Source: Elusimicrobiota bacterium (lineage in GTDB: Bacteria > Elusimicrobiota > Elusimicrobia > UBA1565). Taken from it: 36,913 nt of DNA. Positions 1-36,913 of this stretch are shown piece after piece. The position numbers were made by a program, and so were the translations under genes. The notes beneath the pieces are model-generated. The model ran no database searches and was not told the DNA's origin. It was given only the letters and a program-made list of their open reading frames with translations. The stretch spans positions 1-36,913 of the forward strand of contig JACPXC010000063.1 in the NCBI GenBank assembly GCA_016196755.1, in the 5' to 3' direction. Positions within the stretch are counted from its first letter, which is position 1; every line of letters starts with the position of its first letter.

Positions 1-135
1 ATACGGTATCCTGGGACCGCGCACGCTGCGCAATGAAGACCATCGTTAAGCCGTGTGCGGGAAATCCGCCAGCACGGTTTGAAAGGGGGTTTCTGGAAAC
101 CGGGTCCTAACGGATACCGGCGCCAGATTTCTACC
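1..135 (+). mobile_element. 3' end of a group II intron-like element (domain V and terminal hairpins)
   Basis: Positions 48-81 fold like group II intron domain V. The 5' strand AAGCCGTG carries the AGC triad and pairs with CACGGTTT, giving the expected G.U pair in the triad. A two-base bulge separates this from an upper GCGG/CCGC helix closed by a GAAA-type loop. A second hairpin follows (GGTTT, loop, AAACC, about 88-101). Positions 2-49 read as the last 15 codons of an open frame ending in TAA, which could be the tail of the intron-encoded protein; I do not recognise it. An unexpected feature is that GGTATCC-TG-GGACC (5-18) can pair with GGTCC-TAAC-GGATACC (about 104-119), enclosing domain V. 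That is not the textbook domain IV stem, so another structured RNA is possible. The exact 3' splice site cannot be fixed; the next gene starts at 137. Confidence 0.5.
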
Positions 136-136
136 A

Positions 137-2170
137 ATGAAGCGACCGGAGCGCGCGGTGGCCGTCCTCGTCTTGGCCGCCGCGGCCCTGCTGCTGGCGC
201 CTCGGCGCTCCTTTGTCACGGCGGACTGCGCGTTCGGCGAGGCTACCTACCAGGAAGCCGGCGAAGGACTGCTGCACGGCGCCGCCGGCGGGACCCCTCC
301 CTCCTATCATATGCCCGCCGCCTCGCTGGCCGCGGCCTGCCTGCGCGGGCATGCCTCGTCCGACGTCCGGCGCACCTGGCTCGGTCTGGCCCAGGCCGGT
401 CCCCTGGTCCTGGCGGCGGCGGTCGCCGGAGCCTCCGGCGGCGCCGCCGCCGCGGCAGCCGCCGCCGCGCTCTTGGCGTGGACCTCGCCCGAGCCGGCCT
501 GCCATCCGCAGGCCGCCATGGCTTTGCTCGTCCTCGTGCTCGCCGGGGCGCTGGCGGCCTGGTCCCGGCGAACCGACTCGGCGCGCTCCTGGGCCGTAGC
601 CGCGGCGCTGGGCGCCTCGTTCGCTTTCCGCTCGACTTGGGCGTTCCTGCCTCCGCTCCTGGCCCTCTGGGCCCTCAGGCGCGGGGCGCGCAAGTCGGCG
701 CTGATCGTCGGCCTGGCCCCGTACCTTGCCATCGCGCCTTGGGCTGCGGCTACGCTGGCCTCCGAAGGCAGACCGTCGCTCTTCGAAGCCGGCCAGGCCG
801 GGGACAACATCATCGCCGGCGCCTTGGGACTGGTGGGGACCTTCGAAGGGGACTCCTCGGCGCTGGCCGACGGGCTGCCCGATCCCATGGACTTCGGGGA
901 GACCATGTCGTGGGCGGCGCGCGAGACACTCTCTAATCCTTTCCGGACCCTGGACGCCATGTTCCGGCGCGCGGTTTTTGTCGTCGCCCTGGCGCCGCTG
1001 CCTTGGGCCTGCGCGCTGGTCGGTTGTCTGGCGGCGTGGCGGCGGCCTCAGGTGCGGGCCTGGGCGCTCTTGGCCCTCTATCTCGTCGCCGTCCACGTGC
1101 CGATGTCCGTACAGGCCAACTATTTCACCCCGCTCTGGCCGGTCCTGGCGCTGCTGGCCGCGGCGCCCCTGGCCCACCGGCGCTTCGGGTTCACCGTGCC
1201 CCTCGAACGGGGCCTGCGCCGGCTCGGATCGGGACTGGTCCTGATGGCCGGCGCGGCGGCGCTCGTGGCGGGCTCCGCGGCGATGGTCCTGGCGGCGCGC
1301 TACGGAGCGCAAGCTCTGTCGCGCGCGCCGGATTCCGAGGCCGCCCTCGAGGCCGCTCTGGCCGCCGCGCCGGACGACGCCGTCCTGCGCCTATGGCGGG
1401 GGCGCCGTCTCCTTCGCGCGGGCAGCCTCGCCGAGGCGCGCGCCGATTTCCAGGCGGCCGTCGCCGGCGGAGTCGACCGGGCGGAGCCGCTGGCGGCTTG
1501 GTCCGGCCTCTTGTCGGGCGGGACGCTCGACATGAAGACCGCCGACGGCCTGCCCTGCGCCACGCGCGCGCTGAGCGTCTTCTTCGGCGCCGAGGCCCTG
1601 GCCTTGCAGGGGCGGCAGGGCGCGGCGCAGGCCGCCGCTCTCGAGGCGGTCGAGGCCCGGCGCGCCTGCGCCTTCGTCCGGGTCGGCGCCGGCGCCGCCC
1701 AGGCGCGTCTGAAGGCCACGGCGCAGGCGGTGCGGGCGCTCCTCGCGGACCTGGCTCCGCTCGTCCCCCGCGGGCGCGTGCTGGCCGCCCCGCGCCTATT
1801 GACCGCGGCTTTTTCCGCTTTCCCGCCGGACCGGGAGTCCTGGCTGGCGCTGGCCATCGGCCTGCAGGACCTCGCCGACTCCGAGGGGGCGGTGGCCGCG
1901 CACGACGGCATGGCCGAGGCGGGCGCGGCGGCGAGTCCGGCCGACCGCGGCGTGGCGCTGGTCTTGGCCGGACGGCGCGACGAGGGCCGCGCCGCGCTGA
2001 CGGCGGCGCTGGCCGCCGACCCGGCCTGCGCTCCGGCGGCGCTGTCCTTGGGAGCGGTCTTGGAAGGCGATGGGAAACCGGCGGAGGCGCGGGCGGTCTA
2101 CGAGCGCGCGCTGGCGGCGGGCGGGGGACGCTTGAGGGGAGAGCTTAAACGGCGCCTCGGCCCGAAGTGA
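137..2170 (+). CDS. polytopic membrane protein, GT-C glycosyltransferase-like, with C-terminal TPR region
   Basis: The protein has 677 residues. The N-terminal half (about 1-395) holds eight or more hydrophobic segments separated by short loops, with an early luminal loop (TADCAFGEATYQEAGEGLL) placed like the acidic first loop of PMT/ArnT-type (GT-C) lipid-linked sugar transferases. Residues 395-677 are Ala-rich helical pairs with TPR character (for example around LRLWRGRRLLRAGSLAEARADF and the last 60 residues). The call as a transferase rests on topology and layout; no catalytic motif is decisive. The ATG at 137 follows directly on the intron-like element, and I see neither a Shine-Dalgarno nor a close -10 box. 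It may therefore be transcribed from upstream of the window. The reading frame itself is long, has the biased third positions expected at this GC content, and is the best supported frame here. Confidence 0.6.
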   Translation: MKRPERAVAVLVLAAAALLLAPRRSFVTADCAFGEATYQEAGEGLLHGAAGGTPPSYHMPAASLAAACLRGHASSDVRRTWLGLAQAGPLVLAAAVAGASGGAAAAAAAAALLAWTSPEPACHPQAAMALLVLVLAGALAAWSRRTDSARSWAVAAALGASFAFRSTWAFLPPLLALWALRRGARKSALIVGLAPYLAIAPWAAATLASEGRPSLFEAGQAGDNIIAGALGLVGTFEGDSSALADGLPDPMDFGETMSWAARETLSNPFRTLDAMFRRAVFVVALAPLPWACALVGCLAAWRRPQVRAWALLALYLVAVHVPMSVQANYFTPLWPVLALLAAAPLAHRRFGFTVPLERGLRRLGSGLVLMAGAAALVAGSAAMVLAARYGAQALSRAPDSEAALEAALAAAPDDAVLRLWRGRRLLRAGSLAEARADFQAAVAGGVDRAEPLAAWSGLLSGGTLDMKTADGLPCATRALSVFFGAEALALQGRQGAAQAAALEAVEARRACAFVRVGAGAAQARLKATAQAVRALLADLAPLVPRGRVLAAPRLLTAAFSAFPPDRESWLALAIGLQDLADSEGAVAAHDGMAEAGAAASPADRGVALVLAGRRDEGRAALTAALAADPACAPAALSLGAVLEGDGKPAEARAVYERALAAGGGRLRGELKRRLGPK

Positions 2171-2183
2171 GGAAAAATCTGTT

Positions 2184-2257
2184 AGGTGCGGATGGGATTC
2201 GAACCCATGAATACGAGTTTTGCAGACTCGCCCCTTAGACCACTTGGGTACCGCACC
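2184..2257 (-). tRNA. tRNA-Cys (anticodon GCA)
   Basis: Read on the minus strand, GGTGCGG (5') pairs with CCGCACC (3') as a 7-bp acceptor stem. The anticodon stem CGAGT/ACTCG encloses the loop CTGCAAA, giving anticodon GCA. The T arm has a TTCGAAT loop between ATGGG and CCCAT. The discriminator base is U, as expected for cysteine tRNA. CCA is not encoded (AAC follows). A TACACT -10 lies 10 nt upstream of the 5' end (2268-2273). A short T run follows the gene, but no terminator hairpin is obvious. Confidence 0.95.
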
Positions 2258-2260
2258 GTG

Positions 2261-2288
2261 TGGACTCAGTGTAGCTTTTTTGTATCCT
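2261..2288 (+). promoter_or_regulatory. promoter of the C39-like protein operon, overlapping the tRNA-Cys promoter
   Basis: TATCCT (2283-2288) lies 7 nt before the ATG at 2296, and a TGGACT -35-like hexamer lies 16 nt further upstream (2261-2266). The same 13 bases TATCCTGACCGCG recur immediately before the start codon at 10032. The minus-strand -10 of tRNA-Cys (TACACT, 2268-2273) lies inside this spacer, so the two divergent promoters overlap. Confidence 0.55.
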
Positions 2289-2295
2289 GACCGCG

Positions 2296-4386
2296 ATGAG
2301 GAGCGTCTTCTTCGCCCTCCTTCTCGTCGGGGCCGCGCTTCCCGCGCGCGCCCAGGTGGCGGTGGGCTGTACCTGCTACTGCGGCGCCCAGCTCAACCCG
2401 CCCTGCAGCGAGTCGGCCTGCAAGTCGGCCTGCGGCTACGGCGGAGGGAGCGGGGATACGGTCAATCCATACGGTCCCGCGAACATCGCCTGGGGCGGCA
2501 TGACCAAGCGCGCCCTCAACATGATCGAGGAGTGCGGTCCGAAGCCGGCCTGCCGTTTCATGCGCACCGGCGTCCTCATCCCGATGGGGCTCATGTGGGA
2601 CGGGCCGGTCTGGTTGGTCCGCGGTCTCGGCTACGGCCTCTATTACGGCGGAAAAGGCGTAGCATTCGTCGGGAAGGGGGTCGGCCGCGGCGTCAAGGCC
2701 GCGGGCTCGGCCCTGGCCAAGCCGTTTAGGCGCGAGATGGGGAAGCGGGCCGACGCGTCGCGGGCCGCCAGCGTCGAAGCGGCCGGCCTCTGTTCCTTGG
2801 CGTGGGGCGGCCGTTACCAGGACGCGGCCGAATGGGAGGCCTGCCGGAAGGCCATCCTGCGGCGGCAGCGCGCCGCCACGAAGCTGGTCCCGGCCAATCG
2901 GGAGACCGAGCGCTGGTGTAAGAAGAACATCCCCTTGTCGTCGGGGCCGCAGCGCTTTAACTGGGAGACGCGCTGCAATCCCGGAGTCTCCGCCGCCCTC
3001 ATCACGGCCCCGCTGAGCGACCCGCTGGGTGCGCCGTTGTCGACGAGCGCGGCTCGGCTCGACGCGCCTGGCAGGGCACGCCCCCCGGTCCCCGCCCCGG
3101 CCGCCGTCCCCGCTCCGGCCGCCATCCCCGCCACGGCCGCCGCCGCAGCCGGTTCGACGGAGGTGGAGCGCGTCGTGGAACCCGCCGCTCAGGCCGTCTC
3201 GGCTCCCGGCGGCACCATCGCCGGTGGGACTCCCGCTACAGCTCCCGAAGCCGGCCCCAAGCCCGTCGCGGGCCTGCGCGACCCCGCTTCGCTGGCGGGT
3301 ACTCCGGCCGAGGAGGCCAAGGCGGCCGCCTCGTCGGGCTTCGACGCCCAGGGTGCCATGCTCGGCCGGACCGGCCAAGCGCCGGCCATCTCGGCCGCCG
3401 CCGCTTCTGCCTCTGCCGCGCCGACCGGGGGAGCCGTTCGGGGCGCCGCCGCTCCGGCCGTCCAGAGGGCCGCCGCTCCGGCCGTCGCGGCTGAGGGGCC
3501 GCGGGCGGCTTCCGCCGTCGCCGCCTCCGTGATGGACTCGGTTCCGCCGCCCAGCCGTTCTTCGAGAGAACCCGTCCTCCCCCACCCCGCCGTCGCCCGC
3601 GGCAAGGCCAAGCTCGTCGGCGACCCCAAGCGATTCGCCGGCTCCTTCGACCTTCAGCAGGGCAACACCTGCGCCGTGGTCAGCATCGCCCAGCTCTTGA
3701 GCGCCTACGATCCGGACGGCCGGAAGGTCAATGAGATCTCCCAGAACCCGCTCTTCAGGGACGCCTTCGCGAACGGGTTTTTTCATGCCGAGTTCAGCTG
3801 CGACCAACCGGCGCCGCGCGACAACTGTCGCGCGTATTACAACCCCGACACCCGTAAGTGTTTCCTGGTCGACAAGAACGGCAAGCGAGCGGCCACGGAC
3901 TGGGACGAAGACGGCGCCGAGGTGATGGAGAGCGGCTACATCTGCGACGCGGCCCGCAGGGACGGCGGCATGACTCCGTCGGCGATCGGCGACTACCTGG
4001 CCCTGCGCTCGGGCCGCAAGGTCCACAACGGCTGGGTGCCCGCGATCGAGGACGAGCAGAAGGCGAAACTGTCCCCCGAGGCCTTGGCGCACGCCGAGGC
4101 GATCCGCGCGACGCATCTGCCGCGGGCCCGCGCCGAGGTCCTCGCCTCGCTCGAGAGGGGGAACGCCGTCATCGTCGCCTTGAGGCGTTCGAATCTTTGG
4201 TACAAGTCGGGTCCCCGCGGCCTCCATGCGGTCGTGGTGACGGCCGCCGTGGTCGGCACAGACGGCGCGCCGGCGGGCTTCTACATCAACGACAGTTCGA
4301 ACTACGAGCAGGGGCGCTTCCTGCCGATGGCGGAATTCGACCAGGCCTGGCTCGCCGACGACCTTCAGAGGGTATACATCGAATGA
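2296..4386 (+). CDS. secreted C39-like papain-fold cysteine peptidase domain protein
   Basis: The protein has 696 residues. A signal peptide ends near ALPARA (about residue 19). It is followed by a Cys-rich segment (VGCTCYCGAQLNPPCSESAC) and a Gly-rich hydrophobic stretch. A long Ala/Pro linker covers about 250-440. The C-terminal domain (about 445-696) has the layout of C39-like peptidases: C459 in QGNTCAVVSIAQLL, H644 in GLHAVVVTAAV and D666 (or N665) in FYINDSSNYEQ. I see this residue order directly; enzymatic activity is inferred. Expression is probably from a leaderless TATCCT promoter. The stop overlaps the next start (ATGA, 4383-4386), so the pair is translationally coupled. C39 enzymes commonly process double-glycine peptides, but no ABC transporter is fused or adjacent, so the substrate is unknown. 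Confidence 0.7.
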   Translation: MRSVFFALLLVGAALPARAQVAVGCTCYCGAQLNPPCSESACKSACGYGGGSGDTVNPYGPANIAWGGMTKRALNMIEECGPKPACRFMRTGVLIPMGLMWDGPVWLVRGLGYGLYYGGKGVAFVGKGVGRGVKAAGSALAKPFRREMGKRADASRAASVEAAGLCSLAWGGRYQDAAEWEACRKAILRRQRAATKLVPANRETERWCKKNIPLSSGPQRFNWETRCNPGVSAALITAPLSDPLGAPLSTSAARLDAPGRARPPVPAPAAVPAPAAIPATAAAAAGSTEVERVVEPAAQAVSAPGGTIAGGTPATAPEAGPKPVAGLRDPASLAGTPAEEAKAAASSGFDAQGAMLGRTGQAPAISAAAASASAAPTGGAVRGAAAPAVQRAAAPAVAAEGPRAASAVAASVMDSVPPPSRSSREPVLPHPAVARGKAKLVGDPKRFAGSFDLQQGNTCAVVSIAQLLSAYDPDGRKVNEISQNPLFRDAFANGFFHAEFSCDQPAPRDNCRAYYNPDTRKCFLVDKNGKRAATDWDEDGAEVMESGYICDAARRDGGMTPSAIGDYLALRSGRKVHNGWVPAIEDEQKAKLSPEALAHAEAIRATHLPRARAEVLASLERGNAVIVALRRSNLWYKSGPRGLHAVVVTAAVVGTDGAPAGFYINDSSNYEQGRFLPMAEFDQAWLADDLQRVYIE

Positions 4387-4976
4387 GGATCCAGATCGCG
4401 CTCTGCCTGCTAGCGTCGTCGGTCGCCGCTTCCGGGGCCGAACGGCCTGCCCTGTCGATCTTGGCCGACTCGGCCCGGCGCTCCTGCTCGTCGAACATCC
4501 CGCTCGAGATGTACCAGTCCATCCCGCTCCCCGTGAAGACCGAGAAGGGGCTGCGCTACCGGCTGATGTTCTATCCCGCGGGTGCCGACGACCCCCGCGC
4601 GCAGCAGCGCGAGGTCAACGAGCCGACCCGGACCGCGGAATTCGCGGACAAGGGCGGCGACGTAGCCTGCGACGTGCGCCCCGATTATCCCCGGCGGAAG
4701 TTCAAGAAGGGCGTCCCCCGCTTCGCGCCGATCGGCCTGCTCATGTCGGAGCCGGCGCTTAAGCTCAGCTTCGAGGAGTACTCGGCGCTCGAGAGGGAGG
4801 TCTACATCGCCGTCGAGGCCGCGGCCGACTCCTTCACGGCGGGTAAGGCCGACGCCGCGGCCGCCCAGCGGTTCAGCAAGGGCTTCGCGGTCCTCTCCGA
4901 GCCCGCGCTCCAGGGGCACTACCGGGCCATGGCTCCGGACTTCTTCGCCTGGGTCGACAAGTCGCTCAAGAAGTAG
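4383..4976 (+). CDS. exported protein of unknown function, coupled to the C39-like protein
   Basis: The protein has 197 residues and begins with a signal peptide (cleavage near VAASGA, about residue 19). The start is the ATG at 4383, which overlaps the upstream stop by four bases. The mature part contains two cysteines that could pair (in RRSCSSN and VACDVRPDYP), a central beta-rich stretch (LRYRLMFYPAG) and a helical C-terminal half ending in DKSLKK. I recognise no family. The tight coupling suggests it works with the upstream peptidase-like protein, as a partner, inhibitor or substrate; this is inference only. Confidence 0.65.
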   Translation: MRIQIALCLLASSVAASGAERPALSILADSARRSCSSNIPLEMYQSIPLPVKTEKGLRYRLMFYPAGADDPRAQQREVNEPTRTAEFADKGGDVACDVRPDYPRRKFKKGVPRFAPIGLLMSEPALKLSFEEYSALEREVYIAVEAAADSFTAGKADAAAAQRFSKGFAVLSEPALQGHYRAMAPDFFAWVDKSLKK

Positions 4977-5033
4977 GCCGGGCCTCTTACCTGAAGATTA
5001 CCTCTCGTTAACGGGCGCGACTCATGGCGGGGC

Positions 5034-5039
5034 TATCCT
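5034..5039 (+). promoter_or_regulatory. leaderless -10 box (TATCCT) of the propeller gene
   Basis: TATCCT ends 6 nt before the ATG at 5046, and no Shine-Dalgarno is present in the gap. The interval 4977-5033 holds no other recognisable signal. Confidence 0.5.
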
Positions 5040-5045
5040 TGCGGC

Positions 5046-6638
5046 ATGGGCAAACTCCTCGCGCTCCTGCTGGTCGTGACGTGGCCCGCGGCAGCTTGGG
5101 CCGTGGGACCGGTCGGCTACCTGGACTACATCGACGAGGAGGGCGTGGCCGTGGGCTGGACCCTCGACCGCGACGAGTCCGAGAAGTCGATCGGGGTCCA
5201 TTTCTACCGCGAGGGCGCCGCCGGCGTGGCCGCCGGGGTCGCCGACCAGCGGCGCCGCGACGTCAACCAGCTGCTGGGCGTGCCCGGCGACCACGGCTTC
5301 CGGTTCGCGATTCCTTCAGCCCTGCGCGACGGCCGCACGCACTACCTTTACAGCTACGGCATCGACAGTGAGGGCGCGGGCGCCGACAACCGCCACTTGG
5401 AGGGCAGCCCGCAGGCCTTCACCTTCGGCCCGACGCCGACTGATTTCAGGCAGTGGGCCGATCAGTCGGGGCCGGGCGCCCCGGGGCACGCCTATGCGCC
5501 GGCGATCGTCAACGAGAACGGCCGCTATCACGTCTTCTATTGCGCCAACGGAGACGTGCCCGGGGTCTGGGACATGATCCGCTACGTGCATTCCACCGAC
5601 GGCCGGACCTGGTCGGCGCCGGTCGTCAAGCTCCGTGCCAAGGCCAAGAACGCCCGCGACATGGCGGCCTGCGACCCCAGCGTGGTTTTTTTCAAGGGCC
5701 ATTACTACATGTACTACTCCTCCGCTTACGAGGAGCCGGCCCCAGGGAGCTTCCAGACGGTGGTGCAGGTCGCCCGCGCGGCTTCGATCGACGGGACCTA
5801 TCTCACCTACACCGACCGCGGCACCTGGGAGCTCAACCCCGACGATCCCAAGATAATCATCAGGCCCTTGGTCGCCGGCGGCAGGCCCCCGGCCTATGGG
5901 GCGGGTCAGCAGTCGGTGGTCGTCAAGGGCGGCCGGCTCCTCATGTGGTATACCGACGACAGCGTGCAGCGGGGGGTCCCGCGCATCTACATGCTCGAGT
6001 CGAGCGATCCCGTGCGCTGGTCGCCTAGCGCCTCGCGCGCCACGGATCTGCGCACGTTGTCCTCCGTGGACGTCAAGTATGAGGCGGCCGGCGCCGGGCG
6101 CTACGTCATGGTCGCCATCGATGGACAGCATGCGGCGGACGCCCGGCTCCTGGCCGGATACTCGAGGGACGGACTGACGTGGGGCACTCTCCGGGAGCTC
6201 ATGGGCGCGGCCCGGCTCGCCGATTGGGTCCACAATCCGGGCGTGGGCGGCGACAAGCTGGGCAGGCTTCTGGCCGGCGTGGACCTGGTCGCCTTCGGCG
6301 CGCCGGACCAACTGGCGTCGGCGGATGCCTCATGGGGACGCTGGGACCTCTATGGGACGTTCGTCGACGTCAACCCGGTGACCGGGCAGGCTGCGGCCGT
6401 ACTGCCTGGTGCTCCGGCCAGTAAGGCCGCGCCGCAGTCCGCTCCCGCGGCGCCGACCGTGGTGGCGGCGTCGACGCTCAGGCCGCAAGCCGCGGCGCCG
6501 ACGACCGTCAGCTCCGCGTACACGTTCGAGCCGGGAGGATTCGCGAAGCCGACCGCGGCCGCACCCAGGCGCTTGGGCGCCAGCGATATCCGCCGGAGCG
6601 CGGTGACCCCGAGCGCGATCGGCGGGCGCTTCCGCTAG
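5046..6638 (+). CDS. secreted five-bladed beta-propeller protein (GH43/GH32-like fold)
   Basis: The protein has 530 residues. The signal peptide ends at about AAWA (residue 19). Residues 21-125 form a beta domain (GYLDYIDEEGVAVGW ... HTHYLYSYGID-type ending) that I know as an N-terminal module in bacterial secreted glycosidase-like proteins. Residues 140-430 show propeller blades with glycosidase-superfamily motifs: YAPAIVNENGRYHVFYC, CDPSVVFFKGHYYMYYSS and repeated S-x-DG-x-W elements (STDGRTW, SRDGLTW). The aspartate in CDPS is placed like a catalytic or substrate-contacting acid, but the full acid triad cannot be assigned by eye. The C-terminal 90 residues are Ala/Pro-rich and may act as a wall or envelope spacer. 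Substrate unknown. It is transcribed alone. Confidence 0.65.
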   Translation: MGKLLALLLVVTWPAAAWAVGPVGYLDYIDEEGVAVGWTLDRDESEKSIGVHFYREGAAGVAAGVADQRRRDVNQLLGVPGDHGFRFAIPSALRDGRTHYLYSYGIDSEGAGADNRHLEGSPQAFTFGPTPTDFRQWADQSGPGAPGHAYAPAIVNENGRYHVFYCANGDVPGVWDMIRYVHSTDGRTWSAPVVKLRAKAKNARDMAACDPSVVFFKGHYYMYYSSAYEEPAPGSFQTVVQVARAASIDGTYLTYTDRGTWELNPDDPKIIIRPLVAGGRPPAYGAGQQSVVVKGGRLLMWYTDDSVQRGVPRIYMLESSDPVRWSPSASRATDLRTLSSVDVKYEAAGAGRYVMVAIDGQHAADARLLAGYSRDGLTWGTLRELMGAARLADWVHNPGVGGDKLGRLLAGVDLVAFGAPDQLASADASWGRWDLYGTFVDVNPVTGQAAAVLPGAPASKAAPQSAPAAPTVVAASTLRPQAAAPTTVSSAYTFEPGGFAKPTAAAPRRLGASDIRRSAVTPSAIGGRFR

Positions 6639-6660
6639 AGGCGGGACTCCGGCCGTTTGA

Positions 6661-6666
6661 TAAGCT
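6661..6666 (+). promoter_or_regulatory. leaderless -10 box (TAAGCT) of the TPR lipoprotein gene
   Basis: TAAGCT ends 6 nt before the GTG at 6673. It lies in the 34-nt gap after the propeller gene, so read-through from that gene is also possible. Confidence 0.35.
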
Positions 6667-6672
6667 GGACGG

Positions 6673-6963
6673 GTGAGGACGCTCTGCGGCCTGGCGCTGG
6701 CATCTCTGCTCTCGGGCTGTCTTTCCGGAGCGCCCCGGCGCGTCGAGCCGCCCGGCAGGTCGTCGCCGCCCGCGGAGGAAGCCGGCGCGGCGCGCCGTCG
6801 CGCCGTCGTCGCGGCTCAGCGGCTTTACGACCAGGGCGTCGACGCCTATGCGCGAGGCGAGATGAAGGAGGCCGAGCGTTTTTTTGAGGAAGCGCTCCAG
6901 CGCGATCCGGGCCATGCGCCGGCCCAGAAGGCCCTGCGCCGTCTGGCCCAGCCGGCGCCATAG
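6673..6963 (+). CDS. small TPR lipoprotein
   Basis: The protein has 96 residues and starts with GTG. Residues 1-16 form a lipoprotein signal with lipobox LLSGC (Cys16 the lipidation site). A Pro/Arg-rich linker follows. Residues 45-90 then make one complete TPR-like helical pair (QRLYDQGVDAYARGEMKEAE, then a second helix ending DPGHAPAQKALRRL). The expected role is protein-protein interaction at a membrane; no partner is identifiable. Its TAG stop abuts the stop of the convergent oxidoreductase gene (TAG at 6961-6963, CTA at 6964-6966). Confidence 0.75.
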   Translation: MRTLCGLALASLLSGCLSGAPRRVEPPGRSSPPAEEAGAARRRAVVAAQRLYDQGVDAYARGEMKEAERFFEEALQRDPGHAPAQKALRRLAQPAP

Positions 6964-8508
6964 CTAGGCGCGGCGCACCGGGGCTTCGCCCTTGGCGGGC
7001 TTGAGGTCGGAGGCCGCCGGGCCGTTGAGGACGCAGCCGTCGGTGTCGAAGCGCGAGCCGTGCGCCGGGCAGTCCCAGGTCTTCTCGGCCGAGTTCCAAC
7101 AGACGGTTCCGCCGAGGTGGGGGCAGCGCGCCGAGAACTCCTTGATGGTCCCGTCCGGGGCGCGGTAGACCGCCACCTGGGCCAGGCCGCGCCGCATGAG
7201 CGCGCCCGTCCCGGGGGCGAGCTGGTCGGGCGAGGATATCTCGCCGGGCTTGAGCAGGTCGGCGTATTGGGCCGCCGCGTTGAGGTTCTCGCCGGCCCAT
7301 TTGCCGAACGAGCGCGCGTGGATGCGGCCGGGCTCGTAGAGCGCGGCCCAGCGGTGCTCCTCCCCGGCGATCAAGGAGGGCAGGAGCAGCCCCGCTATGG
7401 TCCCGTGGGTCAGCCCGCGGCCGCAGTCCCCGGTGACGATGAAGACGTTGTCGGCGTCGCCCGGGTTGCGGCCGATGAAGGCCAGGCCGTCGGCGCTCGT
7501 CAGGATCTGCCCGGACCAGCGCCGCGCGACGCGGCCCATCGAGGGGAAGCGTACGCGCGCCCATTCCTCGAGGCGGGAAAAGCGCCAGGCCGAGTCGTCG
7601 TCTTGGCCGGTCTTGTGGTCCTCGCCGCCGACGATGAGGACCTCGGTTGCGTCCGCGAGGGTCTGCAGGCGCGCGTAGTGAAACGGCTCGTCGGTGTCCC
7701 AATAGAGGCCGCGTGGGACCGCGCCGGCGTGGACCTGGGCGGCGATGGCGTAGGTCCGGTAGGAGGCCTGCTTCGTGTGGACGGCAAGCCGGTCGTTGAA
7801 CGGGGTGTCGGCGGCGACGACCGCGGCCGCGGCCGTGACCGTATGCCCGGAGCGCAGGCGCACCAGCGCCGTCGAACCGCCCTCCACGCCGACGGCCCGG
7901 GACTCCCCGTAGATGCGCCCGCCGAGACGCTCGACGGCCTCGGCCAAGCCCGCCAGGTAGCGCAGGGGGTGGAACTGGGCCTGGCGCGGAAATCTGATGG
8001 CGGGCCCGGTGTCGAAGCTCTCGAGCGGCGCGCGCGAGACCCGCTCGACCCCCTCTATGCCCGAGCGTAGCGCGGCTCCGAACTCCGCCTCGAGCTTGCC
8101 GGCCGGCTCGGCGGGGGCGGGGAACAGGTAGCCGTCGAGGCGCTCGAAGCCGCAGTCGATCCGCTCGCGGGAGACGATGCGCTCGATCTCGTCGATCGCC
8201 CGCGCGTGGCTGGCCGCGGCCAGCCGGGCGCCGGCCGCGCCGTGGATCCTCTCGACCCGCACGCAGCTGTCGTCGGGGACCGTCGTCAGGTGTCCCGTCG
8301 TGCGCCCGGTCTCGCCGCCGCCGACCTGTCCGGCGTCGACCACGACGACGCGCCGCCCCCAGGCGGCGAGCTGGTAGGCGACGCTCAGGCCCGCGATCCC
8401 CGCCCCGACGACGCAGACGTCGGCGATGAGGTTCTCGGCCAGGGGCGGACGGTAGGGGATGAGGACCGTGGCCGGCCACAACGGAGTCGTCTGCTCGTCG
8501 CGTTCCAT
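6964..8508 (-). CDS. FAD-dependent oxidoreductase with C-terminal Rieske [2Fe-2S] domain
   Basis: The protein has 514 residues. The start chosen is the ATG at 8508, with GGGAG five bases upstream; the frame stays open further upstream, but the dinucleotide-binding motif begins only about 30 residues after this Met. Residues 28-46 are a Rossmann GxGxxG motif (CVVGAGIAGLSVAYQL) of the DAO/glycine-oxidase type. The C-terminal domain is Rieske: C462-P-H464, then C480-P-A-H483, the CxH...CxxH cluster ligands. The architecture matches bacillar YhfW-type proteins; the substrate is unknown and it is probably cytosolic. Its leader can fold into a long hairpin that covers the ribosome-binding site (separate entry). 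Confidence 0.9.
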   Translation of the reverse strand: MERDEQTTPLWPATVLIPYRPPLAENLIADVCVVGAGIAGLSVAYQLAAWGRRVVVVDAGQVGGGETGRTTGHLTTVPDDSCVRVERIHGAAGARLAAASHARAIDEIERIVSRERIDCGFERLDGYLFPAPAEPAGKLEAEFGAALRSGIEGVERVSRAPLESFDTGPAIRFPRQAQFHPLRYLAGLAEAVERLGGRIYGESRAVGVEGGSTALVRLRSGHTVTAAAAVVAADTPFNDRLAVHTKQASYRTYAIAAQVHAGAVPRGLYWDTDEPFHYARLQTLADATEVLIVGGEDHKTGQDDDSAWRFSRLEEWARVRFPSMGRVARRWSGQILTSADGLAFIGRNPGDADNVFIVTGDCGRGLTHGTIAGLLLPSLIAGEEHRWAALYEPGRIHARSFGKWAGENLNAAAQYADLLKPGEISSPDQLAPGTGALMRRGLAQVAVYRAPDGTIKEFSARCPHLGGTVCWNSAEKTWDCPAHGSRFDTDGCVLNGPAASDLKPAKGEAPVRRA

Positions 8509-8597
8509 GGGCGTCTCCCGGGGCCGGCCGACGGCCCGTGCCCCCAATCTAACAGAGCCGGCGGGGAGACGCCCATAGCGGGGCGGTAAAGAAATTA
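8506..8597 (-). promoter_or_regulatory. leader hairpin masking the RBS and start of the Rieske oxidoreductase, with upstream -10
   Basis: A perfect 13-bp inverted repeat pairs 8507-8519 with 8564-8576 across a 44-nt loop. In the minus-strand mRNA the 3' arm contains the GGGAG ribosome-binding site and two bases of the ATG. The 5' arm begins about 9 nt after a plausible transcription start defined by TAATTT (8592-8597). The arm itself contains an in-register ATG (8576) that could open a short upstream frame. This is the geometry of a translational switch; the ligand, if any, is unknown. A coincidental 13-bp perfect repeat at exactly this position seems unlikely. Confidence 0.45.
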
Positions 8598-8680
8598 TTC
8601 CCTCCGCCGCCGTCGCAGAAAAATGACGTGGCCGCAATGGCGCCGGGCGAGCCCGACGCATTATCATTTTCGCGCAGTCT

Positions 8681-8687
8681 AAGGAGG
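8681..8687 (+). promoter_or_regulatory. strong Shine-Dalgarno AAGGAGG of the small Ig-like gene
   Basis: AAGGAGG ends 9 nt before the ATG at 8697. A TATCAT -10 lies at 8662-8667, giving a leader of roughly 20 nt. It fixes the start and shows that canonical leadered initiation also operates in this genome. Confidence 0.75.
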
Positions 8688-8696
8688 GAGGACAGC

Positions 8697-8999
8697 ATGG
8701 CTAAGACAACACGCAAGACGGTCGACGCCGTCGTCGATTTTCCGAGGGCCGGGGAGGTCATCGCGGGACCGGACTATACCCTGCGCATCTCGGCGCCTGC
8801 CGCGGCGCGGGTCGAGGTCTCGATCGACAACTCGGGCTGGCAGCCCTGCCGCGAGGCCCTGGGCCTGTGGTGGTACGATTGGCGCGGCTGCGTCTCCGGC
8901 ACGCGGCAGCTGCGCGTCCAGGCCCTGGGCGGCGACGGCCGCATCCTGGCCGTGGCCTCCCGGCATGTCACGGTGCGCCTTCATGAAGATGAGCCTTGA
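8697..8999 (+). CDS. small Ig-like beta-sandwich protein of unknown function
   Basis: The protein has 100 residues and no signal peptide. It begins with a Lys/Arg/Thr-rich tail (AKTTRKT). A compact beta-rich domain follows, whose pattern (DFPRAGEVIAGPDYTLRISA, then VEVSIDNSGWQPC, LGLWWYDWRGC and TRQLRVQALGGDGRI) resembles Ig-like folds such as those appended to molybdopterin or carbohydrate enzymes. Two cysteines (in QPCRE and RGCVS) could form a pair. The strong Shine-Dalgarno suggests high expression. I do not assign a function. It lies between two unrelated single-gene units. Confidence 0.65.
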   Translation: MAKTTRKTVDAVVDFPRAGEVIAGPDYTLRISAPAAARVEVSIDNSGWQPCREALGLWWYDWRGCVSGTRQLRVQALGGDGRILAVASRHVTVRLHEDEP

Positions 9000-9048
9000 G
9001 CAGGCCGTTTGGAAGCCTGGGTGAGCCGCGCCTGAGGGCCCGTCTCGC

Positions 9049-9077
9049 TTGACAGCCGCCGGGCCTTGTTTTAATTT
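9049..9077 (+). promoter_or_regulatory. sigma70-type promoter placing transcription start at the ATG
   Basis: A consensus TTGACA (9049-9054), a 17-bp spacer and TAATTT (9072-9077) lie only 5 nt upstream of the ATG at 9083. Because both hexamers are present at ideal spacing, this is the clearest single case in the window of a promoter that must yield a leaderless or nearly leaderless mRNA. Confidence 0.8.
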
Positions 9078-9082
9078 TAGGG

Positions 9083-9994
9083 ATGCCCATGCCCTCCCTG
9101 CTCCTGTTCCTGGCCGCCGCGCTCTTTGCCGCCGACTCCGTCCCGCCGGGGACCCGCGTGACGGAGACCATGAGGCACGGCGGCCTCGAGCGGACCTGGC
9201 ATCTCTTCAAACCCGAGAAAGGCGTCTGGCCCCGGCCGGTGCTCTTCGCCCTGCACGGCGGCGGGGGGACCGGCAAGGGCTTCATCACCCACGCGCGCTA
9301 CGACATCGACCGCGCGGCGGCGGCGGCGGGCTTCGCCGTCGTCTATCCGGAGGGCGTCGACAAGGCCTGGAACGACGGTCGCGGCATCGGCAAGAGCCAG
9401 GCCGACGATCACGGTTTCCTGACCGTGCTGGCCGATAAACTGGTCAAGGATGGCGTGGCCGACCCCAAGGCCCTCTACGCCGCGGGCATCTCCAACGGCG
9501 GCTTCATGTCGCATGCCCTGGCCTGCCGCGACGCAAGTCGGTGGGCGGCGATCGGCGTCGTGGTTTCCTCTTTGGGCGAGAACGTGGCGGCGGCCTGCAA
9601 GCCGTCCCGGCCGGTGCCGGTGCTGATGGTCAACGGCACCGAGGACCGCCTCATCCCCTGGGGGGGCCGCGAGGTGCGGCTCCTGGGACGCTCGCGCGGC
9701 CGCAAGCTCACGGTCCCCGAGACCGCGGCCAAATGGGCCGAGCTCGACGGCTGCGTCGGCGAACCCGCGCGCGAGGACCTGCCCGACGCGGCCGACGACG
9801 GCACGCGCTGGTCGCTCGAGGCGCGGCGCTCCTGCAAGGGCGGCGCCGAGGTCCTCCTTTATAAGGTCGACGGCGGGGGGCACACCTGGCCCAACGCCGA
9901 GGTCTACCTGCCGCGCGTGGTCGGCCGCACGAGCCGCGACGTGGCCTTCGAGCCGCTGCTCTTCGACTTCCTCAAGCGCCACCGCCAGCCTTAG
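9083..9994 (+). CDS. secreted CE1/PHB-depolymerase-like (LpqC-type) esterase
   Basis: The protein has 303 residues with a signal peptide ending near ALFAADS. It has an alpha/beta-hydrolase core with oxyanion segment LFALHGGGGTGKGF, nucleophile S137 in AGISNGGFMSH (GxSxG-type), acid D188 in NGTEDRLIPWGG and H267 in DGGGHTWPNA. Spacing and motifs match the carbohydrate esterase family 1 / poly(3-hydroxybutyrate) depolymerase group, which hydrolyses feruloyl, acetyl or polyester bonds outside the cytoplasm. The actual substrate cannot be read from the sequence. It is a single-gene unit driven by the TTGACA/TAATTT promoter. Confidence 0.85.
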   Translation: MPMPSLLLFLAAALFAADSVPPGTRVTETMRHGGLERTWHLFKPEKGVWPRPVLFALHGGGGTGKGFITHARYDIDRAAAAAGFAVVYPEGVDKAWNDGRGIGKSQADDHGFLTVLADKLVKDGVADPKALYAAGISNGGFMSHALACRDASRWAAIGVVVSSLGENVAAACKPSRPVPVLMVNGTEDRLIPWGGREVRLLGRSRGRKLTVPETAAKWAELDGCVGEPAREDLPDAADDGTRWSLEARRSCKGGAEVLLYKVDGGGHTWPNAEVYLPRVVGRTSRDVAFEPLLFDFLKRHRQP

Positions 9995-10018
9995 GAGGCG
10001 CCTCGGCCGTGGAATTAC

Positions 10019-10024
10019 TATCCT
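10019..10024 (+). promoter_or_regulatory. leaderless -10 box (TATCCT) of the AI-2E-family gene
   Basis: TATCCT ends 7 nt before the GTG at 10032. The 13 bases TATCCTGACCGCG are identical to those at 2283-2295. No convincing -35 is seen at 16-18 bp. Confidence 0.5.
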
Positions 10025-10031
10025 GACCGCG

Positions 10032-11063
10032 GTGCCCCAGTCCCTCTCCGGTCCGCGCAAGGCCTCGTACGCGCTCTTCATCCTCGTCTTGGTCGGCGTC
10101 GCGCGCTACGAGCTCGGCCCCTGCCTGCTCTCCGGGCTGGTCTCCTACATGATCCTGGACCTGACCGAGCGCCGGCTGCGCGCCAGGGGCTCCCGACCCC
10201 TGGCCGCGCGCGGCGTGGCGTTGGCCGTCTTCGCGATCATGGCCGCGGGGCTGGCCTGGGTCTTCGTCGAGTTCCTGCGCGTGGGGCTGGCCCGCCTGCC
10301 GGTGCTCCTCGACACCGTCCTGCCGCGCCTGACCGCCCTCTCCGAGCAGTACGGGCTGGCCCTGCCTGTCGACAACGCGCGGGAGCTGCGCGACCTGATC
10401 GTAGCCTCGGTCAAGGAGAACGCGGCCTCCGTCGGCAAGACCAGCGGCCTGCTGACGCGCGGTTTCTTCCAGATCGTCGCGGGCATGTTCGCCGCCGTGA
10501 TGCGCTTCTTGAGCCCGTCCGGCGCGCCGGGCCAGACGAGCCTCTTCGACTCGCTCTGCGTCGAGTTCTCGGCGCGGGTCGCGCTATTTGTGCGCAGCTT
10601 CGAGCGGGTGGTCGGCGCCCAGGTCACCATCTCGGTGGCGAACACCTTCCTGACCGCCTCCTTCCTGCACGTGATGGGCTTCCCGTTCCGCAGCTTCCTG
10701 ACCCTGACCACCTTCGTCTGCGGCATGTTGCCCATCGTGGGCAACGTCATCAGCAACACGATCATCGTCACGGCGGGCTTGACCGTGTCGGTCCAGCTGG
10801 CGATGTTCGGGCTGGCCTATCTGGTGCTCATCCACAAGGTCGAATACGTGCTCAACAGCCGGATCGTCGGCGGCTCCATCGACATCCCGATGTGGATGAC
10901 CCTGCTCGGCTTGGTGGTCGGAGAGGCCGCGATGGGGGTGCCCGGCGTCCTGCTGGCCCCCGCCTTGCTCCATTACGCCCGCGAGGAGCTGCGCGCGATC
11001 CCGGCCGCTTCCATGGCCTCGGAGGCGGCACTTCCTCGCGATAACGCTCGGTCGGCCGCCTAG
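10032..11063 (+). CDS. AI-2E family (PerM/YdiK-like) membrane permease
   Basis: The protein has 343 residues and starts with GTG. The topology is that of the AI-2E/UPF0118 family: two N-terminal membrane helices, a third at about 60-85, a long amphipathic central region (95-200), then a C-terminal helical bundle with family-like segments (LTLTTFVCGMLPIVGNVISN, and a loop ending MWMTLLGLVVGEAAMGVPGVL). Members are exporters or antiporters of diverse small molecules, so the family name does not imply quorum signalling. The stop overlaps that of the convergent beta-barrel gene by four bases (CTAG, 11060-11063). Confidence 0.85.
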   Translation: MPQSLSGPRKASYALFILVLVGVARYELGPCLLSGLVSYMILDLTERRLRARGSRPLAARGVALAVFAIMAAGLAWVFVEFLRVGLARLPVLLDTVLPRLTALSEQYGLALPVDNARELRDLIVASVKENAASVGKTSGLLTRGFFQIVAGMFAAVMRFLSPSGAPGQTSLFDSLCVEFSARVALFVRSFERVVGAQVTISVANTFLTASFLHVMGFPFRSFLTLTTFVCGMLPIVGNVISNTIIVTAGLTVSVQLAMFGLAYLVLIHKVEYVLNSRIVGGSIDIPMWMTLLGLVVGEAAMGVPGVLLAPALLHYAREELRAIPAASMASEAALPRDNARSAA

Positions 11064-12265
11064 AAGAAGAACATCGCGCGCACGTTGCCGCCGTCCCAGA
11101 TGTGACGGTCCGCGTCGTCTAGGTCGAAGGTGCCGTAGAAGCCGATGCGCCCGGACTTGGAGGGCAAAAAGTCGACGCCCAGGCCCAGCTTGGCCTCGAC
11201 GAGAGAATCGCGCTTGTCCGGGCCGACCCCGGGGAAGATGCGGTAGTCCTCGCCGACGCTCATAAACAGCGCGGTCTCCGTGACCGCCCACGGCCGCGTG
11301 GCGCGGCGCCAGCGGGCGTAGGGCTGCAGCTCCCAGCGCTTGTGACGGGCGTCCTTCTGGCCGGGGAGGAAGGTGTCGGTGAGGCCGCCGCGGAACATGC
11401 TCAGCGCGCCGGCCTCCCAGCGGTCGCGCTCGTTGAACGCGCCTTCGGCCGCGCCTTCGACGATGTGGACCTTGCGGTGGGCGGCCAGGTTGGCGAGCGT
11501 GGCGGGCGAGAATCGGTCCTCCTCCTTCTTGAACTCGTAGGCGTAGGCGGCGCGCCAGCCCCGAGTCGTCCCTTGCGAGGGCCGCTGCCACGAGAGCGCC
11601 GCGCGCGTGCGCCGGTAGCCGTAGATGCGGCCCGAGGCCGGCACCTCGCGGATGAGCGGCATATCGAGCTCCAGCGCCGCCGAAAGCCTCCCGGTTCCGG
11701 TCTGGAGGTCGGCGCCCGCGGTATAGGTCACCGGCTTGCGGGCGTAGGCTTCGCCGGTCGTGCCGCGCTCGTTGAAGTTGAAGTCGGGGAAGAGGACCCC
11801 GGCGCGGAGGGTCGCCGGGCCGGCGGCCTGGCGCAGGCGCAGGCCGATGTCGGCGTCCTGCTTGTCGAAAGTCGGCTCGCCCACCAGGCCGAAGCCGAAC
11901 CCCCGCCACGGCCCGAAGTCGAAGGCCAGCCATTGATGGAACTCGACGAGGTCCTTGTCGCCGCGGTTCTCGAGCCGATAGTCGAAGGCCAGCCAGTCGT
12001 TGAGGCGCTTGGGGAGCTTGACCTCCTGATCGAGCCAGAGGTCCGAGCGGTCGAGGCTGGCGCCGTTGATGCGGTAGCCCAGCGGCGCCGCGTCCCAGGC
12101 CCAGGACCACTCGAGCGGCTGCCTAAACGAGAGCAGGTCGAGGAAGTACTCGGAGTCGAAGAGGTGCTCGGTGTCGAGCTTGTCCATCTCGGTACGCATG
12201 AAGACCGCGCCCGCGGGGGCCGCTAGCGAGGCGCACAGGAGCGAAGCGAGGAGACCGTGGAGCAT
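11060..12265 (-). CDS. outer-membrane beta-barrel protein
   Basis: The protein has 401 residues with a signal peptide ending near AAPAGA (residue 20). The mature part alternates polar and aromatic residues in strands of 9-12 residues throughout (for example LNDWLAFDYRLENRGDKD, ARKPVTYTAGADLQTGTG). It ends in VRAMFFF, with the terminal Phe expected for BAM-dependent outer-membrane insertion. About 14-16 strands can be guessed. I do not recognise a transport specificity. It starts from a leaderless promoter on the minus strand (TAGAAT, 12272-12277). Confidence 0.75.
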   Translation of the reverse strand: MLHGLLASLLCASLAAPAGAVFMRTEMDKLDTEHLFDSEYFLDLLSFRQPLEWSWAWDAAPLGYRINGASLDRSDLWLDQEVKLPKRLNDWLAFDYRLENRGDKDLVEFHQWLAFDFGPWRGFGFGLVGEPTFDKQDADIGLRLRQAAGPATLRAGVLFPDFNFNERGTTGEAYARKPVTYTAGADLQTGTGRLSAALELDMPLIREVPASGRIYGYRRTRAALSWQRPSQGTTRGWRAAYAYEFKKEEDRFSPATLANLAAHRKVHIVEGAAEGAFNERDRWEAGALSMFRGGLTDTFLPGQKDARHKRWELQPYARWRRATRPWAVTETALFMSVGEDYRIFPGVGPDKRDSLVEAKLGLGVDFLPSKSGRIGFYGTFDLDDADRHIWDGGNVRAMFFF

Positions 12266-12271
12266 GGGGGG

Positions 12272-12277
12272 ATTCTA
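12272..12277 (-). promoter_or_regulatory. leaderless extended -10 (TGA-TAGAAT) of the beta-barrel gene
   Basis: TAGAAT on the minus strand ends exactly 6 nt before the ATG at 12265, with a TGn extension in front. The six intervening bases are all C, so no Shine-Dalgarno is possible. Confidence 0.6.
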
Positions 12278-12380
12278 TCAGACGGATTTGACCGCGTCTT
12301 GATGCTATTTTGACGGTGCGTTGAGCCGCCTAAGTCATGATGTCCTCAAGAATGGAACCCGTAACAGGGGCGGAGGAATC

Positions 12381-12986
12381 ATGAAGACCACTACGATGCT
12401 TGCGGCGCTCTTAGCTATGACCTTGTCGCCGGCTCTCGCCGAGCAGGGGAATCCGCAGGCTTATCCCGACCCGGCGCGACCGGAGTCGCCGGCCGCGACG
12501 AGCCAAGATGGACGGGCGTCCGAAAAGCCCCGCAAGGTGAACAAGCGGGTGGGCAAGCTGATGAAGGAGTTCGGCGCCAGCGAGGCCGAGATCAAGGGCC
12601 TGCGCGACCAGGGCCTGGGCTGGGGCGACGTCCGCAGCGCCTTGGCGATTTCCAAGAAGTCCGGCCAGCCGGTCACGGAGGTCATGAGGCTGCATGACTC
12701 GGGTCTGAGCTGGAACGACATCTCCCAGCGCCACGGCTTCGAGTTCGAGGACTTGAACACCTCGAGCACCGGGCACGGTCGCGACGACCTGCGCGACGCG
12801 GTAGGCGAGCGCCGTCCGTACGGGCGGGGCGGCCATAAGAGCAAATGGCCCGGCGGCACGGACGCCAGCGGCACCGACAACAGCACGGGCGTGGGCACGG
12901 GAGTTCCCACGGAGCCGAGCAAGGGCACCGGGACCGAGCAGACCGCGCCGGTCGCCCCGATCGACACGCAGACGGCGCCGCGCTGA
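12381..12986 (+). CDS. exported GLxW-repeat protein
   Basis: The protein has 201 residues. The start is the ATG at 12381, with GGAGGA three bases upstream; the longer frame from 12321 has no such signal. The signal peptide ends at SPALA (about residue 20). Residues 55-125 carry two related helical units, LRDQGLGWGDVRSALAISKK and MRLHDSGLSWNDISQRHG. This kind of 'GxGWgdi' repeat is familiar from uncharacterised exported proteins of deltaproteobacterial-type genomes. The rest is a Gly/Thr/Pro-rich disordered tail. Function unknown. It is monocistronic; a hairpin follows its stop. Confidence 0.75.
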   Translation: MKTTTMLAALLAMTLSPALAEQGNPQAYPDPARPESPAATSQDGRASEKPRKVNKRVGKLMKEFGASEAEIKGLRDQGLGWGDVRSALAISKKSGQPVTEVMRLHDSGLSWNDISQRHGFEFEDLNTSSTGHGRDDLRDAVGERRPYGRGGHKSKWPGGTDASGTDNSTGVGTGVPTEPSKGTGTEQTAPVAPIDTQTAPR

Positions 12987-13013
12987 GCTCAGCTGCACAG
13001 CAAGGGCCCGGGC

Positions 13014-13047
13014 GGCGCAGGCGGCGCCGCCGGGGCCCACCTGCGCC
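13014..13047 (+). terminator. possible terminator hairpin without T run
   Basis: GGCGCAGG (13014-13021) and CCTGCGCC (13040-13047) form a perfect 8-bp stem, with a second GC-rich stem possible in the loop, 28 nt after the stop at 12986. No T tract follows, so this is only a candidate. The remaining intergenic stretch to 13198 turns AT-rich around 13110-13145 and carries the pilin promoter. Confidence 0.3.
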
Positions 13048-13144
13048 GGGAGGCTGGACCGAGCTCCCGGCGCGCTGTCGGAAGCTCTCTCCGGCCCCTG
13101 TGTCGGAATGATTTAAATCCTTAATTCTTAAACGCTTTCCATCA

Positions 13145-13173
13145 TTGACGAGGCCGGGCTCCCCGGCTACACT
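13145..13173 (+). promoter_or_regulatory. promoter of the prepilin cluster
   Basis: TTGACG (13145-13150), a 17-bp spacer and TACACT (13168-13173) lie upstream of the first prepilin gene. Transcription would begin near 13180, leaving a leader of about 20 nt without a clear Shine-Dalgarno. Confidence 0.6.
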
Positions 13174-13198
13174 CCTAAAAGAGCACTTATACGTACTT

Positions 13199-13654
13199 AT
13201 GCCGGTTGGATTGAGCGTCAGAGGCCGCAACGCCTTGAGGCGTCGCGCGCGTGTCGCGCGGCGCGGCTACACCTTGGTCGAGACCATGATAGCGGTACTC
13301 CTGGTCTCGGTCGTGGTGACCTCGGTGTTTTCGATGGTCCTGACCGCCCGCACCGGGGTCAACAAGTCGGGGAAGAAGGGCCAGGCCGTCTTCTACCTGC
13401 GCGAGGTGGTCGAGGCGCTCAAGACCTACGTCACGGCGGACCTTACGGCGCCGGGTCCCAACAGCTGGCAGCTGCCGGGCGACACCTGCGGCTGTTGGGC
13501 GCTCCAGGCCGGCGCGCACAACGCCACGGGCTATCTGCCGACCTCCTTCACCGGGGCGCCGACCAGCGGCCAGCTGACCTACGACGTCATCGACATGGCC
13601 TGCGGGGCGGCGACCTGCAAGCAGGTCACATTCAACCTGACATGGAACGAATGA
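13199..13654 (+). CDS. type IV prepilin-like protein, PilV/GspI type
   Basis: The protein has 151 residues. The ATG at 13199 was chosen because the frame opens upstream only across the promoter. An Arg-rich leader ends at RRG, and cleavage before YTLVE gives the class III N-terminus with Glu5, followed by a hydrophobic helix (MIAVLLVSVVVTSVFSMV). This is the signature for PilD processing and assembly in a type IV pilus or type II secretion pseudopilus. The short C-terminal globular part contains a GDTCGCW element and four cysteines in all. It is the first of four genes joined by ATGA overlaps. Confidence 0.8.
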   Translation: MPVGLSVRGRNALRRRARVARRGYTLVETMIAVLLVSVVVTSVFSMVLTARTGVNKSGKKGQAVFYLREVVEALKTYVTADLTAPGPNSWQLPGDTCGCWALQAGAHNATGYLPTSFTGAPTSGQLTYDVIDMACGAATCKQVTFNLTWNE

Positions 13655-14316
13655 CCGCCGCGCGCGCGGGCCGGCCCACGGGCTTCACCTTGGTGGAGCT
13701 CATGCTGGCCTCGCTGATCTTCAGCATGGTCGTGGCCGGCTTGGCGGCGATCTACTCGACGGCGTTCAAGCAGTCCGGGAAGATCATCACTGACACGCGC
13801 GTCAAGAGCACGGCGGCCATCGCCCTGCGCCACATCACCCAGCAGCTGGCCTCGGTCAACCGCATCGACGAGCCCGCCAACGGGGCCTCGGGCAGCGTCG
13901 TCCGCGCTTGCAGCAACGTGGCCACCGACGGCAACCAGATCACGACCGCGGTCGGCATCTCCGCCGTGGCCTTCTGCGTCCAGCCCGGGACCGTGGGGCT
14001 CTGCGCGTCGCCCGGCGCGCCGCCGCCCTGCCTGTTCTACTACGGCTTTGCGGGGATATGCCCGGCCCCGGCCGTCAGCGCCGCCAACTGCGGCACCACG
14101 ATCAGCGGCGTGGCGCCTTTCCTGCTGGGCGCGCACCTGGAGGCCTCGTCGAACCCGACCATGCCCGACTATTTCTCGCGGAGCTCAGGGGGCGCCAATA
14201 CCGGGAACCTCCTGCGCGTGGCCTTCCAGATAAGCCGCGACGCTACGGCGACCCAGCCCAAGGTCATCTACAACGTGGACACGATGGTGGCGGGACAGTT
14301 CGACGCCCGGCTATGA
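13651..14316 (+). CDS. type IV prepilin-like protein, PilW/GspJ type
   Basis: The protein has 221 residues. The start is the ATG at 13651, whose ATGA overlaps the preceding stop; another ATG at 13642 is possible. The leader is MTAARAGRPTG, and cleavage before FTLVE leaves Glu5 and a membrane helix (LMLASLIFSMVVAGLAAIY). A helical extension (KSTAAIALRHITQQLASV) typical of PilW/GspJ minor pseudopilins follows. The globular domain is Cys-rich (six visible Cys), suggesting disulfides on the cell surface. It overlaps the next gene by ATGA at 14313-14316. Confidence 0.8.
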   Translation: MTAARAGRPTGFTLVELMLASLIFSMVVAGLAAIYSTAFKQSGKIITDTRVKSTAAIALRHITQQLASVNRIDEPANGASGSVVRACSNVATDGNQITTAVGISAVAFCVQPGTVGLCASPGAPPPCLFYYGFAGICPAPAVSAANCGTTISGVAPFLLGAHLEASSNPTMPDYFSRSSGGANTGNLLRVAFQISRDATATQPKVIYNVDTMVAGQFDARL

Positions 14317-14615
14317 GTGGGGAACGCGGCTCGGCCTTGGTGCAGGTGCTTATCATGTCGATCCTGCTCATCATCCTGGCCACCGGGGTCATGAAGGTCA
14401 TGTTCATGAACCACACCATCGTCGCGCGGGTCAAGAAGTCCGACGAGCATAAGTTCTGGGTGGACGCCTGCATGGCCCAGAAGACGGCGCTTTGGCAGGG
14501 CGTGGCCTGCGCCGGCGCACCCGCCGACGCCTGCGATTATACGACCGGGGGCGGTCCCGTTGTCTCGGTCTCGTGTCAGGCCGCCGGGCTGACGGTGTTC
14601 ACGGTCAATTGGTAG
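14313..14615 (+). CDS. small PilX/GspK-like minor pseudopilin
   Basis: The protein has 100 residues, with the start fixed by an ATGA overlap. The leader is MSGERG; the next residues are SALVQ, so position 5 is Gln instead of the conserved Glu. A 20-residue hydrophobic helix follows (VLIMSILLIILATGVMKVMF). Loss of Glu5 is characteristic of tip subunits such as GspK/PilX, which fits its place after PilV- and PilW-like genes. The C-terminal part has Cys-containing loops (ACMAQ, VACAG, DACDY, VSCQA). The assignment rests on position and N-terminus; the domain is much shorter than GspK. Confidence 0.65.
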   Translation: MSGERGSALVQVLIMSILLIILATGVMKVMFMNHTIVARVKKSDEHKFWVDACMAQKTALWQGVACAGAPADACDYTTGGGPVVSVSCQAAGLTVFTVNW

Positions 14616-14623
14616 GGGGCATC

Positions 14624-15316
14624 ATGGAAGAGAAGAGATTGGTCGTGCAGATCGTCGTCGGAAGGCGCGAGGCCGCGGTCATGACCGCGCTGGCGCTGGT
14701 GCTGTTTATGCCCGGCGCGCTCTCCACCGAGCAGCTGACCATGACCACCTACTATCCGTCGCCGTACGGGGTCTACGACCAGATGCGCTCGGTCAACTCC
14801 TCGTTCTTGGCGTACGGCTCGGGGACGCTCGGCGTCGGCACGGCCTCGCCCACCTCGAGCAACAAGCTCGAGGTGGTCGGACGCACCTCGCTCAACGGTG
14901 AGGTCGGGCTCAACGGGGCGTACACCAACATCTACGGCACCGAGCTGTCGATCGCCCAGCAGGCCGGCCGCGGCAACATCCACGTGCAGGGCAACGAGAA
15001 CGCCAACTGGCTCCGGGTCGGCGACGCCTGGGGCTTCAACGGGATATACTCGGAGACCGGCGACCTCATCATCGGCTCCCAGACCGGCCGGATCAAGGTC
15101 GGCAACGACGACTCGCAGTTCTTCTCGAACTCCTGCCGCGTGGTGGCCTACCCGTTCGGCTCGACGGCCACCTGCCCCAACGGCGGGGTGGGCTGGTCGG
15201 CGATCTCCGCCTCGGCGGTATCGGGACGCGTCGAGAACGTGCCGGTCGTCGGCGGGGTCGCCCAGATCGTCCCCACCGCGGGGTTCATGTATTGCTGCAA
15301 GCTGCAGCAGTACTAG
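14624..15316 (+). CDS. surface protein with TTYYPSP motif and tail-fibre-like repeats
   Basis: The protein has 230 residues, with a GGGGG-containing ribosome-binding region just upstream. A membrane helix (about 18-35, AAVMTALALVLFMPGALS) is followed by LTMTTYYPSPYGVYDQMR. The protein continues with tail-fibre-like elements (LGVGTASPTS, NKLEVVGRTSLNG, GLNGAYTNIYG) that suggest a beta-helical trimeric stalk. The C-terminus has paired Cys (YCCKLQQY). I associate the TTYYPSP block with a large paralogous family in Elusimicrobiota-like genomes; no function is established to my knowledge. Its position as fourth gene of the pilin cluster suggests a pilus-associated tip or exported adhesin. The stop overlaps the convergent M23 gene (CTAG). 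Confidence 0.7.
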   Translation: MEEKRLVVQIVVGRREAAVMTALALVLFMPGALSTEQLTMTTYYPSPYGVYDQMRSVNSSFLAYGSGTLGVGTASPTSSNKLEVVGRTSLNGEVGLNGAYTNIYGTELSIAQQAGRGNIHVQGNENANWLRVGDAWGFNGIYSETGDLIIGSQTGRIKVGNDDSQFFSNSCRVVAYPFGSTATCPNGGVGWSAISASAVSGRVENVPVVGGVAQIVPTAGFMYCCKLQQY

Positions 15317-16149
15317 AGCCGCCTTCGCGTAAGCGGCGCGGGGTCTACCGCCGCGCCGTGCACGTAGACCCCCCAGTGCACGTGCGCGCCGGTGGAGAAG
15401 CCCGAGCCGCCGATGCGCGCCACCGGGGTCGACGCCGCCACCTCGTCTCCGGTCTTGACGAGCAGTTCCCCTAGATGGAACAGGGCGCTCATGAGCCCCT
15501 GCCCGTGGTCGATGACCACGGTGCCGCCCTGGATCGGGTAGGTCCCCGCCAGCGCCACCGTCCCCGAGTTGGGGGCCGTCACCGTCGAGCCCACCGGAGC
15601 GGCTATGTCGACGCCCTTGTGCCAGGCCCAGGGCTGGGCGTTCACCGTGCGCGGGTGGCCGTAGGCGCTCGAGACGCGTCCCTCGGCCGGCGGGCGGAAC
15701 GGGCCCTCCCAGCGCTGCACGGGCGTATCGACGGCCGCCACCGCGCGGATGCGGGCCGCGCCGTCCTGGGCCCCGGGCTGGGATGTGAGCCTGGCGCGCT
15801 CGGGCGGCATCGTGAGCTTCCGGGCCGTGAAGGTCCGCGAGGCCACCGTCACCACGGCCTCGGCGGCAAGGTCCTTGCGCCAGCGGCGCGGTTCGACCGC
15901 GCGGACAGGGGCGGTTCCCGCGGCCGCCTCGGCGCTCAGCCCGATAAAGGCGCGCAGGCGGTCCGGCGGGGTGGGGAAGAGCGCGTATTCGAGGCCGCGG
16001 TAGGTGAGCTTGACGCGCCGCGGTTCCACCGCTCCGAGCACCGACGCCTCGAGGACGTCGCCCGGGACGGCTTCCGCGGGATCGACCCGCACCTCGAGCG
16101 CGGCGGCCGGGGCGGAGAGGACCAGCGCCAGGAGCAGGGCGGGGCGCAT
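15313..16149 (-). CDS. exported M23 (LytM-type) peptidase
   Basis: The protein has 278 residues with a signal peptide ending near APAAA. An N-terminal beta domain (20-150) precedes the lysostaphin-like metalloprotease domain (about 155-278). Zinc ligands are visible: H and D in WHKGVDIAAP, and the HxH pair in GAHVHWGVYV. The conserved SSAYGHPR and DHGQG elements are also present. These enzymes cleave peptidoglycan cross-links or act as amidase activators; the intact metal site favours activity. It is transcribed divergently from tatA from a minimal shared intergenic region (16150-16187). Confidence 0.88.
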   Translation of the reverse strand: MRPALLLALVLSAPAAALEVRVDPAEAVPGDVLEASVLGAVEPRRVKLTYRGLEYALFPTPPDRLRAFIGLSAEAAAGTAPVRAVEPRRWRKDLAAEAVVTVASRTFTARKLTMPPERARLTSQPGAQDGAARIRAVAAVDTPVQRWEGPFRPPAEGRVSSAYGHPRTVNAQPWAWHKGVDIAAPVGSTVTAPNSGTVALAGTYPIQGGTVVIDHGQGLMSALFHLGELLVKTGDEVAASTPVARIGGSGFSTGAHVHWGVYVHGAAVDPAPLTRRRL

Positions 16150-16155
16150 CGCCCC

Positions 16156-16181
16156 AGGATAGCGATTTGCGTTGCTATAAT
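16156..16181. promoter_or_regulatory. divergent leaderless promoters of the M23 peptidase and the tatA operon
   Basis: Minus strand: TATCCT (16156-16161) ends 6 nt before the M23 ATG. Plus strand: extended -10 TGC-TATAAT (16173-16181) ends 6 nt before the tatA ATG at 16188. The whole intergenic space is 38 bp, so each promoter's -35 region lies over the other's -10, and the two may compete for polymerase. Confidence 0.65.
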
Positions 16182-16187
16182 CGAGGC

Positions 16188-16379
16188 ATGCTCCCCAACA
16201 TCGGCTACGGTGAAATGATCATCATCGCTATCGTCGCGCTGCTGCTCTTCGGCGCGGACCGCATTCCCGAGCTGGCCAAGTCGCTCGGCCGCTCGGTCAA
16301 CGCCTTCAAGGGCGGCCTCAAGGAAGGCTTCGAGGACAAGGACTCCAAGCCCGAAGACAAGCTTGAGGGCAAAAAGTAG
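16188..16379 (+). CDS. tatA: twin-arginine translocase subunit TatA/TatE
   Basis: The protein has 63 residues. It has a short N-terminus, a single membrane helix (GYGEMIIIAIVALLLFG) ending in the conserved FG, an amphipathic helix (DRIPELAKSLGRSVNAFK) and a charged tail (EDKDSKPEDKLEGKK). This is the complete TatA architecture. TatA oligomers form the translocation path for folded, cofactor-loaded proteins. It heads an operon that runs through five molybdenum-cofactor genes to tatC. moaC begins at the next base after the stop. No separate tatB is present, as in minimal TatAC systems. Confidence 0.93.
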   Translation: MLPNIGYGEMIIIAIVALLLFGADRIPELAKSLGRSVNAFKGGLKEGFEDKDSKPEDKLEGKK

Positions 16380-16856
16380 GTGCCGGTGCACCTGAGCTCC
16401 CGCGGCGAGGCGTTCATGGTGGACGTAGGCTCCAAGCCCGTGACCGCGCGGCGCGCCGTGGCCCGCGGTTCGGTGTCGATGTCCCCCGCCGCCCTCGCCG
16501 CTCTGCGCGCCGGCGGGCTCAAGAAGGGCGACGCCCTGGCCGCGGCCCGGCTGGCCGGCATCATGGCCGCCAAGCGCGCCTCCGACCTCATCTTGCTCTG
16601 CCATCCCCTCCCGCTCGACGCCGTCGAGGTGCGCCTGAGGCTGGGCCGCGGGCGCGTCGACGTGGAGGCCGAGGCCCGCGCCAGCGCGCGGACCGGCGTG
16701 GAGATGGAGGCCTTGGCCGCGGTCTCGGCCGCCTGCCTGACGCTCTACGACATGGTCAAGTCGGAGGACCGGGCGATGGTCATCGGCCCGCTCTGGCTGG
16801 CCGAGAAGAGCGGCGGCCGCTCGGGGCATTACCGGCGCGCCAAGGCGCCGCGGTGA
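16380..16856 (+). CDS. moaC: cyclic pyranopterin monophosphate synthase MoaC
   Basis: The protein has 158 residues, starting with GTG directly after tatA. Family motifs in order are FMVDVGSKPVTARRAVA, KKGDALAAARLAGIMAAK, LLCHPLPL, TGVEMEALAAVSAACLTLYD and MVKSEDRAMVIG. These include the active-site Lys, His and Asp residues. MoaC converts the MoaA product 3',8-cH2GTP into cyclic pyranopterin monophosphate. moaA, which would supply the substrate, is not in this window. Length is normal for the family. It overlaps moaD by GTGA. Confidence 0.93.
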   Translation: MPVHLSSRGEAFMVDVGSKPVTARRAVARGSVSMSPAALAALRAGGLKKGDALAAARLAGIMAAKRASDLILLCHPLPLDAVEVRLRLGRGRVDVEAEARASARTGVEMEALAAVSAACLTLYDMVKSEDRAMVIGPLWLAEKSGGRSGHYRRAKAPR

Positions 16857-17092
16857 AGGTCCGGCTCCTCCTCTTCGGCTCGGCTCGGCGGCTGGTCGGG
16901 ACCGCGGAGCTCTCGCTCGACGCGGGGCCCGGCGCGCGCGTCGCCGACCTCCTGGCCGACGCGCGGCTCGGGCCCCTCGCGGGGCACGCCGGGCACCTGC
17001 GCTTTGCCGTCAACGAGGAGTTCGCGGCGGCCGAGCGGTCGCTGGCCGAAGGCGACACCGTGGCGGTCCTCCCGCCCGCGAGCGGGGGCTGA
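16853..17092 (+). CDS. moaD: molybdopterin synthase small subunit MoaD
   Basis: The protein has 79 residues with a GTG start overlapping the moaC stop. It has a ubiquitin-like fold (VRLLLFGSARRLVG at the N-terminus, AVNEEFAAAERSLAEGDTVAVLPP) and ends in PPASGG with the C-terminal Gly-Gly that is adenylated and thiocarboxylated. The terminal GG immediately before the stop shows that the sulfur carrier is intact. It is directly followed by moaE (5-nt gap), which encodes the catalytic partner. Confidence 0.92.
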   Translation: MKVRLLLFGSARRLVGTAELSLDAGPGARVADLLADARLGPLAGHAGHLRFAVNEEFAAAERSLAEGDTVAVLPPASGG

Positions 17093-17097
17093 CCCCC

Positions 17098-17475
17098 ATG
17101 GGCGTGCGCCTGACGCGCGAGCCGCTCTCGCTCGACGCCGTCTACGCGGCGGTGCGCTCGCCGGCCCGGGGCGGGGTGGCGCTCTTCTCGGGGGTGGTGC
17201 GCGCCAGCGAGGACGGCGCCCCCATCTCTCGCATCGACTATGAGGCCTACGAGCCGCTGGCGCTCAAGGAACTCGCGCGCATCGCCGCGCGCGCCGAGGA
17301 GTCCCACGGGGCGGCCGTCGAGGTCCATCACCGCCTCGGGCCTGTTCCGGCCGGAGAGGCCAGCGTCTTGGTGGCCGCCGCGGCGGCGCACCGCGCCGAG
17401 GCCTTCGCGGCCTGCCGCGAGGTCATCGACCGGCTCAAGGAGACCGTCCCGATATGGAAAGCGGACTTCGCCTGA
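17098..17475 (+). CDS. moaE: molybdopterin synthase catalytic subunit MoaE
   Basis: The protein has 125 residues. Conserved elements are VALFSGVVRASEDG, IDYEAYEPLALKEL, VEVHHRLGPVPAGEASVLVA and the C-terminal VPIWKADF with the catalytic Lys. MoaE with MoaD inserts the dithiolene sulfurs into cPMP. Length is slightly short compared with the usual 140-150 residues but covers the whole domain. Its 3' end overlaps mog by 22 bases. Confidence 0.92.
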   Translation: MGVRLTREPLSLDAVYAAVRSPARGGVALFSGVVRASEDGAPISRIDYEAYEPLALKELARIAARAEESHGAAVEVHHRLGPVPAGEASVLVAAAAAHRAEAFAACREVIDRLKETVPIWKADFA

Positions 17476-17957
17476 TACGCGCCGCGGTCCTGACCGTCAG
17501 CGACCGTTCCGCGCGGGGCGAGCGTCCCGACGCCGGAGGACCAGCCGTGGCCGAGGCCGCGGCGCGCCTGGGCTGGCGCGTCGTGTCGAAGGCGGTCGTG
17601 GCTGACGACAGGTCCGTCATCGCGGGACAACTCAAGGCCTGGTGCGACGGCCCCGAGGCCCCGGGGCTCGTGCTGACGACGGGGGGGACGGGACTCGGCC
17701 CCCGCGACGTGACGCCCGAGGCCACGCGCGAGGTCTTGGAGCGCGAGGCGCCGGGCTTCTCCGAGCGTATGCGCCGCGAGGGCGAGCGCTCGACCCCGCT
17801 GGCCGCGCTCTCGCGCGGCGTCTGCGGAACCCGGGGGAGCACCTTGATCGTGAACCTGCCCGGGAGCCCGCGCGGAGCGGTCGAATCGCTCGAGTCGGTC
17901 TCGGGCCTCATCGGCCACGCCCTGGCGGTCATGGGCGGGGAGGACCACCGCCCATGA
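17454..17957 (+). CDS. molybdopterin adenylyltransferase (MogA/MoaB family)
   Basis: The protein has 167 residues. The ATG at 17454 lies inside moaE. Motifs are VLTVSDRSARGERPDAGGPAV, LVLTTGGTGLGPRDVTPEAT and NLPGSPRGAVESLESV, the MPT-binding GGTG and PGSP elements of the family. The enzyme adenylates molybdopterin before molybdate insertion by MoeA. MogA and MoaB share these motifs, so I do not choose between the symbols. Its stop overlaps the moeA start (ATGA, 17954-17957). Confidence 0.9.
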   Translation: MESGLRLIRAAVLTVSDRSARGERPDAGGPAVAEAAARLGWRVVSKAVVADDRSVIAGQLKAWCDGPEAPGLVLTTGGTGLGPRDVTPEATREVLEREAPGFSERMRREGERSTPLAALSRGVCGTRGSTLIVNLPGSPRGAVESLESVSGLIGHALAVMGGEDHRP

Positions 17958-19147
17958 CCCCGCCTGAGGAGGCCCTCCGCCTGGTTCTCGAGGCCGTCTC
18001 CGCTCTGCCGGCGGCCGCCGTGCCGCTCGAGGAGGCCGACGGCTTGGCTCTGGCCGAAGACCTGCTCGCGGGCTCGGACGCGCCGCCGTTCGACGACTCG
18101 GCGATGGACGGCTGGGCGCTGCGCGCCGTCGACGCCGCCGCTCCGGCGGCCCGTCTGCGTATCTGCGGGGAGATCTATGCCGGCGCCCCTCCCGCCGCCC
18201 TCCAGCCCGGCTGCGCGGCCCTGATCACGACCGGCGCGCCGCTGCCGGAGGGCGCCGACTGCGTCGTTCCCAAGGAGCTGGCCCGGGCGGAGGAGGGGAC
18301 GGTGGCCTTCGACGTCCCGCCGGAGCCCGGCCAGCACGTGCGCCGGCGCGGCTCCGACTTCAAGCGCGGCGAGCCCGTCCTCGGCGCCGGACGCATGATC
18401 GGCGCCTTCGAGTCGGGCCTCCTGGCGGGGCAGGGACGCGCGCGGGTCATGGCCGTGCCGCGCCCGCGCGTGGCGCTGGTCACCTCGGGCGACGAACTGC
18501 GCCGTCACGACCAAGCCCTCGGCCCCGGCCAGGTGCGCGACGCGTCGACACCGGCCCTCTGCGCCGCCTTGAGGAGCTGGGGCTGCGTCCCGATCCCGGT
18601 GGGGGCCTCGCGCGACAAGCCGGCCGAGCTCGACCTTTACCTGCGCGCCGCCCTGGCCGCCGCCGACGCCGTGTTCGTCACGGGTGGGGTCTCCGTCGGC
18701 GAGCGCGACCTGACCCGCCCGGCCCTCGCCCTGCTCGGGGCGCGCGAGGTCTTCTGGCGCACGGCGGTCAAGCCGGGGAAGCCCTTGCTCTTTGCCGTGG
18801 CCGGCGGCAAGCCGGTCTGGGGCCTGCCGGGGAACCCGGTATCCTCGCTGGTCACCGCGCTCGTCTTCGCCAAGCCGGCTCTGGCGCGCATGGCCGGCCG
18901 CCCCGCGGGCCGGCCGCCGTTTCCCGAGCGCGGGACGCTGGCCGCCGATTTCGAGAAGCCGGCGGCCCTGCGCCAGTTCGTCTTCTGCGAGGCGGACGAG
19001 GACGGGACCCGCGTCGCGCTGACACCCATCGTCCCCCAGCATTCCGGCCGTCTCTCGATGGGCGTCCGGGCCCGGGCTCTGGCCGTGCTGCCGGAAGGCC
19101 GCGCGGCGTTTACGGCCGGCTTCGAGGCGGAGTTCGCGTGGCTGTAG
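17954..19147 (+). CDS. moeA: molybdopterin molybdotransferase MoeA
   Basis: The protein has 397 residues, with the start fixed by the ATGA overlap. Motifs in order are PPFDDSAMDGWAL near residue 50, ALITTGAPLPEGADCVVPKE, VRRRGSDFKRGE, VALVTSGDEL, FVTGGVSVGERD, TAVKPGKPLLFA and WGLPGNPVSSLVT, covering all domains of the MoeA/gephyrin E family. It inserts molybdenum (or tungsten) into adenylylated molybdopterin. Length is typical. It overlaps tatC by ten bases. Confidence 0.93.
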   Translation: MTPPEEALRLVLEAVSALPAAAVPLEEADGLALAEDLLAGSDAPPFDDSAMDGWALRAVDAAAPAARLRICGEIYAGAPPAALQPGCAALITTGAPLPEGADCVVPKELARAEEGTVAFDVPPEPGQHVRRRGSDFKRGEPVLGAGRMIGAFESGLLAGQGRARVMAVPRPRVALVTSGDELRRHDQALGPGQVRDASTPALCAALRSWGCVPIPVGASRDKPAELDLYLRAALAAADAVFVTGGVSVGERDLTRPALALLGAREVFWRTAVKPGKPLLFAVAGGKPVWGLPGNPVSSLVTALVFAKPALARMAGRPAGRPPFPERGTLAADFEKPAALRQFVFCEADEDGTRVALTPIVPQHSGRLSMGVRARALAVLPEGRAAFTAGFEAEFAWL

Positions 19148-19842
19148 AGCTCGAGGACCGCGAGATGCATCTGGTCGAGCACCTCGCCGAGTTGCGCTCG
19201 CGCCTGATCGTGGCGCTGGCGGCCGTGGCGGCGGGGACGGCCGTCGCTTGGTCGTGGTCGGCCGAGTTCCTGTCCTGGCTGGCGCGCCCGGCCGGAGGAC
19301 TGGTCTTCCTGGCGCCCACCGAGGCCTTCTTCACGCGCTTCAAGGTGGCGATGCTGGGGGGCTTCATGCTGGCCCTCCCCGTCGTCCTGCACCAGGCTTG
19401 GGGCTTCACGGCCCGCGCGCTGGGCGCGCGCCTCAGGGGCCTCGTCAACACGATCCTGCCGGTCTCCTACCTGCTGTTTGTCGCCGGCTCGCTGTTGGCC
19501 GTGGTGGTCGTGGTCCCGAACGCGATGCGCTTCCTCATCGCCTACGGTTCCGACGAGGTAAGGCCGCTCCTGAGCGTGGGCGCCTATGTCGAGTTCGTCA
19601 CCACGCTGGCGCTGGCCTTCGGCGTAGTGTTCCAGCTCCCGCTGGTCCTGGTCCTGCTCGACCGCCTGGGGATCGTCACGCGCGAGCGCCTGGCCGCCAA
19701 GCGGCGGGTGGTCTACTTCGTCGGCGTGGTGGCGGCGGCGATGCTAACGCCCGGTCCCGACATCGTCAGCCAGGTCGCTCTGGCCGTCCCGATCGCCGTC
19801 CTCTTCGAGCTCTCGCTCCTGGCGATGCGCCGGTCGCGCTAG
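19138..19842 (+). CDS. tatC: twin-arginine translocase subunit TatC
   Basis: The protein has 234 residues, starting with GTG inside the moeA end. The N-terminus MHLVEHLAELRSRL is the TatC signature that contacts the twin-arginine signal. Next come six membrane helices with conserved PTEAFFTRFKVA, LPVVLHQAWGF and MLTPGPDIVSQVALAVPI. It acts as signal receptor with TatA. Its place at the end of the molybdenum-cofactor operon suggests coordinated supply of cofactor and export route for molybdoenzymes. The stop overlaps the convergent hydrolase gene (CTAG, 19839-19842). Confidence 0.93.
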   Translation: MAVELEDREMHLVEHLAELRSRLIVALAAVAAGTAVAWSWSAEFLSWLARPAGGLVFLAPTEAFFTRFKVAMLGGFMLALPVVLHQAWGFTARALGARLRGLVNTILPVSYLLFVAGSLLAVVVVVPNAMRFLIAYGSDEVRPLLSVGAYVEFVTTLALAFGVVFQLPLVLVLLDRLGIVTRERLAAKRRVVYFVGVVAAAMLTPGPDIVSQVALAVPIAVLFELSLLAMRRSR

Positions 19843-20582
19843 CGTTCCGTGAAACACTCCTGGAGGAAGGAGCTCATCAGCTTCCAGGAGCGCTGGTCGG
19901 CCGGCTCGTTGTAGGCGAGCCCGGTCGACGGGTCGTTGCCGGCGTCGGGATTGGTGAAGGCGTGGACGGCGCCGCCGTAGTGGACGAGCTGCCAGTCGGC
20001 CTTCGCGGCGCGCATCTCCTCGATGAAGGCCGCCGCCTGGGCGGGCGGCACGAAGGGGTCGTCGGCGCCGTGGAGGGCCAGTATGCGGGTGTCGATGGCG
20101 GCGGGCGGCTTGGCGCCGCCGTTGTCGAGCAGGCCGTGGAAGGAGACCGCGCCGCGCAGGTCGCTGCCCATGCGCGCCAGCTCCAAGGCCACGAGGCCCC
20201 CGAAACAGTAGCCGACCGCGGCCAGGTGCGAGCCGTCGGCGCGCCGGTGGTAGCGCAGGGCCTTGAGCCCCGCCATCGCGCGCCGGCGCAGGACGGCGCG
20301 GTCGGCGAGCAGGGTGTTCATGAGCCGGCCGGCCTCGGCCTGGTCGGCGGCGATGCGCCCGCCGCCGTAGGGGTCGAGGACCAGGACGGTGTAGCCCAGG
20401 CGGGTCAACTGCATGGCTTTGCGGCGTGCCAGGGCGTCGTTGCCCCAGAAAGTCGGGCAGAGCAGCACGCCGGGGAGGCGGCCCTGGGCGTGGATGTCGT
20501 AGACGATGGTGCCCTCGCAGCTCGTGGACTCGTCCTTGTATTCCAGGGTCTCGAAATGGATGGCGCTGGTGTTGCTGGTCAT
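19839..20582 (-). CDS. dienelactone hydrolase family protein
   Basis: The protein has 247 residues. The ATG at 20582 lies 6 nt after a TATGAT box; the frame extends upstream but overlaps the divergent gene. It has an alpha/beta hydrolase with Cys nucleophile in AVGYCFGG, acid in LALHGADDPFVPP, His in YGGAVHAFTNP and the Glu-equivalent region LLCPTFWGND. These match the dienelactone hydrolase family, whose members open lactones or act as general carboxyl esterases; no aromatic degradation genes are nearby, so a housekeeping or detoxifying role is more likely. No signal peptide. Confidence 0.9.
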   Translation of the reverse strand: MTSNTSAIHFETLEYKDESTSCEGTIVYDIHAQGRLPGVLLCPTFWGNDALARRKAMQLTRLGYTVLVLDPYGGGRIAADQAEAGRLMNTLLADRAVLRRRAMAGLKALRYHRRADGSHLAAVGYCFGGLVALELARMGSDLRGAVSFHGLLDNGGAKPPAAIDTRILALHGADDPFVPPAQAAAFIEEMRAAKADWQLVHYGGAVHAFTNPDAGNDPSTGLAYNEPADQRSWKLMSSFLQECFTER

Positions 20583-20588
20583 GGCCTT

Positions 20589-20598
20589 ATCATAGAAT
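20589..20598. promoter_or_regulatory. overlapping divergent -10 boxes
   Basis: Minus strand TATGAT (20589-20594) ends 6 nt before the hydrolase ATG. Plus strand TAGAAT (20593-20598) ends 8 nt before the ATG at 20607. The two hexamers share two base pairs within a 24-bp intergenic region, so both promoters cannot be occupied at once. Confidence 0.55.
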
Positions 20599-20606
20599 AA
20601 CACCCC

Positions 20607-21134
20607 ATGCCCGCGCCCTTCGACCCCGCCCCGTTCGTCCTCTGCGCCGCCGATGAGCAGGCGCCCGCGCCGCGCTCGGTAGCCACGCCCGAAGGGGTGG
20701 GCGACCGTCTGCGCGCGGCGGCCTTCGCCGAGCTGCAGGCGCGCGAGGCCTTCCTCTGGGCGGCCGACGCGTTTTGCGACGCATCCGACGTCCTGCGCCG
20801 CGAGTGGCGGGCGCTGGCGTCCGCCGAGGACCGTCATCTGGGCTGGCTTCTCGGACGCATGGCCGCGCGCGGCGAGGACCCGGCTGCCCGTCCGGTGTCG
20901 GGCCGGCTCTGGGCGGCGCTCACGTCCTGCGCTTCGGCTGAGGGGTTCGAGATCCTCATCGCGAAGGCCGAGGAGCGCGGACGGCTGGCCGGTGAGCGCT
21001 TCCGCACGGCGATGCTGCCGCTCGACCCCGAGAGCGCCGCGGTGTTTGGGCGCATCGCCGACGAGGAAGCCGCGCACGTCGAGCTGGCCAGGCGGCACTA
21101 TCCCGCGAGCGCGGCGGCGGCGGGGCTGTCGTGA
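20607..21134 (+). CDS. ferritin-like diiron protein (DUF455-like)
   Basis: The protein has 175 residues, all helical. Iron-ligand motifs typical of the ferritin-like fold are visible: Glu in AAFAELQAREAFLW, ExxH in ASAEDRHLGWLL, Glu in EGFEILIAKAEER and ExxxH in ADEEAAHVELARRH. The pattern resembles DUF455/MiaE-like proteins rather than storage ferritin. Function is probably oxidase or hydroxylase chemistry; substrate unknown. Its stop overlaps the deformylase start (GTGA), suggesting co-translation with def. Confidence 0.75.
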   Translation: MPAPFDPAPFVLCAADEQAPAPRSVATPEGVGDRLRAAAFAELQAREAFLWAADAFCDASDVLRREWRALASAEDRHLGWLLGRMAARGEDPAARPVSGRLWAALTSCASAEGFEILIAKAEERGRLAGERFRTAMLPLDPESAAVFGRIADEEAAHVELARRHYPASAAAAGLS

Positions 21135-21661
21135 TCTACAAGGTCGCTCGCCTCGGGCATCCCATCGTGCGGGCGCGCTGCTCGGCGCTGCCCCCGGCCG
21201 AGCTGGGCGGCGCCGACTTCGCGCGCTTCATCGACGACATGACCGACACCATGCGCGAATACTCGGGCGTGGGCCTCGCGGCCAACCAGGTCCATGCCGG
21301 ACGCCGGATCGCCGTCATCGAGGTGCGCATCGAGACCTCCCGCTCGCGCGAGGTCGACGAGGTGCCGCTGACGGTCCTCGTCAACCCCGAGATCGTGGAG
21401 CGCTCCGACGAGCTCGTCGACGGCTGGGAAGGCTGCCTCAGCGTTCCGGGCCTGCGCGGGCTCGTGCCGCGCCACCGCTCGCTGCGCGTGCGCGCCTTGG
21501 GGCGGCGGGGCGAGGCCCTGGACATCCGGGCCGAGGGCTACCTCGCGCGCATCATCCAGCACGAGTGCGACCACCTCGACGGCAAGGTCTACCTCGACCG
21601 GATGCCCGAGCTCTCGAGTCTCTCCTTCACCGAGGAGTTCGAGCGCCACGCGACGCGCTGA
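21131..21661 (+). CDS. def: peptide deformylase
   Basis: The protein has 176 residues, starting with GTG. All three family motifs are present: GVGLAANQ (motif 1), WEGCLSVPG (motif 2, Cys zinc/iron ligand) and IQHECDHLDG (motif 3, HExxH). The enzyme removes the N-formyl group from nascent proteins. The chain ends normally in an Arg-containing tail. It overlaps the convergent secreted-protein gene by 35 bases at its 3' end. Confidence 0.95.
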   Translation: MIYKVARLGHPIVRARCSALPPAELGGADFARFIDDMTDTMREYSGVGLAANQVHAGRRIAVIEVRIETSRSREVDEVPLTVLVNPEIVERSDELVDGWEGCLSVPGLRGLVPRHRSLRVRALGRRGEALDIRAEGYLARIIQHECDHLDGKVYLDRMPELSSLSFTEEFERHATR

Positions 21662-22658
21662 CGGCCAGCGCCGCCAGCCCCGCCGCGCCGGCGAGCAGGC
21701 CCCACCAAGCCAGCTTCGGGGCGGCTTCCGGCCCCGGATCAGCCGAAGGCTCCGCGCGGTCCTTGGCCGAGGCCAGCCAGTCCAGCATGGCGTCGAACTC
21801 CGCCAGCGTCCGGTATTCGCCGGCGAGGTAGATGGGGGGGAGCTGCCGGCGCAGGGCGCCGCCGATGAAGGCCAAGACGCCGGGCCCGGCGTCCGGGCAG
21901 ATGAATGTGCGCGTCAGGACGGTCAGGCCGTTCTTCAGGGGATGGTCCAACGTGTCCGAGCCTTTACAGCCGCGCCCGGCGAGGAGGCGCGAGCGGCGCT
22001 CGATCTCGGCGGCCAGGAGCTCCTCCGGCTTGCCCAAGGGCGCCTTGGGCCCTCCGTCGAAGACCCCCAAAGACCAGCCTGGTCCGGAGGCCACGACCCA
22101 GCCGTCGGTCTGGGCGCTTAGATGCGCCTCGGCAGGCTTTGGCAGGCGCAGAAGGCCTCCGAAGAGGACGGCTTCGGGCAGGGACGGTTCGGGCTCGGCG
22201 GGAGCCCGCGCGGTCTGCCTGAGGTCGTCGTGGCGGTAGAGGGCCGTGACCACGACCGCGGCGTCCAGGCGGGACAAACCACGGGCCTCTATCTCGTAGC
22301 GTACCCGGTCCACCGCCAGGGCGCCCAGGACGCGGCCGCCCTTGGGACCGCGCGATTGGAGCAGGAAGAACGGAAAGCCTCCGGAGGAGGCCCGGAGCTC
22401 GACCGGGCCGGGGACGCGCCCGTTGTCTCGCTCGTAGGCCGCCTGGGCGGCCGCCATGGTCTCTAAGGGCACGTCGTCGGGCGCGGGACGCAGCATGAGG
22501 GTCTTGGCGCCGAGACGCAGGGTTAGGACCGCGCCGTTGGCGTTGTGGTCCACTGTCCAGCCCGGGAGCTCCTCCAAAGCCAGCACGCCGTCGGCCGAGC
22601 CGAAGACGGCCGCGGCCGGGGCGGCGGCCAGCAGCGCGATGAGGAGGGCGGCTGTCAT
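21627..22658 (-). CDS. exported protein with C-terminal membrane anchor, function unknown
   Basis: The protein has 343 residues. It has a signal peptide (MTAALLIALLAAAPAAAVFG), a periplasmic body of about 280 residues with mixed alpha/beta character (GWTVDHNANGAVLTLRLGAK, GWVVASGPGWSLGVFDGG) and a C-terminal membrane helix (KLAWWGLLAGAAGLAALAVSA) followed by basic residues. This arrangement means a type I anchored envelope protein. One Cys pair is likely (GRGCKGSD and TFICPDAG). No family recognised. It is expressed from a leaderless TATCCT promoter. Confidence 0.65.
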   Translation of the reverse strand: MTAALLIALLAAAPAAAVFGSADGVLALEELPGWTVDHNANGAVLTLRLGAKTLMLRPAPDDVPLETMAAAQAAYERDNGRVPGPVELRASSGGFPFFLLQSRGPKGGRVLGALAVDRVRYEIEARGLSRLDAAVVVTALYRHDDLRQTARAPAEPEPSLPEAVLFGGLLRLPKPAEAHLSAQTDGWVVASGPGWSLGVFDGGPKAPLGKPEELLAAEIERRSRLLAGRGCKGSDTLDHPLKNGLTVLTRTFICPDAGPGVLAFIGGALRRQLPPIYLAGEYRTLAEFDAMLDWLASAKDRAEPSADPGPEAAPKLAWWGLLAGAAGLAALAVSASRGARTPR

Positions 22659-22664
22659 GGGTGA

Positions 22665-22670
22665 AGGATA
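22665..22670 (-). promoter_or_regulatory. leaderless -10 box (TATCCT) of the anchored exported protein
   Basis: TATCCT on the minus strand ends 6 nt before the ATG at 22658, with TCACCC between and no Shine-Dalgarno. Confidence 0.55.
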
Positions 22671-22717
22671 CCCTCCGGGTGAGGGGCGCGCCAGGGAAGT
22701 TGCTAGTATCGGCCGAT

Positions 22718-22795
22718 ATGACCGGCCGACTCTTCTCCACGGTCCTGGTCGGCCTCCTGGTCGTCGTCGCCGTCTCGTTCAACGGGTTGGGCTGA
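22718..22795 (+). CDS. candidate 25-residue single-helix membrane peptide
   Basis: The frame ATG (22718) to TGA (22793-22795) encodes 25 residues: a short polar N-terminus (MTGRLFS), a hydrophobic core (TVLVGLLVVVAVSF) and NGLG. An extended -10, TGC-TAGTAT (22702-22709), lies 8 nt upstream, in the arrangement seen before other genes here. It sits alone between two minus-strand genes in an otherwise empty gap. Support is the promoter placement and the uninterrupted hydrophobic helix; chance cannot be excluded at this length. Confidence 0.4.
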   Translation: MTGRLFSTVLVGLLVVVAVSFNGLG

Positions 22796-22822
22796 CTAGA
22801 AGCGCGCCGTGCCCAGGCAGCG

Positions 22823-23692
22823 CTACGGGAGTCCGGGCGCCAGCATGAAGAAGGTGGACTTCGGGCCGCGCAGCAGCTTCCAGCCGGCGTCGAGGCGCTC
22901 GAGCGCCTTCGAGGCGGGCTCCTTCCACGTCGTCAGCGCGCCCGGGAACGGGGACTCTGAGGCTGGCGCGTAAACGGCGATCTGCCGGTCGGCTAGCTTC
23001 TCAAGCTGCTTTCTGGGGTTCTTGACTGGGTTGCGCCGCTCGGGAGCTCTGTCCGCGTAGGCCACCGGTTGTCCCTCGGCGCCGACGTGCCAGGCGTAGC
23101 GGGCCAGTTGCGGCGTCTCCGGGGTCGCGGTCTTGAGGACGGCATAGGTCTCGGAGACGGTCCGCGGGCCGGCACCCTCCCGGAGGGTGACGCGCAGCGC
23201 GCGCGCGGGGTCGCCGTCGGGTGTAAACGACACGGACTGGACCGGGATGCCCCTGCCGCTCAGGTAGACCATCAGTTTCTGGTCCCAGGCCGCGACCCGG
23301 GCGACCGAGCGCTCGGCCTTGGTGCGGGTGTCGGGAGCCGCCTCGCGCTCGCGGTGCAGCCGGGTGCCCTCGAGGGGCGGGACCTCGGCGCCGGAGACGG
23401 GCGGGAAGCCGGGCTCTCCGCCGCCTGCGGGGCGAGGCGCGGACCCGGACAAGGAGGCTCGGGAGGCCGGCGACGCCGCGTGCCGCAGGGCGGGCTCCTG
23501 CGCGGCCTGCTCCGGCGGCGCGGCCGGCGGCTCGGGCTCCGGCGTGTCTGGGTCGGGCGCGGGGAGCGGGTCGGCCGGCGCGGCGGCCTCGTCCGTCTCG
23601 GAACCGGCCTCCGGCGCCGAGAAACGGCAGCCCGCGAACGGCTGGAGCGCGAGCCATGCGAGGAGTACGGCTGCGGTCTTTGCCTTGGTCAC
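22823..23692 (-). CDS. putative lipoprotein of unknown function
   Basis: The protein has 289 residues from the GTG at 23692. This start gives a lipoprotein signal (TAAVLLAWLALQPFAGC) with Cys22 as the lipidation site. Longer alternatives (such as ATG at 23752) would run through a tRNA-like remnant. A Pro/Glu/Ala-rich linker (about 30-110) leads to a globular domain with RVAAWDQKLMVYLSGRGIPV, SFTPDGDPARALRVTLREG and a C-terminal LDAGWKLLRGPKSTFFMLAP. No family recognised. There is no visible -10 or Shine-Dalgarno, so it may be co-transcribed with the gene upstream (23761-24414). Confidence 0.6.
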   Translation of the reverse strand: MTKAKTAAVLLAWLALQPFAGCRFSAPEAGSETDEAAAPADPLPAPDPDTPEPEPPAAPPEQAAQEPALRHAASPASRASLSGSAPRPAGGGEPGFPPVSGAEVPPLEGTRLHREREAAPDTRTKAERSVARVAAWDQKLMVYLSGRGIPVQSVSFTPDGDPARALRVTLREGAGPRTVSETYAVLKTATPETPQLARYAWHVGAEGQPVAYADRAPERRNPVKNPRKQLEKLADRQIAVYAPASESPFPGALTTWKEPASKALERLDAGWKLLRGPKSTFFMLAPGLP

Positions 23693-23703
23693 GGTAGATG
23701 GAT

Positions 23704-23751
23704 GCGGTTGCCAAACCACAAGCAACGCTCTATCCATCGAGCCATGAGCGC
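23704..23751 (-). pseudogene. remnant of a tRNA 5' half
   Basis: On the minus strand the first 27 bases match the 5' end of the tRNA-Arg at 24507-24581 at 24 positions, including the acceptor 5' strand GCGCTCA and a complete D arm (GCTC, loop GATGGATA, GAGC). After that the resemblance stops: no T arm and no complementary acceptor 3' strand follow. It lies in the 68-nt gap between two genes. It is a decayed partial copy, not a working tRNA. Confidence 0.6.
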
Positions 23752-23760
23752 GGTCGGTCC

Positions 23761-24414
23761 CTAATCGTTGGAGCAGGCTTCCGCAGCCCTCGCCGCCGAG
23801 CCGCAGCTCATCCCACAGGTCGACGCGCAGTCGGCCTGCAGCCGGACGCAGAGCTCCGTCCCGGGGCCGGTCGCGGCGTCGGCCGGGTCGGCCCGGCACG
23901 TGCTCGCCACCTGGCAGTTGAGGGTCAGGCACTCGGCACCTGACGGCTGGCCTGAGACGTTGCGGTTTGGCGTGTTGATGCCGTTGAGGAAGAAGGCGCG
24001 GGCGTCGAAGGGACGGCCGGCCGCCCGGGACTCGGCCATCGCCCGCTCGAGGTTGTACCAGTTGAGGGTCCCGCCTTTGGCCAGGACCGCCCCGAGCTCG
24101 TAGCCGTCCAGACGCACGCGGCCGCCATTATTAGGAAGCGTGACGTCGAGGCTGTAGCCGCCGCGCGGGTCGGGAGTCAGTACGAAGCGGGAACGAGGAA
24201 TCCCCAGCTCCTCGTGTACCCGGGCGGCGCGAGATTCCGTCACCGCGTCGTCGCTGACCATCGCTCGGCGGGTGTTTATGCGGGTGTTGATCCGGACCGG
24301 CTTCTTGATGAGCTTGAGTGCTTTCCCGTGGGCGTCGATGAGTTCCGGCGCCTCGGCGGCGCGGCCCGGCGCGGCCGATAGGACGGCGAGCAGAAGCCAC
24401 GGAGCCATTCGCAT
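23761..24414 (-). CDS. exported Cys-rich protein of unknown function
   Basis: The protein has 217 residues. The signal peptide ends near APGRAAEA. The ATG at 24414 has GGGAGG about five bases upstream. The mature protein has a central beta-rich region (RFVLTPDPRGGYSLDVTLPN, VRLDGYELGAVLAKGG) and a C-terminal segment with eight cysteines (from GAECLTLNCQVASTC to CASTCGMSCGSAARAAEAC), implying a disulfide-stabilised knob. No family recognised. A TATCCT box (24433-24438) lies about 18 nt before the ATG, so this gene has a short leader with a Shine-Dalgarno. Confidence 0.7.
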   Translation of the reverse strand: MRMAPWLLLAVLSAAPGRAAEAPELIDAHGKALKLIKKPVRINTRINTRRAMVSDDAVTESRAARVHEELGIPRSRFVLTPDPRGGYSLDVTLPNNGGRVRLDGYELGAVLAKGGTLNWYNLERAMAESRAAGRPFDARAFFLNGINTPNRNVSGQPSGAECLTLNCQVASTCRADPADAATGPGTELCVRLQADCASTCGMSCGSAARAAEACSND

Positions 24415-24464
24415 GAGGCCTCCCGCACCTATAGGATAGGGGGGGCCTCTTGCCGTGTCAAGAC

Positions 24465-24494
24465 CAAAAAGAGAAGCCCCTTTCGGGGCTTCTC
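24465..24494 (-). terminator. rho-independent terminator of tRNA-Arg
   Basis: On the minus strand GAGAAGCCCC, a GAAA tetraloop and GGGGCTTCTC form a perfect 10-bp stem, followed by a run of five T. It lies immediately downstream of tRNA-Arg and is the clearest intrinsic terminator in the window. Confidence 0.92.
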
Positions 24495-24506
24495 TCTACT
24501 CTAGAT

Positions 24507-24581
24507 TGGTGCGCTCACCAGGAATCGAACCTGGATCTTCAGCTCCGCAGGCTGACGTTCTATCCATTGAGCTATGAGCGC
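24507..24581 (-). tRNA. tRNA-Arg (anticodon GCG), CCA encoded
   Basis: The acceptor GCGCTCA pairs with TGAGCGC and is followed by A73 and CCA in the genome. The D arm is GCTC...GAAC-like, and the anticodon stem TCAGC/GCTGA encloses CTGCGGA (anticodon GCG, reading CGC). The T loop is TTCGATT. Encoded CCA contrasts with tRNA-Cys in the same window, so CCA is encoded in only some tRNAs here. Confidence 0.93.
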
Positions 24582-24631
24582 TATGGTCTGCGGAAGACGA
24601 TTATAGCATGCCTGCCCCCTGCGCCGCGAAA

Positions 24632-24640
24632 TGTTACACT
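24632..24640 (+). promoter_or_regulatory. leaderless extended -10 (TGT-TACACT) of the DsbA-like operon
   Basis: TACACT ends 6 nt before the ATG at 24647, and a TGn extension precedes it. The CGCCCC between box and start excludes a Shine-Dalgarno. Confidence 0.6.
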
Positions 24641-24646
24641 CGCCCC

Positions 24647-25486
24647 ATGACCTGGAAGACCCTAGCCATGCTCGCCGTGGCCGCCCCCGCGTACGCTTTC
24701 GACAAGGACGCCATGGCCGAGCACATGCGCGAGACCTACAACATCCCCGCCATCATCGACATCGCTTTCTCGACCCCGGCCGCAGCCGGCGTTCCGGGCT
24801 TTAAGCAGGCCCAGGTCACCTTCACCCACGGTCAGAACGTCTCCCAGGAGAACCTTTGGGTCTCCGACGACGGCCGGCACTACCTGATGGGGGCGTTCAA
24901 GGACCTCAAGGTCCAGCCCGACAATGACCGCCTGGCCAAGATGGACCTCGCCAACTCGGCCAGCCGCGGTCCCAAGGACGCGCCGGTCGTCATCGTCCAG
25001 TACACCGACTTCCAGTGCCCGTTCTGCCAGCGCGGCTTCGAGCTCATGCGCGAGCAGGTCATGAAGGAATATGCCGGCAAGGTGCGCTGGATCTACAAGG
25101 CCCTGCCGTTGACGAGCATCCATCCCTGGGCCGAGCCCGCGGCCGTCGCCGTCGAGTGCGCCAAGCTGCAGGGCCAGGATAAGTTCTGGGCCATGCACGA
25201 CCGCCTATTCGAGTCCCAGCGCGAGATCAGCCTGGCCAACGTCGACGAGAAGGCCTCGCTCTTCATGAAGGAGGCCAAGGGCGACGTGAAGAAGTTCGAG
25301 ACCTGCTTTGAGTCCAAGAAGACCCTGCCCAACGTCAACAAGGACGCCCTGGAGGCCGAGGCCATGGGGATCAACGGGACTCCGGCCTTCATCGTCAACG
25401 GGCACCAGGCCGCCGGCGGCGCCAACTATCCCGAGATCAAGCGCCTCATCGAGGAGTCGCTCAAAGGGCGGCACGGGAAAGTCTGA
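24647..25486 (+). CDS. periplasmic DsbA-like thiol:disulfide oxidoreductase (Thioredoxin_4)
   Basis: The protein has 279 residues. The signal peptide ends at APAYA (residue 17). An N-terminal region of about 80 residues ([14 protein letters not shown]...) is of the kind seen in DsbC/DsbG-like or BdbD-like proteins. The thioredoxin fold starts near residue 110, with active site C124-P-F-C127 in [15 protein letters not shown] and the cis-Pro loop [12 protein letters not shown]. The helical insertion matches the Thioredoxin_4/DsbA group. It oxidises or isomerises disulfides in the envelope. It is the first gene of a three-gene unit. Confidence 0.88.
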
Positions 25487-25487
25487 A

Positions 25488-27638
25488 GTGCTGGCGCTGG
25501 CCGTCGCGGCCCTCATCGCCGCGCCCGTCCAAGCGATGAACCGACTCGCTAAAGAAAAGAGCCCTTACCTCCTCCAGCACGCCGCCAACCCCGTCGACTG
25601 GTATCCCTGGGGCGTGGAGGCCTTCGCCAAGGCGCGGGCCGAGAACAAGCCCATCCTGCTTTCGATCGGCTACTCCACCTGCCATTGGTGTCACGTCATG
25701 GAGCATGAGTCCTTCGAGGACGCGGCTACCGCTGCGGTCATGAACTCCTCGTTTGTGGCCGTCAAGGTCGACCGCGAGGAACGGCCCGACGTGGACCGGC
25801 TCTATATGACGGCGGCCAACGGAGCCGGGTGGGGCGGTGGCTGGCCGCTCAACTTGTTCCTGACCCCGGACCTCAAACCCTTCTACGGAGGCACCTACTT
25901 CCCTCCCGAGCCGCGCTGGGGACGGCCCTCCTTCGTCCAAGTCCTGGGTCGGGTCGCCGAGTTGTGGCGGGATCAGCGCGCTGCTCTGGAGACCGACGCG
26001 GGACGCCTGGCTCAAGCCTTGGAGGCTCACGCTAAGGCCGCGCCGAAGCCCGCGAAGGCGGACCCCAAGTGGCTGCCGGCGCTGGTCGCGGAATACAAGA
26101 GCTCCTACGACGAGACCTATGGGGGGTTCGGAGGGGCGCCCAAGTTCCCGATGCCTCCCACGCTCGAATTCCTGCTCCGTGAGCATGCCCGCTCCGGCGA
26201 CAAGGCCGCGCTCGAGATGGCCGCCGGCACCCTGCGCGCGATGGGGAAGGGCGGGGTCTACGACCAGGTCGGCGGGGGCTTCCATCGTTACTCGGTCGAT
26301 GGCGCCTGGCGTGTGCCGCACTTCGAGAAGATGCTTTATGACAACGCCCAGCTCGTGCCTGTCCTGCTCTCGGCCTACCAGGCCACGCGCGAGCTCGAGT
26401 TCGCGCGCCTGGCCCGCGAGACGCTCGACTACATGCTGCGCGACCTCGAGCGGCCCGGCGGCGGCTTCTACTCGGCCGAGGACGCAGACAGCCTGCCGGA
26501 CGGCTCCAAGACGAAGACCGAGGGGGCGTTCTACGTCTGGTCCGCCCGGGAGCTGCGCGAGGCGCTGGGGGCCGACGCCGAGCTCTTCGCCTACCGCTTC
26601 GGGGTGGAGGAGGGCGGCAACGCCCTGGAGGACCCGCACGGCGAGTTCGGCGGCAAGAACATCCTCTACGCCGCGCATACCGTCGAGGAGACGGCCGCCA
26701 AGTTCGGCAAGACCCGGGGCGAACTGCGGCGCGTCCTCGAGGCGGCTAGGAAGACCCTGCTCGAGCGCCGCGCCAAGCGCGCGCGGCCGCACCGCGACGA
26801 GAAGGTCCTCGCCGCCTGGAACGGCCTGGCGCTTTCAGCCTTCGCGAAAGGGGCGCAGGTCCTCGAGGAACCCCGCTACGCCCAGGCCGCGGCGCGCGCG
26901 GCGGAGTTCCTGAAGACGACCCTCTACGACCCCAAGACCAAGCGCCTCAAGCGCCGCTGGGCCGGCGGCGAGGCGGCCATCGACGGCCTGGCCGAGGACT
27001 ACGCATTCCTGGCCCAGGGCCTGCTCGACCTCTTCGAGACCGACTTCGAGCCCGGGCGCCTCGAGTGGGCGCTCGAGCTGCAGGGTCAGCTCGAGGCGCG
27101 CTTTTCCGACGGCAAGGGCGGCTACGCGCAGACCCCCAAGGACGGCGGCAAGGACCTCTTCGCGCGCTTCGGCGAGGACCACGACGGCGCCGAGCCGGCC
27201 GCGGCCTCGGTGGCCGTCCACAACCTCCTGCGCCTGTCTCAACTGGCCGAACGGCCCGAGCTGCGCAAGGCCGCCGAGCGCGCGCTCGCGCGCCACGGAG
27301 CCGCCCTCGCCGAGTCGCCTCGGGCCATGCCGCTCATGATGGCGGCCGTGGGGCGCGCGCTGGCGGTGCCGCGCCAGGTCGTCGTGGCCGGGCCGCGCGA
27401 GGACCCCGCGGTGCGCGAGATCCTGCGTCTCGTCCACGGCAAGCCGCGGCCGCCCATGTCGCTCATGGTCGTCGAGACCGGGCCCCAGCGCGAGCGGCTG
27501 GTCAAGCTCAACGCCCAGGTGCGCGGGATGGCGCCGATCCGGGGTAAGCCCACCGCCTACGTCTGCGTCAACTTCGCCTGCGAGCTGCCCACCTCGGACC
27601 TCGACGTCGTACGCCGGCTCCTGGACGGCGAGCGATGA
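25488..27638 (+). CDS. SPATA20/YyaL-like thioredoxin-domain protein, apparently exported
   Basis: The protein has 716 residues from the GTG at 25488, one base after the DsbA stop. That start adds a signal-like segment ([15 protein letters not shown]) in front of the family's usual N-terminus [15 protein letters not shown]. The alternative ATG at 25536 would remove it. The N-terminal domain is DUF255 thioredoxin with C65-H-W-C68 ([16 protein letters not shown]). The rest is an (alpha/alpha)6 barrel of N-acylglucosamine-epimerase type ([47 protein letters not shown]). The biochemical role of the family is not established. Export would be unusual and fits the DsbA neighbour. Confidence 0.87.
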
Positions 27639-28459
27639 GGGCGCTATTGCTCGTCGCGCTTTTGGCCGGCGCCGCCCGGGCCCAAGACCTCGTCTACGGC
27701 GTCATCCCCGAGACCGATCAGCTCTTCCATCGGCTCTTGGCCGATCCGCGTCAGCCCCAGACCACCGTGCGTTTTTATCGCCTGGGGGGCGAGAACCTGG
27801 CCGACGTGGCTTTGGGCAACACCTGGGGCTGGGCGCGCTGGCGGATCCCCGGGGCCGGCGGCGAGGACTGGATCTGCCAGCTCAACGTGGCCGGCATGGG
27901 CTTCTCGCGCTTCAGGCTCCACAGCCTGGTCAACGAGTTCCAGACCATCGACTTCTTCCTGAACGTGCCCGTCGAGGTCCGCCGCGGACGCTTCTCGGCC
28001 CAGGTCATGGCATTTCACGAGAGCTCGCACCTGGGCGACGACTACATCCGGCGCACGAGGGACACGGGCTTCCGCTACTCGATCGAGGGCGTGCGCACGG
28101 TGTTCAGCTACGAGGTGCGCCCGGACGTTCGGGTCTACGGCGGCGGCACCGGCGTCTTCCACGGCGTGCCGAGCGGCCAGCGAGGAGCCCTCCAATACGG
28201 CTTCGAGGTGCGCTCGCCGGAGCTCGGCTTGAGCAAACGCCACGAGTCATGGGTCTACCTGGCCCAGGACTTCAAGAACTACGGGCGCTCGGGGTGGAAC
28301 CTGAACTCCAAGACCGACCTCGGGCTGCGCGTCGGCCTGCCCAAGGGCGCGCGGGCCCTGCGCGTCCACGTGGGCTACTTCGGGGGCCGTTCGGAATACG
28401 GGCAATTGCACAAGAACCGCGAGCACTACTGGGACGCGGGCGTCTCGTTCGACTTCTGA
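27635..28459 (+). CDS. DUF1207-like outer-membrane beta-barrel
   Basis: The protein has 274 residues. The start overlaps the previous stop (ATGA, 27635-27638). The signal peptide ends near GAARAQD. The early [20 protein letters not shown] element followed by a barrel-like pattern ([45 protein letters not shown]-like region) is what I recognise as DUF1207. The chain ends in GVSFDF with terminal Phe. The family has no assigned function. Coupling to the upstream thiol proteins is odd, since few cysteines are visible in this barrel. Confidence 0.7.
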
Positions 28460-28465
28460 ACCGCG

Positions 28466-28474
28466 TGGTACAAT
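28466..28474 (+). promoter_or_regulatory. extended -10 (TGG-TACAAT) of the transporter-HAD operon
   Basis: TACAAT (28469-28474) with a TGn extension lies 12 nt before the ATG at 28487. The resulting leader would be only about 5-6 nt, again too short for a normal Shine-Dalgarno. Confidence 0.5.
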
Positions 28475-28486
28475 AGACGGGCCGAG

Positions 28487-29866
28487 ATGTCCGCCTCCCC
28501 AGCCGCCTCCAGCGCCGGTCCGGCCCCCGAGCACAGCCCTGCCTATACGCGGCGGCGCTTCTTCAACTGGTTCCCGCTCGGACTGACCTATGCCCTCCTC
28601 TATATGGGGCGCTACAACCTCACGGTCTCCAAGACCGCGCTGGGCGATTTCATGTCGAAGGCCGACTTCGGGACGATCTTCGGGGTGGGCGCCTGGGTGT
28701 ACGCCGTCGCCTTCCTCGTCAACGGCCCGCTGACCGACAAGATCGGCGGCAAGAAGGCCATGGTCATCGGCGCCGCGGGGGCCGCGGCGGCCAACGCCGC
28801 GATGGGCCTCTACCTCTCCTATGTCCTGGCCCTGCCCGACCCCAAATCCGCGCCTCTGGTCGCGGTGTTCAGCGCGCTCTACGGCTTGAACATGTACTTC
28901 CAGAGCTACGGGGCCGTCGCCATCGTCAAGGTCAACGCCCATTGGTTCCACGTGCGCGAGCGCGGCTCTTTCTCGGGCATCTTCGGCATCATGATCTCGA
29001 CCGGGCTGTTCCTGGCCTTCGACGTCTCCGAGCGGATCCTCAAGTTCGTCGCGGCCGGCGGGCCCGTCGACGTGGCCGACACGCGCTGGGTGTTCTACTC
29101 CCCGGCGCTGCTTCTGACGGCCTTCGGCCTCTTTCTGGCGGTTTACCTGCGCGACAAGCCCTCCCAGGCCGGCTTCGCCGACTTCGACACCGGCGACGCC
29201 TCCTCGGGCGAGGACGACGTGCAGCCCCCGGTCTTCACGGTCATCAAGCGCATGTTGACCAACAAGGTGATCATGACGATCGCCTTGGTGGAGTTCTGCA
29301 CCGGCGTCATCCGCAACGGCGTCATGCACTGGTACCGCATCCTGGCCAAGGAGCGGATGGCCGCCGGGCTGGCCGAGGGCTGGAAATACACCTCGGACAA
29401 TTGGGGCCTCATGCTGATGATGGCCGGCGTGGTGGGCGGCGTCGTGGCGGGGAACGTCTCAGACAAGCTGTTCCAGTCCCGCCGCGCCCCGGCCGCGGGC
29501 TTCCTCTACGCGGCGGCGGCCGTCGCCACGCTGCTGATGATCCCGACCTTGAACGGCGACGGCTGGACCCTGGGCATCCTGGTGTTCATCATGTCGATCT
29601 GCGTCATCGGCACCCACGGGCTCCTCTCGGGCACCGCCACCATGGACTTCGGCGGCCGCAAGGGCGCGGCGACCGCGGTGGGGATCATCGACGGTTTCGT
29701 CTATCTGGGCACCGGCCTGCAGTCCCTGGCCCTGGGCTACATCACGACCCAGCTCGGCTGGCTCTACTGGCCGATCTTCATGGCGCCCTTCGCCATCGCG
29801 GGGTTCGTGATGCTGACGACGATCTGGCACGCGAAGCCCGCCCCGCGCGGCGCGGCGGCGAAGTGA
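28487..29866 (+). CDS. MFS transporter, organophosphate:phosphate antiporter (GlpT/UhpT) type
   Basis: The protein has 459 residues and about 12 membrane helices. The N-terminal RRFFNWFPLGLTYALLYMGRYNLTVSK is characteristic of the OPA family (Arg/Tyr-rich first helix). MFS signature loops are NGPLTDKIGGKKAMVIG and the second-half counterpart GNVSDKLFQSRRAPAAG. OPA members exchange sugar phosphates, glycerol-3-phosphate or related regulators for phosphate; substrate not assigned. The stop overlaps the HAD gene (GTGA). The pairing with a HAD phosphatase suggests an imported phosphorylated compound is dephosphorylated inside. Confidence 0.85.
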   Translation: MSASPAASSAGPAPEHSPAYTRRRFFNWFPLGLTYALLYMGRYNLTVSKTALGDFMSKADFGTIFGVGAWVYAVAFLVNGPLTDKIGGKKAMVIGAAGAAAANAAMGLYLSYVLALPDPKSAPLVAVFSALYGLNMYFQSYGAVAIVKVNAHWFHVRERGSFSGIFGIMISTGLFLAFDVSERILKFVAAGGPVDVADTRWVFYSPALLLTAFGLFLAVYLRDKPSQAGFADFDTGDASSGEDDVQPPVFTVIKRMLTNKVIMTIALVEFCTGVIRNGVMHWYRILAKERMAAGLAEGWKYTSDNWGLMLMMAGVVGGVVAGNVSDKLFQSRRAPAAGFLYAAAAVATLLMIPTLNGDGWTLGILVFIMSICVIGTHGLLSGTATMDFGGRKGAATAVGIIDGFVYLGTGLQSLALGYITTQLGWLYWPIFMAPFAIAGFVMLTTIWHAKPAPRGAAAK

Positions 29867-30570
29867 CACAGGGCGAGACTCTCCGGGGCCTGCTCGAGCG
29901 CGTCGGCGCCGCGCGCAGGGCCGGCAGCGAGCCCTTGGTCCTGCTCGACTTAGACGACACCCTGCTCGCCACCGCCCAGCGCCACGTGCGCATCATGGCC
30001 GAGTTCGCCGCGGCGCGGCCGGAGGCGGCGGCCATCGCCCAGATCCCGCCCGCCGCCGTCCGCTATCTCGTCACCGAGACGGCCGAGGCGGCCGGCCTGA
30101 CCCATCCCGAGCTGCTCAGCGAGCTTAAGGAGTTCTGGTGCAAGCGCTTCTTCGCCAACGAGTACCTGGCCCACGACGACCAGGTCCCCGGCGCGGCGGC
30201 CTACTGCAAGCTGATCGTCAAGGGCGGCGGGGTGCCGGTCTACTTCACGGGCCGCGACGAGGGGATGCGCGAAGGGACGCTCAAGAGCCTGGCCCGCCAC
30301 GGCTTCCCGATGCCCGATGAAGGCGGCGAGGCGCGGCTGGTCTTGAAGGACAAGTTCGACACGCCGGACTTAGAGTATAAGCGCCGGGGCCTGGACATCC
30401 TGGCGGGCCGCGGCTCGGTGGAGGGCGGCTTCGAGAACGAGCCGGCCCACATCAACCTCTTCGACGACCGCTTCCCGGCGGCCACCAACATCTTCGTCGA
30501 CACCAAACACTCGGGCAAGCCCGTGAAGCCCAAGGCCCACCTGCCCGTCGTCCGCGACTTCCTGATCTAG
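29863..30570 (+). CDS. HAD-superfamily hydrolase
   Basis: The protein has 235 residues, with the GTG start overlapping the transporter stop. Motif I is VLLDLDDTLLAT (nucleophile Asp and DxDxT), motif II is VYFTGRDEGM (Thr), a Lys lies in LVLKDKFDTPD, and motif IV is NLFDDRFPAATN (Asp pair). A helical cap of about 100 residues sits between motifs I and II. These are the complete catalytic elements of a phosphatase-type HAD. Substrate unknown; genetic linkage to the OPA transporter points to an organophosphate. Confidence 0.82.
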   Translation: MTQGETLRGLLERVGAARRAGSEPLVLLDLDDTLLATAQRHVRIMAEFAAARPEAAAIAQIPPAAVRYLVTETAEAAGLTHPELLSELKEFWCKRFFANEYLAHDDQVPGAAAYCKLIVKGGGVPVYFTGRDEGMREGTLKSLARHGFPMPDEGGEARLVLKDKFDTPDLEYKRRGLDILAGRGSVEGGFENEPAHINLFDDRFPAATNIFVDTKHSGKPVKPKAHLPVVRDFLI

Positions 30571-30587
30571 CGGGGCGGAGCCCCGCT
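30569..30587. terminator. GC-rich hairpin between convergent genes
   Basis: AGCGGGGC and GCCCCGCT form an 8-bp stem with a GGA loop, beginning at the end of the HAD stop codon. A second pair (GCCGGGC at 30590-30596, GCCCGGC at 30617-30623) follows before the convergent CDGSH stop at 30629. No T run is present, so termination is inferred from position and structure. Confidence 0.4.
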
Positions 30588-30628
30588 GTGCCGGGCTTCG
30601 ATGGGGTTATGAGGGCGCCCGGCCTAGC

Positions 30629-30883
30629 TCACGCCGCCGGCGGCAGGGTGCGGTGCGAGCCGTCGCAGTACGGCTTGTTCTTGGAGTGCTTGCAGCCGCA
30701 CCAGGCCACTTTTTTGCACTCGGCCAGCTCGACGATGACGGGGGTCATCCCTGTGCCGAGGCGGCCGTGGGAACCGTCGCAGTAGGGCTGTTTCTGGGAG
30801 TGGCCGCAGGAGCACCAGGCCTTCCGTCCGGGCTGTTCGTCGACGACGTAGGGCGCGCGCTGGGGGATGATAGGTTCGCTCAT
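30629..30883 (-). CDS. tandem CDGSH-type iron-sulfur protein
   Basis: The protein has 84 residues and two CDGSH [2Fe-2S] sites: C24, C26, C35, H39 (CSCGHSQKQPYCDGSH) and C62, C64, C73, H77 (CGCKHSKNKPYCDGSH). Both have the full 3Cys-1His ligand set. The size and tandem arrangement match prokaryotic type II CDGSH proteins, which are soluble and redox active. The ATG at 30883 follows a TATACT box (30890-30895) by exactly 6 nt. It is transcribed alone, next to the iron-related operon on the same strand. Confidence 0.92.
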   Translation of the reverse strand: MSEPIIPQRAPYVVDEQPGRKAWCSCGHSQKQPYCDGSHGRLGTGMTPVIVELAECKKVAWCGCKHSKNKPYCDGSHRTLPPAA

Positions 30884-30889
30884 GACCTC

Positions 30890-30895
30890 AGTATA
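30890..30895 (-). promoter_or_regulatory. leaderless -10 box (TATACT) of the CDGSH gene
   Basis: TATACT on the minus strand ends 6 nt before the ATG; GAGGTC lies between. GAGG could act as a very weak Shine-Dalgarno, but the -10 would place the transcript start at the ATG itself. Confidence 0.5.
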
Positions 30896-30961
30896 GCGCT
30901 TGGCGGCGCGCCCGACCAACACGCAGACCGCGGGCGTCTCCGGCGCGCCAGCCTTCGCGGG

Positions 30962-31618
30962 TCACCGCCCGGTCGACGGCGCGGCCAGGGCGATGTCGGC
31001 GTACCAGGCCTCGGCGCGGGCTCCGGTCTGGTCGGTGTCGGTCATGACGGCCACGCCGGCCAAGGGCGGGGGCGGCTCGCCGAAGAGCGCGGCGTAATCG
31101 GCCAGGAGGTCGCGCCGCTCCGCGGCCCAGGTCCCGGCCCCGGCGCTTCCCGAGCGGACGGCCAGCATGCGCACGCGGTCGGTGTAGGGATTGGGCCAGG
31201 AGGAGCCCGCGGGCTCATGCCCGGCCCAGACGTAGGCGATCCCGGCGTGGGGCGGGTACTCGCCGTAGAGCGCCTTTGCCAGCGCGTACTTGGCGCGCGT
31301 CCCGAGGCCCGCGCGCCGCGGTTCGTACCGGAACGTGACGTAGACCCGGGCGGCGAAGTCGTCGCCGTCCTTGGCCCGCTCGCCCGCGTGGACGAGCGGG
31401 GCGTTCACCTTCCAGCGCCAGCTCAGCACGGGTCGCTCCGCGGCGGGTCCCGAGAGGCGGAAGATCATGCCCGAGGAGGAGGCCGAGCTCACGGCATGGA
31501 AGGCGCCCTCGGCGTAGGCGTATTCGGTGGCGCGCTGGACCTTCTTGAAGCGCAGGGGCTCCCAGCCGGCGGCGCTGACGCTCGAGAGCACGACCAGCGC
31601 CGCGGCCGCGGCGCTCAT
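30962..31618 (-). CDS. exported DUF3047-like protein
   Basis: The protein has 218 residues. A short signal peptide (AAAALVVLSSVSAAG) is followed by a beta-rich domain with the DUF3047 pattern: PVLSWRWKVNAPLVHAGE, DGDDFAARVYVTF, AGIAYVWAGHEPAGSSWPNP and ADIALAA. The family is periplasmic and uncharacterised. Its ATG begins immediately after the stop of the upstream 4-TM gene. It is the last gene of the fur-headed operon, so a role in the same metal/redox function is inferred. Confidence 0.75.
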   Translation of the reverse strand: MSAAAAALVVLSSVSAAGWEPLRFKKVQRATEYAYAEGAFHAVSSASSSGMIFRLSGPAAERPVLSWRWKVNAPLVHAGERAKDGDDFAARVYVTFRYEPRRAGLGTRAKYALAKALYGEYPPHAGIAYVWAGHEPAGSSWPNPYTDRVRMLAVRSGSAGAGTWAAERRDLLADYAALFGEPPPPLAGVAVMTDTDQTGARAEAWYADIALAAPSTGR

Positions 31619-32140
31619 CTAGTGGTGCGCTCGGCGGTGATGGTGGGGGTGGGGCTTGTCGTCGCGCGCCGCCCTGAACAAGAAGAGGGCCAGGCCGGCG
31701 ATGAGGCCGCCGAGGACGCCTTGGAAGAGCAGGAAGGCCGCGACGCGCAGGGGCGCGAATGCGGGGTCGACGAAGCGGACCAGCCAGCCCGAGGATTCCT
31801 CCAGGATCGCCGACCCGAAAGCCAGCCAGGCGATGCGGGCCTTGGCCCGGTCGGAGAAGGGAGCGAAGATGACGAGATGAGTGAGCAGAAGGAGCACCAG
31901 CGCCATCATCGGCAAGTGGGCGTGGGCGGTCTCGAGCATGGACGCGTAGCTGCGCGGGTTGGAGAAGCCGTCCGGCGAGCCCAGGTAATAATCGCGCACC
32001 GAGGCCGGCGAGAGGCCCATGCGCTGGAAGTACATCGCAAAGCCCGTAAGCCAAAGGCCGGCCAGCATGGCCAGCGACAGGCCGAGCGTGAGCCGCATCG
32101 GGGCCTTGTGCTGGAAGCCGCCCTGCTGGAGATACTTCAT
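31619..32140 (-). CDS. four-helix membrane protein with membrane histidines and His-rich tail
   Basis: The protein has 173 residues. Hydrophobic helices lie at about 15-38, 72-93, 101-122 and 131-156. Helix 2 carries H73, H75 and H88 (ETAHAHLPMMALVLLLLTHL), placed as possible heme or metal ligands. The cytosolic or periplasmic C-terminus is DKPHPHHHRRAHH with six His. I do not recognise a named family. Its position between an FMN-binding protein and DUF3047 suggests an electron-transfer or metal-handling membrane subunit; heme binding is a hypothesis. It overlaps the FMN gene by ATGA. Confidence 0.7.
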   Translation of the reverse strand: MKYLQQGGFQHKAPMRLTLGLSLAMLAGLWLTGFAMYFQRMGLSPASVRDYYLGSPDGFSNPRSYASMLETAHAHLPMMALVLLLLTHLVIFAPFSDRAKARIAWLAFGSAILEESSGWLVRFVDPAFAPLRVAAFLLFQGVLGGLIAGLALFLFRAARDDKPHPHHHRRAHH

Positions 32141-32670
32141 TCGGTCTTCCCCGTGAGGACGGCATGCACGGCCAACAGACGTCGGGCCGAGTCGGAGAAG
32201 GCCGACGAGGTCAACGTCGCGCCGGTCTGGTTGCGCAAGAGCCCGCCGATGCGGAGGTCCCTGTCGAGCGGCCGGGCTTTGAGCTGGGCCAGCCAGCGCG
32301 CGCTGGCCCGATAGTCATCGGGCTCGTCGAAGGTCAGGACCTCGAGGAAGCGCAGGGTCCCGTCCGGCGCCACCGCGGCCATGACGGTGGCCGGCATGGT
32401 GCGCACGATGACCCGGTCGAAATAGGCCCAGCCGGCCGCCGCGCCGCTGGAGGTGCCGACATAATAGGTCCAGACTTTGGATTCCACCTTGGTCTTGGCC
32501 AGCGACTCCGCTCTCGCCACCTGCGCATCGGTGAGGTAGGCGGTCCTGCGCTCCACGGCCGCGCCCGCCGGGAAAGCCAAGCCCAACGCCTGCTTCTGGG
32601 AGAGCAGCAGGCGGGCCTGGCTTTCTCCGGCGCCCAGCAGCAGGGCGCTCAGCAGACCGAAGAGCGGCAT
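32137..32670 (-). CDS. exported FMN-binding domain protein (covalently flavinylated type)
   Basis: The protein has 177 residues with a signal peptide ending near ESQA. The C-terminal half is an FMN_bind domain (VIVRTMPATVMAAVAPDGTL, FDEPDDYRASARWLAQL). It ends in the attachment motif QTGATLTSSAF, where T152 corresponds to the threonine that ApbE esterifies to FMN in NqrC- and RnfG-type domains. apbE lies two genes upstream in the same operon. It therefore probably carries covalent FMN in the periplasm and relays electrons. It starts 3 nt after the porin stop. Confidence 0.85.
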   Translation of the reverse strand: MPLFGLLSALLLGAGESQARLLLSQKQALGLAFPAGAAVERRTAYLTDAQVARAESLAKTKVESKVWTYYVGTSSGAAAGWAYFDRVIVRTMPATVMAAVAPDGTLRFLEVLTFDEPDDYRASARWLAQLKARPLDRDLRIGGLLRNQTGATLTSSAFSDSARRLLAVHAVLTGKTE

Positions 32671-32673
32671 CGC

Positions 32674-33975
32674 CTAGAAAATATAGCCCATTCCGAGGTT
32701 GGTCTGCCCGACTCCCGTCAAGCCTTGGTCCTTCAGGAACTGATGGTCGAACTTCATGACGACCTGGCTCACGGGTTTGTAGCCCACACCGAGGGTATAC
32801 TCGGTGCGGCTGTTGGACGGGTTCTTGCGCCAGGCATGCGGCACGCCGGCCTGGGTGTCGTAGCGCTCGTAGCGCGCGAACGGCGTCAGCGACTGCCCCT
32901 TCGGGTTGGCGAACGGGGCAAGGACGTCGTAGGCGGCCTCCAGGTAGCCGCCGAACATCTTGGAGCCCACGGAGCCCGTGCCGCCGACGGCGTTGCCCTG
33001 GACGGCGTTGAGGCTGTCGACGTTCCCGATCTTGACCTCGGAATAGAGGCCGCGCAGCTCCGCGCCGCGCCAGGCCAGCTTGGCATGCGTCTCCCAGAGC
33101 GTCACCGGGACCGACGGCAGGCGCACCTGGCTCTGGTCGGCCTCGCCGACGTAGAGCGAGCCGCCCACCATCACGCCCTCCACCGGCGAGACGTCCAGGC
33201 GCGAGACCCACGCCGGGTCCTCGAGATAGCTCTTGGCCGCCGAGGAGCGTCCGTTGCGAAGGCCGCTGGCGGCGCTAAAGCCGGTCACGCCGGTGTCGGT
33301 GCCTGCCTGCAGGCCGCTGACCACGTAGCTCCGGTAGCTGAGCGGACCCCATTCGCCGAACAGGCCGGCGCCGTTCTCGCGCCAGGTGCTCGGGATGAGG
33401 TTGGTCTCGACGGAAGGGCGCTTCACGCCGTTGTAGGTGGTCGGCTCGTGGATCTCGTTGACGAGGCCCACCGGCATAAGCAAGACCCCCGCGCGGAAGG
33501 CCAGCGGATCGCCGAAGGGCTTGAAGTCGATGGCCGCCATCTCCACCGAGACCTCGCCGCGGGTCTTGCCGGTGCTGCCGTGCTCGAACTCGATCTCCGA
33601 GTTGAAGGTGATCCAGTCGTTGAATTTGTAGCCCACGTAGAGGATCGCGCGCACCATGTCGACGACGTCGCGCTTGCCGGCGCCGGTGCCGTTCTGTTTC
33701 TTGGGCTGGAAGTTCTCGTAGGCCATCTCGCCGTAGCCGCCGATCGAGACGCGCTTGGGGGCCTTGCCGTAGACCTTCGAGGCGGCCGGGCCCAAGCCCA
33801 GAACCGAGACGAGCTCGGGCTCGGCGGCCTCGCCGAGCTTAAGGCGCTCCACCTCGCCGGCCAGGGCCTCGATCTTGCGCTCGAGGTCTGCGACCTTGAC
33901 GTCGGTGCTCTGGGCCGCCAGCGGCGCGGCGGCCGCGCAGAACAGACAGGCGGTGAGGATCAGTCTTGCGTTCAT
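32674..33975 (-). CDS. OprO/OprP-like outer-membrane porin
   Basis: The protein has 433 residues. The start is the ATG at 33975, with AAGGAGA six bases upstream and an ATGA overlap with apbE. The signal peptide ends at AAPLAAQ, and a short coiled coil (VADLERKIEALAGEVERLKL) follows, as in many OprO/P-type porins. The barrel contains SIGGYGEMAYENF, ILYVGYKFNDWITFNSEIEF and EHGSTGKTRGEVSVEMAAID and ends in LGMGYIF with terminal Phe. OprO/P relatives pass phosphate or other anions; the operon suggests an iron-related solute here, which is inference. Confidence 0.82.
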   Translation of the reverse strand: MNARLILTACLFCAAAAPLAAQSTDVKVADLERKIEALAGEVERLKLGEAAEPELVSVLGLGPAASKVYGKAPKRVSIGGYGEMAYENFQPKKQNGTGAGKRDVVDMVRAILYVGYKFNDWITFNSEIEFEHGSTGKTRGEVSVEMAAIDFKPFGDPLAFRAGVLLMPVGLVNEIHEPTTYNGVKRPSVETNLIPSTWRENGAGLFGEWGPLSYRSYVVSGLQAGTDTGVTGFSAASGLRNGRSSAAKSYLEDPAWVSRLDVSPVEGVMVGGSLYVGEADQSQVRLPSVPVTLWETHAKLAWRGAELRGLYSEVKIGNVDSLNAVQGNAVGGTGSVGSKMFGGYLEAAYDVLAPFANPKGQSLTPFARYERYDTQAGVPHAWRKNPSNSRTEYTLGVGYKPVSQVVMKFDHQFLKDQGLTGVGQTNLGMGYIF

Positions 33976-34781
33976 GGCACTCTCCTTGGACAATGTCCGA
34001 ATCGTTCCGGCCGTCCACCCTCGTCGGACACCACGAGGGCGCAGCCCGGAAAATCGCGCGGCAGGGCCTTGGGACCGGCCGCGAAAAGCGCCGTGGACCA
34101 AGCGTCGGCCTCGGCGGCGGAGGGTAGGACGACCGTGGCGGAACCCGCTTTACGCGCCGGCCGCCAACTGCCGGGCGCTACGATGTGGCCAGGCTGCTCC
34201 GCATCTCCCGAGGTCGAGGCCGAGGCGTCGCGCAGCGGGAGCCGGGCCCCCGGCGTCTCCACCTCCCAGGCGCCTAGGGCGTAGACCTGCCCGCCGAAAT
34301 TGAGGAAGGCCGAGGAGATCCCTCTCGCGCGCAGCGCCGACGCCGCGGCGTCGAGGGCGTAGCCTTTGCCCACGCCGCCGAAGTCGAGCCGGGCGCCGGC
34401 GGGAAGCTCCACGCTCCGGGCGGAGGCGTCCAGGCGCAGGCGGCCGAAGCCGCGCGCGGGGGGAGAGGACGAGTAGGTCGGGTCGAACGCTCCCCCGCTG
34501 GCCGCCCAGACCGACGAGGACACCTGGAGGATGCTCCAGAGGTCGTCGGAAACCTTCACCGGGCCCGCGCCGGCGGCGCGGTTGAGGCGCGACACCTCGC
34601 TGCCATCCTTGAAAGTGCTCAGGAGGCGGTCGAGCCGCTCGACCTCGGCGAAGGCCGCGCCGCCGTCGTCTGCCGAGGTGATCTCGAGCAGGGTCCCCAT
34701 GACCCAGCGGGAGCGCGCCGCCGCGGAGGCGCCATTATTGATACGCAGTATCAATAGGAAGGCAAAAAAAACAGGCCTCAT
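33972..34781 (-). CDS. apbE: FAD:protein FMN transferase ApbE
   Basis: The protein has 269 residues. The ATG at 34781 overlaps the fur stop (ATGA). The signal peptide covers about residues 1-22. Family motifs are VMGTLLEIT near residue 28, ASGGAFDPTYSS (about 94-105), LDFGGVGKGYALDAAA (132-147) and the metal-binding DAWSTALFAAG (226-236, D226 and T230). ApbE uses FAD to attach FMN to Thr of exported flavoproteins; the target is probably the FMN-binding protein encoded two genes downstream. The length is slightly shorter than typical (about 300). A perfect palindrome lies in its signal-peptide codons. Confidence 0.92.
   Translation of the reverse strand: MRPVFFAFLLILRINNGASAAARSRWVMGTLLEITSADDGGAAFAEVERLDRLLSTFKDGSEVSRLNRAAGAGPVKVSDDLWSILQVSSSVWAASGGAFDPTYSSSPPARGFGRLRLDASARSVELPAGARLDFGGVGKGYALDAAASALRARGISSAFLNFGGQVYALGAWEVETPGARLPLRDASASTSGDAEQPGHIVAPGSWRPARKAGSATVVLPSAAEADAWSTALFAAGPKALPRDFPGCALVVSDEGGRPERFGHCPRRVP
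34736..34756. promoter_or_regulatory. perfect palindromic operator inside the 5' end of apbE
   Basis: Nine-base arms TATTGATAC and GTATCAATA flank GCA. The site lies 25 bp into apbE. It is AT-rich in a very GC-rich coding context, and the same sequence family recurs in front of fur. It is probably a binding site of the Fur-family protein encoded just upstream. Confidence 0.65.
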
Positions 34782-35248
34782 TCCTTTCCCCGGCATGTCC
34801 TGCAGCGTCCGAAGATCTCGTGGCGGTGCCAGGAGGGCTCGAAGCCCGCCTTCTGGCAGACGCGGTGCTGGATCTTCTCGAGCTTGGGCCAGCGCACCTC
34901 GGTGATGTCTCCGCAGACCGTGCAGATCAAGTGGTCGTGGTGGGGGCGCTCCAGGTTCACCTCGAAGCGCGCGGCGCCCTGAGGGCCGGAGACTCGGCTC
35001 ACCAGGTCGGATTCGAGCAGCACCTTGAGGGTCCTGAACACCGTGGCCCGGCCTACGCCGGCGGCTCCCAGCGCTTTCAATATCTCATCGATCGATACGT
35101 GACGGTCGGCTGCGAGCAGGAAATCCAGGATGGCGGCGCGCTGGCTAGTCAGGCGCAGCCCGCGCTTGGAGAGCTGGTCGGCGAATACCTCGCGCGCGCG
35201 GGCGACGTAGCCGGAACGGCCGGGCAGGAAGCGGAGCTTGTCGGGCAT
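34778..35248 (-). CDS. Fur-family metal-dependent repressor
   Basis: The protein has 156 residues. The winged helix has LRLTSQRAAILDFLL, HVSIDEILKAL and GRATVFRTLKVLLES. The metal-binding dimerisation domain has RPHHDHLICTVCG (H103, H104, D105, H106), with zinc pairs C109/C112 and C149/C152. Within the superfamily (Fur, Zur, PerR, Mur) the residues do not settle the metal; Fur or PerR are most likely. It heads the operon with apbE, the porin and the FMN-binding protein. An operator-like palindrome lies directly upstream, implying autoregulation. Confidence 0.9.
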   Translation of the reverse strand: MPDKLRFLPGRSGYVARAREVFADQLSKRGLRLTSQRAAILDFLLAADRHVSIDEILKALGAAGVGRATVFRTLKVLLESDLVSRVSGPQGAARFEVNLERPHHDHLICTVCGDITEVRWPKLEKIQHRVCQKAGFEPSWHRHEIFGRCRTCRGKE

Positions 35249-35252
35249 TTAT

Positions 35253-35299
35253 TATTGATACCGAGTCTCATTAATGTATATCCCGAACGCGCTTGTCAA
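35253..35299 (-). promoter_or_regulatory. promoter and operator of the fur-headed operon
   Basis: Operator: TATTGATAC-CGA-GTCTCATTA on the plus strand (35253-35273) shares the complete left arm and 7 of 9 right-arm bases with the palindrome inside apbE. Promoter (minus strand): TTGACA at 35294-35299, with AT-rich -10 sequence TATACATT at about 35273-35280; TACATT gives a 15-bp spacer, shorter than ideal. The operator lies at and just downstream of the -10, so binding would block initiation. Position 35249 onward leads directly into the fur ATG without a Shine-Dalgarno. Confidence 0.6.
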
Positions 35300-35301
35300 G
35301 T

Positions 35302-36913
35302 TCAGAACGCGAAGCTGGGGTCGCGTGCCGTTTGGCCGGCGCCGAGCAAGGACGGCCCGCGCGCGGCGGCCAGGGCGAAGAGCCACAGCGCCACGAGGGC
35401 GGGCAGCACCGGCGAGGCGGGGAGCGGGGGGTGCGCCGGCTTCGACGGCGCGGCCGCGGCGGCCTTGCCGGCGGGCGGAGTCGTCGAGGGAACCGCGGCC
35501 GCCGAGAGCGCCGAGCTCCGGCTGTCGTCGACGGTAGGGCGCGGCGGGGCCACGGCCAGCTTGCGCAGGGCCTGGGTGTCGCGGGCGGAATCGTTGGTCT
35601 CGGCCGCGGCGGTGCGGACCTGGAGCGACTCTCGCTCCCAGGACGGGGCCGGAGCGAAGGAGGCGTCGGGCGCCGATCGGGCAGCCGCGAGGAGGGCGGG
35701 GGCGGCAAGCGCGGCGACCGTCGAGGGCGCTTCGCGAGCGGCGGGTTCCTGGGCGTCGTCGTAGACGATGGTCGACTCCTCGAGGTGCTGCAGCGACGAG
35801 GCCGGGCTCTCAAGCGGTTCGGCGAGGTCGGAGCCGATGAAGGCGGGGGCTTGGGTCAGCTCGAGCGGCTGGGGAGCGGCGGCGTGCGTGTCAACGCGGA
35901 CGGGAGAAGGCGAGGCGGCGCCAAGAGCCTGCGGGGCCGAGACGACGGCGACGGCCGCGGCGGGTGCAGTGGGCTCAGTGGCCGTTACCTCGGCGGGGTG
36001 CATCGAATCGACGAACTGCGTCATCGACGGCGGTTGGGAGAAGAGCTGGGCGGCCCCGGCCAGGATCGGCGCCACGCCGGCGGTAAATGACGGGACGAGC
36101 TGGCGCGGAGCCGGAGCGAGCGGCGCCGCGGGCCGGGTCGGGGATGCCGCCGCCGTCTGTTGGGCGGCAGGCGCGCTCGGAGCGACTGGAGCGGATCGAC
36201 TGACGCTCGACGGCATGGCGGCGGGGGCGTCCTCCAGCCCAACGGCTGCGATCGGCGTCGGGGCTCGGCCAGGGGTTCGGCGGACGATCCTTCGCGGCGC
36301 GCTCCGGGGAGGCGCGTCGGGAGTCGCGGCGCTGACGCGGTCGGAAGACGGGGTCCATGACGGCAGGGCGGGAGCCTGGGGAAGAGCGGTCGCCGGGACG
36401 GCGGCAACGGCGCTAGTCGGGTCGAAGGCCGCGCGCTCGCCCGGCGGTTGGATGGCGGCCGGAGGCGCGGCCGGGGCCATACTGGTCACCGGCTGGGTGT
36501 TCTCCACGGCGACCAAGGTCGGCGTCTTTTGGCCGGCGGACTGCGGGACGGAGCCGGCGATCAAGTCGAGCAGGCGCGGCAGGGCCTCTACGATCTTGGC
36601 GATGAGCGGCGCGGCGGCGGCGGCCAGGCCGGGCATGAGTTGGGACGTGGGTTCGGTCATGCGTGTGACGGGGGCGGAGCGGGCGATGCTGACATTCGCG
36701 GGTGAATTCGAGACGGCGCGCTGCGGGGCCTGGGCCAGGCTGGAAGCGGGAGCGGCGTTAGTGATCGTCGCATCGGCCGGCGCCATGCGGGTGACGGGCG
36801 CGGCATTGCGGCCGGCGACCAGGGAGCTCTGAGGCGCGGTCTGACCTGCGGGTCTCGGAGCGCTGGCGCCGGAGCGGGCTACGCTGACATTCGCCGGCGA
36901 ATTCGAGACGGCG
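35302..36913 (-). CDS. Ala/Pro-rich repeat protein with C-terminal membrane helix (5' partial)
   Basis: The frame is open to the window edge, so at least 536 residues are encoded and the N-terminus is missing. Most of the chain is low-complexity Ala/Pro/Ser/Thr with scattered charged patches (SSLQHLEESTIVYDDAQE). A repeated block occurs twice: AVSNSPANVS followed by V/I-ARS, and APVTRM. Near the C-terminus a hydrophobic helix (VLPALVALWLFALAAA) is followed by RG and a short tail ending FAF. It looks like an envelope-anchored extended protein, comparable in composition to TonB-like or periplasm-spanning linkers. No catalytic domain visible. Confidence 0.65.
   Translation of the reverse strand, partial: AVSNSPANVSVARSGASAPRPAGQTAPQSSLVAGRNAAPVTRMAPADATITNAAPASSLAQAPQRAVSNSPANVSIARSAPVTRMTEPTSQLMPGLAAAAAPLIAKIVEALPRLLDLIAGSVPQSAGQKTPTLVAVENTQPVTSMAPAAPPAAIQPPGERAAFDPTSAVAAVPATALPQAPALPSWTPSSDRVSAATPDAPPRSAPRRIVRRTPGRAPTPIAAVGLEDAPAAMPSSVSRSAPVAPSAPAAQQTAAASPTRPAAPLAPAPRQLVPSFTAGVAPILAGAAQLFSQPPSMTQFVDSMHPAEVTATEPTAPAAAVAVVSAPQALGAASPSPVRVDTHAAAPQPLELTQAPAFIGSDLAEPLESPASSLQHLEESTIVYDDAQEPAAREAPSTVAALAAPALLAAARSAPDASFAPAPSWERESLQVRTAAAETNDSARDTQALRKLAVAPPRPTVDDSRSSALSAAAVPSTTPPAGKAAAAAPSKPAHPPLPASPVLPALVALWLFALAAARGPSLLGAGQTARDPSFAF
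36676..36913. repeat. imperfect 43-bp direct repeat inside the Ala/Pro-rich gene
   Basis: Positions 36676-36718 and 36871-36913 match at 39 of 43 bases, encoding AVSNSPANVSIARS and AVSNSPANVSVARS on the minus strand. More copies may lie beyond the window edge. Confidence 0.75.

Follow-up and report, generated by a model that had tools for sequence, protein, structure and literature searches.

A Fur-headed operon in an Elusimicrobiota bacterium predicted to encode a flavin-based ferric reductase with an unassigned four-helix membrane partner

What is reduced, and by which electron route, where a Fur-type regulator is encoded together with a flavin transferase, a porin and two further envelope proteins? 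This question is raised by an operon in an Elusimicrobiota bacterium (assembly GCA_016196755.1, contig JACPXC010000063.1), the whole analysed stretch of 36,913 nucleotides, here called the window, being one contig of a 4.59-Mb genome. Six open reading frames on the minus strand (30962-35248) encode, in this order, Fur, ApbE, a porin, an FMN-binding protein, a four-helix membrane protein and a DUF3047 protein. They are joined by a 19-nt overlap, a 4-nt overlap, a 3-nt gap, a further 4-nt overlap and a 0-nt gap, so that the order and tight coupling given in a first-pass annotation made from the sequence alone were found again. That annotation had treated all six genes as one unit and had proposed a metal-regulated, flavinylated redox or metal-acquisition module. 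Its core idea stands and can be narrowed to iron, while the proposed gene unit has to be given up. We consider it likely that the operon specifies a flavin-based ferric reductase that is repressed by iron and serves in iron assimilation.

The first gene, fur (34778..35248, minus strand), encodes a protein with a PF01475 domain (E 3e-28), the sole Fur-family match in the whole genome. A Fur-box-like operator, the 19-bp palindrome ATTGATACnnnGTATCAAT, was detected at 35254..35272 with two mismatches and is located 5 nt before the fur ATG, between this codon and a candidate -10 element. The latter is part of a candidate sigma-70 promoter read directly from the sequence (35271..35299, minus strand; TTGACA at 35294-35299, 17-bp spacer, CATTAA at 35271-35276), the -10 of which meets the operator. 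A second predicted operator, a perfect palindrome at 34737..34755, resides within the apbE signal-peptide codons. Both sites are kept in the same places in two sister species, the fur-promoter site at positions 3869 of L057 and 1486 of L058 and the apbE-start site at 4383 and 2003, respectively, and the candidate -35 (TTGAC[AG]) is conserved in both. Throughout the 4.6 Mb of the window genome, six such palindromes are present at up to three mismatches and a reversed-pattern control yielded zero. One site lies beside genes for a cytochrome c and an FTR1 iron permease with ferritin nearby, and another beside the gene for an IucA/IucC siderophore synthetase, which is accompanied by an MFS transporter gene. 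The last two sites flank a gene pair for TonB and a TonB-dependent receptor, in this order. Zinc, manganese and peroxide were ruled out as controlling signals by this regulon content. In more distant relatives, similar sites immediately precede the leading gene of the operon, whether or not fur is linked to it. Among relatives, operator-like sites number 15 in 26 kb of start zones, as opposed to 6 in the remaining 836 kb (binomial p 8e-19, a value that ignores relatedness and relies on start zones delimited once the sites had been inspected for the first time). The FUR domain and the iron regulon of predicted operators identify the product as a putative iron repressor, and the operon appears to be under iron-dependent control through operators that it has in common with iron loci. 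Because the genome has a single fur gene, because the predicted operators are common to the FTR1, siderophore and TonB loci and because FeoB is linked to the module in other organisms, the metal that controls the operon is predicted to be iron. The regulon sites, the sole fur gene and the operator-like sites of relatives, including those at loci without fur, argue for the ferric reductase.

Which of the six genes belong together can be judged from their distribution. A protein search revealed the FMN-binding protein in 23 of 57 related genomes, and most of these have an apbE-porin-FMN-4TM arrangement in identical order, with fur present only in some families. The relatives of the window organism that carry the module are Elusimicrobia/Elusimicrobiota genomes derived from metagenomes. 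Scanning an alignment of the four-helix protein against 84,980 species led to 247 confirmed loci, the best 80 of which were kept; the locus counts below cover these best 80 of 247 loci, were obtained with a search pattern taken from the four-helix protein and are therefore not unbiased frequencies. The kept loci stem from about nine phyla, with hosts in Elusimicrobiota, KSB1, Calditrichota, Ignavibacteria and another Bacteroidota genome, Acidobacteriota, Latescibacterota, Nitrospiria, Deltaproteobacteria/Polyangiaceae and Methylococcales. The genes for the four-helix and the FMN-binding protein adjoin each other directly in all 77 loci with room for a neighbour (median gap 0), and a porin gene is situated upstream of the pair in 64 of 66. 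Gene apbE is found upstream in Elusimicrobiota and Acidobacteriota, downstream in Ignavibacteria and otherwise elsewhere, as in 17 of the 18 tested genomes that lack a linked copy. The fur-apbE-porin-FMN_bind-4TM-DUF3047 neighbourhood suggested for checking across genomes is thus only partly retained: porin-FMN-4TM recurs, apbE is often linked and fur accompanies some loci, whereas DUF3047 is linked only in the genus of the window organism. Together with the lack of an operator near unlinked DUF3047 copies, this led us to reject the six-gene unit. The conserved core is porin-FMN-binding protein-four-helix protein with ApbE nearby or elsewhere, and Fur and especially DUF3047 are peripheral. The unvarying pairing and the upstream porin in the best 80 of 247 loci point in the direction of a ferric reductase.

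ApbE (33972..34796, minus strand) is an FAD:protein FMN transferase with a signal peptide (PF02424, E 4e-43; 148 bits versus a curated cut-off of 25.6). According to a genome-wide Pfam scan, it is the only PF02424 protein of the genome, and both the single apbE and the single Fur-family gene reside within the operon. Weak NqrB/RnfD-like matches occur elsewhere in the genome, and we do not claim that ApbE is devoted to one substrate. The FMN-binding protein (32137..32670, minus strand) is RnfG/NqrC-like and carries a signal peptide, with no lipobox discernible by eye. Taken alone it stays below the cut-off for FMN_bind (PF04205; 15.7 bits, cut-off 22, E 0.025), and the domain is assigned via its relatives, 19 of 26 of which match PF04205, and via the family profile, with which RnfG was retrieved from the PDB (E 1e-4). 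Residues T149-G150-A151-T152 (TGATLT) conform to the [S/T]GA[S/T] attachment motif, of which GA[ST] is conserved across the family, and T152 is the predicted site of FMN attachment. In the classical motif, Dxx[ST]GA[ST], an Asp is located upstream; the window protein has Arg at this position, an observation that we count against the ferric reductase. The occurrence of ApbE, linked or in 17 of 18 cases elsewhere, the flavinylation motif and the kinship to RnfG are consistent with it. In all, the families assigned at first pass to Fur, ApbE, the FMN-binding protein and its motif, and, as described below, the porin and the four-helix protein, were borne out.

The porin gene (32674..33975, minus strand; start taken at the ATG at 33975, 433 aa) encodes a protein with an N-terminal coiled helix and a 16-strand barrel in the AF2 model (pLDDT 87.8). 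Its best fold matches (VIA-align) are OprO (Z 27.5) and OprP (Z 27.3), about three units above the next porins. With 14-15% identity to either protein, the assignment to the OprO/OprP type applies at the level of the modeled fold. The sequence gives no Pfam match at E 1, and thus none to PF07396 (Porin_O_P), and a profile search against the PDB was without credible match. Neither PF12094 nor an [S/T]GA[S/T] motif is present that would indicate a flavinylated outer-membrane protein of the DUF3570 type. OprO and OprP prefer small anions, and it is plausible, by analogy, that the fold suits the entry of ferric citrate-like chelates. Porin-cytochrome conduits also pair a porin with a periplasmic redox protein, and many of the hosts are groundwater and sediment bacteria, such that the porin could conceivably be part of an outer-membrane conduit for dissimilatory metal respiration or extracellular electron transfer. 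We regard this as very improbable, as the modeled barrel has 16 strands and is of the ordinary OprO/OprP-like kind rather than a large conduit, as no family of multiheme cytochromes turned up among those recurrent neighbours that were examined and as Fur-type operators in common with siderophore and TonB genes point at assimilation.

How would electrons reach the FMN-binding protein? The candidate is the four-helix inner-membrane protein (31619..32140, minus strand), for which a confident structure model (pLDDT 90.5) shows helices at residues 13-40, 65-91, 97-124 and 126-160. Across 72 sequences, E70, H73, H75, T87, H88, E115, W119, R122 and F123 are invariant, and all three of these His residues reside in helix 2. 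The His-rich tail that had also been pointed out exists, but is confined to the genus, and was discarded as a functional feature because the 72-sequence alignment does not conserve it. Both ends are cytoplasmic according to the positive-inside rule. H73, H75 and the majority of the remaining invariant polar residues would then be on the periplasmic side, to which the FMN-binding protein would dock, with H88 on the cytoplasmic side. The calculated distance between H73 and H88, 15 residues apart along one helix face, is about 22 angstrom; b-type cytochromes harbor heme pairs at similar separation. The invariant helix-2 His residues, the conserved E, W and R and the confident four-helix model favour a ferric reductase, with this protein as the probable route of electrons through the inner membrane to FMN. 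The 72 members have no Pfam family in common and at E 0.05 do not match PF14358, PF01794, PF03929/PF16357, PF12801 or PF03116, which sets them apart from DUF4405, MsrQ-like, PepSY-like, NapH-like and NqrB/RnfD partners. A profile search against the PDB gave no credible match, and a fold search retrieved generic helical bundles only, which neither identify nor exclude a cytochrome fold. As no relative among known cytochromes is detectable by Pfam, PDB profile and fold searches, heme binding is predicted from the conserved His residues. This absence is counted against the ferric reductase, as is the possibility that the E-H-H-E cluster binds metal instead.

Indeed, the invariant E-x-x-H-x-H sequence plus E115 resembles a metal site, and in the window genome an FTR1 iron permease is under a common operator. 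Together with the missing likeness to cytochromes, this could mean that the four-helix protein binds or moves iron at a periplasmic site formed by E70, H73, H75 and E115, with the FMN-binding protein drawing electrons from another source. We judge this rather unlikely, given that H88, near the cytoplasm, is no less invariant, that the transporter FeoB is often encoded next door and that the unvarying pairing with the FMN-binding protein better suits an electron donor. Chances are about even for the more far-reaching proposal that the four-helix protein is the first of a novel family of transmembrane carriers supplying flavinylated proteins with electrons, probably homodimeric and with heme(s) on the His residues of a single helix. 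With a dedicated porin and FMN-binding protein, such carriers would make up an iron-assimilation reductase distributed over about nine phyla and hidden from Pfam-based flavinylation surveys.

Support for iron as the substrate comes from the neighbours. FeoB is encoded next to the module in 14 of the best 80 of 247 loci, at different positions and in different phyla: the gene lies downstream of the module in KSB1 and Caldithrix and in most cases upstream of it in Ignavibacteria, and in one Elusimicrobium it precedes apbE. By chance, less than one such neighbour would be expected (a rough estimate that assumes one or two copies of feoB in 4 Mb). Four KSB1 loci have a gene of the DtxR-like iron repressor family next to the module, in three cases in addition to FeoB, and this linkage together with that to FeoB argues for ferric reduction. 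Some copies differ. The Methylococcales copies among the kept loci (best 80 of 247) have no linkage to iron genes, with fur, feoB and apbE all absent from their vicinity, and in three cases a MauG/CCP-like di-heme gene adjoins the module; for both reasons the electron acceptor may be other than iron in these organisms. These copies are counted against the ferric reductase and fit a module that generally reduces another substrate, be it copper or an oxidized periplasmic protein, with only incidental control by iron. Such a general role appears quite improbable to us since linkage to FeoB, DtxR-like proteins or Fur as well as the operators recur in several unrelated phyla. In the window genome, feoB is located outside the operon, adjoins a gene for a DtxR-FeoA fusion and is without a matching operator in the whole-genome search, a further point counted against the ferric reductase.

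For the ferric reductase, we envisage the following sequence of events. When iron is short, Fe-Fur would leave the operators at the fur promoter and the apbE start. Secreted ApbE would then flavinylate the secreted FMN-binding protein at T152, as its motif and family suggest, and the porin would let small ferric chelates into the periplasm. Electrons drawn from the quinol pool or from a cytoplasmic donor would be handed by the four-helix protein to the FMN-binding protein, most likely via one or two b hemes, with H73/H75 near the periplasmic and H88 near the cytoplasmic face. The four-helix protein may be a homodimer, which would supply the second heme ligands, by analogy to the proposal for FezC (PMC11334425). 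Finally, the FMN-binding protein would reduce Fe(III) to Fe(II), which would enter the cell via FeoB or the FTR1 permease. DUF3047 would be accessory.

The idea of flavinylated ferric reductases is not new, but membrane partners are known for few families only. Flavinylation surveys list NapH-, MsrQ-, PepSY-, DsbD- and NQR/RNF-like partners (PMC8238504) and later DUF4405/FezC (PMC11334425); several of the transmembrane systems are linked to iron transport and the PepSY-like ones are Fur-repressed (PMC8238504). The operon described here resembles these systems in its predicted combination of an ApbE-flavinylated secreted protein with an inner-membrane electron donor and differs from those described in the survey in that the partner lacks the respective Pfam domains, carries its three His on one helix, invariably adjoins the FMN-binding protein and is accompanied by a dedicated porin (PMC8238504). 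In terms of Pfam, the four-helix protein falls into none of the published classes of membrane electron carriers associated with flavinylation. As the surveys relied on Pfam and KEGG names, it would presumably stay unassigned in them (PMC8238504, PMC11334425). DUF4405 and FezC cytochromes are likewise small membrane proteins with conserved His encoded beside flavinylation genes or ferrous transporters, and for FezC the heme sites have been proposed to form by homodimerization. DUF4405 has six transmembrane helices and four His (PMC11334425), whereas our 72 members have no Pfam DUF4405 match and no homology was found. An FMN-binding domain protein in an iron uptake locus is also known from P19/FTR1 iron assimilation (PMC8238504); here, no P19 was seen in the operon and FTR1 is encoded at a separate locus under the common operator. 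Reduction of ferric siderophores in the periplasm prior to uptake by FeoAB has been described for Bradyrhizobium FsrB (PMC10760861); an overall route of this kind is what we propose for the window organism, with a different gene set. Already in 2004, Fur boxes were noted before hypothetical porins in Geobacter and Desulfuromonas, some of them beside feoAB and one weakly similar to phosphate-selective porins (PMC545781). The likeness is that of a Fur-controlled porin, an FMN-binding protein or four-helix partner not being described there, and the porins beside feoAB in Geobacter hint independently at iron-controlled porins. What our analysis adds is a widespread, unnamed membrane partner always travelling with its FMN-binding protein. 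It also suggests, in a form that can be tested, what hundreds of hypothetical proteins from uncultured lineages and culturable methanotrophs may do. If the proposed functions apply, one genetic unit joins passage through the outer membrane with reduction in the periplasm and import of ferrous iron.

The DUF3047 gene (30962..31618, minus strand; PF11249, E 9e-69) is present in the operon as initially annotated, and constitutes a lineage-specific addition rather than part of the conserved unit. The literature on DUF3047, like that on modules of this kind in methanotrophs, yielded nothing useful. At genome level, albeit confounded by relatedness, DUF3047 and the module occur together in 12 of 15 genomes (Fisher p 1e-4).

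The signal-peptide codons of apbE contain a perfect Fur-type palindrome (34737-34755), and two sister species also have a palindrome at this position, which may allow fur to be tuned independently of the other operon genes. The operon is flanked by a gene for a twin-CDGSH iron-sulfur protein (30629-30892), which lies on the same strand as the DUF3047 gene and about 77 nt downstream of it; this linkage is absent in the sister species. A long repetitive open frame rich in Ala, Pro and Ser (35302-36912), for which no Pfam matches were found, extends past the contig end.

Elsewhere in the same genome, an FTR1 iron permease with a fused cytochrome c is encoded at locus L152 (918-2912), immediately preceded by a perfect operator, and a ferritin gene resides on the opposite strand at a distance of about 400 bp. 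At locus L155 (2514-5022), feoB is followed by a gene in which a DtxR-type metal-binding domain is fused to FeoA, and the genome thus encodes a second, predicted type of iron regulator.

Divergent FMN-protein paralogues in some Elusimicrobiota genomes (loci L050-L054) no longer carry the GA[ST] attachment motif. In Methylobacter (loci L109, L112 and L125), a gene for a MauG/CCP-like di-heme protein is situated within the module or directly after it.
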